Below, piece after piece: positions 1-64,000 of a stretch of 64,000 bases of DNA (the stretch's first letter is position 1; every line of letters begins with the position of its first letter). The notes under the pieces were generated by a model. It saw nothing but the letters and a program-made list of their open reading frames with translations. It did not search any database and was not told where the DNA came from. Source of the stretch: Cellulomonas sp. 73-145. GTDB taxonomy: Bacteria > Actinomycetota > Actinomycetes > Actinomycetales > Cellulomonadaceae. The translations under genes and the position numbers were made by a program. The stretch spans positions 1 through 64,000 of the forward strand of contig MKTI01000006.1 of the NCBI GenBank assembly GCA_001898185.1, given 5' to 3'.

Positions 1-81
1 CTTCGCAACACGACGAGACGACGCCAACACGAACCCCGATTCTCAAGGACGTGTTGCGACGACGACTGGAAACCACCCGGA

Positions 82-97
82 TGAAAACGGACCCCCT
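82..97 (+). repeat. IS21 left subterminal inverted repeat
   Basis: The sequence TGAAAACGGACCCCCT matches the reverse complement of 2160-2175 (TGAATACGGACCCCCT) at 15 of 16 positions. It lies 30 bp inside the proposed left tip and just before istA, where transposase-binding sites of IS21 elements are found. Confidence 0.8.
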
Positions 98-117
98 CGG
101 CGACGCTGAGGAGGGTG

Positions 118-1338
118 ATGACCGTGGAGGACTGGGCGGAGATCCGCCGGCTGCACCGGGTCGAGGGGATGGCGATCAAGGCGATCGGCCGGCGGCTGGG
201 TGTCTCGAGGAACGCGGTGCGTCGGGCGTTGGCTCGGGACGCGCCGCCGAAGTACGAGCGCCCGGCGAAGGGGTCGCTGGTCGACGAGGTCGAGCCGGCG
301 ATCCGCGGGCTGCTCGCGTCGTGTCCGAGCATGCCGGCGACGGTGATCGCGCAGCGGATCGGCTGGGCGCACTCGTTGACGATCTTGAAGGATCGGGTGC
401 GGGTGCTGCGGCCGTACTACCTGCCGCCGGACCCGGCCTCGCGCACGACCTACGAGCCGGGGCACCGGTTGCAGTGCGATCTGTGGTTTCCGCCGGTCGA
501 CGTGCCGCTGGGGGCTGGGCAGGTCGGATCCCCGCCGGTGCTGGTGATGGTCGCGGGCTACTCGCGGATGATGTTCGCGCTGATGCTGCCCTCGCGGCAG
601 GCGCCCGATCTGATCGCCGGTCACTGGGCGTTGCTGACCTCGATGGGTGCGGTCGCCCGCGAGCTGGTCTGGGACAACGAGGCCGCGGTCGGGTCCTGGC
701 GGGCCGGCCAGCCGAAGCTCACCGCCGACTTCGAGGCGTTCCGCGGGGTCCTGGGCATCGGGGTCCACCAGTGCCGGCCGCGCGACCCGGAGGCCAAGGG
801 GCTGGTGGAACGCGCGAACGGCTACCTGGAGACCTCGTTCCTGCCCGGTCGCACGTTCACCAGCCCCGAGGACTTCAACGCCCAGCTGGCCGAGTGGCTC
901 GAGCTGGCGAATCGGCGCAAGCACCGCCCCTTGGGCTGTCGTCCGTTGGACCGGTGGACGACCGACCGGGACGCGATGCTCGCCCTGCCGCCCGTGGCTC
1001 CGCAGCTGGGCTGGCGCGAGCGGGTCCGCCTCCCGCGGGACCACTACGTTCGCCTGGGGTCGAACGACTACTCCGTGGACCCGGTCGCCGTCGGCCGGTT
1101 CGTCGACGTGCTCGCCGACCTGCGCCAGGTCACCGTCCGGCTGGGTTCGAGGGTCGTCGCCGTCCACGAGCGGTGCTGGGCACGGTGGCAGACCATCACC
1201 GACCCAGCTCACCGAGTCGCGGCCCTGGCGATGTCGACCGCGGCCGCGCACCGCCCGCCAACGCCACCGACCGACGAGGTCGAGCAGCGCGACCTTTCCA
1301 CCTACGACGCCGCGTTCGGCCTGACCGAGGTCGCCTGA
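118..1338 (+). CDS. istA: IS21-family transposase IstA
   Basis: This is a DDE transposase of about 406 aa, the usual IstA size; it catalyses strand cleavage and transfer of the element. The N-terminus carries a helix-turn-helix (about residues 16-40, with a GVSRNAVRRAL recognition-helix pattern). The integrase-core catalytic residues are visible as D121 (QCDLWF), D186 (VWDNEA) and E231 (GLVERANG). A GAGGAGGG ribosome-binding site lies at 108-115; ATG 118 is chosen, but GTG 124 has better spacing. The stop codon overlaps the istB start (TGATG), implying translational coupling. No frameshift or internal stop is seen, so the element may still be active. Confidence 0.93.
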   Translation: MTVEDWAEIRRLHRVEGMAIKAIGRRLGVSRNAVRRALARDAPPKYERPAKGSLVDEVEPAIRGLLASCPSMPATVIAQRIGWAHSLTILKDRVRVLRPYYLPPDPASRTTYEPGHRLQCDLWFPPVDVPLGAGQVGSPPVLVMVAGYSRMMFALMLPSRQAPDLIAGHWALLTSMGAVARELVWDNEAAVGSWRAGQPKLTADFEAFRGVLGIGVHQCRPRDPEAKGLVERANGYLETSFLPGRTFTSPEDFNAQLAEWLELANRRKHRPLGCRPLDRWTTDRDAMLALPPVAPQLGWRERVRLPRDHYVRLGSNDYSVDPVAVGRFVDVLADLRQVTVRLGSRVVAVHERCWARWQTITDPAHRVAALAMSTAAAHRPPTPPTDEVEQRDLSTYDAAFGLTEVA

Positions 1339-2123
1339 TGGCCGCCACCAAGGCCCGGGACGTGACCAGTGAGCTCGCGTTCTTGACCCGCGCGTTGAAG
1401 GCCCCGACTTTGCGTGACGCGGTCGACCGGCTCGCCGAACGGGCCCGCGCGGAGTCCTGGACCCACGAGGAGTTCCTCGCGGCCTGCCTGCAACGCGAGG
1501 TCGCCGCTCGCGAAGCCCACGGCGGGGAAGGACGCATCCGTGCCGCCCGGTTCCCTGGGCGCAAGTCGTTGGAGGACTTCGACTTCGAGCACGCCCGCGG
1601 CCTGCCCCGCGACCAGATCGCCCACCTGGGCACCCTGGACTTCGTCACGGCCCGGGAGAACGTGGTGTTCCTCGGCCCGCCCGGCACCGGCAAGACCCAC
1701 CTCGCCACCGGGATCGCGGTCCGCGCCTGCCAGGCCGGGCACCGCGTCCAGTTCGCCACTGCCTCCGAGTGGGTGGACCGGCTCGCGGCCGCCCACCACG
1801 ACGGGCGCCTGCAAGACGAGCTGCGCCGTCTGGGTCGCTACCCGCTGCTGGTCATCGACGAGGTCGGCTACATCCCCTTCGAGCCCGAGGCCGCGAACCT
1901 GTTCTTCCAGCTCGTCTCGGCCCGCTACGAACGCGCGTCGCTCATCGTCACCAGCAACAAGCCGTTCGGGCGTTGGGGCGAGGTCTTCGGTGACGACACC
2001 GTCGCCGCCGCGATGATCGACCGCCTCGTCCACCACGCCGACGTCATCGCCCTCAAGGGCGACTCCTACCGGCTCAAGAACCGCGACCTCGGCCGCCCAC
2101 CCGCGGCCGGGACGACCGACTGA
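1338..2123 (+). CDS. istB: IS21-family helper ATPase IstB
   Basis: This 261-aa AAA+ ATPase is a DnaC-like helper that chooses target DNA and stimulates IstA. The Walker A motif GPPGTGKT lies at residues 113-120 and Walker B LLVIDE at 170-175; a sensor-1-like VTSNKP follows. The N-terminal helical region (residues 1-95) is the IstA/DNA interaction part in the family. Translation starts inside the istA stop codon. The length matches typical IstB proteins of 240-265 aa and the frame is intact. Confidence 0.93.
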   Translation: MAATKARDVTSELAFLTRALKAPTLRDAVDRLAERARAESWTHEEFLAACLQREVAAREAHGGEGRIRAARFPGRKSLEDFDFEHARGLPRDQIAHLGTLDFVTARENVVFLGPPGTGKTHLATGIAVRACQAGHRVQFATASEWVDRLAAAHHDGRLQDELRRLGRYPLLVIDEVGYIPFEPEAANLFFQLVSARYERASLIVTSNKPFGRWGEVFGDDTVAAAMIDRLVHHADVIALKGDSYRLKNRDLGRPPAAGTTD

Positions 2124-2159
2124 CACACCACGAGAGGGGTTCACTTTCACACGACGCCA

Positions 2160-2175
2160 GGGGGTCCGTATTCAG
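2160..2175 (-). repeat. IS21 right subterminal inverted repeat
   Basis: Read on the minus strand this is TGAATACGGACCCCCT, the partner of the left copy at 82-97. It lies 12 bp inside the proposed right tip (2187). Confidence 0.8.
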
Positions 2176-2187
2176 CCGTCGTTGACA

Positions 2188-2460
2188 TGGTTGTCGGAGC
2201 GCGTGGAACAGGGGATCGGTCGCCCGCCGGACCACGTCGTACGGCGCTCCTCGTCGCGGCGTGGTGATGCCGTCCCAGGTGCATGCGAGAACCGCGCTCG
2301 AGGGGTGCGGAAGGACCCTGATTCCAGCGGGGCAGAGGTGGAAGCGCTCGTAGGTCTCGAACTCACCCGGGCACGCGCACCGCGCCGCGTGCCAGTAGTT
2401 GGCCTTCGTCCACGTCAGCTCAAACGTGGGCACACCATCGACGATGCGGAAGCCAGACAT
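2188..2460 (-). pseudogene. Hypothetical gene truncated by the IS21 insertion
   Basis: From ATG 2460 an open frame reads leftward for 91 codons with strong GC-rich codon bias, then crosses the IS21 right tip at about 2187. From there the encoded residues come from the element, and the frame stops at 2074. The native part holds four cysteines (ARCACPG, FHLCPAG, LACTWD) and several Trp/Tyr residues, suggesting a small metal- or disulfide-containing fold. I do not recognise the family. Only 51 bp of sequence lies beyond the left end of the IS, so the missing 3' half cannot be identified. The gene lies 58 bp downstream of the 204-aa gene and was probably co-transcribed with it. Confidence 0.5.
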
Positions 2461-2518
2461 GCTGGAACCGTAGGGCCTGCTCCCGACGGCAAGCTGTCCA
2501 GACGCGACGGTACGGCGA

Positions 2519-3133
2519 TCAACCAGTTGCGAGATGCGTGCGTCGACGCACGGTCTGTACCCACGGCTCGCGAGAATCCACCTCGACCTCGTACAGCGTT
2601 CCGTCACCGGCAGCGAACGTCACTCTCAGAACGTCTGTCCCATCGACCTGCTCGACGACGCGGAGGTCGGTAGCGAAGACGCCATGCCTGACGGCAACGC
2701 GCTGTCGCGCCTGCTCGACCAGCCGGTCCAGTGATGTCGGAACGACGGGCATCCGAAACCGCTCGCGAACAGCGGCGACCACGCGACGAGCAAGAGCCGC
2801 CCCGAGACTGACGAAGGCAGTCTCCGCGAGAGCGACCGTGATTTCGATCCCGGCCCCGGACGCGCCCCACGACGTGAGCGTTGCTCGGGTCTCCCGGTTG
2901 AATCCCGGAACCTCCGATTCTTGCAGCGACGTGTCGATGATCCCGTGGAGCCACGTCATGTCCCAACGGGCCCCGCCTGGGAGGTCGACGTCAACCCACT
3001 GGTCACGGTCCACGACCACGCCCCCGTAGACGGCGGGTGCGTAAGTGAGAGTCACCTGGTCGGCATAGTCACCGGACACTTCGTCCACGCATCGATCCTG
3101 CCGCTTCTCGCCAGCCTGCGACGCCCGTCCCAC
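2519..3133 (-). CDS. Hypothetical protein, 204 aa
   Basis: I do not recognise the family. The frame runs from GTG 3133 to TGA 2519 with consistent GC-biased codons and no signal peptide or membrane segment. The N-terminal half reads like beta strands (QVTLTYAPAVYGGVVVDRD), then comes an Ala-rich helical stretch, and the C-terminal third again alternates strands (VLRVTFAAGDGTLYEVEV). A later GTG at codon 17 is an alternative start. It sits in the accessory block between the truncated Cys-rich gene and the wHTH gene, all on the same strand. Confidence 0.6.
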   Translation of the reverse strand: MGRASQAGEKRQDRCVDEVSGDYADQVTLTYAPAVYGGVVVDRDQWVDVDLPGGARWDMTWLHGIIDTSLQESEVPGFNRETRATLTSWGASGAGIEITVALAETAFVSLGAALARRVVAAVRERFRMPVVPTSLDRLVEQARQRVAVRHGVFATDLRVVEQVDGTDVLRVTFAAGDGTLYEVEVDSREPWVQTVRRRTHLATG

Positions 3134-3205
3134 TAACGACCGGTTGCGAGCCCCAACTGGTCACCATCGACCAGTTAGGACGGGAAGCTGGTGCCCCGCG
3201 GGCGT

Positions 3206-3601
3206 TCAGGCCAGACCGATGCCGCGCGGAGTTCGAACGAAGTCGTCACGGTTGCCCACTCGGGCGTGAATCTGCTGCGCCTCGACCGGCCGACCGTCGC
3301 GCATCCGGTACAGACCGCGACGGTTGATCTCCCTGGCCAGCTCGACGGCGGGCATGACGTGCCCAGGGGTGGACTGCAGCACGGTGCGCATCGCCTCGTG
3401 CAGGGAGGTGCGCACCGCCTCGGCCGGCGCGTCTACCAAGGACAACAGGAACTGCATGGACGCCACCCGGGTCTCCGCTTCCGCGAGCGCGGCAGCCAAG
3501 CGGTCCCTCTCCTCCACGGCGGCGATCAGGTCCTGCTCCACCTCGTCCCGCCGTGCGGCGACGACGTGAGCAACCAACCCGTAGTACCCGTCTGCTTCCA
3601 T
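3206..3601 (-). CDS. Small coiled-coil/winged-helix protein (HARE-like)
   Basis: This protein of about 131 aa has an N-terminal heptad-rich helix (ARRDEVEQDLIAAVEERDRL, then AALAEAETRV) likely to form a coiled coil. Its C-terminal domain ends with YRMRDGRPVEAQQIHARVG and RTPRGIGL, which resembles the HARE/restriction-associated winged-helix domains that bind DNA. The start is set at ATG 3601 because AGGGGAG lies 6 nt upstream; the frame stays open to 3658, but that stretch is the operator-like repeat region. Those repeats, directly upstream, suggest autoregulation. The assignment to a DNA-binding role is inferred from fold-like patterns, not a firm family match. Confidence 0.6.
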   Translation of the reverse strand: MEADGYYGLVAHVVAARRDEVEQDLIAAVEERDRLAAALAEAETRVASMQFLLSLVDAPAEAVRTSLHEAMRTVLQSTPGHVMPAVELAREINRRGLYRMRDGRPVEAQQIHARVGNRDDFVRTPRGIGLA

Positions 3602-3615
3602 CTCGACTCCCCTGG

Positions 3616-3658
3616 GTGCGACTGTGCGACCTCTCCCAAGAGAGTGCGACAGTCGCAC
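3616..3658 (-). promoter_or_regulatory. Cluster of four GTGCGAC heptamers upstream of the wHTH gene
   Basis: On the plus strand GTGCGAC occurs at 3616-3622, 3624-3630 and 3644-3650, and its complement GTCGCAC at 3652-3658. The last two form a perfect 7-1-7 inverted repeat; the first two are direct repeats one base apart. The whole cluster fills the 57-bp gap between the stop codon of the upstream gene (3659) and the wHTH start codon (3601). This is the layout expected of an operator bound by a dimeric regulator, possibly the adjacent gene product. Confidence 0.6.
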
Positions 3659-4798
3659 CTAGATGTCAACCGTCCGTGTGGCCGGCGTCACTGCCGGGTC
3701 AACGTCACGATGCGGTGACCGCGGAGGGATCAGAGGCCCGCGCCACAGGTAGACGCCCGTGGCGATGAGCAGCAGTCCGAGAATGACGAAGCAACTGCCG
3801 AGGTACACGTTCACCGCCCCCCGAGCCCCGGGGTCCGTGATCCCCACTATTCCGGTCATCGCGACCACGGCCAGCAGCCACATGAGGGTTGCTGTGGTAC
3901 GGGACCGGCGCGGGGCGGAGAACGGTCGCCGCCGTGGTGCGACCAAGTCTTCGACTGCGGCTGAACGCTCCGAGGGAATCCCGCGCCACAGGTACACACC
4001 CCATGCCGACGCGGAAGCCGCTAACGATAGTGCGACGAGACTTGAGGGCACATGCACCCCACGGACGACGTCCTGCGCTGCGACTAGGAGAATGAACGTG
4101 AACACCCATAGCAGCACACTCACCGGCCGCAGCCTCCTCGGTGCGACGAAGCGTGCTGGGTGCGTGGTACGCCAGGCTGTGCGTCGTTGAGCCTCTCGGG
4201 CGGACCACGCGACGTCATTCTTCGGTTTGTCGGTCCGCTGCTCACGAGTCGTGTGGGGCCCAGCGGTCGGCGGCGCGGGTTGCGCAGACCAGTTCAAGGG
4301 TGGCGGGCCTTGTATCGGGGGTTGCTGCCCGGTCCACGGCTCGAACGGCCCGGGCGTGGGCTGCGGGGCTAGCTGCGGCGCTGCCACCGGCATGACGTGG
4401 ACGCTCTCCTGCTGCTGCGGCGTCCCCTGGAGCGCGTGGGCGGGCGGTGCCCCAGTCACGAAGGCGGGGCGCCTGGCTGACGGTGCCCCCGCTCCCCTGG
4501 GTCTACGGTCGAGTTCGACTACTGGGCGGGACACGCGGGCGCGGCGCACCAGTCGAACGGTCACCACAATCAACAGGACGACACCGATCGCGCTGAGGAC
4601 CACCCACCAGTAGCGGATGACGAGCCCGATCAGGAGAAGCACCCCGAAGGTTGCCCACCAGAAACCAGACCCGGAGCCTGAGCGGCGACGCGTTCCGGCG
4701 TACGCGGAGAACGGCCCGACACCGGAACTGACGCCGACCCCGCGGCTGCCAACGTGCACTCGAGCGATCCTCGGTCCGACTCGTACGCCAAAGCCCAC
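3659..4798 (-). CDS. Membrane protein with DUF4236-like N-terminus
   Basis: This 379-aa protein opens with a short glycine/valine-rich segment (MGFGVRVGPRIARVHVGSRG) like the DUF4236 beta-motif. Two adjacent hydrophobic helices follow (about residues 47-80), then a Pro/Gln-rich linker (about 110-190), a basic segment, two more membrane helices (about 225-270) and a last pair (about 300-350). I know of no function for this architecture. GTG 4798 is preceded by AGGGGG at suitable spacing. The stop codon touches the heptamer cluster of the next gene. Confidence 0.65.
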   Translation of the reverse strand: MGFGVRVGPRIARVHVGSRGVGVSSGVGPFSAYAGTRRRSGSGSGFWWATFGVLLLIGLVIRYWWVVLSAIGVVLLIVVTVRLVRRARVSRPVVELDRRPRGAGAPSARRPAFVTGAPPAHALQGTPQQQESVHVMPVAAPQLAPQPTPGPFEPWTGQQPPIQGPPPLNWSAQPAPPTAGPHTTREQRTDKPKNDVAWSAREAQRRTAWRTTHPARFVAPRRLRPVSVLLWVFTFILLVAAQDVVRGVHVPSSLVALSLAASASAWGVYLWRGIPSERSAAVEDLVAPRRRPFSAPRRSRTTATLMWLLAVVAMTGIVGITDPGARGAVNVYLGSCFVILGLLLIATGVYLWRGPLIPPRSPHRDVDPAVTPATRTVDI

Positions 4799-4904
4799 GC
4801 CGCCACCCCCTGGTCAGGCGGAGGACCCGCCATTGGGAAGCATGCCTGGACGTGCAGGGACGACTTGGCCGCCCGACGGGTGAACTACTTCCGTGCGTCG
4901 ATCG

Positions 4905-7586
4905 TCACGAGCAGCACGGAGGTCGACCAGCCTCCTCCACACCCAGGCCAACCAGAACGTCCCGAGCCTGAGGCGTTTGTCCTGCTCGTCCCGCGCTGAC
5001 CAGCCCCGGCAGGTGAGCGGGCCCGTCGCCCGACAGGAGGGCGTTGGCGACCGCTACGGCCACCGCCGCAGGGCGCGAGCTCGTCAGGCGTTGGTGGCGC
5101 CACCGAGCTGTCGGCCCGACACCGCTCACGGTGACCAGGTCAGGGTTGTTCCAGCCGACGCACGCCCACCTGCCCTTGTCGTTGGTTGCCCAGACCACGA
5201 TGCCGTTGTGCTCCTGGGCGAAGCCGATCGCTTCCAGCGCCGACAGCTCGGGGTTGCCGGCGGCCTTGTGGATATGCATGGACGAGCTCGAGGGTCGGTG
5301 AACCGTGAAGTCGTTGCGCATGGCCGCTTCGAGCTCAGCAAGCGGGTCGTCACCGGCCAGCTCCTCCAACGTCTCGGACACGTCCTCCACGGTCAGCGGA
5401 CGCCCGTCCTCGGTTCGCAGGTAAGCCGCATACGCCTCGATCATGTTCGGGTCCGCGAGCCGCAGGAGGTCGCGGGTGTCGCGGCGCGCCTCTTGGAACC
5501 GCAGAGTCGGCTCGGAACTGATGGTGACGTCAGTCCGCTGTCTCATCATCGTCAGGCCGATCGCGGCCAGCGAAGCGGCCCGCTGCGCGATCTCTGCAGG
5601 GAGGTCCGCGGTGACCAGGGCGGCGAGCAGGTTGCGAACCAACGTGAACGGTTCGGGATCGTCCACGTCCCAGTTCCCGGTGGACCAGAACCGGAGGGTC
5701 ACGCCCAACGTCCCCAGCTGTCGGAACGGTGAGTCGAGGACAGCGTTGGCGGCCCACTTCACGCACGCTCGCCGACGGGCGCGCCTGGTTCGTTCAGGGT
5801 CGCCGGAATGGTCGATCACCTCGGCGTTCGCGTCCGTATGGTCGATGGCGGTGAGGGTTTCGTCGACGTCCGCGGCGGCTTCGTCGCTGTCGAGCCCAGC
5901 GGCCTGCTCGTCGGTGATGATGTCCGCCCACGGCACCGCGCCACTGTCGCCAGGGCCTGCCTTCGGCACGGCCAGGAGCCACGAGGCGATGTCCGAGCCC
6001 AGCCGTTCGGTGGCCCGGTCTTGCAGCCACAGCCACGGTTGGATTGGTTCCGCGCCGTGGTGGCTTTCGCCGTCGTCAGACCCACCGGAGGTGGCACGGG
6101 CAACCATGGGAGTGTGGGCCGTGGTTGCGTCCAGTGCGAACGCCGCAAGCTCGGTCTGCAGGAGCTCCAGCAGGCCGAGGTCCTCACCGAACAGGTCGTT
6201 GACGTTCGCCCTGTGCAACCGGGACCGTTGGGCGGTCGGGATGGTGCGGGTCAGGACCTTCCGCTCCCCCGTGACGAACATCGCCGCAGTCGGGTTCCCG
6301 TCGGGCATGACGGCCCGAACGCGCGACCCGGGCGGCGACACCACCGCGAACGTGGCTGTGCGAACACCCGCAGGCACGAGGCCGACGGTGGACCACACGT
6401 CGGGATGGTCTTGACGCGCCGCGCCTTCGATCGGCACGTCACTGTCGGCTGGGCGGTTCAGGTGGATGGTGAGCGTGTCGTCCTTGGTGACCGCGGACAG
6501 CACCTGAACGTTGGGCGGGCCCCCCTCTGTCGCCGTGGTGTCCCGCTCCCCGACCAGGACGGGAACGCTGAGCGCGTCCACTGGTTCCCCGCCGGGGAAC
6601 AGCGTGTCCGGAACGGGCCCCGTGACCGCGAGCTCGAAGTTGCCTCCGAGCCCGGCACGACGCAGGAACGCCACGCTGGTCAGGTTCGGACTGCCGGTCA
6701 TCGCACGCCGGTCACCCTCGAGGGTGACCCACTCGATCAGCTTGCCGTGGCGGTATCGGGCGTGCTGAGTGCCGATCGACTCGGGGTCCCTGAGCAGCTC
6801 GACGGTCGCACCGGTCGTCGCGGCATGGTCGGCCAGGACCGAGTCCAACGCGGCCGCGTCCACGTGGGTCCAGCCCGGCTGCACGGCAACGCGCACTCGG
6901 CGCGGGCGCATGCGGGCGATCAGACGACGGACGGCACTGGCGTCAGGGTCATGGAACGCGGCCGTCAGGCACAGCTCTGCGACGTCACCAGCAGGCAGCT
7001 GGTCGATCAGCGGTGCCACCCAGGACGCGTGCACCCGATGACCCGTGTCGATGGGCGGGGCGACGTTCAGCAGGTCATCCAGAAGTGCCACGGTGCGCTG
7101 CACTGCCCTGGCGGTCACCCCGTCGGTCCGCACGGTGCCTTCTAGGGCATTCAGGGCGTTGCGGATGTCACGGACGGCCATGGGCACGCCCTCCCGGTCG
7201 CCAGTGAAGACCGTCAGCAGCTCGCGGTTGTACTGCCAGCCGCCGGTGGTCAAGTTCCCTGAGCCGACAGCCGCCAGAACCCGTTGCGGTCCGACCAGGA
7301 CGGTCAACTTGGGGTGGAACGCGGTCGCCTGGTCCGCGAGCCCGACGTGGTACTCGAGCCCGGCGAGGTTGACCGCACGCACGTCCGGTGCCCAAACCCC
7401 GGCGTCGGCCAGGACAGTGACCCGGGCGCCGCTTGCCCTGAGCGCGCCCAGCAACCGCACCTCGAGGTAGCCCAAGTCCACGTTGAACGTGAGGAACAGC
7501 GCTTCTTCGGCCTGGTGGTCGCGGTGCCCCTCCTCGGCCACCAGGTACGGGTACAGGTTCGCCACCTGGGCGACGGCGCCGCTCAT
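4905..7586 (-). CDS. PLD-fold protein, putative nuclease, 893 aa
   Basis: This large cytoplasmic-looking protein has two phospholipase D-type half-sites in its N-terminal third: HPK at residues 91-93 with GSGNLT at 108-113, and HGK at 280-282 with GSPNLT at 298-303. The Asp of the canonical HxKx4D motif is replaced in both copies, a pattern seen among nuclease-type PLD proteins rather than lipases. The remaining 550 residues are mixed alpha/beta with an acidic stretch (about 560-610) and match nothing I recognise. The start is ATG 7586, which overlaps the preceding gene's stop in an ATGA junction, so the two are translationally coupled. In PLD proteins of mobile DNA, a DNA-degrading defence role is common; here it is inference. 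Confidence 0.75.
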   Translation of the reverse strand: MSGAVAQVANLYPYLVAEEGHRDHQAEEALFLTFNVDLGYLEVRLLGALRASGARVTVLADAGVWAPDVRAVNLAGLEYHVGLADQATAFHPKLTVLVGPQRVLAAVGSGNLTTGGWQYNRELLTVFTGDREGVPMAVRDIRNALNALEGTVRTDGVTARAVQRTVALLDDLLNVAPPIDTGHRVHASWVAPLIDQLPAGDVAELCLTAAFHDPDASAVRRLIARMRPRRVRVAVQPGWTHVDAAALDSVLADHAATTGATVELLRDPESIGTQHARYRHGKLIEWVTLEGDRRAMTGSPNLTSVAFLRRAGLGGNFELAVTGPVPDTLFPGGEPVDALSVPVLVGERDTTATEGGPPNVQVLSAVTKDDTLTIHLNRPADSDVPIEGAARQDHPDVWSTVGLVPAGVRTATFAVVSPPGSRVRAVMPDGNPTAAMFVTGERKVLTRTIPTAQRSRLHRANVNDLFGEDLGLLELLQTELAAFALDATTAHTPMVARATSGGSDDGESHHGAEPIQPWLWLQDRATERLGSDIASWLLAVPKAGPGDSGAVPWADIITDEQAAGLDSDEAAADVDETLTAIDHTDANAEVIDHSGDPERTRRARRRACVKWAANAVLDSPFRQLGTLGVTLRFWSTGNWDVDDPEPFTLVRNLLAALVTADLPAEIAQRAASLAAIGLTMMRQRTDVTISSEPTLRFQEARRDTRDLLRLADPNMIEAYAAYLRTEDGRPLTVEDVSETLEELAGDDPLAELEAAMRNDFTVHRPSSSSMHIHKAAGNPELSALEAIGFAQEHNGIVVWATNDKGRWACVGWNNPDLVTVSGVGPTARWRHQRLTSSRPAAVAVAVANALLSGDGPAHLPGLVSAGRAGQTPQARDVLVGLGVEEAGRPPCCS

Positions 7587-9076
7587 ACGGACCTGCCAGC
7601 GTCGGTGAGCGTCCACTGGCCGTCAACCCGGGCGACCCACCCGACCCCGGACATCACCTCCAAGGCTGACTCCCAGCGCAGGGCCACACCACCGCCGGCC
7701 TCCGCAGAGTCCTTGAACACGTACCCGTCTCGCACGTACACGCGTGCCGGGATCCGCAGCACACCGTTTGGCGTGAATGACGCCTTCCTCTGCGCGATGC
7801 GTTCAGTGCGTTCCACCAGCTGGTGCGTCAACCAGACTGCGAAGTCCCGCAGCGGACGGTCGGCCTGCTCGTTCAGCCGATCCAGCAGCCAGCTTGGCGT
7901 CAGCTGCTGGAAGCGCTCGTCCCTGCTGGTGTGCTTCAAGTACGTCTGGGTGCCCACGCTCTGGAAGTACACCCCCGTGCGTTCGTTCAGCCGCCCGAAC
8001 CGGGACGCCCCGATCATCAGCCAGGACAGCCACCGCTCGGCCGGGGCCAGCGCCTCGATTTGCGCAGAGAACTCCGACCCCACCAGCCCGGTGCCGTCCA
8101 TCCCTGGCGGGCGGGAGTCCATGAACGCTCGGACCGACCCCGCCGGCAGGGTGCTCGCTAGCGCCTCCCCGAGGGCGTCGATGGACATGAACCCTTCGAT
8201 CATCTCCACGAGGTGCCGCCACAAGTTCCGCCAGGCCGTCACGGTCAAGGTCCGCAGGACGACGCCCGTCCAAGCCGGAGTCACGTCGAACTCGTTCAGC
8301 ACGTCGTCGTCGCGCGCGGGACCGAACACCAGCTCACGACTCACCCACCCACCGGTCGGCGTCAGGTCGGTCAGTCGCAGCAGCATCCGCAACGTCTGAG
8401 AACGCCGGTCGTCGTCATGCATGGCGGTGCTCGAGCGGGGAACCAGGATGCGACGCATCATCTGCCCGTCCGCCGAGGTGCGCGCCTGGCACATGCACAG
8501 GTGCTGCGCCGCGACCAGCTCATCCGTGGACAGAACCGACCGGGCCGCCAGGTCGAACAACCCCGCGAACCCTTCGTTCAGTGCGGCCCGATCGGCGTTC
8601 CGACCCTCGACGGTCCGCTTACCTTCGGTGGCCAACAACCCCATGGTGAACTCGGAACCAACGTACGGCCCCCAGAAGCCCCGTTCGGCCTTCGCGTACG
8701 CCCCGTCAGCAGACAGCGCGTCCACGTCCGCGCCACCAGCGAGTCGCGAGCTCAGATGGTCCGACCCGTGCGGGGAACGCAACCCCGCGTGCGCGTCCGG
8801 GTCCGACTGCCCGTGCAGGATCGACACCGCCCCAACGACAACCTCCGCCCGCCGCAGCAGCCGCGTGGTCGCGGAATAGTCCAGGTCGAGCTCGTGCGCG
8901 CGGGCGAACACAGCCGTGTGCAGCGCGTAGTACCGGGCGTGCGGTGTGACGGTGGTGATGCCGGGAAGCAGCTGGGCCACGTTCGCCATCGCTTGGCTCT
9001 CCACCGCCAAGGGGAACCGCCCCGCGAACCGCTTGCTGCCCCCACCAGTCCACAGCGGACCGACCACGCTCGACAA
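7583..9076 (-). CDS. Unknown 497-aa partner of the PLD protein
   Basis: The likely start is TTG 9076, with a perfect AGGAGG at 9081-9086; the frame stays open upstream but there codon content degrades. The protein begins SSVVGPLWTGGGSKRFAG and then has a conserved-looking segment (GITTVTPHARYYALH, ATTRLLRRAEVVVGAV) resembling the opening of DUF6361-type proteins encoded near other actinobacterial nuclease/helicase clusters. The middle is helical; the C-terminal 90 residues look like a winged helix (ALRWESALEVMSG, then WTLTDAGRSV). There is no signal peptide or transmembrane segment. Its 4-bp overlap with the PLD gene implies a joint function. The family is not firmly recognised. Confidence 0.75.
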   Translation of the reverse strand: MSSVVGPLWTGGGSKRFAGRFPLAVESQAMANVAQLLPGITTVTPHARYYALHTAVFARAHELDLDYSATTRLLRRAEVVVGAVSILHGQSDPDAHAGLRSPHGSDHLSSRLAGGADVDALSADGAYAKAERGFWGPYVGSEFTMGLLATEGKRTVEGRNADRAALNEGFAGLFDLAARSVLSTDELVAAQHLCMCQARTSADGQMMRRILVPRSSTAMHDDDRRSQTLRMLLRLTDLTPTGGWVSRELVFGPARDDDVLNEFDVTPAWTGVVLRTLTVTAWRNLWRHLVEMIEGFMSIDALGEALASTLPAGSVRAFMDSRPPGMDGTGLVGSEFSAQIEALAPAERWLSWLMIGASRFGRLNERTGVYFQSVGTQTYLKHTSRDERFQQLTPSWLLDRLNEQADRPLRDFAVWLTHQLVERTERIAQRKASFTPNGVLRIPARVYVRDGYVFKDSAEAGGGVALRWESALEVMSGVGWVARVDGQWTLTDAGRSV

Positions 9077-9146
9077 AGGACCTCCTGGGTGCCGCCCGCA
9101 TTCAACCGCACCAACCCCCGCAGCGTCCCCAGGCGCGGCACTGGCC

Positions 9147-9377
9147 TCAGACTTCACAGCATCGAGCCTGACCCGCTTCACGCTCCGCCCGTGACACCCA
9201 CCGCGGCGACACTGGCCCAGCCTCGCCCGCGTCCTCCACAGTGCCCACCGGCTCCCCATCCCGGAGTACCTCCGCCGCCCACGCGACACCATCAGCCGTC
9301 CGGTGCTGGCGGAGGCCCCGGAGACGGTAGCCGTGCCACGGATCCTGGCTGGTAGGGACGGGCGTAGCGGTTGCCAT
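9147..9377 (-). CDS. Small 76-aa protein at the head of the PLD operon
   Basis: This short frame runs from ATG 9377 to TGA 9147 and lies 70 bp before the 497-aa gene on the same strand. Its core (GVAWAAEVLRDGEPVGTVED followed by AGEAGP) has the strand-turn-strand pattern of small accessory-island proteins of the form DGvaf-x-dG-x-vG-x-v-x-n-x-G-x-gG. No strong ribosome-binding site is seen, so translation may be leaderless or start elsewhere. The protein has two adjacent cysteines near its C-terminus (ARCCEV). It probably belongs to the same transcript as the two large genes; function unknown. Confidence 0.55.
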   Translation of the reverse strand: MATATPVPTSQDPWHGYRLRGLRQHRTADGVAWAAEVLRDGEPVGTVEDAGEAGPVSPRWVSRAEREAGQARCCEV

Positions 9378-9455
9378 GGGCACCGGGGCACCGGCTTGTG
9401 GTGACATCCCTCCCAAGGAAGAGAGACGCCGAGGCCCGCCGAGTACGTTGACGAC

Positions 9456-10385
9456 GTGCTCACCGCGAACGGGGTCGTCCCGAAAGAGGGTCCGTTCCTC
9501 GAGGCGGCCGAGCACTTTCGACGACTGGCCGAAGAACTCTCCGCCTTCCCACCGAATGGTCAGCCCGCTGCGCCGGGGAGCCGCGCGGAGCTTGACGCGG
9601 CTGACCGATCGTTCGACGGACCGTGGGGTCGAGCTACCGCCGAACTCCTGCGCGAGCCGGCGGCCCGGCTGATCCTGGCGATCGAGTACCTCCGCGGGCT
9701 TGCTGCGCTCACGGAAGCAGATCGGGTGACCGTTGGCATCGTGCCGATGATCAGGCCGGCGCTGGCGACGTTCGGTCACCTCTACTACCTCTTCGACCCT
9801 GAGATCGATGTGCGCGAGCGTGTGCGTCGGCGGTTCAACCTACGGCTGGCGTCCCTGGTCGAAGAGCTCTCGATCACCCGCATCCTCGGGTCCGAAGACT
9901 ACGAGCGCACGGCGAAGGAAATCCTCGACATCCGGTGGACCGCGACCAAGCTTGGTTTCGACTACACCACTAGGAAGCGGCGGAAGGGCCAGAAGCAGCC
10001 ATCCGCTCGGTACCTTGGTCATCCCGGGCCCTCGGAGGGGCAGATCGTTGCTGGGGTCCTGCAACCGATGAACGACACGTTCGGTCCCGCTGTCTACCGG
10101 CTTACGAGCGCGGTCACCCACGCGCAGATGCACGGCCTCAAGCCCTTCCTTCATGACCCGGTGGCCACCACGGAGGCGGACGTCGTGACGGCTCAGATCG
10201 GCATGACGCTCCGCATGTTCACGGCTCTCACGGGCTCCGTCGTGTATGCAGCGCACGTGGCCACGAACCGAGTCGCGGGTCACTTCGGTTGGGACACGAC
10301 TTCGTGGGCAACTGAGGCTGAGGCCGCGTTGGCGGCGTGGGACGGGTGGCTGAACGCCGAGCCCCTCGATGCGCCTGTCGGCTAG
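9456..10385 (+). CDS. Hypothetical protein, 309 aa, divergent from PLD operon
   Basis: I do not recognise the family. The sequence is largely helical: an N-terminal helical part, a hydrophobic stretch at about 85-110 (VTVGIVPMIRPALATFGHLY), a basic linker near 175 (TRKRRKGQKQ), and a C-terminal part with His/Met-rich turns (SAVTHAQMHGLKPFLHDP) that resembles abortive-infection or DUF5677-like helical proteins only in style. GTG 9456 follows a TACGTT hexamer by 6 nt and lacks a ribosome-binding site, suggesting a leaderless start. It is transcribed away from the PLD unit and ends 222 bp before the tRNA-Ser 3' end. Confidence 0.65.
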   Translation: MLTANGVVPKEGPFLEAAEHFRRLAEELSAFPPNGQPAAPGSRAELDAADRSFDGPWGRATAELLREPAARLILAIEYLRGLAALTEADRVTVGIVPMIRPALATFGHLYYLFDPEIDVRERVRRRFNLRLASLVEELSITRILGSEDYERTAKEILDIRWTATKLGFDYTTRKRRKGQKQPSARYLGHPGPSEGQIVAGVLQPMNDTFGPAVYRLTSAVTHAQMHGLKPFLHDPVATTEADVVTAQIGMTLRMFTALTGSVVYAAHVATNRVAGHFGWDTTSWATEAEAALAAWDGWLNAEPLDAPVG

Positions 10386-10452
10386 GCAGCGGGTCACGTC
10401 GCATCGGCGGACTCGTGCGCGACCGTAGGCCCAGGGTCTGACACTCCCCAAG

Positions 10453-10508
10453 ACAGTTGGTTGACAGTTGGTTGACAGCCGGATTGACAGCCGATTGACA
10501 GCCAACCG
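10453..10508. repeat. Five tandem 11-12 bp repeats next to tRNA-Ser
   Basis: The units are ACAGTTGGTTG (10453 and 10464), ACAGCCGGATTG (10475), ACAGCCGATTG (10487) and ACAGCCAACCG (10498). The period is close to one helical turn, so identical faces are presented to a protein. The array lies about 100 bp beyond the 3' end of tRNA-Ser, on the accessory side. Arm-type integrase or excisionase binding sites are the likeliest reading. The remainder of 10386-10606 shows nothing else to me. Confidence 0.6.
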
Positions 10509-10606
10509 ACTGCAGCCGAGGGCGTCATCCTGACTTGTACGGCGCCTTCTGGGCAGGACGAAGGATCAGAAGTTGCCATCTGACCTGGGAAAACAGTGGT
10601 ACCCAA

Positions 10607-10694
10607 TGGCGGAGGGCAAGGGATTCGAACCCTTGGTGGGTTGCCCCACAACGGTTTTCAAGACCGTCGCCTTCGGCCGCTCAGCCAGCCCTCC
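10607..10694 (-). tRNA. tRNA-Ser (anticodon TGA)
   Basis: Read on the minus strand the gene begins GGAGGGCTGGCTGAGCGG and folds into a long-variable-arm class II tRNA. The acceptor stem pairs GGAGGGC with GCCCTCC. The anticodon loop is CTTGAAA, giving anticodon TGA (reads UCA), flanked by a stem of ACGGT/ACCGT type. The T arm contains GGTTCGAATCC. A G discriminator is followed by an encoded CCA (10609-10607). Its 3' end points at the accessory block, the usual orientation for tRNA genes used as integration sites. Confidence 0.95.
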
Positions 10695-10741
10695 AGGTGT
10701 GCCGGACGCTAGCAGACCCCTCGACGTGCTGAGGTAGGGCC

Positions 10742-11467
10742 GTGCCTTCGTGGATCACCGACCTGTGGCGGACCGCCACCTCCCCGCAGCCCGCGCCCTC
10801 GGCGGCCGTCGTGCTCGGCACCGCCGCGGCCGCGCTGCTGCTGCTGGGCGTCCCGACGGCCTGGCGCGCCCTGCGTCACCTGGTGACGATCGTGCACGAG
10901 GCGGGTCACGCGACCGTCGCCGTGCTGGCCGGCCGCAAGCTGTCCGGCATCCGCGTGCACTCGGACACGTCGGGGCTGACCACCTCGAGGGGTGCGCCGC
11001 GGGGGCCGGGCATGGTGCTGACCCTGGCGGCCGGGTACCCCGCACCGGCGATCCTGGGGGTCGGTGTCGCGGCCCTCGTCGCGCGCGGCTACGCCGTCGG
11101 CGCCCTGTGGCTGCTGCTGGTGCTGCTCGCCCTGGTGCTGGTGCAGATCCGCAACCTGTACGGGCTGTGGGCGGTGCTGGCGACGGCCGCGGTGCTGGTG
11201 GGCATCACAGGGTGGGCGCCGGTGACGTGGCAGGTGGCGGCCGGGCACCTGGCGGCCTGGGTGCTGCTGCTCGGTGCACCACGGGCGGTGCTCGAGGTCG
11301 CGTCGTCCCGACGAGGACGCCGGCACGACGGGTCCGACCCGGGACAGCTCGCGATGCTGACGCACGTGCCGGGCGGCCTGTGGGTGCTGCTGTTCGGCCT
11401 GGTCACCGTGGGTGCGGCCGTGCTGGCGGGGCGGTGGCTGCTGGTCGGCAGCCATCTGATCGGCTGA
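10742..11467 (+). CDS. M50-family membrane metalloprotease-like protein
   Basis: This 241-aa integral membrane protein has about six hydrophobic segments. The zinc-binding motif HEAGH sits at residues 52-56 in a TIVHEAGHATVAVLAG context typical of M50B peptidases, which cleave within or next to the membrane. The second metal-ligand motif of site-2 proteases is not obvious, so catalytic activity is uncertain. GTG 10742 lies just after the tRNA-Ser 5' end with GAGG upstream. It is the first gene on the conserved side of the tRNA and is transcribed away from it. Confidence 0.8.
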   Translation: MPSWITDLWRTATSPQPAPSAAVVLGTAAAALLLLGVPTAWRALRHLVTIVHEAGHATVAVLAGRKLSGIRVHSDTSGLTTSRGAPRGPGMVLTLAAGYPAPAILGVGVAALVARGYAVGALWLLLVLLALVLVQIRNLYGLWAVLATAAVLVGITGWAPVTWQVAAGHLAAWVLLLGAPRAVLEVASSRRGRRHDGSDPGQLAMLTHVPGGLWVLLFGLVTVGAAVLAGRWLLVGSHLIG

Positions 11468-11492
11468 CCCGACCAGTCCTCGACCCGGACCG

Positions 11493-11999
11493 TCAGTCCG
11501 GCAGCCGGTGCTCCAGCAGCACGACGTCGCGCCACTGCCCCGCCATCGGGCCGTAGCTCATGCGACCCAGCCGGCTGCGGGTGCCGACCGTCCGGAAGCC
11601 CGCCGCGGCGTGCAGCGCGATGCTGGCGGTGTTCTCGGGGAACACGCCCGACTGCACGGTCCACACCCCGGCCTCCGCCGTCGACCGCAGCAGCCCGTCG
11701 AGCAGCGTCCGGCCCACACCGCGCCCGCGGGCATCCGGGTGCACGTACACCGAGTGCTCCACGACGCCGGCGTACACGCACCGGTCGGACACCGGGCTCG
11801 CCGCGACCCAGCCGAGCACGGTGCCGTCGTCGTCCAGCGCCACCAGCCGGTGCTCCGCCAGCTTGCCCGCGTCGAACTTCTCCCACGTCGGCGGCTCGGA
11901 CTCGAACGTGGCGTTGCCGGTGGCGATGCCCGCCGCGTAGATGTCCCGCACCTGCGGCCAGTGCTCGGCCGTGAGCGGCGCGAGCCGAACCTCGCTCAT
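11493..11999 (-). CDS. arsN: GNAT acetyltransferase, ArsN1/phosphinothricin-acetyltransferase type
   Basis: This 168-aa protein has the GNAT acetyl-CoA loop (ARGRGVGRTLLDGL) and the hallmarks of the PAT/ArsN1 group: IATGNATFESEPP near residue 30, WVAASPVSDRCVYAGV in the middle and FPENTASIALHAAAGFRTVG in the last third. Family members N-acetylate phosphinothricin or the arsenical antibiotic arsinothricin. ATG 11999 overlaps the arsR stop by 4 bp, so it is translated with arsR. The arsenic setting (arsR upstream, arsM divergent) favours the arsinothricin-type role over glufosinate or other amine substrates; this is inference. Confidence 0.8.
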   Translation of the reverse strand: MSEVRLAPLTAEHWPQVRDIYAAGIATGNATFESEPPTWEKFDAGKLAEHRLVALDDDGTVLGWVAASPVSDRCVYAGVVEHSVYVHPDARGRGVGRTLLDGLLRSTAEAGVWTVQSGVFPENTASIALHAAAGFRTVGTRSRLGRMSYGPMAGQWRDVVLLEHRLPD

Positions 12000-12385
12000 G
12001 CCCGCACCCCCGGCGTCAGCACGTCGGCGAGCGCGGCCAGCGCCTCCGGCACCACGGCGTAGTACACCCACGTGGAGCGCTTCTCACGGGTGAGCAGCCC
12101 GGCGTCGTGCAGCACCTTCAGATGGTGGGACACGGTGGGCTGCGACAGGCCGAGCGGCTCGGTCAGGTCGCACACGCAGGCCTCCCCGCCGGGGCTGGCG
12201 GCGAGCATCGAGACGAGTCGCAGCCGGGCCGGGTCGGCGAGCGCCTTCATGCGGTGCGACAGGGTGACGGCCTGCTCGGCGGTCAGCGGCGCCTGCATCA
12301 AAGGCTCGCAGCACGCGGCAGCGTCCGCCGGGGCGGGCTGGATGACGGGGAGCTGGATGACGGTCACCACGCCATGATCTCGCAT
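11996..12385 (-). CDS. arsR: ArsR-family metalloregulator
   Basis: This winged-helix repressor of about 129 aa is released from DNA by arsenite or a related metalloid. The motif CVCDL precedes a helix-turn-helix (LGLSQPTVSHHLKVLHDAGL), giving the classical Cys pair of ArsR sensors; another Cys pair (AACCEPL) near the N-terminus may add ligands. The wing (REKRSTWVYYAV) is intact. The start is uncertain: ATG 12385 lies inside an ATATAT element and GTG 12367 is an alternative; neither has a clear ribosome-binding site. The regulator is divergent from arsM and cotranscribed with the GNAT gene. Confidence 0.88.
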   Translation of the reverse strand: MRDHGVVTVIQLPVIQPAPADAAACCEPLMQAPLTAEQAVTLSHRMKALADPARLRLVSMLAASPGGEACVCDLTEPLGLSQPTVSHHLKVLHDAGLLTREKRSTWVYYAVVPEALAALADVLTPGVRA

Positions 12386-12470
12386 ATATCGACGTCTGTC
12401 ACCATTGACACTGATCGATGCCCGTGCCATCCTCCATCGCATCGACGTACATCGATCAATGGAGACTGTG
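12386..12470. promoter_or_regulatory. Divergent arsR/arsM control region
   Basis: TTGACA at 12405-12410 with a 17-bp spacer to CATCCT (12428-12433) is a plausible arsM promoter. ATCGAT cores lie in its spacer (12414-12419) and again at 12451-12456; ATCGACGT occurs at 12388-12395 and 12441-12448. ATTG-flanked ATCGAT copies are arranged as inverted repeats (12404-12419 against 12449-12460). This spacing fits ArsR dimers that shut off both directions. A GGAG ribosome-binding site precedes arsM at 12461-12464. Confidence 0.6.
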
Positions 12471-13226
12471 ATGAGCCAGACGGATGCTGACGCCCTCCGC
12501 GCCGAGGTGCGAGCCCACTACGGACAGGCCGCGACGGAGGCGTCCGCGTGCTGCTCCCCCGCCGCGTCGTCGTGCTGCTCGACGCTCGACGCCGGTCCGA
12601 GCCCCTTCTACGCCGCCGAGGACCGGGCCCAGCTGCCGGTCGCGGCCGTCCGGGCGTCCCTCGGCTGCGGCAACCCGCTCGCGGTCGCCGACCTGCGGCC
12701 GGGTGACCGCGTGCTCGACCTGGGCTCCGGCGGTGGCATCGACGTGCTGCTCTCGGCGCGGCGGGTCGGGCCGACCGGCTACGTCTACGGAGTCGACATG
12801 ACGCCCGAGATGCTCGCCCTCGCCCGCGCCAATGCCGCCGAGGCCGGCGCGAGCAACGTCGAGTTCCGGGCGGGCACCATCGAGGAGCTGCCGCTGCCCG
12901 ACGCAGCCGTCGACGTCGTCATCTCCAACTGCGTGATCAACCTGTCCGTCGACAAGGCCGCGGTGCTCCGCGAGGCGTTCCGCGTGCTGTCCCCCGGCGG
13001 GCGGTTCGGGGTGTCCGACGTCGTCGCCGAGGACCACCTGACGCCGGCCCAGCGTGCCGAGCGCGGGAGCTACGCCGGCTGCGTCGCCGGCGCGCTGTCC
13101 CGCAGCGAGTACCTGGACGGGCTGACGGCCGCCGGCTTCGCCGACGCGACCGTCGAGTTCACCAACGAGGCGGCCGACGGCATGCACAACGCGGTGATCC
13201 GCGCCCGCAAGCCCGCCGCTCAGTAG
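12471..13226 (+). CDS. arsM: Arsenite S-adenosylmethionine methyltransferase
   Basis: This 251-aa Rossmann methyltransferase converts arsenite to methylated arsenicals. The SAM-binding motif [12 protein letters not shown] and the acidic ligand YGVDMTPEM are clear. Arsenic-binding cysteines typical of ArsM are present: an N-terminal CC pair (EASACCSP), the NCVINL motif, and YAGCVAGAL. Another CC pair (SSCCSTLD) is a frequent extension. ATG 12471 has GGAG at good spacing. No arsenite pump gene is nearby, so detoxification here appears to rely on methylation. The 3' end overlaps the convergent phosphatase gene by 7 bp. Confidence 0.93.
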
Positions 13227-13888
13227 GACGCCGGGGCGCCCGTGGGGTCCGCGCCGACCGACTGGACCGCCGGGCCCCCGAGCGCCTCGCCCTCCCATGC
13301 CGTGACCAGCCACCCGTCGGCGCTGCTGCCCTCCAGCACCACCGCACCGGTGTTGCTCAGCGGCCGGGCCGCCGCGAAGCCCGCGTCCACGTTCGCCGAC
13401 CGACCCGCGACCCACACCCGGATCGCCGTGCCGTGGCTCACCGCGACGGCGCAGTCGGCACCCGATGCCTCGATGGCCGCCACCGCCTCGTCGTACCGCG
13501 CGAAGAACTCCCGTCCCCCCGCCGCACCGGGCATCACCGTGTCCAGCTGCCCGTCCGCCCACCCGAACGCCGTCCCCTGGTAACGCTCGACGCTGGGACG
13601 GTCGGACCGCAGCGTCAGGTCGCCGGCGTCCACCTCGCGCAGCCCCGCCAGCACCGTCACCGGCAGGCCGCGGACCTCCGAGAGCGGCGCGACGGTGCGC
13701 TGCGTGCGGATCATCGTCGAGGCGAACAGCGCCGCGACCGGCTCCTCCGCCAGCGCTGCCGCCAGTGCGGTGGCCTGCTGCGCACCCAGAGGCGTCAGCT
13801 CCGGCCCGGGTGTGGTGGTCTCCAGCTCGCCCCGCACGTTCGCGGCGATCTGGCCATGGCGGACGAGGATGAGACGCAGCGGGATCAC
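13220..13888 (-). CDS. Histidine phosphatase (phosphoglycerate-mutase fold)
   Basis: This is a branch-1 histidine phosphatase of about 222 aa. The catalytic RHG motif occurs at the very start (LILVRHGQIAANV) and the second catalytic His in AVAVSHGTAIRVW. FASTMIRTQRTVAPL matches the family pattern for the substrate pocket. The substrate cannot be told from sequence; family members act on sugar phosphates, phospholipid head groups or nucleotides. The start is set at GTG 13888 because the catalytic strand follows directly; the frame is open to 13936. It converges on arsM with a 7-bp overlap. Confidence 0.8.
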   Translation of the reverse strand: MIPLRLILVRHGQIAANVRGELETTTPGPELTPLGAQQATALAAALAEEPVAALFASTMIRTQRTVAPLSEVRGLPVTVLAGLREVDAGDLTLRSDRPSVERYQGTAFGWADGQLDTVMPGAAGGREFFARYDEAVAAIEASGADCAVAVSHGTAIRVWVAGRSANVDAGFAAARPLSNTGAVVLEGSSADGWLVTAWEGEALGGPAVQSVGADPTGAPASY

Positions 13889-13999
13889 TCCAGACAGGTG
13901 GCGGCCCGACGATTTTCCCACAGCCGACGACGGCACCTCCGGTCGACGGTCCCGGCCGGCGGTCCCGCCCGGTAGTCCCGCCCGGCAGTCCCGGCCGAC

Positions 14000-14503
14000 T
14001 CAGCCGACCCGCTCCCACCACCGGTCCGGCCACCCCGGGGACACCACCACCAGCCCGTGCAGCACGCACACGCGCGCCAGGTCCGTGTCGTAGGTCGCCA
14101 CCGTCCGCACGTCCGGCTGCGCCAGCGCCGCACCCAGGTGCAGCGCGACGAAGGGCGGCAGCACGGCGGAGACCCGCGACGCCGCCTTGAGCGCCTGGTC
14201 GGAGAAGCGCACGACGTCGACCTGTTCCGTCGCCGCGTCCGCCTGGTCCCGGGCCGGCCGGCCGAGCAGCTGCGCGACCCGCTTCAGCTCCGTGACGCCG
14301 AGCACCGAGGTCACCAGCTCGCCCTGCCGGTCGGCGACGAACTGCGCCCACGCCGCACGCTCGGGCGCACCCTCGAGGAACCGGCTCAGCGCCGAACCGT
14401 CCACGTAGACCAGGTCCCGCGGCGGCCTCGGTCGCCCCACCCAGCCGTCCGCCTCGGCGGCCGTGCGCGGGCTCGGGATCACCGCTCCATTCTCGTCCGG
14501 CAC
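14000..14503 (-). CDS. PIN-domain protein (VapC-like)
   Basis: This 167-aa protein has the acidic residues of a PIN ribonuclease: D in VYVDGSALSRFL, E in GVTELKRVAQ, and D/D in VATYDTDLARVC. PIN domains cut RNA with Mg2+ and often serve as VapC toxins. No small antitoxin gene lies next to it, so it may be a solitary PIN protein with a housekeeping role. GTG 14503 has GAAGG at suitable spacing. It follows the conservon on the same strand but a hairpin at 14544-14573 separates them. Confidence 0.78.
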   Translation of the reverse strand: MPDENGAVIPSPRTAAEADGWVGRPRPPRDLVYVDGSALSRFLEGAPERAAWAQFVADRQGELVTSVLGVTELKRVAQLLGRPARDQADAATEQVDVVRFSDQALKAASRVSAVLPPFVALHLGAALAQPDVRTVATYDTDLARVCVLHGLVVVSPGWPDRWWERVG

Positions 14504-14543
14504 CGGGCCACCTTCGGACGACGCTGGACCGCTCCCGGACGAC

Positions 14544-14573
14544 GACGGCCGGCCCCCGGAGGGACCGGCCGTC
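14544..14573 (-). terminator. Hairpin terminator after the conservon
   Basis: A perfect 9-bp stem (GACGGCCGG with CCGGCCGTC) encloses a 12-nt loop, 34 nt beyond the cvnD stop codon. There is no U-tract, as is common in high-GC actinobacteria. Confidence 0.55.
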
Positions 14574-14606
14574 ATGGTCGTGCGAGGTACGTCGGGCGCT
14601 GCGTGC

Positions 14607-15218
14607 TCAGCGTGCGCGCAGGCGGGCCATCGCCAGCTGCACCAGAGCGATCAGCGCCTGCTTGGTCGCCGCCCGCGAGCGCGCGTCGGTGTACAGCACC
14701 GGCACGTGCGGCGGGATCGCCAGCGCCTCACGCACGTCCTCGAGGGCGTGCTTGGCGACGCCGTCGAAGCAGTTGACACCCACGACGAACGGGATGCCAC
14801 GGCTCTCGAAGTAGTCGACCGCCGGGAAGCACTGGTCGAGCCGGTCGGTGTCGACCAGCACCACGGCACCGATGGCGCCGCGGACCAGGTCGTCCCACAT
14901 GAACAGGAAGCGGTCCTGCCCAGGGGTGCCGAACAGGTACAGCCACAGGGAGCCCGGCAGCGCGATGCGGCCGAAGTCCATGGCGACCGTGGTGGTGGTC
15001 TTCCGGTCGGACACGCCACCGGCGTCGTCGACGCCGACGGAGTGCTCGGTCATCGCGGCCTCGGTGTTGAGGGGCTCGATGTCCGAGATGGACCCGATGA
15101 AGGTCGTCTTGCCGACGGCGAAGCCGCCCGCGACGACGATCTTGACGACGGTGGGTGCGGTGGACGCGGCCTGTCCCGTCGGAGCGGCGACGGCGGCGTC
15201 AGAGGGCGGAAATGCCAT
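14607..15218 (-). CDS. cvnD: Conservon GTPase CvnD
   Basis: This 203-aa Ras-like/MglA-type GTPase is the output component of a conservon. The P-loop GGFAVGKTTFIGSI and the G3-like LFGTPGQDRFLFMWD are clear; GVNCFDG replaces the NKxD motif, usual for this family. An Ala/Pro-rich N-terminus precedes the G domain. ATG 15218 has GGAGAG upstream and overlaps the cvnC 3' end by 20 bp. It is the last gene of the cvnA-B-C-D operon; in Streptomyces the four products form a membrane-associated, G-protein-coupled-like signalling complex. Confidence 0.9.
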   Translation of the reverse strand: MAFPPSDAAVAAPTGQAASTAPTVVKIVVAGGFAVGKTTFIGSISDIEPLNTEAAMTEHSVGVDDAGGVSDRKTTTTVAMDFGRIALPGSLWLYLFGTPGQDRFLFMWDDLVRGAIGAVVLVDTDRLDQCFPAVDYFESRGIPFVVGVNCFDGVAKHALEDVREALAIPPHVPVLYTDARSRAATKQALIALVQLAMARLRAR

Positions 15219-15576
15219 TGAGAACACTCTCCAGCACGCTCAGGGACAGGGCGGGGGACTCACCGGTGTTCACTTCCACCGGCTGCGAGGTGTGCACGCG
15301 GACGAACTGCTGGTCGGCGAGGTCGGACACGAGGATCCGGATCACGCCGAGCGGGAGGTGGAGCAGGGCGGAGAGCTCTGCCACGGAGATGTAGCCGACC
15401 GACGCGTGGTGCAGGATCGCGCGCTTCTCGGGCGGGAGACCGGTGCCGGCGACGGCCCCGGGCATCTGCTCGACAAGGGCTTCCAGCGGCAGGTCGGACC
15501 GTGCCGACTTCACCCGGCCACCGGTGACGGCGTAGGGCCGTACCGTCCGGGCCTCGTACTCGAGGTGCTCTGCCAT
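15199..15576 (-). CDS. cvnC: Conservon protein CvnC (DUF742)
   Basis: This 125-aa DUF742 protein has the family opening VRPYAVTGGR and a winged-helix-like body (HHASVGYISVAELSALLHLP, then VIRILVSDLADQ). Its role in conservons is thought to be an adaptor between the roadblock protein and the GTPase. ATG 15576 has a GGAG site. It starts 14 nt after cvnB and overlaps cvnD, consistent with tight coupling of expression. Confidence 0.9.
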   Translation of the reverse strand: MAEHLEYEARTVRPYAVTGGRVKSARSDLPLEALVEQMPGAVAGTGLPPEKRAILHHASVGYISVAELSALLHLPLGVIRILVSDLADQQFVRVHTSQPVEVNTGESPALSLSVLESVLNGISAL

Positions 15577-15589
15577 GGTCAGGCTCCGC

Positions 15590-16039
15590 TCAGGCGACGG
15601 GGGCGCGGGTAGCACCGTCGACGGGGAGCTGGCCGCGCATCTCCGAGATCAGCTGCGGCGTGAGCGTCGCCTCGGTACGGGAGACGAGCATCGCCATCTC
15701 GTAGCCGATCAGGCCCACGTCGCACGTGGAGTCTGCCACCACGGCCAGGACGGACCCGTTGGACACGCTCATCAGGAAGAGGAACAGGCTGTCCATCTCG
15801 ACGATGGCCTGCCGCACCTCCCCGGCGTGCAGCTGGCGCGAGGCGCCACGGGTCAGGCTCGACATGCCCGAGACGATGGCCGCGAGCTGGTCGCCGCTGG
15901 TGCGGTCGAGCTGCTCGGACATCGCCATGAGCAGGCCGTCGGCCGACACCACCAACGTGTGGCGGGTGCCGGGCACGGTCCGGACGAAGTTGTCCAGGAG
16001 CCAGCCGAAGTTGGCTGCCTCGGTGCTGAGCGCGGTCAC
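15590..16039 (-). CDS. cvnB: Conservon roadblock/LC7 protein CvnB
   Basis: This 149-aa protein is a single roadblock/LC7 domain: NFGWLLDNFVRTVPGTRHTL, VVSADGLLMAMS and GVLAVVADSTCDVGLIGYEM-like strands in the usual order. These domains dimerise and regulate the partner Ras-like GTPase. GTG 16039 is directly preceded by AAGGAGG. It is the second gene of the conservon, 88 bp after cvnA. Confidence 0.9.
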   Translation of the reverse strand: MTALSTEAANFGWLLDNFVRTVPGTRHTLVVSADGLLMAMSEQLDRTSGDQLAAIVSGMSSLTRGASRQLHAGEVRQAIVEMDSLFLFLMSVSNGSVLAVVADSTCDVGLIGYEMAMLVSRTEATLTPQLISEMRGQLPVDGATRAPVA

Positions 16040-16127
16040 ACTTCCTCCTTGATGGTGCAGTCGGGACGGACTGCTGTGCAGCCGACCCCCGGTGTGGTGC
16101 GGGGGACGTGGTGGGTGGGTCGAAGGT

Positions 16128-19100
16128 TCATCGGGGACCGTCCTGACCGGCGTCGCGACGACCGCGTGCGGTGCCGGACTGGAAGCTGGACAGTCGTGAC
16201 CGCAGCTGGGCCGGGTCGCGCTCGGCTCCTGCGGCGGCGGTGTCGATCTCGGGTGCCTCGGGGATCGCCGTCGGCACGCGCTTGGTGAGGCGCTCGGCGG
16301 CGCCGGACACCACCTGCGGCCGGTAGGCCGACAGCTGGCTCAGCTCGGACAGAGCCTGCTCCTGGATGTCCGACCGCATCGCGAGCATCGCCGCGACGTC
16401 GTCGTCCAGGGCGCCGATCCGGGCGACCGGAGCGGGGTTCGGCTGCGGCACCGTGCCTGCCGCGTCACCGCGCGGCGCCCAGCCGGACGGTGCCCAGCTG
16501 TTCGACGCCGGCTCCGGCGCGCCCGACCACGCCGCCTGGCGCGTGTCGAGCACCGCGGGCATCAGCGGGGCCGGTGCGGCGGGTGCGGCCGGTGCCGGGT
16601 GCGGGGCCGGCGCAGCGGCCAGCGGCAGCGGGGCCGGTGCGGCGGGTGCCGGGGAGAACGTCGGCACCGGTGCCGCGAAGGCGGGAGCCTCGAAGCCGGG
16701 AGCCGGCGCGAACCCGGTCGCCTGCGGGGCCGGCGGGTTGACGGAGGGCTTGGCAGCCGCGCCATCCGGGCCCCACACGGCGCTGCGGACCGGGGCCGCC
16801 GGGGCGGCTGCGACGGGCGCTGCCGGGACCACCGGCGTCTGTCCCGTCTCCGGGGCCGGGCGCCGACGCCCGAACAGACCGCGCTTGCGAGGTGCGCGCT
16901 CGCGAGAGCGAGCCGGGGCTACCGGGGCCGGGGCGGCGTTGGTGGGTGCCCAGGCGGCCTGCTGCTGCCAGTCGACCGAGGCCGGCTCGGCGGGTTCGGT
17001 CGGCTCGGGCTCCGGCTGGCCCGCGAACGGCGCGGGAGCCGCGAACGGCGCCGGGGCGGCGAACGGTGCGGGCGCGACGGGCGCCACCGCCTCCGCGGCC
17101 TCGATCGGCGAGAACAGCTGGGTCGGCGCGGACTCCTCCGGCTCGCCCTGCACCGGCGGCCAGCCGCCGAACACCGGGTCTGCGACGTCAGGCACCGCTG
17201 CACCGACGGGCTCCGGCAGCGCACGGGCGACCGGCAACGGCTCCGGCTCGGCCTCCGGTGCGAGACCGACCACCGGCAGCGGCGCCTCGGCGGCGGGCGC
17301 CGGTGCAGCCGGCGCCTGGTCGCTCCACGGCGACGACCACGTCGGCGGCTGCCAGGCCGGGGACTGCCAGGCCGGCTGGGGCCAGTCACCTGCGGCCTCG
17401 TCGGACTGCTCGGTCGGGACCGGCGGCGCCCAGGCTGCGGGCGGCTCCGGCGCGGTCGGCACCGGGGCGCCGGGGAAGCCGATCGGCTCGGGCACGACCG
17501 GGATGGTCCCGGTGGTCCACGCCCGCGCCTCGTCCATCGACCGACCGAACGGCAGGTAAGCCGCCGGCTCGTCGAGCGGGGTCGTCTCGGTGGTCGGTGC
17601 CGTGGTAGGGGCCGACCAGCCGGCGAAGCCGCTGTACGAGGTGAAGGCCGCCGGCTCGGGCTCGAACGTCGGCACCTCCTCGGCGGGCGGTGCCCAGCCT
17701 GCGAGGTCGACAGCCGGTGCCGCCCAGCTCGGCATCGCCGGCTCGGTGACGGGCTCGGCGAGAGCCTGCGGCGCCGCCTCGACCACGTCGTGCTGGGACA
17801 GCGAGGTGGGGACCCAGGCGGGCAGCTCGACAGGAACGGCAGGCTCGTCGGCGGCGACGTGCGGCTCGCCCGACGTGTCCGCGTAGGCCGCGCCGTCCGC
17901 GAAGGCGGGAGTGTCAGCGAAGGCGGGAGCGTCCTCGTACGCCGGAGCGTCGGCGTAGGCGGGGCTGTCCGCGTAGACCGGAGCGGCCGGGTGGCCGGCG
18001 CCGTCCGCGTAGGCGGCGTAGTCGGCCGGCAGCAGGTCGTCGTCCGGCGCGAGCCCGGGCACCACCATGGGCTCCGGCTCGGGCGTCTCCGCCTCGAGCG
18101 GCTCGGGCTGGAAGCTCGTCTGGGCGGGCCGCGACTGGAAGAAGGCCGCCGCTGCCGGTGCCGCACCGTCACCGGCCCGACGCAGGCCGGTCGGCGCCTG
18201 GTCGACGGGACGGGTGGCGCCGAGGTCCCCGCGTCCCCGGAAGCCGGAGAAGAGCCCGGTACGGACCCCGGCGTCGGGGGCCGGTGCCACCGGCGCGGCA
18301 GCCGCAGCGGCCGCGCCAGCGGCAGCATCCGGTGACCACGCCGAGGTCGCGGCACGGGTGCGGCTCGGCAGGCCGGAACCCGCCTGCGAGTCGACCACGG
18401 CAGGTGCCCAGTCGGGTGCGTCCGTGGACAGCGACGGCGAGAGTGTCGGGGTGGGCGCCTCGGGCAGGACGATGGCGTTCTCGTCGAACGTCTTGCGCGG
18501 GCGCTGTGGCAGGCCGCCGGATCGCTGGTCCGCGGCGGCGGGCGCCAGCGGCGCGGCCGGCGGCAGCGGTGCCGAGGCAGCCGCGGGCTGGGCGGCAGGG
18601 GTCCGCGTCGGCAGCGACGCCGGCGGTGCAGCAGGATCGACCCCCGCACGACGACGAGGCAGGCCGAGAGTCGTCGCGCCGTCCGTGAGCGCTGCGAGGT
18701 CCACCGGCTGCGCCTCGGGCGCCTCCTCGAGCTCGGGCACCGGTGCCGACGGGACCGCCGGGCCGTAGCTGCCCAGCGCGGACACCTCGGTCGACTGGAA
18801 CAGCGTCGACGGGAAGCGGACCACGGTCTCGGTACCGGTCGTGCCACGGCTGCTCTTGCGGAGCTCCACCTCGGCACCGAGGCGCTGCGCCAGCCGGCCG
18901 ACGACGAAGAGGCCCAGGCGCTGGGCGCCCAGGGCGTCACCGGCACCGACCGAACGGATCTTCTCGTTGGCGGCGTCCAGCTCGACCTCGCTCATGCCGA
19001 GGCCCTGGTCGATGATGCGGACCTCGACCTGGTCGCCCCGGACACCCGTGGCCACCACAATCGGCGTCTCGGGCTCCGAGAACACGGTGGCGTTCTCCAG

Positions 19101-20651
19101 CAGCTCCGCGAGCAGGTGCGCGGCCGGCAGGGCGTTGAACCCGAGCATGGCCGGGTCGGCGGTGAGCTCGAGCTCGACGCGGTCGTACTGCTCGATCTCG
19201 GACGAGGCGGTGCGGATGACGTCCGACAGCGGCAGCGAGTCGCGCAGGCGTCGGCCGGAGTCGATGCCGGCGAGCACCAGCAGCGACTCCGCGTTGCGGC
19301 GCATGCGGGTGGCGAGGTGGTCGAGGCGGAACAGGTTCGCCAGGGTGCTCGGGTCCTCCTCGGACCGCTCGAGCGAGTCGATGAACGACAGCTGGCGGTT
19401 GAGGAGCACCTGGTCGCGGCGGGCCACGTTGACGAACATCTCGGCGATGGACCCGCGCAGCGCCGCCTGCTCCTGGGCGACCTGGACGGTGGTGGCGTTC
19501 ACCGCGTTGAACGCGGCGGCCAGGCGGCCGACCTCGTCGGACGACGTCACGGGGATCTGCGGCAGCTCCAGCGAGGGGCTCTCACCGGGGACCTGCACCT
19601 GCTCGACCAGGCGCGGGAGCTCGTCGCGCACGTCCGCGGCGGCCGCGGTCAGGCGACGCAGCGGGACGACGATGGTGCGGGAGACGACCACCGCGAAGAA
19701 GAAGGACAGCACGGCGGCGCCGATGGCGATCCCGACCGTGATGATGGCGCGCTGGGTCTGTGCGTCGATCGCCTTGGTGGCGACGTTGTGGCCGGTGCTC
19801 AGGACCTCGGTGCTGACCGCGCTGAGGCGGCCGGTCTGGTCGGTGACCGCCTTGGCGAACGCTGCGGGGTCGACCAGGGCGAACGCGGCGTTGGTGCCGA
19901 TGCTGATCGTCGACCGCATCGTCATGAAGTCGGCGTTCGGGTCGGCGTAGCCGATCTCGATGCTCTTGACGCCCAGGCTGGCCACCTGGTCACGGGCCAA
20001 CGCCCGCTGGTTCTCGGTCTGCATGCCCAGGTTGGCGAACTGGACGGACGAGAGCGAGGAGACGGCCTGCTTGTTCATCAGCGTCAGGCCGGCGACGGCC
20101 TCCTGCACCAGGTCGTCCGCCGTCGAGGCGACGGCGGCCTGCGCCGAGAGGTACTTGGCGACGTCACGGTTGCCGATCGTGTCTGCCACCAGCTGGACCA
20201 GGGCGATCTGGCGGCTGGCAAGGCTGGCGTAGGCGCCCTGGATGATCTCGGGTCGCGCCTGGGTGTCGACGTTCTGCCGCATGGCGGACAGGTCGTTGTC
20301 GAAGGACCGCTGCAGCTCGGTGAACTTGCCGACGATGTCCGGCGGGAACTCGGCGAGGTCCAGCTTGGCGGCGACCGGCTTGACGTCGGCGAGCGCCTTG
20401 TCGGTCGCGGCGCGGGCCGCCTTGATCTGGTCCGCGCTGCCGTTGGTCGTGGAGACCACACGCTCCTTCTGGAACGCCTCGTTCAGCGGCTGGTACGCCT
20501 GCACCAGGTCGACGACTCCGCGGGTCGCGCGGTCCAGCCGCAGCTGCGTCAGGGCCGTCGCGGAGATGAACACGCCGGCGGCGAGGATGACGAGCATGGG
20601 CACGGCAAGAACCGCCAGAACCTTGGCGCGGATGCCAAGCCGTCGCAGCAT
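16128..20651 (-). CDS. cvnA: Conservon sensor histidine kinase-like CvnA
   Basis: This very large protein of about 1507 aa starts with a transmembrane helix (residues 10-32), an extracytoplasmic nitrate/sulfonate-sensor-type helical domain, a second transmembrane helix (303-324) and a HAMP region. A DHp-like segment (RRDQVLLNRQLSFIDSLERS, then FRLDHLATRMRRN) and a HATPase domain with ELLENATVFSEPETP and IDQGLGMSEVEL follow to about residue 620. The remaining 880 residues are Pro/Ala-rich and low complexity, with hexapeptide repeats, ending in a conserved-looking helical tail (DIQEQALSELSQLSAY). Such tails occur in CvnA proteins but this one is more than half the protein. ATG 20651 has AAGGGA upstream. 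Confidence 0.9.
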   Translation of the reverse strand: MLRRLGIRAKVLAVLAVPMLVILAAGVFISATALTQLRLDRATRGVVDLVQAYQPLNEAFQKERVVSTTNGSADQIKAARAATDKALADVKPVAAKLDLAEFPPDIVGKFTELQRSFDNDLSAMRQNVDTQARPEIIQGAYASLASRQIALVQLVADTIGNRDVAKYLSAQAAVASTADDLVQEAVAGLTLMNKQAVSSLSSVQFANLGMQTENQRALARDQVASLGVKSIEIGYADPNADFMTMRSTISIGTNAAFALVDPAAFAKAVTDQTGRLSAVSTEVLSTGHNVATKAIDAQTQRAIITVGIAIGAAVLSFFFAVVVSRTIVVPLRRLTAAAADVRDELPRLVEQVQVPGESPSLELPQIPVTSSDEVGRLAAAFNAVNATTVQVAQEQAALRGSIAEMFVNVARRDQVLLNRQLSFIDSLERSEEDPSTLANLFRLDHLATRMRRNAESLLVLAGIDSGRRLRDSLPLSDVIRTASSEIEQYDRVELELTADPAMLGFNALPAAHLLAELLENATVFSEPETPIVVATGVRGDQVEVRIIDQGLGMSEVELDAANEKIRSVGAGDALGAQRLGLFVVGRLAQRLGAEVELRKSSRGTTGTETVVRFPSTLFQSTEVSALGSYGPAVPSAPVPELEEAPEAQPVDLAALTDGATTLGLPRRRAGVDPAAPPASLPTRTPAAQPAAASAPLPPAAPLAPAAADQRSGGLPQRPRKTFDENAIVLPEAPTPTLSPSLSTDAPDWAPAVVDSQAGSGLPSRTRAATSAWSPDAAAGAAAAAAAPVAPAPDAGVRTGLFSGFRGRGDLGATRPVDQAPTGLRRAGDGAAPAAAAFFQSRPAQTSFQPEPLEAETPEPEPMVVPGLAPDDDLLPADYAAYADGAGHPAAPVYADSPAYADAPAYEDAPAFADTPAFADGAAYADTSGEPHVAADEPAVPVELPAWVPTSLSQHDVVEAAPQALAEPVTEPAMPSWAAPAVDLAGWAPPAEEVPTFEPEPAAFTSYSGFAGWSAPTTAPTTETTPLDEPAAYLPFGRSMDEARAWTTGTIPVVPEPIGFPGAPVPTAPEPPAAWAPPVPTEQSDEAAGDWPQPAWQSPAWQPPTWSSPWSDQAPAAPAPAAEAPLPVVGLAPEAEPEPLPVARALPEPVGAAVPDVADPVFGGWPPVQGEPEESAPTQLFSPIEAAEAVAPVAPAPFAAPAPFAAPAPFAGQPEPEPTEPAEPASVDWQQQAAWAPTNAAPAPVAPARSRERAPRKRGLFGRRRPAPETGQTPVVPAAPVAAAPAAPVRSAVWGPDGAAAKPSVNPPAPQATGFAPAPGFEAPAFAAPVPTFSPAPAAPAPLPLAAAPAPHPAPAAPAAPAPLMPAVLDTRQAAWSGAPEPASNSWAPSGWAPRGDAAGTVPQPNPAPVARIGALDDDVAAMLAMRSDIQEQALSELSQLSAYRPQVVSGAAERLTKRVPTAIPEAPEIDTAAAGAERDPAQLRSRLSSFQSGTARGRRDAGQDGPR
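17871..17978 (-). repeat. Six hexapeptide repeats in the CvnA tail
   Basis: An 18-bp unit repeated six times encodes VYADSP, AYADAP, AYEDAP, AFADTP, AFADGA and AYADTS. The consensus A-[Y/F]-[A/E]-D-x-P places an aromatic-acidic pair every six residues in otherwise Pro/Ala-rich sequence. Copy number could vary by slippage. Confidence 0.75.
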
Positions 20652-20824
20652 GTCGTTCCCTTCCGACCCGGTGCCACGCACGCCTCAGCGCGTCGCGGTG
20701 ACGTGGACCTCGTTCGGGTGCTATCGGTCGCAGTGGTGCGGACCATGAGGTCGCGGGGCGAGTTTGCCACGGACGTCACCCGCTCGGGGACACCCATTCG
20801 TCCGTTCCGGCGTAGTTTCACCGG

Positions 20825-21799
20825 GTGCGAGCGGTCGTGGTGCGTGCCCCCGGTGGGCCGGAGCAGCTGCAGGTGGACCAGCTCCCGGACCCCGTGCCGG
20901 GTGCCGGTGAGCTGCTCGTCGAGGTGGCCGCAGCCGGGGTGAACCGCGCTGACGTGCTGCAACGGCAGGGCCACTACCCCCCTCCGCCCGGGGCGCCGGA
21001 CTGGCCGGGGATGGAGATCAGCGGCGTGGTGTCCGCCCTCGGACCGGGCACCTCGGGCTGGTCCGTCGGCGACCGCGTCGCGGCGCTGCTGGCCGGCGGC
21101 GGCTACGCCGAGCGTGCCGTCGCGACGGCGGCGCTGTGCCTGCCGGTGCCGGACGGCCTGGCGACCGCCGAGGCGGCCGCGCTGCCGGAGGCGCTGGCCA
21201 CGGTGTGGTCGACGCTGCAGGCCGCCCGGTTCACGGACGGCGACACGGTGCTGGTGCGTGGCGGCTCGGGCGGTGTCGGGTCCGTCGCCGTGCAGGTCGG
21301 ACGCGCGCTGGGGCACCGGGTGCTGGCCACCGCCGGCGGTCCCGAGCGCTGCGAACGGGTGCGGGCCCTGGGTGCCGACGTCGTCGTCGACCACCGGCTG
21401 CCCGACGTCGCCGGCCGCGTGCTGGCCGCCACGGACGGCCGCGGCGTCGACGTGGTGCTCGACGTGCTCGGGGCCGGCGGCCTCGCAGAGAACCTCGCGA
21501 TGCTGGCCGACGGCGGCCGCCTGGCCGTCATCGGCCTGCAGCAGGGGCGCCGTGCCGAGCTCGACCTGGGGCTGCTGCTCGAGCGCCGCGCCACCGTGCT
21601 GGGCACCACGTTGCGGTCCCGTCCCCTGGCGCAGAAGGCGGCGATCATGGCGGAGGTCCGCCAGCACCTGTGGCCGCTGGTGTCGGCCGGGGCGGTGCGG
21701 CCCGTCGTGCACACGCACGTCCCGTTCGCCCAGGCCGCGCACGCGCACCAGCTGATGGAGTCCGGCGCGGCGTTCGGCAAGATCCTGCTGGTGCCGTAG
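20825..21799 (+). CDS. NAD(P)H-quinone oxidoreductase, zinc-free MDR (PIG3-like)
   Basis: This 324-aa protein is a medium-chain reductase without the structural- or catalytic-zinc cysteines. GroES-like N-terminal part (residues 1-125, GVNRADVLQRQGHYPPPPG) and a Rossmann domain with VRGGSGGVGSVAVQVGRALG follow the PIG3/quinone-oxidoreductase pattern. It likely reduces quinones with NADPH in the cytoplasm. GTG 20825 has no ribosome-binding site but a TAGTTT hexamer at 20813-20818, suggesting a leaderless transcript. It is divergent from cvnA. Confidence 0.88.
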   Translation: MRAVVVRAPGGPEQLQVDQLPDPVPGAGELLVEVAAAGVNRADVLQRQGHYPPPPGAPDWPGMEISGVVSALGPGTSGWSVGDRVAALLAGGGYAERAVATAALCLPVPDGLATAEAAALPEALATVWSTLQAARFTDGDTVLVRGGSGGVGSVAVQVGRALGHRVLATAGGPERCERVRALGADVVVDHRLPDVAGRVLAATDGRGVDVVLDVLGAGGLAENLAMLADGGRLAVIGLQQGRRAELDLGLLLERRATVLGTTLRSRPLAQKAAIMAEVRQHLWPLVSAGAVRPVVHTHVPFAQAAHAHQLMESGAAFGKILLVP

Positions 21800-21836
21800 C
21801 ACGCGCGGGGCGCCCGCCGGGCGGCACAATGCCCAG

Positions 21837-22385
21837 GTGAGCCAGGACGACGAGACGACCGTGGCGGACGACGACGTGACGACCTCTGCCGCGCGCCCGG
21901 AACCCGACGAGGACCGCGACGAGCAGGTCGGTTCGCTCGTGGAGCAGCCGGCCAAGGTGATGCGGATCGGCACCATGATCAAGCAGCTGCTCGACGAGGT
22001 GCGCAGCGCCCCGCTCGACGACGCGGCGCGCAGCCGGCTCGCCGAGATCCACGAGCGGTCGCTGGCCGAGCTCGAGGAGGGGCTGTCCCCCGAGCTGGTC
22101 GCCGAGCTGCACCGCATCACGCTGCCGTTCAGCGACGACGCACCGTCGGACGCCGAGCTGCGGATCGCGCAGGCCCAGCTGGTCGGCTGGCTCGAGGGTC
22201 TGTTCCACGGGATCCAGACGGCGCTGGTCGCGCAGCAGATGGCCGCGCAGGCGCAGCTGACCGGGATGCGCCGTGCACTGCCGCCCGGCGTGCACCCGCA
22301 GCAGGCGGGACCGGGCGTCTTCGTCGTGCCGCGCGACCAGGACGACGACGGCGACACCTCCCGCTCCACCGGCCAATACCTCTAG
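21837..22385 (+). CDS. bpa: Bacterial proteasome activator Bpa/PafE
   Basis: This 182-aa protein matches the DUF2587 family. It has a central four-helix region (VMRIGTMIKQLLDEVRSAPL, SLAELEEGLSPELVAELHRI, AQLVGWLEGLFHGIQTALVA) and ends in GQYL, the HbYX-type tail with which Bpa opens the 20S core. Bpa rings feed unfolded proteins to the proteasome without ATP. No proteasome or pupylation gene is in this window. GTG 21837 lies 6 nt after CACAAT (21825-21830), again a leaderless-type start, 37 bp behind the quinone oxidoreductase gene. Confidence 0.92.
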   Translation: MSQDDETTVADDDVTTSAARPEPDEDRDEQVGSLVEQPAKVMRIGTMIKQLLDEVRSAPLDDAARSRLAEIHERSLAELEEGLSPELVAELHRITLPFSDDAPSDAELRIAQAQLVGWLEGLFHGIQTALVAQQMAAQAQLTGMRRALPPGVHPQQAGPGVFVVPRDQDDDGDTSRSTGQYL

Positions 22386-22386
22386 C

Positions 22387-22424
22387 CGGGGCGGAGCCCC
22401 GCCGGCCCGACGGCCGACGGGGCC
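22387..22424. terminator. Probable bidirectional terminator between bpa and lipoprotein gene
   Basis: In the 45-bp gap between two convergent genes a stem CGGGGC/GCCCCG with a 3-nt loop (22387-22401) is followed by a weaker GGCCC/GGGCC stem (22404-22424). The position and GC-rich dyads suit a shared terminator. Confidence 0.45.
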
Positions 22425-22430
22425 GCGTCG

Positions 22431-23255
22431 TCACTTGAGCGCGACCACCTGGCTGGCCGGCGGCGCCTGGATGTCCACGGGCTGGCCCCAGCCGGAGAAG
22501 GTCATCACCTGGTGCTCGCCCTGCACGTCGACCACCATCTTGCGGACCAGCCCGTCCGCGCCGAACCAGAACCGGTACGTCACCTGCGCCGGCAGGGGCG
22601 TCTTGTCGTCGAACTGCTCCGCCCGTACCGCCGCGGTCAGCTTCGACGTGTCCACCACCACGTCGTAGGCCTGTGTCGGCACGCCGTCCACCTGCTCGGT
22701 CCCGCCGGCGGGCGTCACGGCGACCACGGCGTCCTGGTCGGAGGCCATCCCATGGTTGGGGTTCACTGAGTCGAAGATCCCCGTCATGCCGGCGAACGGG
22801 CCGTTCGGGTCCTTCGGGTCGCCCTTGACGAACTTGCCACCCGTCAGCTGGCCGGCGCTCATGTACCAGACGCCCCCGACGACGCGGAGCTCCATCTCGC
22901 CCTGGCCGGACACCGTCAGCTTCATCGACACCTCGTTGGTCCCGCCGGCGGCGACGCGAGTCGCACCGTTCGCGGTGATGGTGCCGCTGCTCGGGTCGGT
23001 CGCCTCGAGGGTGAACGTGCAGCTGGTCGCCTTGGCTGCGGCAGCGTTCATCGCCTGCACGAACGTCGCGGCGGTCAGGGTGTAGACCGCGGTCGGCGTG
23101 GGAGTGGGCGTCGGCGTCGGCGTCGGCGTCACGACGGAGGTGGTGGCCTCAGCGACGGGCGCGGCGGCCTGCGGCGTCGAGGAACCGCACCCGGCGAGGA
23201 GGGCCGCGACCGCGGCGACGGACGAACCCACGACAAGACGGCGCTGCAACGACAT
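22431..23255 (-). CDS. Putative lipoprotein, LppX/LprG-like
   Basis: This 274-aa protein has a basic N-terminus, a hydrophobic stretch and lipobox LLAGC at residues 19-23, so it should be lipid-anchored outside the membrane. A Pro-Thr spacer (PT repeated six times, residues 43-55) joins a beta-rich domain with SGQGEMELRVVGGVWYMSAG and QVTYRFWFGADGLVRKMVVD, the arrangement of LppX/LprG-type lipid-carrier lipoproteins. The relation is by pattern, not firm. It converges on bpa. Confidence 0.75.
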   Translation of the reverse strand: MSLQRRLVVGSSVAAVAALLAGCGSSTPQAAAPVAEATTSVVTPTPTPTPTPTPTAVYTLTAATFVQAMNAAAAKATSCTFTLEATDPSSGTITANGATRVAAGGTNEVSMKLTVSGQGEMELRVVGGVWYMSAGQLTGGKFVKGDPKDPNGPFAGMTGIFDSVNPNHGMASDQDAVVAVTPAGGTEQVDGVPTQAYDVVVDTSKLTAAVRAEQFDDKTPLPAQVTYRFWFGADGLVRKMVVDVQGEHQVMTFSGWGQPVDIQAPPASQVVALK

Positions 23256-23374
23256 GTGAGCCCCCTGCTCAGGTGGCGCCGGTACGTCGGCGCACGTCCC
23301 GGCGACGGCCGGGCGGCGCGATCATCGCAGCCTGTGCGCGGGCTGGGTGGCCGTTTCGAGGGCGAATCCCCCGG

Positions 23375-24262
23375 TCAGCCCAACCCCTCGTCCGCGGCCG
23401 ATTCGGTCCGGCTGCGTGCGGCGCGGACCACCGGCGGTTCTCGGCGGGCGGTCAGCGCGATGGCACCGCAGACGAGGAGGAGGCCGACGAGGTCCACCGG
23501 GTGCGGCAGCTGGCGCAGCACCACGGCACCCACCACGGCGGCACTGGCCGGCAGCAGCGCCAGCAGCACGGCGAAGGTCGCCGCGCTGACCCGCCGCAGC
23601 ACCACCTGCTCGATGCCGTACGGCACCACCGACGAGCACACCGCCACGGCGAGCACGGCGGCGGCGAGCCGCAGGTCGTGCAGCACGGGCCCGGCGGCAC
23701 CGGCGAACCCGGGGGCCAGCACCACCGCTCCCGTCGTCATCCCGACCGCCAGGCCCGACAGGCCCGACGCCTGACCGGCCACCCGCCGGCCCAGCACGAT
23801 GTACCCGGCCCAGAAGGCCGCCGCCGCACCGATCGCCGCCAGCCCCACTCGGGCCGACCCGCCGGTGTGCAGCGAGACCCCGGCGAGCAGCACCACGCCC
23901 ACCGCCGCGACCGCGATCGCGGCACGCTCCCGCCACCCGGACCCGGTGACGGCTGCCACCGCCACGGGCCCGACGAACTCGATCGCGACCGCCGTGCCCA
24001 GCGGCAGGTGCGCGATCGCCACGTAGAAGCTGACGTTCATCGCCGCGAGCACCACGCCGAACGCCGCGGTGGTCGCCAGCCGCCGGCGGTCCCACGGACC
24101 ACGCCGCCACGGCCGCGCCCACCCCAGCAGCAGCACCGCCGAGACGGCGATCCGCAGCCACGCGACGGTGGCCGGTGGCAGCGTGCCGAACAGCCGCACG
24201 GCCACCGCCGCACCGAGGTACTGGGTCAGCCCCGAGAGCAGGAACAGCAGCGGGGCGGGCAC
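23375..24262 (-). CDS. EamA-family metabolite exporter (RhtA-like)
   Basis: This 295-aa protein has ten hydrophobic helices in two EamA repeats. The first contains VAIEFVGPVAVAAV and the second SVVPYGIEQVVLRRVSAATF, signatures of the RhtA threonine/homoserine exporter branch. The substrate cannot be settled from sequence; amino acids or related small metabolites are likely. GTG 24262 follows TAGCCT by 7 nt with no ribosome-binding site. Confidence 0.85.
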   Translation of the reverse strand: MPAPLLFLLSGLTQYLGAAVAVRLFGTLPPATVAWLRIAVSAVLLLGWARPWRRGPWDRRRLATTAAFGVVLAAMNVSFYVAIAHLPLGTAVAIEFVGPVAVAAVTGSGWRERAAIAVAAVGVVLLAGVSLHTGGSARVGLAAIGAAAAFWAGYIVLGRRVAGQASGLSGLAVGMTTGAVVLAPGFAGAAGPVLHDLRLAAAVLAVAVCSSVVPYGIEQVVLRRVSAATFAVLLALLPASAAVVGAVVLRQLPHPVDLVGLLLVCGAIALTARREPPVVRAARSRTESAADEGLG

Positions 24263-24310
24263 GCGGGCCAGGCTATGCCTGCACCGCGCACCCGCCCCGT
24301 CGCGTCCGGA

Positions 24311-25276
24311 TCAGCCCTTGACCGACCCCGCGAGCAGCCCTCGCACGAAGTACCGCTGCAGGGCGAGGAACACGATCACCGGGACGACGATCGTGAGGAA
24401 GCCGGCCGGTGCCAGCAGCTCCAGGTGCGAGCCGTAGCTGCCGGTGAGGCTCTGCATACGGGCCGTGACCGGTTGGAGGGCGGGGTTGGAGCCGCCGAAG
24501 GTCTTGGCCACCAGAAGGTCGTTCCACACCCACAGGAACTGGAAGATGGAGAACGAGGCGATCGCCGGCATCGACAACGGCAGCACGACCGACCGGAAGA
24601 TGCGCAGGTGGGACGCACCGTCCACCCGTGCCGCCTCGATCAGGGACCCCGGCAGCTGCGCGATGAAGTTGTGCAGCAGGAACACCGCCAGGGGCAGCGA
24701 GAACATCGTGTGCGACAGCCAGATCTGGGCCAGCGTGCCGTTCACCCCGGGTGACGGCAGCACCGTGATCCCCGCGATCCGAAGGCCGTGCACGTAGTAC
24801 TGCTGCAACGGCACCAGGGCCATCTGCAGCGGCACCACCTGCAGCGCGAAGAACGTGAAGAAGATCGCGTCGCTGCCCCGGAACCGCATCCAGGCCAGCG
24901 CGTAGCCGGCCATCGACGCGACGAAGATCGGGATGATCGTCGCCGGGATGGTGATCGCCAGGGAGTTCACCAGGGGGATGAACAGGCCACCCTGGCCGGT
25001 GAGCACCTGCCGGTACCCGTCGAGGCTGAAGCTCGGGTGGACGAAGAACATCCACCAGCCGCTGGTGGCGGCGTCCGACTTCGACCGGAACGAGTTGATG
25101 AACAGCCCGAACGTCGGGATGGTCCACAGCACGCCGATCGCGATCGCGACGATCGAGGCCGTCGGGCTGCTGAACGCCGTCCGGACGGCCCTGGTCGCCG
25201 CCGGACCGGTGAGGGGCTTCTTGACGTCGGTCGACGTCGCGCTGGTCGCGCTCATCGGGTCGGTGGTCGCGCTCAT
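24311..25276 (-). CDS. Sugar ABC transporter permease, MalG type (operon 1)
   Basis: This 321-aa inner-membrane permease has six helices and the EAA loop (LIEAARVDGASHLRIFRSVV) that docks the ATPase. It matches the carbohydrate-uptake-1 family, MalG side, with a long cytoplasmic N-terminus of about 40 residues. Its start overlaps the upstream permease stop in an ATGA junction. The operon has no ATPase gene; a shared MsiK-type ATPase encoded elsewhere is usual in actinobacteria. The ligand is unknown, possibly an alpha-glucoside by analogy with its binding protein. Confidence 0.92.
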   Translation of the reverse strand: MSATTDPMSATSATSTDVKKPLTGPAATRAVRTAFSSPTASIVAIAIGVLWTIPTFGLFINSFRSKSDAATSGWWMFFVHPSFSLDGYRQVLTGQGGLFIPLVNSLAITIPATIIPIFVASMAGYALAWMRFRGSDAIFFTFFALQVVPLQMALVPLQQYYVHGLRIAGITVLPSPGVNGTLAQIWLSHTMFSLPLAVFLLHNFIAQLPGSLIEAARVDGASHLRIFRSVVLPLSMPAIASFSIFQFLWVWNDLLVAKTFGGSNPALQPVTARMQSLTGSYGSHLELLAPAGFLTIVVPVIVFLALQRYFVRGLLAGSVKG

Positions 25277-26298
25277 CGGATCTCACGCTCCCTGCGCAGC
25301 TGTCGGACGTTGTAGAGCACCAGCGGCAGGACGGCGAGGAACAGGATCACGGCGAGGGCGCTGCCGCGCGCGACCTGGCTGGTGACGAACATGTCGGCGT
25401 ACATCTGACGGGCGAGGACGTCCGTCTTGAAGTTGCCGTTGTTGATGGTGAAGACGATGTCGAAGACCTTCAGCGTCGTGATCATCACCGTCGTCAGCAC
25501 CACGACCAGGGTGTTGCGGATCATCGGGACCTGGATGGTGCGGAACAGCCGGAACCCCGAGGCACCGTCCATCCGCGCCGACTCGATCACCTCGTCGGGG
25601 ATCGCCTTGAGGGCGGCGCCGAGCACCACCATCGCGAACCCCGCCTGGATCCAGATCATGATCACCATCTCGAGGAAGGTGTTCAGCGGCGGGGTGATCA
25701 GCCAGTTGGGCGGGTTGCTCCAGCCCAGCTTGATGACGACCTGGCTGAGCAGGCCGGTCTGCGGCTGCGACGGTGTCACGTAGTTGTAGACGTACGACCA
25801 GATGACGGCCGCACCGACGAACGAGATGGCGGTCGGCAGGAAGACCATCGTCTTGGGGATCGACGCGTACTTCATGCGGTCGACCAGGAGAGCGACGAGC
25901 AGCCCGACGCCCACCGCGACCGCCGGCACGATCACCAGCCAGAGCACCGTGCGCACGATGGTCTGCTGCGTGTACGGGTCGGTGAAGGCGAAGACGTAGT
26001 TCTTCAGGCCGACCTTCTTGGTCTTCTGCTGGCCGAGGAACTGCTGGTTGGTCAGGCTGTTGTTGATCGTCGTGATCGCCGGGATCACCAGCCCGAGGGC
26101 GACCAGGAACAGCGCCGGGCCCAGGCAGATGATCACCGCCAGCGGCTTCTCGAGCCGCCCGGTCGCCCGGCCGGCGACGAAGAAGACGATCGCGAGGATC
26201 GCGACGAAGCCGAGGACGGCTTCGACGGCGCCGAGCAGGGTGGTGGCCGCCTGGCCGGCCACGCTCGACGCCAATGAGACGTAGGTAGCGCTCACCAC
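25273..26298 (-). CDS. Sugar ABC transporter permease, MalF type (operon 1)
   Basis: This 341-aa permease has the MalF layout: two extra N-terminal helices, a periplasmic loop (NNSLTNQQFLGQQKTKKVG) and six core helices. The EAA motif VIESARMDGASGFRLFRTIQ is intact. Two GTG codons in a row (26298 and 26295) follow AAGGGGG. A long perfect hairpin (26351-26391) lies between it and the binding-protein gene. Downstream permease overlaps by 4 bp. Confidence 0.92.
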   Translation of the reverse strand: MVSATYVSLASSVAGQAATTLLGAVEAVLGFVAILAIVFFVAGRATGRLEKPLAVIICLGPALFLVALGLVIPAITTINNSLTNQQFLGQQKTKKVGLKNYVFAFTDPYTQQTIVRTVLWLVIVPAVAVGVGLLVALLVDRMKYASIPKTMVFLPTAISFVGAAVIWSYVYNYVTPSQPQTGLLSQVVIKLGWSNPPNWLITPPLNTFLEMVIMIWIQAGFAMVVLGAALKAIPDEVIESARMDGASGFRLFRTIQVPMIRNTLVVVLTTVMITTLKVFDIVFTINNGNFKTDVLARQMYADMFVTSQVARGSALAVILFLAVLPLVLYNVRQLRREREIR

Positions 26299-26350
26299 AG
26301 ACCCCCTTGTCTGTCTCGCTGCGAACAGGGTGCCACGGTCGGGCAGAAAG

Positions 26351-26391
26351 GGTGCTCCGGCCCGCGGGACTCGCCCGCGGGCCGGAGCACC
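26351..26391 (-). terminator. 18-bp perfect hairpin between binding-protein and permease genes
   Basis: GGTGCTCCGGCCCGCGGG (26351-26368) pairs perfectly with 26374-26391 around a 5-nt loop. It stands 35 nt beyond the binding-protein stop and 53 bp before the permease start, inside the operon. It probably acts as a partial terminator or as a 3'-end stabiliser that raises the ratio of binding protein to permease. Confidence 0.8.
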
Positions 26392-26425
26392 TCAGATCTC
26401 AAGCAGGTCGAACAGGTGGGGTCGG

Positions 26426-27802
26426 TCAGCTCGGCCAGGCCGCGTCGATCGCCTTGGCGACGTCCGCGGAGGACTTGCCGCTGCCGAACCAGTCGACCAT
26501 CCCGGTCCACTCGGCACCGGCACCGACGGCCGCCGGCATGGCGTCCGAGGCGTCGAACCGGAACGTGGCGCTCGGGTCGGCGAGGTACTTGGCGGACAGC
26601 TGGTCGATCGGGTCGGTGTACAGGCTCTGGTCGACCTTCTCGTTCGCGGAGACCCAGCCCGGTGCGACCTTGATCCGGCTCTCAGCCCACTGCGGGCTGC
26701 TCAGGTAGTTCTGCACCGCCTGCACGGCCGGGTCGTCGGAGAACGCGGTCACGAACTCGCCGCCACCCTCGACGGGCGTCTTGATCGACGGGTCGACGGC
26801 CGGGAGCTTGAAGGCGAACACGTCGCCGTCAGGTCCGACCTTGGTGCCCTTCGGCCACTGCGCCTCGTAGAAGGACGCCTGCTGCAGCATGCCGCACTCG
26901 TTCTTCAGGATGGGCAGGCCCGCGTTCTGGAACGTGGTGGTGGCGATCGTCTTGACGTCACCCACGCCGCCGTTGACCCACTTCGGGTTCTGCAGCCAGT
27001 CCGTGATGACCTTCATCGCGTCCTGGATCTGCGGGTCGGAGAACTTGACCTTGTGGCTGATCCAGTCGTCGTAGACCTGGCCGCCGTACTTGCCGAGGAC
27101 GACCTCCTCGAGCCAGTCGGTGGCGGGCCACCCGCTCGCGGTGCCGGAGCCGATGCCGCCGCACCACGGCTTCGCGGCGCCCGTCATCTTGCCGGCCATC
27201 TGGTCGGACAGCGACATCATGTCGGCCCACGTCGTGGGGACGGTGAAGCCGTTGTCCTTGAAGTACTTCGGCGAGTACCAGACCAGGGACTTCATGTTGG
27301 CGCTCATCGGCGCCGCGTAGAACTTGCCGTCGACCGAGCCGTAGCCCTTCCAGGCGGCGTTCCAGTTGTCCTCGTTCTTGACGGTCCCGGCCGGCGGGTC
27401 CTTGACCGCGCCCGTCGCCACCATCTGGGCGAGCAGACCGGGCTGCGGGATGATCGCGAGGTTCGGGGCGTTGCCGCCGTTGACCTTGACCGGCAGGTCG
27501 GACTCGAAGGTGTTGGAGCCGGTGTACTGGATGGTGATGCCGGTGCACTTGGAGAAGTCGGCCCACGAGGAGTTCAGCGAGTCCGACTCAGGGCTGAGGA
27601 TCGACCCGAACATCGTGACCGTCTTGCCGCTGTGCCCCGCGTAGTCCTGGTACTTCGCGCAGTCGCCCGTGAGGGCCGCTGCGGAGCCGCCGCCCCCAGC
27701 GGAGCTCGACGTGCCGGACGAGCCGCCGCTCGAACACCCTGCGACTGTCGCCAGGGCCGCTACCCCAGCGGCGACGGCGGCGAATCGTGCGTTTCGCTTC
27801 AT
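26426..27802 (-). CDS. Sugar-binding lipoprotein (operon 1)
   Basis: This 458-aa extracytoplasmic solute-binding protein begins with a signal peptide and lipobox (TVAGC, Cys at residue 23), then a Ser/Gly linker. The body (KTVTMFGSILSPESDSLNSS, NAPNLAIIPQPGLLAQMVAT, TPVEGGGEFVTAFSDDPAVQ) follows the CUT1 binding-protein fold and resembles alpha-glucoside binding proteins (AglE-like). ATG 27802 has AAGGAC upstream. A LacI operator lies in its promoter region and the lacI gene directly precedes it. Confidence 0.9.
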   Translation of the reverse strand: MKRNARFAAVAAGVAALATVAGCSSGGSSGTSSSAGGGGSAAALTGDCAKYQDYAGHSGKTVTMFGSILSPESDSLNSSWADFSKCTGITIQYTGSNTFESDLPVKVNGGNAPNLAIIPQPGLLAQMVATGAVKDPPAGTVKNEDNWNAAWKGYGSVDGKFYAAPMSANMKSLVWYSPKYFKDNGFTVPTTWADMMSLSDQMAGKMTGAAKPWCGGIGSGTASGWPATDWLEEVVLGKYGGQVYDDWISHKVKFSDPQIQDAMKVITDWLQNPKWVNGGVGDVKTIATTTFQNAGLPILKNECGMLQQASFYEAQWPKGTKVGPDGDVFAFKLPAVDPSIKTPVEGGGEFVTAFSDDPAVQAVQNYLSSPQWAESRIKVAPGWVSANEKVDQSLYTDPIDQLSAKYLADPSATFRFDASDAMPAAVGAGAEWTGMVDWFGSGKSSADVAKAIDAAWPS

Positions 27803-27852
27803 GTCTGTCCTTCCCGGTCACAACTTCGTTGATGCGACAGGTGGCTGGTGTC

Positions 27853-27866
27853 TGCAAACGCTTACA
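27853..27866. promoter_or_regulatory. LacI-type operator before the operon 1 binding-protein gene
   Basis: TGCAAACGCTTACA is an imperfect palindrome around a central CG, of the form typical of LacI/CcpA-family operators (TGNAANCGNTTNCA). It lies 51 nt upstream of the binding-protein start codon, between that gene and its lacI. Confidence 0.75.
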
Positions 27867-27929
27867 GACCGGCTTGATCTTGACATTCGCCGCCCGGGAG
27901 CCGTCAAGCACCCCGACGTCACGATTTCG

Positions 27930-28946
27930 TCACGTAGCGAGATGCGCCACCGGAGCGGAGGTCGACGTGCGCACCACCAGCTGGGTCGGGAAGATCACCT
28001 GCTCGGGCGCCGGGGTGCCGGCGATCATGCCCAGGAGCAGCGTCGCGGCGGCGGTCCCCTGGTCCTCGGCGGACTGCGCCATCGTGGTCAGGCCGACGAG
28101 CTCGCCGAGGTCGTGGCCGTCGATGCCGATCACGGACAGGTCCTCCGGGACGCGCCGACCCAGCTCGCGGGCGGCGAGGATGGCGCCCATCGCCATCTCG
28201 TCGGACGCCGCGAAGATCGCCGTCACGTCCGGACGCCGGGCCAGCAGCCGGCACGTCGACTCCCGGCCGCCCTCGACGTCGAAGTAGCCGTTCACCTCGA
28301 GCTCCGGGCTCGGCGCGGCACCCGCGCGCGCCATCGCCTCCTTCCACCCGGAGCGGCGGTCGATCGGCGGCGCCCACGGAGCGTTGTCCTGCGGCGACCC
28401 GGTGATGTGCCCGATGGTGCGGTGGCCCAGGCGCAGCAGGTGCTCGGTGGCCTCGGTGGCGGTGCGCAGGTCGTCCACCCGCACGGTGACTTGGCCGGGG
28501 GCGCCGGTGCCGATGAAGATCAGCGGGTGGCCCAGGCCGACCAGGGCGGCGACCTCGTCGCGGTCCAGCGGCATGCCGACGACGATCACGCCGTCGACAC
28601 GTCGGCGCAGCACGTCGGGGTCCACCTGACGTCGGCGCAGGTCACGGGAGATCTCGAACGTGTACAGCAGGGCGTCGAAGCCCTGGGCGCGCAGCGCCCG
28701 CTCGGCACCGTCGATCACGTTGGCGAAGAACCAGTGGTTCACCCACGGCGTCAGCAGACCGATGGTGCGGGTACGCCCCGAGGCGAGGCTGGCGGCCGAC
28801 GGGGAGGCGACGTAGCCGAGCTCGCGAGCCACCTCCCGGACCCGTTCCCGGGTCTCGGACGACACGTGCGGGAGCCCTCGCAGCGCGCGGGAGACGGTCG
28901 CCGTCGAGACACCGGCGGACCGCGCCACGTCCTCGATGCGCGCCAC
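27930..28946 (-). CDS. LacI-family regulator of sugar operon 1
   Basis: This 338-aa repressor starts with the LacI helix-turn-helix (IEDVARSAGVSTATVSRALR) and the hinge helix (SPSAASLASGRTRTIGLL), followed by a periplasmic-binding-protein-like effector domain. GTG 28946 is the only sensible start in frame; it lacks a ribosome-binding site and follows CACAAT by 8 nt. The gene precedes the binding protein and permeases on the same strand and the operator at 27853 lies between. It likely senses the imported sugar. Confidence 0.92.
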   Translation of the reverse strand: MARIEDVARSAGVSTATVSRALRGLPHVSSETRERVREVARELGYVASPSAASLASGRTRTIGLLTPWVNHWFFANVIDGAERALRAQGFDALLYTFEISRDLRRRQVDPDVLRRRVDGVIVVGMPLDRDEVAALVGLGHPLIFIGTGAPGQVTVRVDDLRTATEATEHLLRLGHRTIGHITGSPQDNAPWAPPIDRRSGWKEAMARAGAAPSPELEVNGYFDVEGGRESTCRLLARRPDVTAIFAASDEMAMGAILAARELGRRVPEDLSVIGIDGHDLGELVGLTTMAQSAEDQGTAAATLLLGMIAGTPAPEQVIFPTQLVVRTSTSAPVAHLAT

Positions 28947-29124
28947 GGGGGCCGATTGTGCACCGCGGACCGGCGGTGGTCCACCGCCGCGAGGGTCGGC
29001 GCGGCGGCGGCCTGCCCCGACCTGCCGTGCGGGAGCGCTCCCGCAAAACCGCAGGCCAGCGTGCTCGAGCGGGACGGTGGGCCTGCCCCGCACCGGCCGT
29101 GAGCAGGGCGGATGCCGCCGGCGG

Positions 29125-29934
29125 TCAGTGCAGCAGCGACCGCAGCACCGGCAGCACGCCGTCGTCGTCGATGGTGCCCGTGACCTCGTCGGCCGCGGCG
29201 CGCACCCGCTCGTCGGCGTGGCCCATCGCGATGCCCCGGGCCGCCCACTCGAGCATCTCGGTGTCGTTGGAGCCGTCGCCGACCGCCATCGTCGCGAACG
29301 GCTGCACGCCCAGCTCGCGGCGCACCTGCTCCAGCGCACTGGCCTTGGAGACGCCGCCCGGCGTCAGGTCGAGCCACGCGCTCCAGCCGACGGCGTAGGA
29401 GACCTCGTGCAGGCCGACGCGCTCGACGAGGGCGTGGAACTCGTCCGGCGTGCTGTCGGGGCTGCGGATCACCACCCGGCTGGCCGGTGCCGCGAGCAGC
29501 CGCTCGAACGGCACGACCTCGGTCTCGCCGCTGAGCTCCCCCGGCGGGAAGTCGGCGCTGACCAGGAACCCGACGCCGAGGTTCTCCACCGCGTACAGCG
29601 CGTCCGGCAGCTCGATCGCCAGGGCGCGCAGGGCCGGTGCCGGGTCGAAGGTGACCACCTGGTGCACCTCGTAGCCGTCGTCCAGGTCCGAGTCGAGGCG
29701 GGCGATCACCGCGCCGTTGGAGCACACCAGCCAGCCGTCGGTCAGGCCGAGCGCGGCGGCCGCCTGGGCGGCGCCCTGCAGCGACCGACCGGTGGCGAGC
29801 ACGACGTGGACCCCGGCCGCGACCAGGGCGGACACGGCGCTGCGGACACCGTCGGACACGACGCCGTCGTACGTCATGACGGTGCCGTCGACGTCCAGGG
29901 CGAGCAGGCCGACCCGGCCTGCGGTGCCGGTCAT
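29125..29934 (-). CDS. HAD-superfamily Cof-type phosphatase
   Basis: This 269-aa protein has HAD motif I ([13 protein letters not shown]), motif II ([11 protein letters not shown]), a C2B-type cap and motif IV ([16 protein letters not shown]). Cof-type members dephosphorylate sugar phosphates, pyridoxal phosphate or flavin intermediates; the substrate cannot be told here. Its start overlaps the serS stop by 4 bp, a pairing found in related actinobacteria, so it is cotranscribed with serS. Confidence 0.9.
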
Positions 29935-31220
29935 GCCGTCGCCGCCGGGTGCAGCACCTCCGCGCCGCCCAGGTACGGGCGCAGGCCCTCCGGCACACGG
30001 ACCGACCCGTCCTCGAGCTGGTGGTTCTCCAGGATCGCGACGAGCCAGCGGGTAGTGGCCAGGGTGCCGTTCAGCGTGGCGACGGTGCGGACGGAGCCGT
30101 CCGCCGTGCGCTCGCGGATGCCGAGGCGGCGGGCCTGGAACGTGGTGCAGTTCGAGGTGCTGGTCAGCTCGAGGTAACGCTGCTGGCTGGGCAGCCAGGC
30201 CTCGCAGTCGAACTTGCGGGCGGCCGACGAGCCGAGGTCGCCGGCCGCGGTGTCGATCACGCGGTAGGGCAGCTCGACGAGGCCGAGCATCTCCTTCTCC
30301 CAGCCGAGGATCCGCTGGTGCTCGTCGGCCGCGTCCTCGACCGTCGTGTAGCTGAACGCCTCGACCTTGTGGAACTGGTGCACCCGGATGATGCCGCGGG
30401 TGTCCTTGCCGTACGAGCCGGCCTCCCGGCGGTAGCAGGCGCTCCAGCCGGCGTACCGCTTGGGGCCGGCGGACAGGTCGAGGATCTCGCCCGAGTGGTA
30501 GCCGGCCAGGGCCACCTCGCTGGTGCCGACCAGGTACAGGTCGTCCGCCTCGAGGCGGTAGATCTCGTCGGCGTGGGCGCCGAGGAAGCCGGTGCCGGCC
30601 ATGATCTCCGGCTTGACCAGGGTGGGCGTGATCACCGGGGTGAAGCCGGCGGCGAGCGCGCGGTCGACGGCAGCGTTCAGCAGCGCCAGCTCGAGGCGGG
30701 CGCCGATGCCGGTCAGGTAGTAGAACCGCGCGCCGGACACCTTGGAGCCGCGCTCGGTGTCGATCGCCTGCAGGCCCTCGCCGAGCTCGAGGTGGTCGCG
30801 GACGCGGAAGCCGTCGCCGTACTCGGCGGCGAAGTCGCGCGGCGTGCCCACGTGCTCGAGCACGACGTAGTCGTTCTCGCCGCCGGCCGGGACACCGTCC
30901 GCCACCACGTTGCCGATGCGGCGGGCCAGCAGGTCCGCCTGCTTCTCGGCGGCCTCGGCATCCGACTGGCGCGCCTTCACCTCGTCGGCCAGCTGCCGCG
31001 CGCGGGCCAGCAGGTGCTCCTTGTCGGCACCGGTCGCTTTCGCGACGTCCTTGCCGAGGGACTTCTGCTCGGCGCGCAGCGTCTCGAACGCGGTCAGCGC
31101 CGAGCGGCGGCGCGCATCGGCGTCCAGGATCTCGTCCACCAGGTGGGGGTCGTCACCACGCGCGACCTGGCTGGCGCGCACCACATCGGGGTCCTCCCGC
31201 AGGAGCCGCAGATCGATCAC
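29931..31220 (-). CDS. serS: Seryl-tRNA synthetase
   Basis: This 429-aa class II synthetase has the N-terminal tRNA-binding coiled coil (about residues 27-100) and the catalytic core with motif 2 ([20 protein letters not shown]) and motif 3 ([18 protein letters not shown]). The serine pocket residues around [12 protein letters not shown] are present. GTG 31220 lies 7 nt after TAGGCT without a ribosome-binding site, so the transcript is probably leaderless. A cognate tRNA-Ser gene sits 20 kb away in the same window. Confidence 0.97.
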
Positions 31221-31336
31221 GGCTGCCAGCCTATCGACCGGCCGGCACGGTCACCCGCGGCGTGGCCGGTCCACGAGCGCCGTCCTCACCCGCCCCGCCC
31301 GCGCGACGTCGCAGGTGGATGCGTAGATTGCCGGAC

Positions 31337-32506
31337 ATGACATGGCACGACTGGCTGGGGCTCACCGCTGCTGTGCTCGCGCTCGTGGCCATCGTGCTGG
31401 CGGTGTGGGTGGCGCGCCGGCAGGCGAGCGGGCGCCTGGGCCACGGCGCCGCGAGCGTCGCACCGGCGACGGGGGCCGGCGAGGTGCTGACGGGTCCGGA
31501 CGACGAGGAACGGCCGCTGGTCGCCTTCATCGCCAACCCGTCCAAGCCGGACGTCGCCGCCCTGCGGACGCAGGTGGTGAAGGCCTGCTCGGAGCGGTAC
31601 CTGCCCGAGCCGCTGTGGCTGGAGACCACCGTGGAGGACCCCGGGGTCGGGCAGGCGCGCGAAGCGGTGGAGCGCGGCGCAAAGCTCGTCGTGGCGGTCG
31701 GTGGTGACGGGACCGTGCGGGCGGTCGCCGAGGCGCTGGTGCACACCGACGTGCCGATGGCGCTGCTCCCGCTGGGCACAGGGAACCTGCTGGCACGCAA
31801 CCTCGACATCCCGGTGGGCGACCCGCCGGCTGCGATCGCGGCGGCGCTCGACGGCAAGGACCGGACCATCGACGTCGGCTGGATCGCCGTGCAGCGCTGG
31901 GCGGCCGCCGACGCCGAGGACCCGGACGAGGAGGTGACCGGGCCCGCCGCCGACCCCGACCCGGACCGCGAGCACATCTTCCTGGTGATCGGCGGGGTCG
32001 GGTTCGACGCCGCGATGGTGGCCAGCACCGACGACGCGCTCAAGGCGAAGGTCGGCTGGATCGCCTACTTCGTCGCCGGTGTGCAGCACCTGCACGGTCG
32101 GCGCAGCCGCGTCCGGGTGCGCCTCGACGGGCGGGCCTGGCAGGACCTGCGGCTGCGCAGCCTGCTGGTGGGCAACTGCGGCAAGCTGCCCGGCGGTCTG
32201 CAGCTGCTGCCCGACGCGATCCTCGACGACGGCTGGCTGGACATCGCGGCGATCGACACCCGCGGCGGGGTGGCCGGCTGGGCGCAGCTGCTCGGCGAGG
32301 TGGTGCTCCAGGGGTTCGGGCTGCGGAACCCGCTGCCGGCGCGGATCGGGCGGATCGACCACACCCGGGCACGGTCGGTGGAGATGCAGCTGTCCGGCGG
32401 GGAGCACGTGCAGCTGGACGGGGACGTGCTGGGGCGGGTGGCGCAGCTCGCGGCGCGGGTGGACCCGGGCGCGCTCGTCGTGCGGGTGCCGGCACCCGCG
32501 AGCTGA
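31337..32506 (+). CDS. Diacylglycerol/lipid kinase-like protein
   Basis: This 389-aa protein has one N-terminal membrane helix (residues 5-28) followed by a DAGK catalytic domain. The glycine loop VVAVGGDGTVRAVAEAL and LLPLGTGNLLARNL are diagnostic of the DgkB/YegS family. It likely phosphorylates a membrane lipid at the cytoplasmic face. ATG 31337 follows TAGATT (31324-31329) by 7 nt with no ribosome-binding site. It is divergent from serS with a 116-bp gap. Confidence 0.9.
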   Translation: MTWHDWLGLTAAVLALVAIVLAVWVARRQASGRLGHGAASVAPATGAGEVLTGPDDEERPLVAFIANPSKPDVAALRTQVVKACSERYLPEPLWLETTVEDPGVGQAREAVERGAKLVVAVGGDGTVRAVAEALVHTDVPMALLPLGTGNLLARNLDIPVGDPPAAIAAALDGKDRTIDVGWIAVQRWAAADAEDPDEEVTGPAADPDPDREHIFLVIGGVGFDAAMVASTDDALKAKVGWIAYFVAGVQHLHGRRSRVRVRLDGRAWQDLRLRSLLVGNCGKLPGGLQLLPDAILDDGWLDIAAIDTRGGVAGWAQLLGEVVLQGFGLRNPLPARIGRIDHTRARSVEMQLSGGEHVQLDGDVLGRVAQLAARVDPGALVVRVPAPAS

Positions 32507-32540
32507 TCCCGCGCCTGTCGAGGCAGGCGGGCGGCCCTCG

Positions 32541-33395
32541 TCAGGATGCCGGCGGGTGGTCCGCCGCGACGTCGCGCGACTGCGCCAGCCAGCGGGCGGG
32601 CGGCAGCCCGGTGGCGGTGCGGAAGAACACCGAGAAGCTCGTCGCATCCGGGAAGCCCAGCTCGCGCGCGCAGCGGGCCGCGGTGAAGCCGTCGTGCGCG
32701 AGCAGGCGCTTGGCCTCCAGGACGACGCGCTCGGTCAGGTAGGCCTTGGCCGTGCGACCGGTGGCGTGCTGGACCGCGCGCGACAGCGTCCGGGGCGCGT
32801 AGCCGAGCATCGACGCGTAGTGGCCGGCGTCCCGGTGCGTGCGGTAGCCCGCCTCGACGGTGTCCCGGAACAGCGCGAACAGCGAGCCGTCGGGCTCGGG
32901 GTCCCGGCCGGGGGGGTCCAGCCTCAGGAGGAGGGCCGACAGGAGGAGGCCGGCGAGCTCCGACGGTCCGGCAGCGGCCTCGAGCTCGAGGTGGTCGAGC
33001 GCCGCCGTCAGCAGGGGCCAGTCCGGTCCGGCCGTCCACGTCGGCGCCTGGTTCGGTGCCGCGGTGAGCCGGCGGGTGGCCGTGGTGGCGGGCGCGCTCG
33101 GGACGAACAGCACCAGACGGCCGGACAGCGCCCCGATGTCGTCCCAGCGGTGCACGGCGCCTGGCGGGATCCAGACGGCCGAGCGGGGGCCGAGCCGGTG
33201 CCGGTGGAAGTCGACGGTCACCGCGCCCTGGCCGTCGTCGACGACGGCGACGACGTGGAAGTCGGCCCGTTGGGTGCCCCCGGTGCTGAGCTCGCGGAGC
33301 CGGTCGAAGGTGAGCAGCTCGACCGGGCGCGCGACCCCGCCGAGCGGCTGGTACGTCATCTGCAGCACAGCGGGCACGTGTCCAGTTTCCACCAT
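32541..33395 (-). CDS. AraC-family transcriptional regulator
   Basis: This 284-aa protein has an N-terminal cupin (AVTVDFHRHRLGPRSAVWIP) and a C-terminal AraC double helix-turn-helix (HYASMLGYAPRTLSRAVQHA, then CARELGFPDATSFSVFFRTA). The ligand is unknown. It is divergent from the alpha/beta-hydrolase gene with 54 bp between start codons, so it probably controls that gene and itself. ATG 33395 has no strong ribosome-binding site. Confidence 0.88.
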   Translation of the reverse strand: MVETGHVPAVLQMTYQPLGGVARPVELLTFDRLRELSTGGTQRADFHVVAVVDDGQGAVTVDFHRHRLGPRSAVWIPPGAVHRWDDIGALSGRLVLFVPSAPATTATRRLTAAPNQAPTWTAGPDWPLLTAALDHLELEAAAGPSELAGLLLSALLLRLDPPGRDPEPDGSLFALFRDTVEAGYRTHRDAGHYASMLGYAPRTLSRAVQHATGRTAKAYLTERVVLEAKRLLAHDGFTAARCARELGFPDATSFSVFFRTATGLPPARWLAQSRDVAADHPPAS

Positions 33396-33449
33396 CACGC
33401 GACTGGTTCGGCCGATGCTCGTCGGGCCCGCTGCCGGTGGGATAGAGGC

Positions 33450-34274
33450 ATGAACAGCAACGAGATTCTCACCACGGCCACCCGTCCGTCGACCGACTCC
33501 GCCGCCGCCGCCGGTAGCGCGTTGCCCACTTACGACCATCGCGCCGGTACCGGCCCGACCCTCGTCCTGCTGCACTACTGGGGTGGTTCGGCACGCACGT
33601 GGGACGGCGTCGTCGACCGGCTGCCGGGGCGCGACGTGCTGGCTCTCGACCTGCGCGGCTGGGGTCGCTCGCAGCACCTGCCGGGGCCGTACTCGCTGCA
33701 CCAGCTGGCCGCGGACGTCCTCGGGGTGCTCGCCGAGTCGGGCGTCCGGGACCACGTGCTGGTCGGGCACTCGATGGGCGGCAAGGTGGCCCAGCTGGTC
33801 GCCGCCGGCCGTCCGGCCGGGCTGCGGGGGCTGGTGCTCGTGGCACCAGGGCCGGCCAGGCCTGCCGCCGTCGTCACGCCGGAGTACCAGGCACAGCTGG
33901 CGCACGCCTACGACACCGACGAGGCCGTCGCCGGGGCGCGCGACCACGTGCTGACGGCCACTCCCCTGCCCGACGGGCTGAAGGCGCAGGTGCTGGCCGA
34001 CTCTCGGGCCAGCGGTCCGGAGGCCCGCGAGGAGTGGCCGCTGCGCGGCATCGTCGAGGACATCAGCGGGCTGACGGTGGCGATCGACGTGCCGACGCTG
34101 GTGGTCGGTGGCGAGGAGGACCAGGTGGAACCGGTCGAGGTGCTGCGGGACAACCTGCTGCCGTACGTGCCGGGTGCGCGACTGGTGGTGCTGCCGTCCG
34201 GGCACCTGATCCCGCTGGAGGCGCCCGCCGAGCTGGCGCGGGTGATCGACGGGTTCGCGCCGCTGCACCCGTAG
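33450..34274 (+). CDS. Alpha/beta-hydrolase
   Basis: This 274-aa hydrolase has the oxyanion loop LLHYWGGSARTWDG, the nucleophile elbow LVGHSMGGKVAQL (Ser), a likely acid Asp in GGEEDQVEPVE and the catalytic His in LPSGHLIPLEAP. The family covers esterases, haloperoxidase-like and dehalogenase-like enzymes; the substrate is not evident. AGAGG precedes ATG 33450. Its transcription is probably controlled by the divergent AraC regulator. Confidence 0.88.
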   Translation: MNSNEILTTATRPSTDSAAAAGSALPTYDHRAGTGPTLVLLHYWGGSARTWDGVVDRLPGRDVLALDLRGWGRSQHLPGPYSLHQLAADVLGVLAESGVRDHVLVGHSMGGKVAQLVAAGRPAGLRGLVLVAPGPARPAAVVTPEYQAQLAHAYDTDEAVAGARDHVLTATPLPDGLKAQVLADSRASGPEAREEWPLRGIVEDISGLTVAIDVPTLVVGGEEDQVEPVEVLRDNLLPYVPGARLVVLPSGHLIPLEAPAELARVIDGFAPLHP

Positions 34275-34343
34275 CGCGGCGGGTCGGGCCGCCGCGCGGC
34301 TCGGTGCGTCAGGTGGCCCCACCGCAGCGCGGCGCGCGGTGGG

Positions 34344-35303
34344 TCAGGTGGCCTGGCCGGCGCGAAGAGCGCGGAGCCAGGTGCGGGCGTCGACGAACTC
34401 GGCGTCCGACGTGCCGGCGTGCACGGTCGGCGGGAGCGCGTCGGCGCGGGGGTAGGAACCGAGGAAGCGGACGTACGGGCAGCGTCGGCGCAGGCCCATG
34501 ATCGCCTCGCCGACGCGCTCGTCGAGGATGTGGCCCTCGGCGTCGATCGAGAAGGAGTACCGGCCCAGCGCGTCGCCGATGGGACGCGACTCGATGCGGG
34601 ACAGGTTCACGCCGCGCACGGCGAACTGCTCCAGCATGGCGAGCAGGGCACCCGCCTCGTTGTCCGGCAGGTGCACCACCAGGCTCGTCTTGTCGGCACC
34701 GGTCGGTGCGGGCACCTCGCCCGGGTGGCCGACGACGACGAACCGGGTGACCAGCGCGTCGTTGTCCGCCACCTCGTCGGCGAGCGCCGCCAGGCCGTAC
34801 GTCGGGACCGCAGCCGGCGGGACCAGGGCGGCGTCGAAGGCGAGCGGCGGGAGCGACGGGTCCGTGAGGCGCTCGGCGATCAGGGCCGCCGGCGCGGTGT
34901 TCGAGGTGGCCGGCACGTGGACGGCGTGCGGCAGGTGCTCCGCGAGCCAGTGGCGGCACTGCACCCAGGCGTGCGGGTGGGCGCTGATGCGGTGCACGTC
35001 GGCCAGCTGCCGGCCCGGCGCCGCGGCCAGCGTGAACTGGACGGGGACGAGGATCTCGCGCAGCACCACCAGGGGTTCGCCGGTTGCGAGCGCGTCGAGC
35101 GTTGCGGTGACGCCGCCCTCGACGGTGCTCTCGATCGCGACGACGGCGAAGTCGGCAGCACCCGCCCGGACGGCGCCGATCGCCGAGCCGACGTCCGTCT
35201 GCGGCAGCAGCACGGCCTCGTCGGGCCGCACCACCTGCAGCAGCGCCTCCTCGGTGAACGTGCCGGCCGGTCCGAGGTAGGCGTACCGGGGGCGGTCGCT
35301 CAT
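34344..35303 (-). CDS. pheA: Prephenate dehydratase
   Basis: This 319-aa monofunctional enzyme makes phenylpyruvate from prephenate in phenylalanine synthesis. The catalytic domain holds YAYLGPAGTFTEEAL, VAIESTVEGGVTATLD and the TRF motif (DALVTRFVVVG). A C-terminal ACT domain (TSLVVHLPDNEAGALLAMLE, SRIESRPIGD) should bind phenylalanine for feedback control. A perfect AGGAGG precedes ATG 35303. It lies alone on its strand between the hydrolase and the membrane phosphatase-like gene. Confidence 0.96.
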   Translation of the reverse strand: MSDRPRYAYLGPAGTFTEEALLQVVRPDEAVLLPQTDVGSAIGAVRAGAADFAVVAIESTVEGGVTATLDALATGEPLVVLREILVPVQFTLAAAPGRQLADVHRISAHPHAWVQCRHWLAEHLPHAVHVPATSNTAPAALIAERLTDPSLPPLAFDAALVPPAAVPTYGLAALADEVADNDALVTRFVVVGHPGEVPAPTGADKTSLVVHLPDNEAGALLAMLEQFAVRGVNLSRIESRPIGDALGRYSFSIDAEGHILDERVGEAIMGLRRRCPYVRFLGSYPRADALPPTVHAGTSDAEFVDARTWLRALRAGQAT

Positions 35304-35358
35304 CGGTCCTCCTGGAGGCCGTCGGGGTGGAGACGGGGTGCGCCCGTAGGCTAGCCGG

Positions 35359-37629
35359 GTGCGTGCCCGCGGCGGTGTCCCGTTCCGCGGCGGCCTTGCG
35401 GGTGGCCTGGTCAGAGGGCTGATGGCGGTGGTCCTGGCCGGTGTGGTGGGCGGGCTGGTGAGCGGTGCGGCGGTGGCCGGGCCCGCGTCCGGAACGGCGA
35501 CGGCGGCCACGACCGGCGCTGTGCCCGGTCCGGTGCTGCTGATCGGCACCAGCGGGGTGCGGTGGAGCGACGTGTCGGCCGAGGCGACGCCGGCCCTGTG
35601 GCGGTTGTCCCGCACGGCCGGGCTCGCGGTGGCGAGCACGCGCGGCGTCGAGCCGACCGGGTGCCCGGTGGACGGGTGGCTGACCGTGTCGGCGGGCACC
35701 AAGGCGGCGGCGGCGCGAGCCGGCGGGACGTGCGCTGCTCTCGACGAGCCGGTCGACGGCGCGGTGCCGGGGTGGGCTGCCGACCGGACGGCGCTGGCGT
35801 CGCAGCAGTACGACGCGAAGGCCGGGGCGCTCGGTGAGGTGCTGCGCGACGCCGGGGTGCCGGCGGCGGCGGTCGGTCCCGGTGCCGCGGTGGCGCTGGC
35901 CGGTGCGGACGGACGGGTGGTCGGGCGGTACCAGGCGGTGCCGTCGTCGGCGCAGCAGGTCACCGGGGTGGTACGCGAGGCGCTGAGGTCCGCTCGCGTC
36001 GTCGTGGTCGACGCCGGGGCCGTGCGCGCCGGGTCTCCGGACGCATCAGCCTCGACACGCTCGGCACAGCTGACCGCGGTCGACTCGGTGGTCGGTGCCG
36101 CGCTCGATGCCGCCGACCCGGGCACCACCGTGCTGGTCGCCTCGCTGACCGACTCCGGCAGCCCCGACCTGCAGCTGGTCGCCGCGACAGGACCGGCTCC
36201 GGACGGCGGCCGGTACGACGGTGCCATGCTCAGGTCCGGAGCGACGCGGCAGACGGGTCTGGTGCAGACGGCGGACGTCCCGGCCACCGTGCTGGCCGCG
36301 CTCGGCGCGCGGGACCGCAGCGCCGGGCTGGTCGGCTCGACGATCGGCCGCACCCCCGGCCCCTCGACCGCCGATGCCCGGCTGGCCCGCCTGCTCGACG
36401 TGCAGCGCGAGGCGCTGGCGATCACCCGCGTCTCCGGCACGTTCAATGCCGTGCTGCTGGTCCTGGTCGTGGCCTTCGTCGCCGTCGCCGGTCTGCTGCT
36501 GCGCGGCGACCGGCGGCCGTCGCGGCCGGTGCGCCGGACCCTGCAGGTGGCCGGCCCGGTGGTCGCGCTGCTGCCCGTCTCGTCGTTCCTGGTCGCGCTG
36601 GTGCCGTGGTGGCGCGCCGGTGCGCCGGCCCTGGCTCTCGGTGCGGCGGCCCTCGGCTGGGCGGTGCTGCTGGCGGTGCCGGCACTGGCGGGTCCGTGGC
36701 GGCGCATCGTGCTGGGGACGGCTGCCGCGGTGGCCGCCGTCACGGCCGGTGTGCTGCTGGCCGACGCGGTGCTCGGCTCACCGCTGACCGTGGACACCCC
36801 GATGGGCGGGCACCGGCTGCTCGGCGCACGGTTCTACGGCTGGAGCAACCAGGCGTTCGCCCTGGCGGCGACGGCCGGGATGGTGCTCGCGGTGGTGGTC
36901 GCCGACCTGCTGGTACGGCGGGGGCGGCGGTGGGCCGGCGTCGCGGCCGTCGCCGTGCTGGGCCTGGTGGTGCTCGTCGTGGACGGCACGCCGGGGCTCG
37001 GCAGCGATGCGGGCGGGCCGGTGGCGCTGCTGCTGATGTTCGGGCTGCTCGCCGTGGTGGTCAGCGGGCGGCGGGTCCGGTGGCGGACCGTCCTGCTGGG
37101 GCTGGGCGCCGGCGTGCTCGTCGTCGGGACCCTGATGGTGCTCGACTACCTGCGGCCACCGGCGGAGCGGACCCACCTGGGCCGGTTCGTCGCGACCCTG
37201 CTGCAGGGCGGCCTGTGGACGGTGCTCGCCCGCAAGGAGTCCGCGAACCTGCACGTGCTGGGCGACTGGCGCGTGCTGGTGCTGCTGGTCGGTGCCGTGG
37301 CGCTGGGCTGGTTGGCGCTGGTCCGGCACGCGCGTCGGCGCGGGCGCCGGTTGCGCGACACGGACCTCGGAGGACTCGTCCCCCGCGTTCCGCTGCTGCG
37401 CGCCGGGCTCGCGGCGTGGGGAGCGGCGATGGTGGTCGGGTTCCTGATGAACGACTCCGGGATCATCATCCCCGCGATCGGGATCGCGCTCCTGGCTCCG
37501 CTGCTGCTCGCCGCCGTCGCGCGCCTGCGCGACGGCGACCGGAACGCGGACGGCCGGAGCGAGGACGGCCGGAACGAGGACGGCCCGGACGTCAGAGCTG
37601 CGGACCCCGGGCCGGCCGTCTCGGGCTGA
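35359..37629 (+). CDS. Large membrane protein with alkaline-phosphatase-like ectodomain
   Basis: This 756-aa protein has an N-terminal hydrophobic signal anchor (residues 18-42), an extracytoplasmic domain of about 320 residues with features of the alkaline-phosphatase/sulfatase fold (PVLLIGTSGVRWSDVS, then TADVPATVLAALG), and some nine to ten membrane helices after residue 365. The usual metal-binding Asp/His set is not obvious, so activity is doubtful. The C-terminus carries a DGRSEDGRNEDG tandem repeat. GTG 35359 follows TAGGCT by 6 nt. Its 3' end overlaps the convergent glycosyltransferase gene by 38 bp. Confidence 0.75.
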   Translation: MRARGGVPFRGGLAGGLVRGLMAVVLAGVVGGLVSGAAVAGPASGTATAATTGAVPGPVLLIGTSGVRWSDVSAEATPALWRLSRTAGLAVASTRGVEPTGCPVDGWLTVSAGTKAAAARAGGTCAALDEPVDGAVPGWAADRTALASQQYDAKAGALGEVLRDAGVPAAAVGPGAAVALAGADGRVVGRYQAVPSSAQQVTGVVREALRSARVVVVDAGAVRAGSPDASASTRSAQLTAVDSVVGAALDAADPGTTVLVASLTDSGSPDLQLVAATGPAPDGGRYDGAMLRSGATRQTGLVQTADVPATVLAALGARDRSAGLVGSTIGRTPGPSTADARLARLLDVQREALAITRVSGTFNAVLLVLVVAFVAVAGLLLRGDRRPSRPVRRTLQVAGPVVALLPVSSFLVALVPWWRAGAPALALGAAALGWAVLLAVPALAGPWRRIVLGTAAAVAAVTAGVLLADAVLGSPLTVDTPMGGHRLLGARFYGWSNQAFALAATAGMVLAVVVADLLVRRGRRWAGVAAVAVLGLVVLVVDGTPGLGSDAGGPVALLLMFGLLAVVVSGRRVRWRTVLLGLGAGVLVVGTLMVLDYLRPPAERTHLGRFVATLLQGGLWTVLARKESANLHVLGDWRVLVLLVGAVALGWLALVRHARRRGRRLRDTDLGGLVPRVPLLRAGLAAWGAAMVVGFLMNDSGIIIPAIGIALLAPLLLAAVARLRDGDRNADGRSEDGRNEDGPDVRAADPGPAVSG

Positions 37630-38500
37630 GCACGCCGCGCACCACGCCCGCGGCGGCGCGGGCTCGCCGGGAGCTCAGCGCCAGCTGCACGTCCCGGTAC
37701 TGCGCCGCCCGGTGCAGCTGACCCTTCCAGTCCGCTCCCGACGGGCGGTGGCGCAGGTCGCACGGCACCTCGAGCACCCGGAACCCCTGCCGCAGCAGGT
37801 CGATGGTCATCCCCGTCTCGACGCCCCAGCCGTGGGCCAGCGGCGTCGCCGCCTCGAACGCCTCCCGCGTCAGGCAGCGCATGCCGGACAGGGGCTGCGT
37901 GGGCGTCCACCCGGTGAGGGCCGCGATCCCGTGGCGCGCGGCGCCGGTGACGATGCCGTGCCCACCCGCGCCGGGCTGCGGCGGCAGCAGGGCGATCGTC
38001 AGGTCCGCCTCGCCGGACAGCACGGGCGGCACCAGCGGGGCGGCGTGCACAGCGGACTCCGCCAGGTCGCCGTCGAGGAACAGCAGGAACCGCGGCGGCC
38101 GGTCCGGCGCGTCGCGCATCGCGACGACGGCGGCACCGGTCTCCATCGCGGCGGCCTTGCCGCGGTTGTGGGAGTGGCGCACGACGACGGCGCCGGCCTC
38201 CCGCGCGACGTGCTGGGTGGCGTCCTCCGAGCCGTCGTCGACCACCAGCACCAGGTCGACACCCGGGATGGCCCGCGCCGAGCGCACCGTCGTGGCGATG
38301 CGCCGCGACTCGTCCTTGGCGGGGATGATCACCGCCACCCGCTGCCGGCGCGGCGGGCGGCCGGCGCCGAGGCGCACCGACTCGGCACGCGCCGGTCGGG
38401 AGGGGGCGGGGTTCGACGAGGGGGCGGGGTCGCCGGCAGGCTCGCCCTGAGGGTCGGTGACCTCTGCCTGCGCGCGGGTGCTGTCGCCGGACCTGGTCAC
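37592..38500 (-). CDS. Family 2 glycosyltransferase
   Basis: This 302-aa GT-A enzyme follows the dolichyl-phosphate-mannose/glucosyl-3-phosphoglycerate synthase style: VAVIIPAKDESRRI at about residue 55, the VVDDGSEDAT motif, and LLFLDGDLAES as the metal-binding DxD. A disordered Pro/Ser N-terminus of about 50 residues precedes it. No membrane helix is seen. GTG 38500 lies 6 nt after TAGGCT (leaderless type). It converges with the phosphatase-fold membrane gene and overlaps it by 38 bp. Confidence 0.88.
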   Translation of the reverse strand: MTRSGDSTRAQAEVTDPQGEPAGDPAPSSNPAPSRPARAESVRLGAGRPPRRQRVAVIIPAKDESRRIATTVRSARAIPGVDLVLVVDDGSEDATQHVAREAGAVVVRHSHNRGKAAAMETGAAVVAMRDAPDRPPRFLLFLDGDLAESAVHAAPLVPPVLSGEADLTIALLPPQPGAGGHGIVTGAARHGIAALTGWTPTQPLSGMRCLTREAFEAATPLAHGWGVETGMTIDLLRQGFRVLEVPCDLRHRPSGADWKGQLHRAAQYRDVQLALSSRRARAAAGVVRGVLSPRRPARGPQL

Positions 38501-38597
38501 GTGACCAGCCTAACGAGAGCCCTCGGACCGTCGCCGGTCGAGGGCCACGTTCACCCGGACGGCCGCCTGGCGGAGAGCACCCCGGGCAGCCAGGCCG

Positions 38598-39422
38598 TCA
38601 GCGCAGGGTGACCTGACGCGCCACCAGGCCGGCGCGGGCGCGGCGGGCGTCGGCGTCCAGCGGGGAGTCGTCGGCCACGGCCGCGGCGAACCGCGGGGCG
38701 AACGCCGCGAGCGCGTCCTCGATCTCCTCGGCCTCGGTGCCGCGGGCGAGCTCCCACACCGGGACCACCAGGCCGGCCGCACGGAAGTAGCCGATGAACT
38801 TGGCGTCCTCGAAGCCCGACTCGCGGCGGCCGTGCAGGCGGGCGAGCCCGTCCAGCACCTGCTGCTCGTCGAGCGGCTGCACCCAGCGCAGGAACTCCTT
38901 GGCACCCATCCGACACCAGTACGCGGACTCGACACCGGGCAGCTTGCGGGTGTCGATGATCCCGGAGTCGGCCTCCTCGAGGGCCGCCTCCACGTCCGGG
39001 GTGCGCTCCGCGGCGGGGTCGAGCCAGTACTCGAACGAGTCGAGCAGGGTCACCTCGAACGGCACGGACAGGTCCAGCACGTCCTGCAGGCGGGGGCCGG
39101 CGGTGGGCAGGCCGAGGTTCTCGATCGCGGTGCCCGGCTCGGCATCCAGCGCGCGCAGCAGGGCCTCGGCGAGGTCGCGGCTGGCGTCGCCGGAGCTGCT
39201 GCGCGTCTGCAGCGCGAGCATCACGGTGCCGTCGGCACGGTGCAGGGCCGCCCACGCGTCCGGGAGGACGGTGGTGACTACGACGTCGCGCGCACCGTGC
39301 TCGGCGGTGGTCCGGACGGTCGCCGTCGCGGCCGGCACCAGCTCGCGCATCGCGACCCAGTCCGTCTCACCGGGCAGGTTCTCGAACGGTCGCAGCACGA
39401 AGGAGGTGGTCGTCTTGGCCAT
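38598..39422 (-). CDS. DUF5926-family protein
   Basis: This 274-aa protein matches the actinobacterial DUF5926 pattern: [20 protein letters not shown] at the start, [12 protein letters not shown] in the middle and [20 protein letters not shown] towards the end. The family is conserved and cytoplasmic; its function is unknown to me. ATG 39422 follows TAGGTT by 7 nt with no ribosome-binding site. It is divergent from pgm with 57 bp between start codons. Confidence 0.85.
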
Positions 39423-39479
39423 GGGGCACAACCTATCGGCCGCGTGCGGGAACCCCTGACGGTGGTGGAGGATCCCCCC

Positions 39480-41165
39480 ATGGACCCGCGCGCCGGAACG
39501 CCTGCCCGCCCCGAGGACCTCATCGACGTGGACGCCCTGGTCGGGGCGTACTACGACCGGGTCCCGGACCTCGCCGATCCCGCCCAGAAGGTGGTGTTCG
39601 GCACCAGCGGGCACCGCGGCTCGTCCCTCGACGGCGCGTTCAACGAGGCGCACATCGTCGCGATCACCGCGGCGATCGTCGAGTACCGCCGCGGCCAGGG
39701 CACCGACGGCCCCCTGTTCATCGGGCGGGACACGCACGGGCTGTCCGAGCCGGCGTGGCGCTCGGCCCTCGAGGTGCTGGCGGCAGCCGGCGTCGAGGTG
39801 CGGGTCGACGCGCGCGACTCCTGGACCCCCACCCCGGCGGTGTCCCACGCGATCCTGCTGTTCAACGGCGCCGGCACGGCGGCCGGGGTCCGCACGCAGG
39901 GCCCGGGGCTGGCCGACGGCATCGTCGTGACCCCGTCGCACAACCCGCCCCGCGACGGCGGCTTCAAGTACAACCCGCCGCACGGCGGCCCGGCGGACTC
40001 CGACGCGACCGGCTGGATCGCCTCCCGCGCCAACGAGATCCTCGCGTCCGGGTGGCGGTCGGTGCCGCGCGTCAGCCTCGAGCAGGCGCTGGCGGCCGAC
40101 ACCACCCGCAAGCACGACTACCTGTCCAGCTACGTCGACGACCTGGCCAACGTGATCGACCTCGAGGCGATCCGGACCGCCGGGGTGCGGATCGGCGCCG
40201 ACCCGCTCGGGGGCGCGTCCGTCGAGTACTGGGCGGCGATCGGCGAGCGGTACGGGCTGGACCTGACCGTGGTGAACCCGACGGTGGACCCGCGGTGGGC
40301 GTTCATGACGCTGGACTGGGACGGCAAGATCCGCATGGACTGCTCGTCGCCGTACGCGATGGCGTCCCTGGTCACGCGCATGAGCCCGGCGTCGGGGATG
40401 GCCGCGCCCTTCGACATCGCCACGGGCAACGACGCCGACTCCGACCGGCACGGGATCGTCACGCCGGACGGCGGGCTGATGAACCCCAACCACTACCTCG
40501 CGGTGATGGTCAGCTACCTGTACGGGGGCGGACGGCCCGGGTGGCCGGCCGGCACGGCGGTGGGCAAGACGGTGGTGTCGTCGTCCCTGATGGACCGAGT
40601 GGTGGCCGACCTGGGCCGGCGGCTGCTCGAGGTGCCGGTCGGGTTCAAGTGGTTCGTGCCCGGGCTGATCGACGGGTCCGTCGGGTTCGGCGGCGAGGAG
40701 TCGGCCGGTGCGTCGTTCCTGCGGACGGACGGCACCGTGTGGACCACCGACAAGGACGGGATGGTCCCGGCGCTGCTCGCCTCGGAGATCCTGGCGACGA
40801 CGGGCAAGTCGCCCAGCCAGCACCACGCCGACCTCGTCTCCCGGTTCGGGCAGTCCTGGTACGCGCGCGTCGACGCCCCCGCGACCCGCGAGGAGAAGGC
40901 GACCCTCGCGGCGCTCTCCCCCGAGCAGGTGAAGGCGACGACGCTCGCCGGCCAGGACATCACCGACCGGCTGACGCGGGCGCCCGGGAACGACGCGGCG
41001 ATCGGCGGTCTGAAGGTGACGACGAAGGACGCCTGGTTCGCCGCACGGCCGTCGGGGACCGAGGACGTCTACAAGATCTACGCCGAGTCGTTCGTCTCGG
41101 CCGAGCACCTGGCGCAGGTGCAGGCCGAGGCGAAGGACGTGGTGTCGGCGGCGCTGGCGGGCTGA
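39480..41165 (+). CDS. pgm: Phosphoglucomutase, alpha-D-glucose specific
   Basis: This 561-aa enzyme interconverts glucose-1-phosphate and glucose-6-phosphate. The active-site phosphoserine is Ser153 in [13 protein letters not shown]; the Mg2+ loop is DADSDRHG; the sugar-binding [10 protein letters not shown] and the phosphate-binding [12 protein letters not shown] motifs are intact. ATG 39480 has GGAGG 10 nt upstream. It supplies hexose phosphates for glycogen/trehalose metabolism and cell wall. A 24-bp tandem duplication covers the stop codon. Confidence 0.96.
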
Positions 41166-41204
41166 GCTGGGCCGGCGCCGGCGGGCTGAGCTGGGCCGGC
41201 GCCG
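41157..41204 (+). repeat. Perfect 24-bp tandem duplication across the pgm stop
   Basis: The unit 5'-GCGGGCTGAGCTGGGCCGGC-GCCG occurs twice without mismatch, at 41157-41180 and 41181-41204. The first copy contains the last pgm codons and the TGA. The duplicated sequence includes a self-complementary GGCCGGCGCCGG core that could form a transcript hairpin. Confidence 0.85.
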
Positions 41205-41239
41205 GACGGGATGTCGGCGCCGGCTGACAGACTGGCGGC

Positions 41240-42448
41240 ATGCTCACCCCGTACCGCGACGTCTTGTCGCGCCCGGGGGCGCTGACCTTCTCGGCCGCAG
41301 CGGCGATCGCGCGGCTGCCGATGTCGATGGTGGGCATCGGCGTGGTGCTGGCGGTCAGCTCGCTGTACGGGTCCTACACGCTGGCCGGTGCGGTGTCCGC
41401 GACGTACATCGTCGCCCAGGCCGTCGCCGCGCCGGTGCTCGGCGGCTGGGTGGACCGCTTCGGGCAGTCGCGGGTGATGCGTCCGGCGACCGTGCTGGCC
41501 GGCGGCGGGATGCTCCTGCTCGCGGCAGCGTCCGCGATGCAGGCACCCGCGGTGTGGCTCTTCGGGGCCGCCGTGCTGATCGGCGCCGGCAGCGGCTCGT
41601 TCGGGTCGCTGGTGCGCGCGCGGTGGACCTGGGTGCTGGCCGGTGACGGGCGGGCGGTGCACACCGCCTACTCGCTGGAGTCCGCGCTGGACGAGCTGGT
41701 GTTCGTGGTCGGTCCGGTGACGGTGACGATGCTGGCGACGGCCGTCCGGCCGGAGGCCGGCCTGGTGGTGGCGGCCATCGGCGTGGTGGGCGGCGGGCTG
41801 TGGTTCTGCGCGCAACGCGCCACCGAGCCGCCCGCCGTGCGGCGAACCGAGGGCCGCGCGCGCGGCACGGTGCTGCGGCTGCCGGCGATGGCGGTGCTCG
41901 CCGTGGTGTTCGTGCCGATGGGCGGGCTGTTCGGCGCCACCGAGGTGGCGACCGTCGCCTTCGCCGACGAGCACGGCAACAAGGGCGCCGCGGGGTTCGT
42001 GCTGGCGACGTTCGCCCTCGGGTCGCTGCTGGCGGGCCTGCTGTACGGCGCGCGGGCATGGGCGGCACCGCTGCACCGGCGCTTCGCGGGGGCCGTCGCC
42101 GCGCTGGCGGTCGGCGTGTGCCTGTTCGTCCTGGTCGACAGCCTGTGGGCGCTGGCCGCGGTGATGTTCGCCGTCGGGTTCACCATCTCCCCGTCGATCA
42201 TCACCGGCAACGGCCTGGTGCAGGCGCACGTGCCGCCGGGACGGCTGACGGAGGGGCTGACGTGGGTCGGCACCGCGCTGAACGTCGGGGTGTCGATCGC
42301 GTCGTCGCTCGCCGGGGCGCAGGTGGACGCCGGCGGCGCCCGCGCCGCCTACCTGGTGGTGGTGGCGTGCGGCGGGGCGGTCCTCGTCGCGACGGTGCTC
42401 GCGCTCCGCGTCCTGCGCGCGGGCACACCCGAACCCGCCGGCGCCTGA
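41240..42448 (+). CDS. MFS transporter
   Basis: This 402-aa protein has twelve predicted helices with the MFS loop 2-3 signature in the form GGWVDRFGQSRVMR. The second half begins after an Arg-rich loop (RRTEGRARGTVLRLP). The substrate is unknown; small drug-efflux-type carriers look similar. ATG 41240 follows CAGACT by 6 nt with no ribosome-binding site. Confidence 0.85.
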   Translation: MLTPYRDVLSRPGALTFSAAAAIARLPMSMVGIGVVLAVSSLYGSYTLAGAVSATYIVAQAVAAPVLGGWVDRFGQSRVMRPATVLAGGGMLLLAAASAMQAPAVWLFGAAVLIGAGSGSFGSLVRARWTWVLAGDGRAVHTAYSLESALDELVFVVGPVTVTMLATAVRPEAGLVVAAIGVVGGGLWFCAQRATEPPAVRRTEGRARGTVLRLPAMAVLAVVFVPMGGLFGATEVATVAFADEHGNKGAAGFVLATFALGSLLAGLLYGARAWAAPLHRRFAGAVAALAVGVCLFVLVDSLWALAAVMFAVGFTISPSIITGNGLVQAHVPPGRLTEGLTWVGTALNVGVSIASSLAGAQVDAGGARAAYLVVVACGGAVLVATVLALRVLRAGTPEPAGA

Positions 42449-42461
42449 GGCGCCGCCGGGA

Positions 42462-43010
42462 TCAGCCGTCCGACCGCATGCCGAACGACATGTGGCCGCC
42501 GAGGTAGCCGCTGGCGCCGGCGGCCCCGCCCGCGGCCAGCGCGGCGACCACGCCGAGCCCGTGGTTCCCGCGCCGGCGAGCCATCCAGGACAGGCCGTAC
42601 AGGGCCGCGGCGACCCCGTTCAGGCCGGCGTGCACCACACCGACGCGCCGCGTCCGCTCGTTGCTGTTCTCCCAGTCGGCCAGACCGGCCGCGATGGTCG
42701 GTCCGGTGGCGAGCAGCCCGAGCCCGATCAACCGCCGGGCGGCCGGGCGGGCCGACGGGCCGCCCACCAGGTCGAGCACGGTGGCGGACATCCAGAGGCC
42801 GAGCGGCACGTCGGTCAGCAGCGGGTGCAGCTTGTGGCCGATCGGGTCGCCGCGCAGCACCGAGGCGCGGGTGTCGCTGCCCACCACGGCGCGGGCGACG
42901 GGTGCGAGCTGGTCCACCACGCCGTCGAGGCGCTCGTCGTGCTCGAGGCCGGCTGCCATGCGCGCCGGTGCGGGCTCGGGGGCGTGGCCGCTGGAGTGCG
43001 CAGAGGTCAT
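42462..43010 (-). CDS. DUF2231-family membrane protein
   Basis: This 182-aa protein has the DUF2231 core: GHKLHPLLTDVPLGLWMSAT with the His that could bind a cofactor, followed by four hydrophobic helices. The family's function is not established; members often sit near redox genes. ATG 43010 has GGAG upstream. It converges on the MFS gene with 13 bp between. Confidence 0.8.
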   Translation of the reverse strand: MTSAHSSGHAPEPAPARMAAGLEHDERLDGVVDQLAPVARAVVGSDTRASVLRGDPIGHKLHPLLTDVPLGLWMSATVLDLVGGPSARPAARRLIGLGLLATGPTIAAGLADWENSNERTRRVGVVHAGLNGVAAALYGLSWMARRRGNHGLGVVAALAAGGAAGASGYLGGHMSFGMRSDG

Positions 43011-43099
43011 GGTCGGCTCCGGTGGTCGGGGGACGAGCAGGACGTCCAGCATCACGCGGGGCCACCGAGCCCGCACGGCGAGCCCTAGGCTGACCGGCC

Positions 43100-44134
43100 G
43101 TGAGCACGGGCACCCAGGACCGGTCCACGGCGCCCGAGGACGTCGTCCCCGGCGCCGAGCAGCACGTCGACGAACTCGCCGCCCTGCGTGGCGCCCTCGC
43201 GCCGCTGGGCCACGCCGCCCGGGCCGAGCGGCTGACCGGCGGCATGTTCGCCACCACGTTCCTGGTGACGTTCGACGACGGCAGCGAGGCGGTGGTCAAG
43301 ACCGCGCCGACCCACCAGGACCGCCTGCTGACCTACGAGCACGACCTGGTCCGCAGCGAGGCGCTGGTGTACCGGTTGCTCGCGGACGTCCCGGGCGTGC
43401 CGGTGCCGCGGGTGCTGCTCGAGGACTTCTCCCGGTCCGTGTGGCCCGGCGACCTGGTCGCGGCGAGCCGCCTGGGTGGCACGCCGTGGGGCGACTGCGG
43501 GCTGGGGTCGGTGGACGACGATCCCCGTGCCGCCCGCGCGCAGCACGAGCTCGGGGCGCTGATGGGGCGGCTGCACGCGGTGACCGGGCCGGTGTTCGGG
43601 TACGTCGGTGAGGCGTCGCCGCTGCGGGCCGGCACCTGGGCAGAGGCGTTCGGGCTGATGGTCGAGGCTGCGCTCGGCGACGCCGAGCGGTGGGCGGTGC
43701 CCGTCCCGGCCGACGAGGTCCGGGCGACGCTGTCCCGGCACCGGCCGACGCTGGACCAGGTGCGCACCCCGGTGCTGGTGCACACGGACCTGTGGCCGGG
43801 GAACCTGTTCCTCGACCCGGCGACCGGTGAGCTGGTCGGCGTGATCGACCCCGAGCGCGCCCTGTGGGGCGACCCGGCGTTCGAGCTGGTCGGCGCCGAC
43901 CAGCTGGGCCGCGGCCCCGTGCCGGCGGGCCTGCTCGCCGGGTACGCCTCGGTCGCCGAGGCACCGGACCTCGACGACCAGGCCGTCCGCGCCCGGATCG
44001 AGCTGTACCGGCTCTACTTCGCGCTGATCATGCGGGTGGAGCTGGTGCCGCGCGCGTACGAGGGCGACTGGGTGGACGGCCACCGCGCCACGCTCGAGAC
44101 GAACCTGCGCGCGGCCCTCGACTCGCTCGCCTGA
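43100..44134 (+). CDS. APH/ChoK-fold phosphotransferase
   Basis: This 344-aa protein has the aminoglycoside-phosphotransferase fold. The Brenner motif VLVHTDLWPGNLF gives the catalytic Asp and Asn; VIDPERALWGDPAFEL gives the metal-binding Asp. The N-lobe Lys is in EAVVKTAPTHQD. The family covers antibiotic kinases, choline/fructosamine kinases and others; sequence does not fix the substrate. GTG 43100 follows TAGGCT (43086-43091) by 8 nt with no ribosome-binding site. Confidence 0.88.
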   Translation: MSTGTQDRSTAPEDVVPGAEQHVDELAALRGALAPLGHAARAERLTGGMFATTFLVTFDDGSEAVVKTAPTHQDRLLTYEHDLVRSEALVYRLLADVPGVPVPRVLLEDFSRSVWPGDLVAASRLGGTPWGDCGLGSVDDDPRAARAQHELGALMGRLHAVTGPVFGYVGEASPLRAGTWAEAFGLMVEAALGDAERWAVPVPADEVRATLSRHRPTLDQVRTPVLVHTDLWPGNLFLDPATGELVGVIDPERALWGDPAFELVGADQLGRGPVPAGLLAGYASVAEAPDLDDQAVRARIELYRLYFALIMRVELVPRAYEGDWVDGHRATLETNLRAALDSLA

Positions 44135-44201
44135 ACCGACCGGGGGGTGGGGTCGTCCTCCCTCCTGCTCCCGGAGCCGACGGCGAGGCGCGGGCGCCGG
44201 C

Positions 44202-45485
44202 TCAGGGCTGCGGGTCCAGCGCGTCGTACCGCCAGAAGCGCGGCTGGCCGACGACGAGCAGCCACAGCGCCACCAGGCACGCCGCACCGCCGATCACGGC
44301 CGCCCAGCCCTCGCCGATCCGGGAGGACACGGCACCGAGCCCCAGCTCGCCGAGCCGCGGGCCGCCGGCGACCACCACGGTGAACACCCCCTGCAGGCGC
44401 CCCCGCATGTCGTCCGGCGTGGCGGTCTGCAGGATCGTCTGGCGGAACACCGCGCTGGTGTTGTCCGCGGCACCGGCCACCGCCAGGGCCACCAGCACCG
44501 CCAGCAGCGCGCCCCACAGCACCTGCGCCGGGCTGTGCGGACCGACGTGCACCAGCACCAGGCCGAACGCCACGATCGACAGGCCCCACACCGTGATGGA
44601 CCAGACGATGGTCTGGCCCTGCCACCGGACGCGTGCCAGCCCGCCGGACAGCAGCCCGGACAGCACGGCGCCGACGGCGACCGCGGCGGTCAGCGCACCC
44701 GTCGTCGTCGCCCCGCCGCCCAGGTACACGACGCCGATCGCCGGGAACAGCACGCGCGGGGACGAGAACACCATCGCCGAGAGGTCCACCAGGAACGTCA
44801 TGCGGACGTTCGGCTGGGTGCCCAGGTAGCGCAGGCCGTCCAGCACCGAGCCGAGCCCGGCCCGCTGCCGGCCGTTGGCCGACCGCTCGGGCGGCACGGG
44901 CGGCAGCCGGTAGAGCGCCGCGAGCGCGAACGTGAACAGCACCGCATCGGTGCCGTAGGCCAGCCCGTACCCGCCGAGGGCCACCATGCCGGCGCCGACC
45001 AGCGGGCCGACGGTCAGCGCGATGTTCCAGCCCAGCGTCTGCCAGGCGTTGGCCGCGGGCATGTGCCGGGGCTCGAGCAGCCGCGGGATGATCGCGCCGC
45101 GCGCCGGGGAGTTGACCGCACCGGCGCCGGACTCGAGCGCGACCAGCGCGTAGAGGATGCCGACGGACGTGCTGTGCGCGACGGCCTGCACGACGAGCCC
45201 GAGCACCGCCACCCACGCGACGGCCGAGGCGACCAGGGCGACCGTGCGGCGGTCGGCGTGGTCGGCGATCGCCCCGCCGTACAGCCCGAACACCACCAGC
45301 GGCACCAGCGCGAACAGCCCCAGCACGCCGACCGCGAACGTCGACCGGGTCAGGTGGTACACCTGCAGCCCGACGGCCACCACGGTCAGCTGACCGCCGA
45401 GGTTCGACACCGACAGCCCGAGCCACAGCCGCCTGAACGCCGGGCTGACGCGCAGAGGTGTGGCGTCGAGCAGCAGGCGGGGCAC
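44202..45485 (-). CDS. MFS transporter, EntS/drug-efflux type
   Basis: This 427-aa protein has twelve hydrophobic helices and the MFS_3 (enterobactin-exporter-like) signatures: RRLWLGLSVSNLGGQLTVVA at the start, GGAIADHADRRTV in loop 2-3 and ATPDDMRGRLQGVFTVVVAG in the second half. Substrate unknown; siderophores or drugs are usual for the family. GTG 45485 follows TACCAT by 6 nt (leaderless type). It is convergent with the phosphotransferase gene. Confidence 0.88.
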   Translation of the reverse strand: MPRLLLDATPLRVSPAFRRLWLGLSVSNLGGQLTVVAVGLQVYHLTRSTFAVGVLGLFALVPLVVFGLYGGAIADHADRRTVALVASAVAWVAVLGLVVQAVAHSTSVGILYALVALESGAGAVNSPARGAIIPRLLEPRHMPAANAWQTLGWNIALTVGPLVGAGMVALGGYGLAYGTDAVLFTFALAALYRLPPVPPERSANGRQRAGLGSVLDGLRYLGTQPNVRMTFLVDLSAMVFSSPRVLFPAIGVVYLGGGATTTGALTAAVAVGAVLSGLLSGGLARVRWQGQTIVWSITVWGLSIVAFGLVLVHVGPHSPAQVLWGALLAVLVALAVAGAADNTSAVFRQTILQTATPDDMRGRLQGVFTVVVAGGPRLGELGLGAVSSRIGEGWAAVIGGAACLVALWLLVVGQPRFWRYDALDPQP

Positions 45486-45523
45486 CCGCAGATGGTAGGC
45501 AACCCCGCCCGCTGACCAGGACC

Positions 45524-46168
45524 TCAGCTCGTCTTGAGCACCACGGTCGCGCCGCCGGCCTCGACCGCCTGCAGCGTGCGGAGGCGCATCAGCGCCGGCT
45601 GCTGCTCGGCGAGGCGCGCGGCGTTGGCCAGCGCCCGCATCGCGGCGACCTCCGATCGCGCCCGCTCGAGCGTGGCCAGACCCTGCGCCCGCGTGGTGGC
45701 CAGCTCGGCTGCGGCACGCCGCAGCTCCGCCGGGACGACGACGTCGCGCAGCGCGAGCTGCTCGACGGCGAGCCCCACCTCGGCGGCGGCCGGCTCAACG
45801 GCCGACAGCAGCTGCGCGGCGATGCCGGACCGGTCGGCCAGCACCTCGTCGAGCGTCCGGGACGCGACCGCGTCCCGGAGCGCCACCTGCACCGCGACGT
45901 GCACGAAGGCGTCCGGGCCGTCGACCACCTCGTGCCAGCGGCGGGCGTCCGCCACCCGGACCCGCACGGCGAGGCTGATCCGCACGGCGAGGCCGTCGGA
46001 CGTCAGCACCTCCTGCAGCGGCACGACAACCAGCCGCGGCCGCACCGCGACCCGGACCACCCGCCGCCGCCAGCGCCGCAGCCGGTGCCGACCGGAGGCC
46101 AGCTCGGTCTCGAACCGTCCGTCGCGGTACACCAGCACCCGCTCCCACTCCTGCACGATCACCTTCAT
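45524..46168 (-). CDS. SPFH/band-7 family protein without a membrane anchor
   Basis: This 214-aa protein has the prohibitin/slipin-type domain: WERVLVYRDGRFETELASGR, RPRLVVVPLQEVLTSDGLAV and ISLAVRVRVADARRW, then an Ala-rich helix. The N-terminal transmembrane or hairpin segment of ordinary slipins is missing, so it may be soluble or a peripheral membrane scaffold. ATG 46168 has GAGGAGG upstream. A 38-bp palindrome lies about 330 bp upstream. Confidence 0.8.
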   Translation of the reverse strand: MKVIVQEWERVLVYRDGRFETELASGRHRLRRWRRRVVRVAVRPRLVVVPLQEVLTSDGLAVRISLAVRVRVADARRWHEVVDGPDAFVHVAVQVALRDAVASRTLDEVLADRSGIAAQLLSAVEPAAAEVGLAVEQLALRDVVVPAELRRAAAELATTRAQGLATLERARSEVAAMRALANAARLAEQQPALMRLRTLQAVEAGGATVVLKTS

Positions 46169-46691
46169 GGCTGCCTCCTCTCGTCGCTCCGCTGCACGTC
46201 TGCCCGGTGAGCCGGCCCACCGGTGCATGGTCGGGTGACGACGGGGGACGGACGAGCGGGCTCGCCGCCGCAGGCCGCGTCACCGGGGGTGACCGTGCAC
46301 CGGCAGGTCGATCGGGAGTTGAACCCGGGCGCTCTACAGGCGCTGCTCCTTGGCAGGTGCTCGCCGGGCGATGCGCAGGACCCGCGGCGGCGAACGCCGC
46401 CCGGCTGCTGGTCCGGGAGCGGGCGTGACGCTAGACCGGGACGACGGTGGGGCGCACGCGAATTGGGCGCCGGGAAGAAGGGAACCCTTTCAACGTGTAC
46501 GCCCGGTGTACGTACACCAGGCGTACACGTCGAAACTCGTGCCCGGTCGGCTCGGCCGCGAGCTGCGGGCACGGACCGTGCTGCGGGGCGAGGCGGCTCC
46601 TCCGGGGGTCGACCCGGCGCATCTGCGCGGTCGACCCGTCGGTCTGGGAGACGGATGCGTGCCGCCCTGGGGTCGACCCGGTAGCGCCCGG
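46169..46691. other. 523-bp gap without a convincing gene
   Basis: Between the SPFH start and the stop of the VIT1 gene no frame shows credible codon use or protein-like sequence; several long open frames here are Arg/Pro-rich by-products of GC content. The one striking element is the 38-bp palindrome at 46493-46530. The rest probably holds the SPFH promoter and the VIT1 3' end. Confidence 0.6.
46493..46530. promoter_or_regulatory. 38-bp near-perfect palindrome, four GTGTAC half-sites
   Basis: The 19-nt arms meet at 46511/46512 with no loop and pair at 18 of 19 positions. Within it GTGTAC occurs at 46495 and 46506 and its complement GTACAC at 46512 and 46523, an 11-bp repeat placed symmetrically. 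That is the pattern of a double operator for a dimeric regulator such as a TetR/MarR/MerR-type protein; which regulator is unknown. No such gene is adjacent. Confidence 0.7.
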
Positions 46692-47909
46692 TCAGCTGGC
46701 CGAGGTGCCGAACACCGAGCCGAGCAGGTAGGTGACCGCGGCGGCGCCGTAGCCGATCGCCAGCTGGCGCAGCGCCCGCTTCACCGGCGAGGCGCCGGAC
46801 AGCACTCCCACCACCGAGCCGGTGCCGATCAGCGCGATGCCGACCAGTCCGGCCGACCACAGCACCGCCGTCAGGCCCGTGGCGCCCAGCAGGTACGGCA
46901 TGACGGGGATCGCGGCGCCGACCGAGAAGAAGCAGAAGCTCGCACCGGCGGCACCCCACGCGGTGCCGATCGTCTCGTGCTCGTCCGTCGGCGGTGCCGG
47001 GGTCTGGCCGGAGACGGGCGGCAGCGGCTCGTCGTCACCGGGGAGTGCCGTGGACGAGCGCAGCAGCGACGCGTCGAGCGCCTGCTGCTCGCGGTAGCGG
47101 TCCAGCGAGCCGAGCACCACGGCCGCCCGGTCGGCAGCGGCCGTCGCGTCCAGCCCACGCGCCCGGTACACCAGCGCCAGCTCGTTGGCGTCGACGTCGA
47201 GCATCGGCAGCGCCTCGCCCGCGGCCGCCGCCGGCCGGGACGCCTCGAGCAGCTCGCGCTGGGAGCGGACCGAGACGTACTCCCCCGCGCCCATCGACAG
47301 GGCGCCGGCCAGCAGGCCCGTCAGGCCGCCGAGCAGCACCGTGCCGGCCGGCACCCCGCTGGCGCCGATGCCGAGCACCAGCGCGAGGTTGCTGACCAGC
47401 CCGTCGTTGGCGCCGAACACGGCGGCCCGGAACCGACCGGAGATCGCGTTGCGGCCGCGGGTGGCCAGACCGCGGATCACCTCGACGTGGATCCGCTCGT
47501 CCGCCGCCATCGTCGGCGTCGCGTCGGCGTCCGCGTCCGCCGCCCACCGCATCTCGGCGCGCTGCGCCAGAGCCAGGGTGAACACCGAACCGAACCGCCG
47601 GGCCAGCAGTCCCAGCGTGCGGGTGCGCCAGTCGCCGCGCTGCGGCCGGCCGACGTCGTCCCCGAGCAGCATCAGCCAGTGGGCCTCGTGTCGGCGCTCG
47701 GCCTCCGCCAGCGCGAGCAGGATCTCGCGCTCCTCACCGGTCCGGCGCGACGCGAGGTCCCGGTAGGCGGCAGCCTCGGCGCGCTCGTCGGCGAGGTTGC
47801 GGCGCCAGCGACGACGGTCGGCAGCGGTCGGCGGCGAGGCGGCGGGGGGCACGGCGGCAGGCACGGCGGGCTCCAGACGAGGGCGGCGGTGGTGGCCCGC
47901 GGTGCGCAC
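46692..47909 (-). CDS. Ferritin-like/VIT1 (CCC1) fusion, MbfA-type metal transporter
   Basis: This 405-aa protein joins an N-terminal ferritin-like four-helix region (DERAEAAAYRDLASRRTGEE, then ALAEAERRHEAHW, with Glu/His metal ligands) to a C-terminal VIT1/CCC1 domain of five helices. The latter has GRFRAAVFGANDGLVSNLAL and SMGAGEYVSVRSQRELLE, hallmarks of Fe2+/Mn2+ transporters. Family members export iron from the cytoplasm. The start is not certain: GTG 47909 opens the frame, but GTG 15 codons later is possible. A long linker joins the VIT halves (about residues 240-290). Confidence 0.88.
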   Translation of the reverse strand: MRTAGHHRRPRLEPAVPAAVPPAASPPTAADRRRWRRNLADERAEAAAYRDLASRRTGEEREILLALAEAERRHEAHWLMLLGDDVGRPQRGDWRTRTLGLLARRFGSVFTLALAQRAEMRWAADADADATPTMAADERIHVEVIRGLATRGRNAISGRFRAAVFGANDGLVSNLALVLGIGASGVPAGTVLLGGLTGLLAGALSMGAGEYVSVRSQRELLEASRPAAAAGEALPMLDVDANELALVYRARGLDATAAADRAAVVLGSLDRYREQQALDASLLRSSTALPGDDEPLPPVSGQTPAPPTDEHETIGTAWGAAGASFCFFSVGAAIPVMPYLLGATGLTAVLWSAGLVGIALIGTGSVVGVLSGASPVKRALRQLAIGYGAAAVTYLLGSVFGTSAS

Positions 47910-48061
47910 GACGACGGGAACGGCGGCGTGCTCAGCGGGCGCTCGACCGTCAAGCCTACGGAGAAATGGCGCGGATCACCGCCGCGCCGGCATTTCCGCG
48001 CCGTTCTCGTAATTCCGACAATGGGAGTTCGGTGGCACGGAAACTGCTCCGGGCGCGTGCC

Positions 48062-48427
48062 TCAGTCGTCCCAGGGCGGCGTCTCGTCGAGCTTCTTGTA
48101 GTACTTGGCCAGGTGGCTGCGGATGCGATCGCGGTCCTTGTCCGGCACGTCGATCCCGCCGCGCGACCCCTGCATCACGGCCGCGGCGGCGAACACCGCA
48201 CGCGGCACCGCCTGCAGCTTTCCGCCCACCACGTCCGCGATCAGCAGCTTGTAGCCGGTGAAGTTGTCCTTCGCATCCGCGTCGTACCAGACGTGCGCGT
48301 CGCGGTACCTCTCGTTGGGCTCGTCGTCCGCACCGGCCCACTTGCGCACCCGGCGCTCGGCGGCGTCGCCGTCCCAGTCGCGGTCGCGGTCCGCCAGGGG
48401 CAGGTCCTGGAAGCTGGTCACCGCCAT
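48062..48427 (-). CDS. Conserved hypothetical protein, 121 aa
   Basis: This acidic/basic mixed protein of 121 aa has no signal or membrane helix. The middle (YKLLIADVVGGKLQAVPRAV, AAAAVMQGSRGGIDVPDKDR, IRSHLAKYYKKL) resembles a segment found at the end of some phage head-maturation and ku-associated proteins, as a free-standing domain. The function is unknown. GGAGGAG precedes ATG 48427. It lies alone, divergent from the lacI of locus 2. Confidence 0.7.
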   Translation of the reverse strand: MAVTSFQDLPLADRDRDWDGDAAERRVRKWAGADDEPNERYRDAHVWYDADAKDNFTGYKLLIADVVGGKLQAVPRAVFAAAAVMQGSRGGIDVPDKDRDRIRSHLAKYYKKLDETPPWDD

Positions 48428-48607
48428 CTTCGTCTCCTCCCGTCGAGGGTCGTCGATGAACCAGCCTCACCCCGGGCCGGGTGCTCTGCCACAGCACGGG
48501 TGAGGGCAGATCGTGACGGCACGGCGGTTGCTTGGCGGTCGGCAGAGGTCCGGACGTTGGTCACCGGCGGCGGCCGCGGACCTGCGGCTAGGATCCCGAG
48601 CGAGCGG

Positions 48608-48621
48608 TTGCCTCGAGGCAA
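48608..48621. promoter_or_regulatory. LacI operator upstream of locus 2 lacI
   Basis: TTGCCTCGAGGCAA is a perfect 14-bp palindrome. It lies 14 nt after a TAGGAT hexamer (48589-48594) and 30 nt before the lacI start codon, so repressor there would block its own transcript. Near-identical sites precede the GH2 gene. Confidence 0.8.
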
Positions 48622-48651
48622 TCACGGCCACGACCGGGGGGAGGCGGCGTC

Positions 48652-49647
48652 ATGGCGACGCGCCGCGAGGTCGCACGGGCGGCCAACGTGTCCGTGCGGA
48701 CGGTCTCCAACGTCGTGAACGGGTTCGACCACGTCGCGCCCGACACCCGCGAGCGCGTGCTCCGCGCGATCGAGGAGCTGGAGTACCGGCCGAGCGAGCT
48801 GGCGCGCAGCCTGAAGGTCGGCCGCTCCGGCCTGGTCGGCCTGATGCTGCCCGAGCTCGACACCGCGTACTTCGCGGAGCTGACCAGGGCGTTCGTCGAG
48901 GGCGGCGCCGAGCACGGCCTGACCGTGGTGGTGGACCAGACGGACGGCGACCACGAGCGGGAGCTCGCGCTGCTGCACCGGACGGCGACCGGTGCTCTGT
49001 TCGACGCCCTGGTGCTGAGCCCGCTCGCGCTGCGCGCCGACGACGTCGCGGGGTTCGCCGCCGGTCCGCTGGTGTTCCTCGGCGAGGACGAGTTCCCCGG
49101 TTTCGACAAGGTGATGATCGACAACTTCCAGGCCGCCTACGAGGCGGTGGACCACCTGGTCCAGCAGGGACGACGGCGCATCGCGGCGATCGGCGCCGAG
49201 CGCGCCGCCCACGGGTCGAGCGCCCTGCGCCTCGAGGGGTACCGGGCGGCGCTCCGTGCCGGTGGCCGCGACCTGCCGGAGATCGTCGAGTACGTCAGCG
49301 GCTTCCGGCGTCCGGAGGGTGCGGCCGCGATGCGCCGGCTGCTGGACGGTCCCGACCGGCCGGATGCCGTCTTCTGCTTCTCCGACCCCCTCGCGCTCGG
49401 CGCGCTTCGCACGCTGTATGAGGCCCACGTCTCGGTGCCGGACGACGTCGCCGTGGTGGGCTGGGACGACATCGAGGACGGCCGGTTCGCGACCCCGTCG
49501 CTGACCACCGTCAGCCCGGACAAGAAGTGGCTGGCCCGCACGGCGCTCGACCGGATCGCGCGCCGGCTGTCCGGCGAGGACCTGCCGGGCGAGGTGCTGG
49601 TGGGCCCGCACCGGCTGATCGTGCGGGAGAGCTCGCCGGTCGCCTGA
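48652..49647 (+). CDS. LacI-family regulator of sugar locus 2
   Basis: This 331-aa repressor has the helix-turn-helix REVARAANVSVRTVSNVVNG and the hinge RPSELARSLKVGRSGLVGLM, then an effector domain ending in the typical TTVSPDKKWLARTALDRIA. GGGGGAGG precedes ATG 48652. Palindromes upstream of it and of the GH2 gene share TTGC[A/C]TCGAGG[C/G]AA, so it should repress both. It likely senses a glycoside or its product. Confidence 0.93.
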   Translation: MATRREVARAANVSVRTVSNVVNGFDHVAPDTRERVLRAIEELEYRPSELARSLKVGRSGLVGLMLPELDTAYFAELTRAFVEGGAEHGLTVVVDQTDGDHERELALLHRTATGALFDALVLSPLALRADDVAGFAAGPLVFLGEDEFPGFDKVMIDNFQAAYEAVDHLVQQGRRRIAAIGAERAAHGSSALRLEGYRAALRAGGRDLPEIVEYVSGFRRPEGAAAMRRLLDGPDRPDAVFCFSDPLALGALRTLYEAHVSVPDDVAVVGWDDIEDGRFATPSLTTVSPDKKWLARTALDRIARRLSGEDLPGEVLVGPHRLIVRESSPVA

Positions 49648-49742
49648 TCGACCACGGGGCCGCGCCAAGCCCGTCCGAGACGGGCGCGGCTCGCCGGTCC
49701 CCTGATCGACCGCCCGAGCGCGCCCGCCGTCCGACGGGCGGC
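49631..49742. repeat. 23-bp direct duplication and dyads after lacI
   Basis: A 23-bp stretch with the last lacI codons (49631-49653) recurs at 49689-49711 with one mismatch. Between and after the copies lie stems CCCGTC/GACGGG (49670-49684) and CGCCCG/CGGGCG (about 49721-49741) that may terminate the lacI transcript. Confidence 0.6.
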
Positions 49743-49798
49743 ACGACCTCGTCCAGCACCGGGACGGCGGGCCGCGAAGCGAGCCCTGGATTGGGGGC

Positions 49799-49855
49799 TT
49801 GCATCGAGGCAAAGCCGTGGCTACTCTCCTCGACGTGCCGTTTGCATCGAGGGAA
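49799..49855. promoter_or_regulatory. GH2 promoter with two LacI operators
   Basis: Operator cores TTGCATCGAGGCAA (49799-49812) and TTGCATCGAGGGAA (49842-49855) differ by one and two bases from the perfect palindrome before lacI and stand 43 bp apart, about four helical turns. TTGCAT at 49799 and TACTCT at 49822-49827 form a plausible -35/-10 pair with a 17-bp spacer. The first operator would then cover the -35 box and the second lie just past the transcription start. Confidence 0.75.
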
Positions 49856-51793
49856 ACGACGAGCCGCCGCATCGGCGACCACGCCGAGCCTGTCCAGGCG
49901 GAACTGGTCCAGGCCGAGCTGGTCCAGGCCGAGCTGGTCCAGGCCGAGCTGGTCCAGGCCGAGCTGCCCCGCGCCGAGTACCCGCGCCCGCAGCTGGTGC
50001 GGCAGGAGTGGCTGAACCTCAACGGCCCCTGGCGGTTCGACGAGGGCGGCTCCGCGCAGGTGCCGTCGTCCTGGTCGCTGGCCGGCACGATCGTCGTCCC
50101 GTTCGCCCGGGAGTCGGAGCTGTCCGGCATCGGCCGGACCGACTTCGTCGACGCGGTGCGGTACCAGCGCGAGGTGACCCTCCCCGAGGAGTGGCGGGGT
50201 CAGCGGGTCCTGCTGCACGTCGGAGCGGCGGACCACCACACGACCGTCTGGGTGGACGACGTCGAGGTGGGCCGGCACCGCGGCGGCTTCACGTCCTTCT
50301 CGGTCGACCTGACGGACGCGCTGACCGGCCCGACGTTCACGCTCTCGCTGCTGGTCGAGGACGACCGGCACGCCGTCCAGGCGCGGGGCAAGCAGTCCCG
50401 TCGGGCGGAGAACTACGAGGCCTTCTACACGCGGACCACCGGAATCTGGCAGACCGTGTGGCTCGAGCCCGTCCCCGCCAGCCACCTGCTGCGGCCCGTG
50501 ACCGTGCCGGACCTGGCCTCGTCGAGCTTCGCGTTCGAGCTCCCCGTCGCGCGCCCGCACGCCGGGCTGACCGCCCGGGTCGAGCTGTCCGACGACGGGG
50601 GCCTGGTCGCGGCCGGTGCCGTCGAGGTCACGTCGCGCATCACCCCCGGCCTGACCCTCGACGTGCCGGCCGACCGCCTGCGCCTGTGGTCGCCTGAGGA
50701 CCCGCACCTGTACCGGGTCCGGTTCACGCTGCTCGACGACGGCGTGCCCGTCGACACCCTGGACAGCTATGCCGGCATGCGGTCCGTCGCGATCGACGGC
50801 CGCCGGATGCTGCTGAACGGCCGGCCGGTGTTCCAGCGGCTGGTGCTGGACCAGGGCTACTGGCCCGACGGCCTGCTGACCGCCCCGTCGGACGCCGACC
50901 TGGTGCGGGACATCGAGCTGGGCCGCGCCGCCGGGTTCAACGGTGCGCGCCTGCACCAGAAGGTGTTCGAGGAGCGGTACCTGTACCACGCGGACCGCCT
51001 CGGCTACCTGGTGTGGGGCGAGTTCGCGGACTGGGGTGCGCTGGACGACGACGGCCGGCAGGTGCCCACCGTCTCGTTCGTCACCGAGTGGGTCGAGGCG
51101 CTGACGCGCGACCTGTCCCACCCGTCGATCGTCGGCTGGTGCCCGCTGAACGAGACCTTCGAGCCGATCGGCCCCCGGCTGTCCGTGCTCGACGACGCGA
51201 CGCGGGCCCTGTACCTGCTGACCAAGGCGGTCGACCCGACCCGCCCCGTGCTCGACACCTCCGGCTACGCGCACCGGGTCCCCGGTGCCGACGTCTACGA
51301 CTCGCACCTGTACGAGCAGGACCCGGCCGTGTTCGCCCGGCAGATGGACGGATTGGCCGCCGGCCGGCCGTACACCAACCGGGCGCCCGACGGCTCCCCG
51401 TGGTCGGTGCCGTACGCCGGTCAGCCGTACTTCTGCAGCGAGTTCGGCGGCATCTGGTGGTCCGAGGTCGACGGGCACGGCGACGACTCGTGGGGCTACG
51501 GCGAGGCCCCGCGCAGCGCGCCGGAGTGGGTGGACCGCTTCCGGGCGCTGGTCGACCGGCTGCTCGACGACCCCGACATGTTCGGTTACTGCTTCACGCA
51601 GCTCACCGACGTCTTCCAGGAGAAGAACGGCATCGCGCGGTTCGACCGGGTGCCGAAGTTCGACCTGGGGCTGCTGCGCTCGATCCAGACGCGACCCGCG
51701 GCGATCGAGCACGGCGACGACCGGCCGGCCGGCCCGCTCACGGCGCGGACCGCACCGGCTCCACACCCGGCGGACGCAGCGCGCACCGCCTAG
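49835..51793 (+). CDS. GH2 glycoside hydrolase (beta-galactosidase/glucuronidase family)
   Basis: This cytoplasmic enzyme of about 652 aa has the jelly-roll sugar-binding domain (LNLNGPWRF, about residue 65 onward), an immunoglobulin-like domain and a TIM barrel. The acid/base Glu is in WCPLNETFEPIG and the nucleophile Glu in YFCSEFGGIWW. There is no signal peptide. The start is uncertain: GTG 49835 lies 7 nt after the -10 hexamer (leaderless); GTG 49817 has GAGG before it. Near the N-terminus VQAEL repeats five times. It hydrolyses imported beta-glycosides, probably supplied by the downstream ABC system. Confidence 0.9.
   Translation: MPFASRETTSRRIGDHAEPVQAELVQAELVQAELVQAELVQAELPRAEYPRPQLVRQEWLNLNGPWRFDEGGSAQVPSSWSLAGTIVVPFARESELSGIGRTDFVDAVRYQREVTLPEEWRGQRVLLHVGAADHHTTVWVDDVEVGRHRGGFTSFSVDLTDALTGPTFTLSLLVEDDRHAVQARGKQSRRAENYEAFYTRTTGIWQTVWLEPVPASHLLRPVTVPDLASSSFAFELPVARPHAGLTARVELSDDGGLVAAGAVEVTSRITPGLTLDVPADRLRLWSPEDPHLYRVRFTLLDDGVPVDTLDSYAGMRSVAIDGRRMLLNGRPVFQRLVLDQGYWPDGLLTAPSDADLVRDIELGRAAGFNGARLHQKVFEERYLYHADRLGYLVWGEFADWGALDDDGRQVPTVSFVTEWVEALTRDLSHPSIVGWCPLNETFEPIGPRLSVLDDATRALYLLTKAVDPTRPVLDTSGYAHRVPGADVYDSHLYEQDPAVFARQMDGLAAGRPYTNRAPDGSPWSVPYAGQPYFCSEFGGIWWSEVDGHGDDSWGYGEAPRSAPEWVDRFRALVDRLLDDPDMFGYCFTQLTDVFQEKNGIARFDRVPKFDLGLLRSIQTRPAAIEHGDDRPAGPLTARTAPAPHPADAARTA
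49892..49966 (+). repeat. Five 15-bp repeats encoding VQAEL
   Basis: GTCCAGGCCGAGCTG occurs four times without change (49907-49966), preceded by one diverged copy (49892-49906). They encode VQAEL five times near the N-terminus of the GH2 protein. The unit length of 15 keeps the frame, so copy number can vary without inactivating the gene. Confidence 0.9.
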
Positions 51794-51834
51794 GCATCAC
51801 CCCCACCATGTTGCACACACGAAGGAGTGGACAC

Positions 51835-53100
51835 ATGCGCAAGTCGTTGCTGGTGGCCGGGGCTGCGGCCGCCGCACTGGCCATGGCCGGATGCTCGAGC
51901 GGCGGCTCGGGCTCCGGCTCCACCGCCGGCTCCGGGAAGGTGACGCTGACCGTCGTCGGCTTCGAGGGCGGCGGCACCGAGCTGGCGAGCATCCCCGAGA
52001 TCAACGCCGACTTCCAGAAGAAGTACCCGGACATCACGATCGACTACAAGTACGTCGCCAACGGCGAGTACGACCAGTACAACAACACCCGGCTGGCCGC
52101 CAAGACGGACGCCGACGTGCTGATGACCAACCCCACGCGCGTGCAGCAGTGGCAGAAGCAGGGCTACCTCGAGGACCTCTCCTCGCAGGCGTGGGTCTCG
52201 CAGCTGCTGCCCAACGTCGCACCGTTCGGTCAGGTGAACGGCAAGACGTATGCGTTCACGCAGCAGAACATCCCGATCGGGCTCTACGCGAACCTCGACA
52301 TCCTGAAGAAGGCCGGCATCACCGACGTCCCGCAGACGTGGCCGGACTTCCTGGCGGCGCTGCAGAAGCTGAAGGACGCCGGCCAGCCCGGCCTGCTGCT
52401 GGCCAACCAGGGCGGCTGGACCTCCGAGCAGCTGACGCTGGCCCTCGCGGCCAACCTGCTGCCCGCCACGTGGGGCGCCGGCTACGACACCGGCAGCTCG
52501 TCGTGGAACCCGACGTTCACGCCGGTGTTCGACCACATCAAGCAGCTGCTGACCAACGGCACCGTCGACGGCAAGCTGCAGAACGGCATCGAGCCGTTCA
52601 ACACCGGCAACGCCGACTTCGCCGCCGGCAAGTGGGCGTTCACCGTGATGGGCGCCTGGGAGCTGCAGAACTTCCAGCAGAACGCCAAGTTCGACTTCTC
52701 GTTCAACCCGTTCCCCGGCGGCGACGCCGGCAGCAAGCCCAACGGCGTCACCTTCGTCGGCTCGGGCTGGGGCGTGAACGCCGCGAGCAAGCACAAGGAC
52801 GCCGCGGAGAAGTACGTCGCGTTCATGGCCGACCCGGCGAACGACAGCCGCTACCTGGCTGCGGAGAACTCGTTCACGACGCTGCAGAACGTCCCGAGCC
52901 CGCAGATGCCGAAGGCCGCGGCCTACGTCGACGCCTTCAACGCCGGTCACTCGCAGGTGTCGCCCATCGAGTACCTGCACTACCCGACGTACGAGCAGGA
53001 GTTCTGGAAGGTCGGCACGTCGCTGTTCAACGACCCGACCCAGTCGAGCACGTCGCTGCTGGCCAAGCTCGACCAGACCATCCCGAAGACCGCCGCCTAG
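51835..53100 (+). CDS. Sugar-binding lipoprotein (locus 2)
   Basis: This 421-aa solute-binding protein has a signal peptide with lipobox AMAGC (Cys at residue 20), then a Ser/Gly linker and a CUT1 binding-protein body (TLTVVGFEGGGTELASIPEI, NPTRVQQWQKQGYLEDLSSQ, GKWAFTVMGAWELQNF). GAAGGAG precedes ATG 51835. It is 41 bp behind the GH2 gene and should capture the GH2 substrate outside the cell. The sugar is not identifiable. Confidence 0.92.
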   Translation: MRKSLLVAGAAAAALAMAGCSSGGSGSGSTAGSGKVTLTVVGFEGGGTELASIPEINADFQKKYPDITIDYKYVANGEYDQYNNTRLAAKTDADVLMTNPTRVQQWQKQGYLEDLSSQAWVSQLLPNVAPFGQVNGKTYAFTQQNIPIGLYANLDILKKAGITDVPQTWPDFLAALQKLKDAGQPGLLLANQGGWTSEQLTLALAANLLPATWGAGYDTGSSSWNPTFTPVFDHIKQLLTNGTVDGKLQNGIEPFNTGNADFAAGKWAFTVMGAWELQNFQQNAKFDFSFNPFPGGDAGSKPNGVTFVGSGWGVNAASKHKDAAEKYVAFMADPANDSRYLAAENSFTTLQNVPSPQMPKAAAYVDAFNAGHSQVSPIEYLHYPTYEQEFWKVGTSLFNDPTQSSTSLLAKLDQTIPKTAA

Positions 53101-53112
53101 CAACCAGCACCC

Positions 53113-53150
53113 GGGTCCGGGGCAGCCGCACGCCGCGCTGCCCCGGACCC
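53113..53150 (+). terminator. 14-bp perfect hairpin between binding-protein and permease genes
   Basis: GGGTCCGGGGCAGC (53113-53126) pairs perfectly with 53137-53150 around a 10-nt loop. It lies 12 nt beyond the binding-protein stop and 12 nt before the permease start codon, inside the operon, matching the architecture of the other sugar operon. Confidence 0.75.
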
Positions 53151-53162
53151 CCGGAGGTCCCC

Positions 53163-54038
53163 ATGCAGATCCGTGGCCGATCCGCGATGGCGCTCATCGC
53201 CCCCGCAGCCCTTCTCTTCACGGCATTCGTGCTGTACCCGCTGGTCCGGGGCATCCAGCTGAGCTTCACCGACGCGATCGGCCCCAACGGCGGCGCCTTC
53301 GTCGGCCTGACCCACTACGTGCACGCCGTCTCCGACCCCACCGTGCGTCGCGCGCTGACCAACACGCTCGCCTACACCGTCGTGGTGGTCGTGGTGCAGA
53401 ACGCGCTGGCCCTGCTGGTCGCGTTCTGGCTGTTCCGGCAGGAGCGCGTGCGCGACGTGGTGCGGGCCGGCCTGCTGCTGCCGGCGATGATGGCGTTCGT
53501 CGCCGTCGGGTACCTGTGGTCGTACGTCTACTCGCCGCTCGGCGGTCCGCTGAACGTGGTGATGGACGCCCTGGGCCTGCACCGGTTCGAGCCGGTGTGG
53601 CTGGGCGACCCGCACACCGCCCTGTGGGCGATCGCCGCGATCTACGTGTGGATGTTCCTGGGCTACACGGCGACCATCTACCTGGCCAACTACATGGCGA
53701 TCTCGCCGAGCCTGCTCGAGGCGGCCAACCTGGACGGCGCGAGCGGCTGGCGCCGGTTCCGGCACATCGACTGGCACCTGCTGGCACCGTCGTTCACCAT
53801 CAACATCACGCTGAGCGTGATCGGCTCGCTGCGGGTGTTCGACCTGCCGTTCATCATGACGCAGGGCGCACCGGAGGACTCGACGCAGACGTTGAGCCTG
53901 GTCATCTACAACAACAGCTTCGCCAACTACCAGTTCGCCTACGGCACGACGCTGGCCGTCGGGCTCCTCGTGCTGACCGTCGTGGTCGGCGTCATCCAGG
54001 CGACCCTGCTGCGCCGGCGGGAGGCCGACCTCGCATGA
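53163..54038 (+). CDS. Sugar ABC transporter permease, MalF type (locus 2)
   Basis: This 291-aa six-helix permease has the EAA loop LLEAANLDGASGWRRFRHID. GGAGG stands 8 nt before ATG 53163. It follows the binding-protein gene after a hairpin and overlaps the next permease in an ATGA junction. No ATPase gene is present in the locus. Confidence 0.92.
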   Translation: MQIRGRSAMALIAPAALLFTAFVLYPLVRGIQLSFTDAIGPNGGAFVGLTHYVHAVSDPTVRRALTNTLAYTVVVVVVQNALALLVAFWLFRQERVRDVVRAGLLLPAMMAFVAVGYLWSYVYSPLGGPLNVVMDALGLHRFEPVWLGDPHTALWAIAAIYVWMFLGYTATIYLANYMAISPSLLEAANLDGASGWRRFRHIDWHLLAPSFTINITLSVIGSLRVFDLPFIMTQGAPEDSTQTLSLVIYNNSFANYQFAYGTTLAVGLLVLTVVVGVIQATLLRRREADLA

Positions 54039-54925
54039 CCACCCTCACCGCACCCGCCACGCAGCAGCAGACGTCGACAGCACCCCGCCGGACCGTCCGT
54101 CGCACGCGCCGCCGACTGGGCAACGGGGTCGCCTCGGTGCTCCTCGTGCTGTTCGCCGCCCTGGTGCTGACGCCCATCTACGTGCTCGTCGTCGTCTCGC
54201 TGCACCACGGGCAGAGCGCACCGGACAACCCGTTCGCGTTCCCGACGGCACCGGACTGGCAGAACTACCGCACGGCGTTCGTCAACATGCACTACCTGCG
54301 CAGCGTCGGGAACACGCTGCTGATCACGCTGGCCACCGCGGCGCTGACGGTGCTGACCGCCTCGCTCGCGGCCTGGGCGATCGTGCGCCACACCCGCCGG
54401 TGGACCCGGACGGTGTACCAGGTGTTCGTCTCCGGGCTGACGATCCCGATCTTCGTGGTGCTGACCCCGCTGTACGAGGTGATGCAGAAGCTGCACCTGC
54501 TGGACAGCTACGGCGGCATCGTCCTGGCGTATGCGGCGACGACGACGCCGTTCGCGGTGTTCTTCTTCGCGGGCTTCCTGCGCACCGTGCCGGCCGAGCT
54601 CGAGGAGGCGGCCGCCGTCGACGGCGCCGGGCTGCTTCGGACGTTCGCGCAGATCGTGTTCCCCCTGCTCAAGCCTGCGACGGCCACCCTGGCGATCTTC
54701 GTGGTGATGCAGGTGTGGAACGACCTGATCCTGCCGCTGGTGCTGCTGTCGTCGGACTCGAAGCAGACGGTGACGCTGGCCGTGTACGCCACGATCGGCA
54801 CGCACACGCTGAGCCCCGAGCAGCTGCTGCCGACGCTGGTGCTGGGCGTGCTGCCGCTGTTCGCGGTGTTCCTGTCGCTGCAGCGGTACGTGGTCGCGGG
54901 GATCGCGGTGGGCGTCGGCAAGTAG
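54035..54925 (+). CDS. Sugar ABC transporter permease, MalG type (locus 2)
   Basis: This 296-aa permease has a basic Thr/Arg-rich N-terminus of about 30 residues, six helices and the EAA loop (ELEEAAAVDGAGLLRTFAQI). It is translated from ATG 54035 overlapping the preceding stop. With its MalF-like partner it forms the channel; the ATPase must come from elsewhere in the genome. Confidence 0.92.
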   Translation: MTTLTAPATQQQTSTAPRRTVRRTRRRLGNGVASVLLVLFAALVLTPIYVLVVVSLHHGQSAPDNPFAFPTAPDWQNYRTAFVNMHYLRSVGNTLLITLATAALTVLTASLAAWAIVRHTRRWTRTVYQVFVSGLTIPIFVVLTPLYEVMQKLHLLDSYGGIVLAYAATTTPFAVFFFAGFLRTVPAELEEAAAVDGAGLLRTFAQIVFPLLKPATATLAIFVVMQVWNDLILPLVLLSSDSKQTVTLAVYATIGTHTLSPEQLLPTLVLGVLPLFAVFLSLQRYVVAGIAVGVGK

Positions 54926-54953
54926 CGACCCCGCCCGCGCCGGACGACCAGGG

Positions 54954-56030
54954 TCAGGCGGTCGCCCACGGCGCGGCCGGCACCTGCACCGGCTCGCCGG
55001 TCCGCGCGGACTCCTCGATCGCCAGCCCCAGCAGGTGGTCCTGGCAGCCCTCCGCCAGCGGGTACGGCGCCGGCCCGGTGCCGTGCACCCACTCCGCGGT
55101 CGCCGCGAGCAGGCCCGCCACCGCCAGGTCGTCGTCCGCCAGCCGGGCCCCCTCGAACGGGTTCCGCCACAGCACCTGCCCGTCCAGGCTGAGGTGCTCG
55201 GTGTCCCAGCCGTCGAGGTTCTGCTCGATGCCGGACTGGCGCCGGACGATCGGCGACGTCAGGACGGTCCGCTCCTCGGCCCACCGGGTGACCTGGTCGT
55301 CGACGATCTCGCCGAGCGAGCCGCGCACCACGATCCGGTTGGCACGCAGCGGGTTGTGCCACTGGTTGTCCGTGAAGTCGTAGAGGGCGCTGCGGTTCTC
55401 GCCCAGGTCGACGGTGGCCAGCACGGTCCGCGCCCCGACGGGCCATTCGGCACCGGTCCAGCCGTCGCGGTTACGCGGGTCCAGCAGCGGGGCGGTGAAC
55501 GCCGACGCGCGGACGACGGCGGGGCCCGGCGCCACCCCGAGCAGCCGCCTGACCAGGCCCATCGCGTGGTACAGGTGCGTCGAGGACACCTGGACGCTGG
55601 TCGGTTCGCCGATCAGGCCGGAGTCGACCACGGCCTCCCGGGCGGCATGCGCCGGCATGAACACGCTGTGCTCGGCCACCTGCACCAGCTCGGTCGAGCC
55701 GACGTGGTGCCACAGCTTCACCAGGCCGGCGGCGTCGGGCGCCGGGGGCGTCTCGGCCAGCACCGGGATCTCGCGGTCCACCAGGGCCCGGATCGTCACC
55801 GGCGTCACCGGCCACGGGGTGGCCACCACCACCACGTCCACCCCGTCGATCTCGTCGAGCGAGCGCAGCGCCGGCACGCCCCACGTCCGCCGCACCCACT
55901 CGGCGCGCTCGTCGGACCGCGTCACCACGCCAGTGCAGCGGAACCGGTCCGGCATCAGGCGTGCCATCCGGACGAAGAACTCGCCGCGCCAGCCGGAGCC
56001 GACCACCGCGTAGGCCAGGGGTGCAGTCAT
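54954..56030 (-). CDS. Gfo/Idh/MocA-family oxidoreductase
   Basis: This 358-aa protein has the Rossmann start AYAVVGSGWRGEFF, a DxV loop (DGVDVVVVATPWPVT), and the ETPPAP motif in place of the usual EKP, then a beta-sheet C-terminal domain. Family members oxidise sugars or inositols with NAD(P). The Lys of the EKP motif is absent (AETPP), so catalysis may differ. AGGAC precedes ATG 56030. It converges on the permease genes and probably works on the sugar released by the GH2 enzyme, an inference from neighbourhood. Confidence 0.88.
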   Translation of the reverse strand: MTAPLAYAVVGSGWRGEFFVRMARLMPDRFRCTGVVTRSDERAEWVRRTWGVPALRSLDEIDGVDVVVVATPWPVTPVTIRALVDREIPVLAETPPAPDAAGLVKLWHHVGSTELVQVAEHSVFMPAHAAREAVVDSGLIGEPTSVQVSSTHLYHAMGLVRRLLGVAPGPAVVRASAFTAPLLDPRNRDGWTGAEWPVGARTVLATVDLGENRSALYDFTDNQWHNPLRANRIVVRGSLGEIVDDQVTRWAEERTVLTSPIVRRQSGIEQNLDGWDTEHLSLDGQVLWRNPFEGARLADDDLAVAGLLAATAEWVHGTGPAPYPLAEGCQDHLLGLAIEESARTGEPVQVPAAPWATA

Positions 56031-56179
56031 GGTGCGTCCTCGTCGTCGTCCCACCTGCGGCGCTGCCGCGCCGTGGTCCCGACGCTACGCGGGAGCAACC
56101 GGCCGGCGTGGGTGACTCCGCCCGGGCGCGCGACCAGGCGCTCCGTCCGCTCGCCGCGCGCACCGGCGCTTCACCCGGT

Positions 56180-57886
56180 ATGAACCACTTCATGCGGATC
56201 CGTGACACCGGCGACCTGTGGTGGAAGAACGCCGTCATCTACTGCCTGGACGTCAAGACGTTCATGGACTGGAACGACGACGGCTACGGCGACCTACCCG
56301 GCGCCGTCCAGCGCATCGACCACCTGGCGGACCTGGGCGTCACGTGTCTGTGGCTGATGCCGTTCTACCCGACCACCGACTACGACGACGGCTACGACAT
56401 CACCGACTACTACGGCGTCGACCCCCGGCTGGGCGACGCCGGCGACTTCGTCGAGCTGGTGCGCACCGCCAAGGACCGCGGCATCCGCGTGATCGCCGAC
56501 CTGGTGGTCAACCACACGTCGGACAAGCACCCGTGGTTCCAGGCCGCCCGCCGCAGCAAGGACAGCAAGTACCGGGACTTCTACGTGTGGCGGCCGGACA
56601 AGCCGCCGGACACCCACAAGGAGGTCGTCTTCCCCGACAAGGAGAAGGGGATCTGGACGTACGACGAGGTGGCCGGCGAGTGGTACCGGCACCACTTCTA
56701 CCACCAGCAGCCGGACCTCAACACGGCGAACCCGCAGGTCAGGGACGCGATCGCCAAGGTGATGGGGTACTGGGCGCAGCTGGGGCTGTCCGGGTTCCGC
56801 GTCGACGCGGTGCCGTTCTTCCTCGCCGACGTGGCCTCGCGTCCGGACGACGACGTCGACCGCCCCCACCAGTTCCTCACCGCGCTGCGGGCGTTCCTGT
56901 CGCGACGGGTGGGCGACTCGATCCTGATGGGCGAGGTGAACCTCCCGTACGACCAGCAGAGCCTGTTCTTCGGCGACCACGACGACCAGGGCGTGGTGGA
57001 GGGCCGGGAGCTGGACCTGCAGTTCGACTTCATCGTGATGCAGAACCTGTACCTGTCCCTCGCCCGGCAGGACGCCCGACCGCTGCGCACGGCGCTCGAG
57101 TCCCGGCCGGAGATCCCGAAGGACTCCCAGTGGGCGACCTTCGTGCGGAACCACGACGAGCTCACGCTCGACAAGCTGACGGACGAGGAGCGCCAGGAGG
57201 TGTTCGACGCCTTCGGCCCCGACCCGGACATGCAGCTGTACGACCGCGGCCTGCGCCGCCGACTGCCCCCCATGCTCGACGGCGACCCCCGCCGCGTCCG
57301 GATGGTGTACTCCCTGCTCTTCGCCCTGCCGGGCACGCCGGTGCTGTTCTACGGCGAGGAGATCGGCATGGGCGAGAACCTCGCGGCCGAGGACCGGCGT
57401 GCGGTCCGCACCCCCATGCAGTGGACGTCCGGCAAGAACGGCGGGTTCAGCCGGGTGGCGCCGTCACGGCTGGTGCGGCCGGTGACCGACGGACCGTTCG
57501 GGCCGGAGCACGTAAACGTCGCCGACCAGCGGCGTGACCCGGAGTCGCTGCTCTCGTTCGTCCAGACGCTGATCCGCCGGTACCGGGAGGCGCCCGAGCT
57601 GGGCTGGACGCCGCGGGCGGAGATCCTCGACCAGCCGCACGACTCGGTGCTGGCGATGCGGTCCACGTGGCAGGACGCGTCGATGGTCAGCCTGCACAAC
57701 CTGAGCAAGGAGGCAGCGGTGGTGCCTCTCGAGCTGCCGGACCTGCCGGAGGGCACCTGCCTGGTGGACCTGCTGTGCGAGGGCACGACCGAGGTGGACG
57801 AGAAGGGGCGGGTCGAGCTGCCGCTGGCCGGCTACGGGTACCGGTGGCTGCGGGTCGAGGAGCCGGGCTCGCGGCGACTGCTGTAG
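56180..57886 (+). CDS. GH13 enzyme, trehalose-synthase-like
   Basis: This 568-aa alpha-amylase-family protein has the TIM-barrel motifs in order: DLVVNHTSDKHPWF, GFRVDAVPFF (nucleophile Asp), ILMGEVNLP (acid/base Glu) and FVRNHDELTL (third Asp). NTANPQVRDA and WYRHHFYHQQPDLN match the trehalose synthase group (maltose to trehalose isomerisation). The C-terminal beta domain is present. There is no signal peptide, so it acts in the cytoplasm. A related alpha-glucosidase activity cannot be excluded. ATG 56180 lacks a strong ribosome-binding site. Confidence 0.85.
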   Translation: MNHFMRIRDTGDLWWKNAVIYCLDVKTFMDWNDDGYGDLPGAVQRIDHLADLGVTCLWLMPFYPTTDYDDGYDITDYYGVDPRLGDAGDFVELVRTAKDRGIRVIADLVVNHTSDKHPWFQAARRSKDSKYRDFYVWRPDKPPDTHKEVVFPDKEKGIWTYDEVAGEWYRHHFYHQQPDLNTANPQVRDAIAKVMGYWAQLGLSGFRVDAVPFFLADVASRPDDDVDRPHQFLTALRAFLSRRVGDSILMGEVNLPYDQQSLFFGDHDDQGVVEGRELDLQFDFIVMQNLYLSLARQDARPLRTALESRPEIPKDSQWATFVRNHDELTLDKLTDEERQEVFDAFGPDPDMQLYDRGLRRRLPPMLDGDPRRVRMVYSLLFALPGTPVLFYGEEIGMGENLAAEDRRAVRTPMQWTSGKNGGFSRVAPSRLVRPVTDGPFGPEHVNVADQRRDPESLLSFVQTLIRRYREAPELGWTPRAEILDQPHDSVLAMRSTWQDASMVSLHNLSKEAAVVPLELPDLPEGTCLVDLLCEGTTEVDEKGRVELPLAGYGYRWLRVEEPGSRRLL

Positions 57887-57983
57887 CGAAACCACTCCCC
57901 GCGGTGGCTCGACTGCGTAGATTCGCCGGCACGCGCGGTACCGCCGGGCGGTTTCAGAGCTGACGCCGAGTGGCCGAGGGGCT

Positions 57984-58760
57984 ATGGACGAGAGCCAGTT
58001 CTGGGAGCTCATAGGGAACCTCCGCGGCGAGGTGACCGAGGAGTCTCTCGAGCGGTTGAGGGAAGCCCTCCGTGCACTCGATCCTCCGCAGCTGGTGAGC
58101 TTTCAGGCACGGTTGGAAGCGACGACCGCCGGTCTCGCTCACGCAGCACTGCGCTATCCGGATGGACAAGACGCGGTGGGCGACGGGCTCCTGGCGCTTG
58201 TGTGTGCAGTGATCTCGGCGGGGCCTGAGTTCGTCGCCGACGTCGCCCGGTCAGAAGGAGTTGTCGTCGTTGACCTTCCGCCTGAGCGAGCCCTCGAGCT
58301 GGCGACCCTCGCTCGGGAGGTCTACGAGGACGCCGGGCTCTCATGGCCCGATGACACGTGGGCGGCACTGGCGATGATCAAGCCAATCTGGGCTTACATC
58401 TACGACGGAGACCCGCCGGTGAACGCCTTCGTGGACGGCGTGCGCGACGCCCTTGCCGCCTGGGAGGCCAGCGCGGTCTTCGCGTGGGGGATGCGAGCAC
58501 GAGGCTGGCCGCTGCTGTGGTGCCTGTGCCATTTCAAGGAACCGGTCGAGGTCGCCTCATCGCCGGGTACCCGGTGGCGGAGCCGCGCCTCCGCGGAGGT
58601 GCTCGAGGTCGACATAAGCATCGACCTCGAGGACAGAGGTCCACTGGAGTACTCAGCGGGTGTGGCGTACGTCCGGACGATCGTGGACCGCCTTTCCCAC
58701 CGACGTGGGACGCCGTCCGCGAAGGCCACGTTCGCGCCCCGGGAGAGCGCGCGGGCGTAG
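57984..58760 (+). CDS. DUF4240-type hypothetical protein
   Basis: This 258-aa protein begins MDESQFWELIGNL, the pattern of DUF4240 proteins, and continues with helices (ESLERLREALRALDPPQLVS) and further hydrophobic/aromatic segments. It is cytoplasmic by sequence and of unknown function. GAGGGG lies just before ATG 57984. Neighbours are the GH13 gene upstream and a probable frameshifted membrane gene downstream. Confidence 0.75.
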   Translation: MDESQFWELIGNLRGEVTEESLERLREALRALDPPQLVSFQARLEATTAGLAHAALRYPDGQDAVGDGLLALVCAVISAGPEFVADVARSEGVVVVDLPPERALELATLAREVYEDAGLSWPDDTWAALAMIKPIWAYIYDGDPPVNAFVDGVRDALAAWEASAVFAWGMRARGWPLLWCLCHFKEPVEVASSPGTRWRSRASAEVLEVDISIDLEDRGPLEYSAGVAYVRTIVDRLSHRRGTPSAKATFAPRESARA

Positions 58761-58859
58761 CCGATACGTTCCGGGTGCCGGTGGAGCTGGTATCCCGGAC
58801 GGCGATGGTGGGTTGCGACACCACCTGTGGTGGAGGGCGCGACGAAGGAGGGTGCGCAC

Positions 58860-59329
58860 GTGCGGCAGATGGTCTCGTGGGGTCAGACGACGGTGCTCGT
58901 CCTGGTCGGGGCGGTATTCGTCGTGCTCGGCGCCAGCAACCTCCAAGGCCCTGCCGTCCTGCAGATCATGGGGGGCTGGATCCCGATCCTGGGAGGCGCG
59001 CTTGCAGTGCTGGGGGCTCTCACTGGCGGTGTCCGCTTCTCGCGCGGACGGGTGACGTACCGCAACTTCGACAGCCGGCCGTACCGACTGTCGAACGGCC
59101 ACGTCGAGATCGAGACGGGCCCCTACGCGCCCTTCGTCTACCTGCATGAGCTTGTCTTCCACGGCGAGGACGGGACAGTGGTGCCACTACCGGCGGCGAG
59201 CACCATGTCGTTTCGCGCCTACCAGGGCGTCGTGCACAGGCGCGCAAGGAACGGGTCCAGGGCTGGATCGACAGCGTCCGCGACGAGCCGCGCAGCTCCG
59301 GGACACCGATGGTCACCCCTCGCCCATGA
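58860..59329 (+). pseudogene. PH-like membrane protein gene with a probable one-base frameshift
   Basis: From GTG 58860 (AAGGAGG upstream) the frame encodes two hydrophobic helices (VLVLVGAVFVVLGASN and WIPILGGALAVLGALTGG), then a beta-rich segment (RPYRLSNGHVEIETGPYAPF). At about 59241-59246 the natural reading changes frame: the adjacent frame gives KERVQGWIDSVRDEPRSSG and a stop at 59327-59329, whereas the original frame runs on as low-quality sequence to 59453. A missing base in GGCGCGCAAGG would explain it. Either a mutation or a sequence error is possible. Confidence 0.65.
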
Positions 59330-59421
59330 GCGATGCCCGTGCACCCCGGGGGTGCTGACGGCGATCACCTCGTGGTCGTCACTTCGGCACGAAGCCGCTC
59401 GGGAGCGTGATGTCCGAGGGG

Positions 59422-60087
59422 TCACCGCACGCGGTGACGGGCGCTGGCGATGAGCGCGCCGAGCCCGGCGAGCAGGAGAACGAGTCCGCCGAGCGCGATC
59501 CTGCCTGGGGTCCGAAACTCCTCGGCTCCACACGGCGTGAACGCGCCCCCGGAGCTGTAGAACTCGTCGAGGCTGACCTGCTGGCTGTTGGTCGTCACGA
59601 CGCCCGGTGTCAGCGATCCACTCGGCACGGTGATGTACGAGGCGTAGCAGCCGTTCGTGACCGCGACCTGGGCGCCACCGGGAATCGACGCCCCCTGCGT
59701 GGCAGCGCGCAGCACGAAGCCCTTCGGGACGGTGCCGAGCTGGACCGTTCCGTCCCACGGCGAGCCCGGCACCCGGTCGATCTGCCAAAGAACGGTCCGG
59801 TCGGTGTCGGATGCCAGGACCTGGACCCGGGTCACGCTCTCGGCTCCGGAACGTTGAACCAGCACCGTCGGTCTGCCGTCCGGGCCGGGCACGAAACCCA
59901 CCCAGGGCGTGGCGGGGTCCGACATGGCGGCGAGCATCAAGAAGAGCGCGATCACCCCGAGCACGACTGCGCCGGCAATCGCGAGGGTGGTGCCGACCGG
60001 GCGAAGCCAGCGAACGCGCGACGCCGGCGTGAAGACCGGCGGAGCGCTCGGCGTCGTCACGGAACGAGTCTGAGGGATGCCGGTCAC
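59422..60087 (-). CDS. Hypothetical bitopic membrane protein
   Basis: This 221-aa protein has two hydrophobic helices, at about residues 35-57 and 198-215, which bracket an extracytoplasmic-looking domain with two cysteines (VTNGCYASYI and FTPCGAEEF) that could form a disulfide. The family is not recognised. GTG 60087 opens the frame. It converges on the frameshifted gene and is divergent from the MATE gene (243-bp gap with nothing else visible). Confidence 0.65.
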   Translation of the reverse strand: MTGIPQTRSVTTPSAPPVFTPASRVRWLRPVGTTLAIAGAVVLGVIALFLMLAAMSDPATPWVGFVPGPDGRPTVLVQRSGAESVTRVQVLASDTDRTVLWQIDRVPGSPWDGTVQLGTVPKGFVLRAATQGASIPGGAQVAVTNGCYASYITVPSGSLTPGVVTTNSQQVSLDEFYSSGGAFTPCGAEEFRTPGRIALGGLVLLLAGLGALIASARHRVR

Positions 60088-60330
60088 GGCTCAGCGTCGA
60101 ACGGACCGCGATCAACCAACGATCACCCAGGTTGGCGACGACGTCCGTCTCGGACATGCCACACGTGGCGCGAAAGCGGTTCGGAGAGAGGCGTCCCGGA
60201 TGCAGAAATGAGGGTGCCCCTCGGCGCACGGCAGCGTTAACATCGGTTCCGCTCGAATCGATTCGGGTGCCCCCCTCGCTCGTCTCCACCCCGACCTCCC
60301 CTCCCGCTGCTCGTAGAACGCCGCACCCCT

Positions 60331-61830
60331 GTGCCCACTGCCCTGACCTCCGGTCGCCCGGCCCGCCTGATCATCGCCTTCACCGTCCCGCTGCTCATCG
60401 GCAACGTGTTCCAGCAGCTCTACGGCTTCGCCGACGCCTTCGTCGTCGGCCGCACCATCGGCGTCGACGCGCTCGCGGCCGTCGGCTCCACCGGCGGGCT
60501 CCAGTTCCTGCTGCTGGGCTTCACGTGGGGCATGTCGTCGGGCTTCGCCATCCCCACCGCGCACGCCTTCGGGGCGCGCGACGAGCGCGGGGTGCGCCGC
60601 TCGGTCGCCGCCGGCGCCATCCTGACGGCGGCCGCGGCCGTGCTGCTGACGGCCGTGGCCACCACCATCACGCCGTGGCTGCTGGTGCTGATGCGCACGC
60701 CGCCGGAGATCCGCCAGGACGCGACCACCTTCATCGTGGTGACGTTCTGGGGCTGCACCGCGATGGTGGCGTTCAACTTCCTGTCGAACACCATCCGGGC
60801 GCTCGGTGACAGCCGGACGCCGCTCGTCTTCCTCGTGCTGTCCTGCGTGCTCAACGTGCTGCTGGTGTGGGCGTTCGTCAGCGGCCTGCGGATGGGCGTC
60901 GCCGGTGCCGCGCTCGCCACGATCACCGCCCAGCTGACGTCTGTGCTGGCCTGCCTGTGGCTGATCCGCGCGCGGATGCCGATCCTGCACCTGCACCGCG
61001 AGGACTTCCGGCTGACCCGTGCCGAGCTGCTGGAGCCGCTGCGGCTGGGGCTGCCGATGGGCTTCCAGATGTCGATCATCGCGCTCGGCACGCTGGTGCT
61101 GCAGTACGCGCTGAACCGTCTGGGCGCCCCGGCGGTCGCCGCGTTCACCGCCGCCGGACGGGTGGACGCGCTGGCCATCGCGCCCCTGCAGTCGTTCGGG
61201 CTGGCCATGGCCACGTTCGCGGCGCAGAACCACGGTGCGCGGCTCTACCACCGCATCCGGGTGGGCGTCGCGCAGACCTGCCTGATGTCCGCCGGGTTCG
61301 CCGTCGCCGTCGGCGCGGTGAACATCCTGGCCGGGCCGTGGCTGGTGCGGCTGTTCGTCGGGCAGGGCCAGGAGCACGTGGTGCAGCTGGCCCAGGTGTA
61401 CCTGGTGTCCAACGGCATCCCGTACGCGCTGCTCGGCATGCTCTTCGTGCAGCGCGGCACCCTGCAGGGGCTGGGTCGCACCGTGATCCCGACGACGGCG
61501 GGCGTGATGGAGCTGATCACGCGCGTGCTGGCCGCGCTGCTGCTCACCGGGCCGCTCGGCTTCCTCGGCGCGTGCCTCGCGTCGCCGCTCGCCTGGGTCG
61601 CCGCGCTGATCCCGCTGACGTGGGCCTACCAGCACGAGCGTCGTCGGCTGGTGGACCCGCGCACGCCGCCGCGCGACGACGCGCTGCTCGAGCAGGCGGC
61701 GGTCGACCCCGTCGTCCCGACGCCCTACCCGCCGGCCGCCCTCGAGGGCGCGTCGCCAGTCGCGTCCGACGAGGCGCTCGAGGCCGCGTCGGAGGAGGCG
61801 CTGCTGCGCGAGCAGGCGCTGCCGCTGTAG
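60331..61830 (+). CDS. MATE-family efflux transporter
   Basis: This 499-aa protein has twelve helices in two MATE repeats: PLLIGNVFQQLYGFADAFVV at the start and FGLAMATFAAQNHGARLYHR in the second half. The C-terminal 60 residues are Ala/Glu-rich and lie beyond the last helix. Members expel cationic drugs or metabolites with Na+ or H+ exchange; the substrate is unknown. GTG 60331 has no clear ribosome-binding site. Confidence 0.92.
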   Translation: MPTALTSGRPARLIIAFTVPLLIGNVFQQLYGFADAFVVGRTIGVDALAAVGSTGGLQFLLLGFTWGMSSGFAIPTAHAFGARDERGVRRSVAAGAILTAAAAVLLTAVATTITPWLLVLMRTPPEIRQDATTFIVVTFWGCTAMVAFNFLSNTIRALGDSRTPLVFLVLSCVLNVLLVWAFVSGLRMGVAGAALATITAQLTSVLACLWLIRARMPILHLHREDFRLTRAELLEPLRLGLPMGFQMSIIALGTLVLQYALNRLGAPAVAAFTAAGRVDALAIAPLQSFGLAMATFAAQNHGARLYHRIRVGVAQTCLMSAGFAVAVGAVNILAGPWLVRLFVGQGQEHVVQLAQVYLVSNGIPYALLGMLFVQRGTLQGLGRTVIPTTAGVMELITRVLAALLLTGPLGFLGACLASPLAWVAALIPLTWAYQHERRRLVDPRTPPRDDALLEQAAVDPVVPTPYPPAALEGASPVASDEALEAASEEALLREQALPL

Positions 61831-61932
61831 CCCGCAGGACGGTCGGCCCGGGCGACTCTCAGGCTGGTCGCGTACCGTGCACGGGTCGCTCCCGACCCGG
61901 GCGCGCCAACCCAACCCGACCGGAGCCTTCCT

Positions 61933-62910
61933 GTGCGTCGCACCACAGCCGTCCGGAGCGCCGTCGCCGCCGCGCTCGCCCTCACCATCGGCCTCGGTGG
62001 CCTGGCTGCGTGCAGCGGCAACAGCTCGGCGAAGTCCACCGCGAGCCCGTCGGCCACCAGCGCCCCGACCGCAGCCGCGACGGGCGCCGCCACGGCCAGC
62101 CCAGCGGACTTCGCCGCCGTGGACAAGATCACCGTCACCGGCGACGCCAGCAGCAAGCCGACCATCACGCTGCCGTCCAAGCCGTTCAGCGTCAGCGGCC
62201 CGGTGGTCAAGCTGCTGTCGCCCGGCACGGGTGCCGCGCTCTCCGACGGCACGATCATCCAGTTCCACAGCGTGGCGGTGCAGGGGTCGGACGGCACCGA
62301 GGGCCAGAGCAGCTACGGTGCGGCGCCGGAGACGGTGGCGATCAGCAGCACCGGCCTCAACGCCGACCTGTACAAGGCCCTGAGCGCCTCGAAGGTCGGT
62401 GCTCGCGTGCTGATGGCCGTGCCGTCGACGAGCTCCGGCTCGACGATCGTCGGCGTCATCGACGTGATCGGCACGGTCCCCTCGCGCGCCGCGGGCACCG
62501 CGGTGACGCCGCCGGCCGGTCTGCCGACGGTCAAGCTCGACGACAAGGGTGCGCCGACGCTCACCCCGGTCAAGACGGCCGCCCCGACCTCCCTCGTCGT
62601 GCAGCCCCTGATCCAGGGCAGCGGCGCGACGGTCGCCTCCGGGCAGTCGATCACCGTGCAGTACTCCGGCTGGCTGTGGGACGGCACGCCGTTCGACTCG
62701 TCGTGGACCAAGGGCACCCCGCTGTCCGGCCTGACCATCGGTCAGAACCAGGTCATCAAGGGCTGGGACCAGGGCCTCGTCGGCCAGAAGGTCGGCAGCC
62801 AGGTGCTGCTGGTCATCCCGCCGGACCTCGGCTACGGGGACAAGGCGCAGGGCAGCATCCCGGCCAACTCGACTCTCGTCTTCGTCGTCGACATCCTCGC
62901 GGCGGGCTGA
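61933..62910 (+). CDS. FKBP-type peptidyl-prolyl isomerase lipoprotein
   Basis: This 325-aa protein has a signal peptide with lipobox GLAAC (Cys at 27) and a Ser/Ala/Thr linker. Two FKBP-like units follow: a degenerate one (residues 95-185, GTIIQFHSVAVQGSDG) and a canonical one at the C-terminus (ITVQYSGWLWDGTPFDSSWT, QVIKGWDQGLVGQKVGSQVL, IPPDLGYGDKAQGSIPANST). It should fold proteins outside the membrane. GTG 61933 follows GGAG. A hairpin terminator lies after it. Confidence 0.92.
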   Translation: MRRTTAVRSAVAAALALTIGLGGLAACSGNSSAKSTASPSATSAPTAAATGAATASPADFAAVDKITVTGDASSKPTITLPSKPFSVSGPVVKLLSPGTGAALSDGTIIQFHSVAVQGSDGTEGQSSYGAAPETVAISSTGLNADLYKALSASKVGARVLMAVPSTSSGSTIVGVIDVIGTVPSRAAGTAVTPPAGLPTVKLDDKGAPTLTPVKTAAPTSLVVQPLIQGSGATVASGQSITVQYSGWLWDGTPFDSSWTKGTPLSGLTIGQNQVIKGWDQGLVGQKVGSQVLLVIPPDLGYGDKAQGSIPANSTLVFVVDILAAG

Positions 62911-62937
62911 TCAGCACCTCCGCCTCAATCGTTCGTA

Positions 62938-62978
62938 CGCCCCCGGCGCCAGGGACCCCGGTCCTGTCGCCGGGGGCG
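62938..62978 (+). terminator. Rho-independent-like terminator after FKBP gene
   Basis: CGCCCCCGGCG (62938-62948) pairs perfectly with 62968-62978 across a 19-nt loop and is followed by TTCGTTC. It lies 27 nt beyond the FKBP stop and 49 bp before the EF-G-like start. Confidence 0.7.
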
Positions 62979-63026
62979 TTCGTTCATTAGCCTGGCCGGA
63001 CGAACCGCTCCACCGTTGGAGACGAC

Positions 63027-64000
63027 ATGGACCAGGCAACGTCGCCCAGAGTCCGCACCGTGGCGCTGCTCGGCGCCAGTGGTGCCGGCAAGACCACCCT
63101 CGTCGAAGCGCTGCTGCATCGCGGCGGCGTGCTGACCAGGCCGGGGAAGGTGGAGGACGGGTCGACCGTCTCCGACCACGAGCCCGAGGAGATCGCCCGC
63201 GGCATCTCCCTGACCCTCTCGGCCGTGCCCCTGACCTGGGCCGCCGACGACGGGCACACCTACGACCTCACCCTGCTGGACACCCCCGGCTACCTCGACT
63301 TCGCCGGTGCCGTGGACGCCGCGCTGACGGCCGCCGACATGGCGTTGATCGTGGTCAGCGCCGTGGACGGCGTGCAGGCCGGCACCCACCTGGCGTGGAA
63401 GGCCGCGGCGGCGGCGGGCGTGCCGCGCATGTTCGTCGTCACCAAGGAGGACAAGACCCGCGCCGACTTCCACCACGTGCTCGACCAGCTGCGCGAGCAG
63501 TTCGGCGACGGGCTGGTGCCGCTGGAGCTGCCGCTCGGCGAGGAGTCCGGCTTCGCGGGGGTCGCGGACGTGCTGGCCGAGGAGGGCTACGCGTACGACC
63601 CGGACGGCCGGCACCACAACCAGGCGATCCCCCAGCAGGTGGCCGACGAGGAGCACCGCCTGCACGAGGAGGTCACCGAGGAGATCGTCTCCCACGACGA
63701 CGAGCAGCTCGAGGCGTACCTGGGCGGCGAGGTGCCGACCGTCGCCGAGCTGGAGAAGACCCTGGCGCACGAGGTGCGCGAGGGCGAGGCGTTCCCCGTG
63801 CTGGTCGCGTCCGGCATCACCGAGGTGGGCATCGACCGCCTGGCCGACCTGGTGTGCGAGCTCAGCCCGGTGCCCACCGAGTCGGTGGCGACGGTGCTGG
63901 CCGGCGAGACGGAGGTGGAGGTCGCCCCCGACCCCGCAGGGCCGGTGCTGGTGCACGCCTTCCGGACGATGGCCGACCCGTTCGTCGGGCAGGTGACCCT
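63027..64000 (+). CDS. EF-G-like translational GTPase, 3' end outside window
   Basis: The visible 324 codons start at ATG 63027 (GGAG upstream). The G domain has P-loop LLGASGAGKTTLVEALLHRG, switch I in the form EEIARGISLT, G3 DTPGYLDFAG and FVVTKEDKTRAD where a canonical NKxD would be expected (TKED). This matches the EF-G2/FusA-like branch of actinobacteria rather than the main EF-G. Domain II begins near the end (ADPFVGQVTL). The role is uncertain; family members may recycle or tune ribosomes. Confidence 0.88.
   Translation, partial: MDQATSPRVRTVALLGASGAGKTTLVEALLHRGGVLTRPGKVEDGSTVSDHEPEEIARGISLTLSAVPLTWAADDGHTYDLTLLDTPGYLDFAGAVDAALTAADMALIVVSAVDGVQAGTHLAWKAAAAAGVPRMFVVTKEDKTRADFHHVLDQLREQFGDGLVPLELPLGEESGFAGVADVLAEEGYAYDPDGRHHNQAIPQQVADEEHRLHEEVTEEIVSHDDEQLEAYLGGEVPTVAELEKTLAHEVREGEAFPVLVASGITEVGIDRLADLVCELSPVPTESVATVLAGETEVEVAPDPAGPVLVHAFRTMADPFVGQVT

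Follow-up and report, generated by a model that had tools for sequence, protein, structure and literature searches.

A conserved two-gene pair of a ZacB-related PLD-superfamily protein and a 497-aa partner, a probable phage-defence module in Cellulomonas

The window analysed here, a stretch of 64,000 nucleotides from Cellulomonas sp. 73-145, is the start of contig C6 and carries two adjoining large genes on its reverse strand, one for a 497-aa protein and one for an 893-aa protein of the PLD superfamily (Table 1). The reading frames, the ATGA overlap that joins them, and the TTG start with its AGGAGG, all described previously, were re-found in the sequence, and in the alignment this TTG is the same start as that of close relatives (e.g., P0006 and P0010). 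Both genes are gene-like in the GC content of their codon positions (0.67/0.51/0.87 and 0.73/0.51/0.84). The original prediction was of a three-gene unit that included a 76-aa frame, located 70 bases upstream of the TTG. The codon-position GC of this frame (0.79/0.62/0.71) is not gene-like, a measure that is weak alone in so short a frame. Searching six-frame translations of the other 24 loci that carry the pair (14 + 6 + 4, the window itself apart) gave no relative, and the protein database gave two candidates, neither of which passed. Because the frame is without relatives in either set, the unit is the 497-aa and 893-aa pair and not three genes; untraceable in relatives and non-gene-like in codon composition, the 76-aa frame is a doubtful gene, and the three-gene reading is rejected.

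Table 1. Positions of the module, its motifs and the surrounding island features in the window
Feature	Positions	Strand	Basis
497-aa partner gene, ZacA-like position	7583..9076	-	ORF; TTG start, perfect AGGAGG 4 nt before
893-aa PLD-superfamily protein, ZacB-like	4905..7586	-	ORF, motifs, PADLOC, PLD fold
ATGA stop-start overlap, 497-aa stop with PLD-gene ATG	7583..7586	-	Sequence
First PLD half-site, H91-x-K93...GSGN(108-111)...E122	7221..7316	-	Invariant in 41 aligned sequences
Second PLD half-site, H280-x-K282...GSPN(298-301)...N316-x-E318	6633..6749	-	Invariant in 41 aligned sequences
C-terminal strand-strand-helix-strand-strand element, residues 446-490 of 497-aa protein	7607..7741	-	Model secondary structure
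76-aa frame, doubtful gene outside the module	9147..9377	-	Codon composition, relatives not found
tRNA-Ser(TGA), likely integration site	10607..10694	-	3′ part repeated at G000:C4:259478-259545
Transposase gene at contig start	115..1338	+	Pfam Mu-transpos_C_2 and rve

The earlier placement of the pair on the island side of tRNA-Ser holds. The pair lies on the 3′ side of this gene. A second copy of query positions 23-88 of the tRNA-Ser(TGA) region, 97% identical and in the same orientation, lies in contig C4 of the same genome and ends 346 bases short of the contig end. Identity breaks off upstream inside the tRNA and runs to the 3′ end, a pattern that supports an integration repeat; ARAGORN calls the C4 copy a tRNA-Ser too, and it may alternatively be a second gene. 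GC content is 65.4-69.2% to the left of the tRNA versus 73.0-74.3% to the right. Most simply, this region is read as an island about 11 kb long together with an unassembled insertion sequence, with a presumed join between C4 and C6, and the transposase gene at the contig start is probably the cause of the assembly break inside the island. No integrase was recognised in the island, and no helicase or methyltransferase was recognised beside the pair. Direct repeats of the TTGACAGCC type, which look like integrase arm sites, occur near the tRNA-Ser island end (window 10450-10503) and beside the C4 tRNA repeat (L041, 14598-14617). Downstream of the PLD gene, a 150-aa frame (3206-3658, reverse strand) matches HARE-HTH, a domain known from restriction endonucleases, just below the cut-off (Pfam E = 1.8e-5) and is possibly a further island gene, while a divergent 309-aa frame between the module and the tRNA (9456-10385, forward strand) has gene-like codons and no Pfam match.

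The pair is the unit that is conserved. The 497-aa gene is followed by the PLD gene, adjoining and on one strand, in 25/25 loci (the window; L003-L012; L030-L033; L037-L038; the plasmids L044-L049; and the diverged L050-L051), and across these loci it is the pair, not the proposed trio, that is kept. The two diverged loci were located via their PLD genes, and their partners match the profile of the 497-aa family (A1) at E 3.3e-9 and 3.5e-13, respectively, in called frames. In the protein database, the 497-aa query found 72 proteins and the PLD query 75, with the window's own cluster in each. The length of the longest contig served as a proxy for a shared contig; compared in this way, 71 and 75 rows gave 29 coincidences, and the distances within these matched pairs correlate (r = 0.949). 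Coupling was tested in 15 loci: an overlap of 4, 8 or 13 bases is possible in 12, a 3-base gap separates the genes in L005, and L012 and L031 showed neither. The PLD gene of L012 (11365-15823, forward strand) is split in two pieces around a 433-aa frame that is perhaps an insertion sequence; a Mutator-family transposase, which may or may not belong to L012, is among the neighbouring frames scanned.

The family is rare, occurring in 5/396 genomes of the phylum and 3/221 of the family, the window's own included. Searching from the PLD side, 8/396 phylum genomes match at 1e-10; five have the partner, in two (G343 and G075) the partner is diverged, and the eighth (G341) carries no more than a shorter PLD gene whose neighbour is doubtful. 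This last locus (L052), in which the PLD gene encodes 391 aa and the next gene 432 aa (A1 profile E 0.093), was rejected as too short and too weak, and a weakly matching 444-aa PLD gene in a genome of the same genus (G009; L002/L034) was not counted as a pair. The pair is present on plasmids. Phage records gave no match to it, and none of 21 pattern matches in viral contigs is a relative. Current annotation overlooks the pair, as six plasmid records illustrate: the 497-aa gene is a "hypothetical protein" in all six, and the PLD gene is so named in five and called a "phospholipase D family protein" once. No description of the pair was found in the literature searched, and searches there for DUF6361 and BPTD_3080 found nothing.

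The PLD protein carries H91/K93 with G108-S109-N111 and H280/K282 with G298-S299-N301, confirming the two half-sites first noted, and these HxK...GSxN...E half-sites are kept in 76/76 PLD proteins (75 database rows, one being the window's own cluster, and the window protein), which is more than chance. In the structure model, the PLD fold extends over residues about 1-346, with the two half-sites forming one double PLD domain; the protein thus combines features of PLD (HKD) enzymes, namely two HxK half-sites with Asn/Glu and a double PLD fold. Searches with the PLD profile found no credible relative of known structure (best E 0.12). Neither HxK is followed by x4-Asp, in agreement with the original prediction. 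BfiI and Tdp1 replace this Asp. The Glu following each GSxN is invariant in the family (41 aligned sequences), and PLD restriction nucleases are described by their HxK motif in the available text of three papers (PMC4081073, PMC4267653, PMC7913695). On these two grounds, the missing Asp should not be taken as an argument for inactivity. The 893-aa protein is a probable nuclease. The fold is also common to phospholipases and phosphatidylserine synthase, and the original prediction had named lipid metabolism as the contrary outcome. The fold is compatible with an enzyme acting on lipids or other phosphodiesters without a defence role; it is the genomic context alone that makes this unlikely, as the family is rare and resides on plasmids and an island, and in relatives the pair sits inside BREX and behind restriction-modification genes. 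PADLOC matches of the PLD set at E 0.01 (ZacB, PDC-M27B, DrmC, PbeA, and DpdK) are all to defence models, PADLOC being a library of known or candidate defence models only. Overall, we consider a metabolic role very improbable.

The AlphaFold2 model of the 497-aa partner has a mean pLDDT of 90.2, and Foldseek returned no match to it at 0.001; membrane transporters in its top rows (E 0.47 and above) were dismissed as noise. By sequence, the partner has no credible relatives of known structure (best E 1). One PDB match stood out, weakly, to the DNA-binding domain of a nicking endonuclease, and the C-terminal element of the model can be read as a winged helix. The protein is possibly DNA-binding, and its probable role is that of a DNA-recognition subunit; an N-terminal recognition fold of the type IIS-like Nt.BspD6I/FokI kind is a tentative reading. 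Its family is well conserved, with 42 invariant positions in 35 sequences. The window protein matched no library family (Pfam, PADLOC, NCBIfam), and matches of its family to Cas8f, Csy1, and PDC-S01, each from a single member, were judged to be chance. The original statement that the unit has no recognised identity stands for the Pfam cut-offs and NCBIfam and falls for PADLOC, where ZacB and ZacA models match.

Fetched loci of the Azaca system (PADLOC models PDLC03828/03829/03830) begin with ZacA (about 400-430 aa), presumably a DUF6361 protein, and continue with ZacB (about 620 aa) and then ZacC (about 1050-1100 aa). ZacB is the best PADLOC model for the window PLD protein (E 1.7e-7, residues 42-322), it is matched by 41/41 aligned PLD members at E 0.01 or better, and a profile comparison of the PLD family with ZacB gave E 2.6e-9 (probability 96). 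By its sequence, the PLD protein can be placed as a distant relative of ZacB. The relation of the partner to ZacA appears weak. The window protein itself has no ZacA match, while 20/35 relatives match at E up to 1 (best 6.8e-7); 4/10 partner proteins match at 0.1 over 44-50 residues around a PGxTTVTxxARYY motif, and the profile comparison gives bare support (E 0.0021, probability 13). The ZacA profile finds 2/72 partner proteins at 1e-3 and 0/2130 shuffles, and in reverse, the A1 profile on ZacA reaches E 0.017 at best versus 0.17 for the best of 2000 shuffles. The likeness to Azaca also extends to layout, as a ZacA-like gene precedes a ZacB-like gene on one strand, and the motif matches ZacA at the same, N-terminal place. 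In contrast, the ZacA likeness is confined to about 50 residues, and the window PLD protein and partner are about 270 aa and about 100 aa longer, respectively, than in Azaca loci L025/L026.

The window genome also lacks the third Azaca gene, ZacC, a helicase according to the available text of PMC12278908. The ZacC model has no match anywhere in this genome; it matches in 6/14 control genomes and is therefore not too strict. Of six other pair genomes, three gave short weak matches to this model and three none; every match was distant from the pair, and even the closest, in G476, lay about 34 kb off. When three loci were used to build a ZacC profile, it found nothing at E 1e-2 in the window, 14 other pair loci, L037, L038, and L051. 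It did match a DEAD helicase in L044, located on the opposite strand at about 7 kb from the pair (5.1e-10), and, weakly, a 1127-aa helicase-like gene just upstream of the pair in L050 (1.1e-6 in the called frame, 1.2e-4 in six-frame translation). As these searches gave no ZacC in the genome or beside the window pair, the module is not Azaca as defined; it probably works like the ZacA/ZacB part of that system. With no helicase, a two-gene relative of this kind reduces the system to its ZacA/ZacB core and opens that core to testing.

Around the relatives, 119 neighbouring frames (16 loci) were compared with PADLOC, and 186 models match at 1e-10; the 25 models listed, which include type I restriction, BREX, a DISARM-type helicase, MADS, Mokosh, and Leo, are each matched by 1 to 3 proteins. 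From 15 loci, twenty large neighbours, chosen by size and with no random-neighbour control, were scanned singly, and 11/20 match defence models, in 8/15 loci (L005, L006, L010, L012, L030, L032, L033, and L038, with no match in L004, L007, L008, L009, L011, L031, and L037), noting that ordinary genes, too, can be hit by the PADLOC models for helicases and methyltransferases. In G347, PglX is separated from the pair by about 2.2 kb that hold an unassigned frame, and the pair is followed by BrxC, which starts 42 bases past the PLD gene, and by a PglZ match, all on one strand; size and position allow this to be read as a complete type 2 BREX array. No PglX, PglZ, or BrxC was found by Pfam in ten frames around the window pair. 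In L012, the pair is preceded on its own strand by type I M and, more weakly, R genes, and a 301-aa gene separates it from R. Several further neighbours were observed. A PLD-helicase-like gene (PADLOC PLD_Helicase, PbeA) lies beside the pair in L005 (14356-17655, reverse strand), with an MkoA-like gene upstream. CHAT-domain proteins adjoin the pair on Streptomyces plasmids (L044, 16058-21286; L047, 14286-18140), together with CATRA conflict-system proteins in L044. L033 (4157-8517, reverse strand), from a genome of the same phylum with 27% GC (G184), holds a diverged pair with a type I restriction-like gene nearby.

These neighbours raise the main alternative, in which the pair would depend on a helicase or methyltransferase that an adjacent defence operon or the host supplies, with the window copy being a stranded remnant or working with host proteins in trans. 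ZacC provides Azaca with such a helicase, and a helicase-like gene lies next to the pair in L010 (PADLOC DrmD/DpdE), in L051, where the PLD gene overlaps at its end with the gene of a DExH-motif protein, and in L050, where an NPPW-motif protein and the helicase-like gene precede it. Likewise, an annotated DNA methyltransferase and restriction endonuclease follow the pair after 45 bases on plasmid pS2b, and PglX and BrxC flank it in G347. However, the ZacC searches were negative in the window's genome, in 14 other pair loci and in L037, L038, and L051, and the neighbours vary by locus, which fits a self-sufficient module; dependence on a helper is plausible, yet on balance unlikely. As a separate observation, L050 (63-10160) holds four co-directional genes, in which the 1127-aa helicase-like protein also contains a PLD half-site and is followed by the diverged pair, and this set may be a larger sister system.

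The constant pairing in 25/25 loci, the defence genes near relatives, and the relation to ZacB and, weakly, to ZacA together support a defence role, so the candidate defence system originally proposed survives as a pair, its trio having been lost. We conclude that the pair is probably a small, uncharacterised phage-defence module related to Azaca, without its helicase. Its mode of action is moderately likely to be that of a two-subunit restriction-type DNA endonuclease directed against phage or plasmid DNA, an activity predicted here. The two proteins would bind one another, with the 497-aa protein recognising DNA or a DNA state and conferring specificity, and the PLD protein would cut the DNA using both half-sites of its single chain as one active site. 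By analogy with known PLD enzymes, cutting would proceed via a covalent phospho-histidine step. An alternative is that the PLD protein is a toxic nuclease restrained by its partner and freed on infection, in the manner of suicide defence. The translationally coupled two-gene layout and the patchy, mobile distribution would suit a toxin-antitoxin-like pair, but the partner is large, strongly conserved, and encoded first, and the present data hold no sign of toxicity or inhibition, making this improbable. Returning to the endonuclease, a more far-reaching version is a tentative possibility: the pair would be a self-contained two-subunit defence nuclease of an undescribed type, a split restriction enzyme with a type IIS-like recognition subunit and a single-chain double PLD, able to work without an ATPase or its own methyltransferase, which serves as an exchangeable effector cassette of BREX, type I restriction-modification, and helicase-methyltransferase operons, with Azaca as one branch. 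If the pair is such a portable nuclease effector, it would show defence operons swapping their cutting parts.

Among the closest known systems, Azaca is itself counted among those of unknown mechanism in the available text of a survey of actinobacterial defence (PMC10482375). PDC-M27B, a PADLOC candidate-defence model, is also matched by 41/41 PLD members (best 1.3e-9, below ZacB), but over only residues 71-125 of the window protein. The PLD part weakly resembles DISARM DrmC (22, 2 and 1 of 41 members, depending on the model) and Dpd DpdK (5/41), fewer members than match ZacB, and no DISARM or Dpd genes were found by Pfam among ten frames neighbouring the window pair. HKD-type nucleases also occur in BREX; a BREX survey reports them mainly as BrxL fusions and helicase fusions, and its available text does not describe a separate two-gene pair (PMC12839542). 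CglI/NgoAVII-type and BfiI/SauUSI enzymes share with our pair an HxK-type PLD nuclease and a restriction context, and as far as the available text of the sources goes, CglI also joins a PLD nuclease to a separate partner (PMC4267653, PMC7913695, PMC4081073). In these enzymes, however, nuclease and recognition domain (B3) form one fusion protein, and the CglI partner is an ATPase, whereas the 497-aa partner carries no ATPase signature in family searches and would itself supply recognition.
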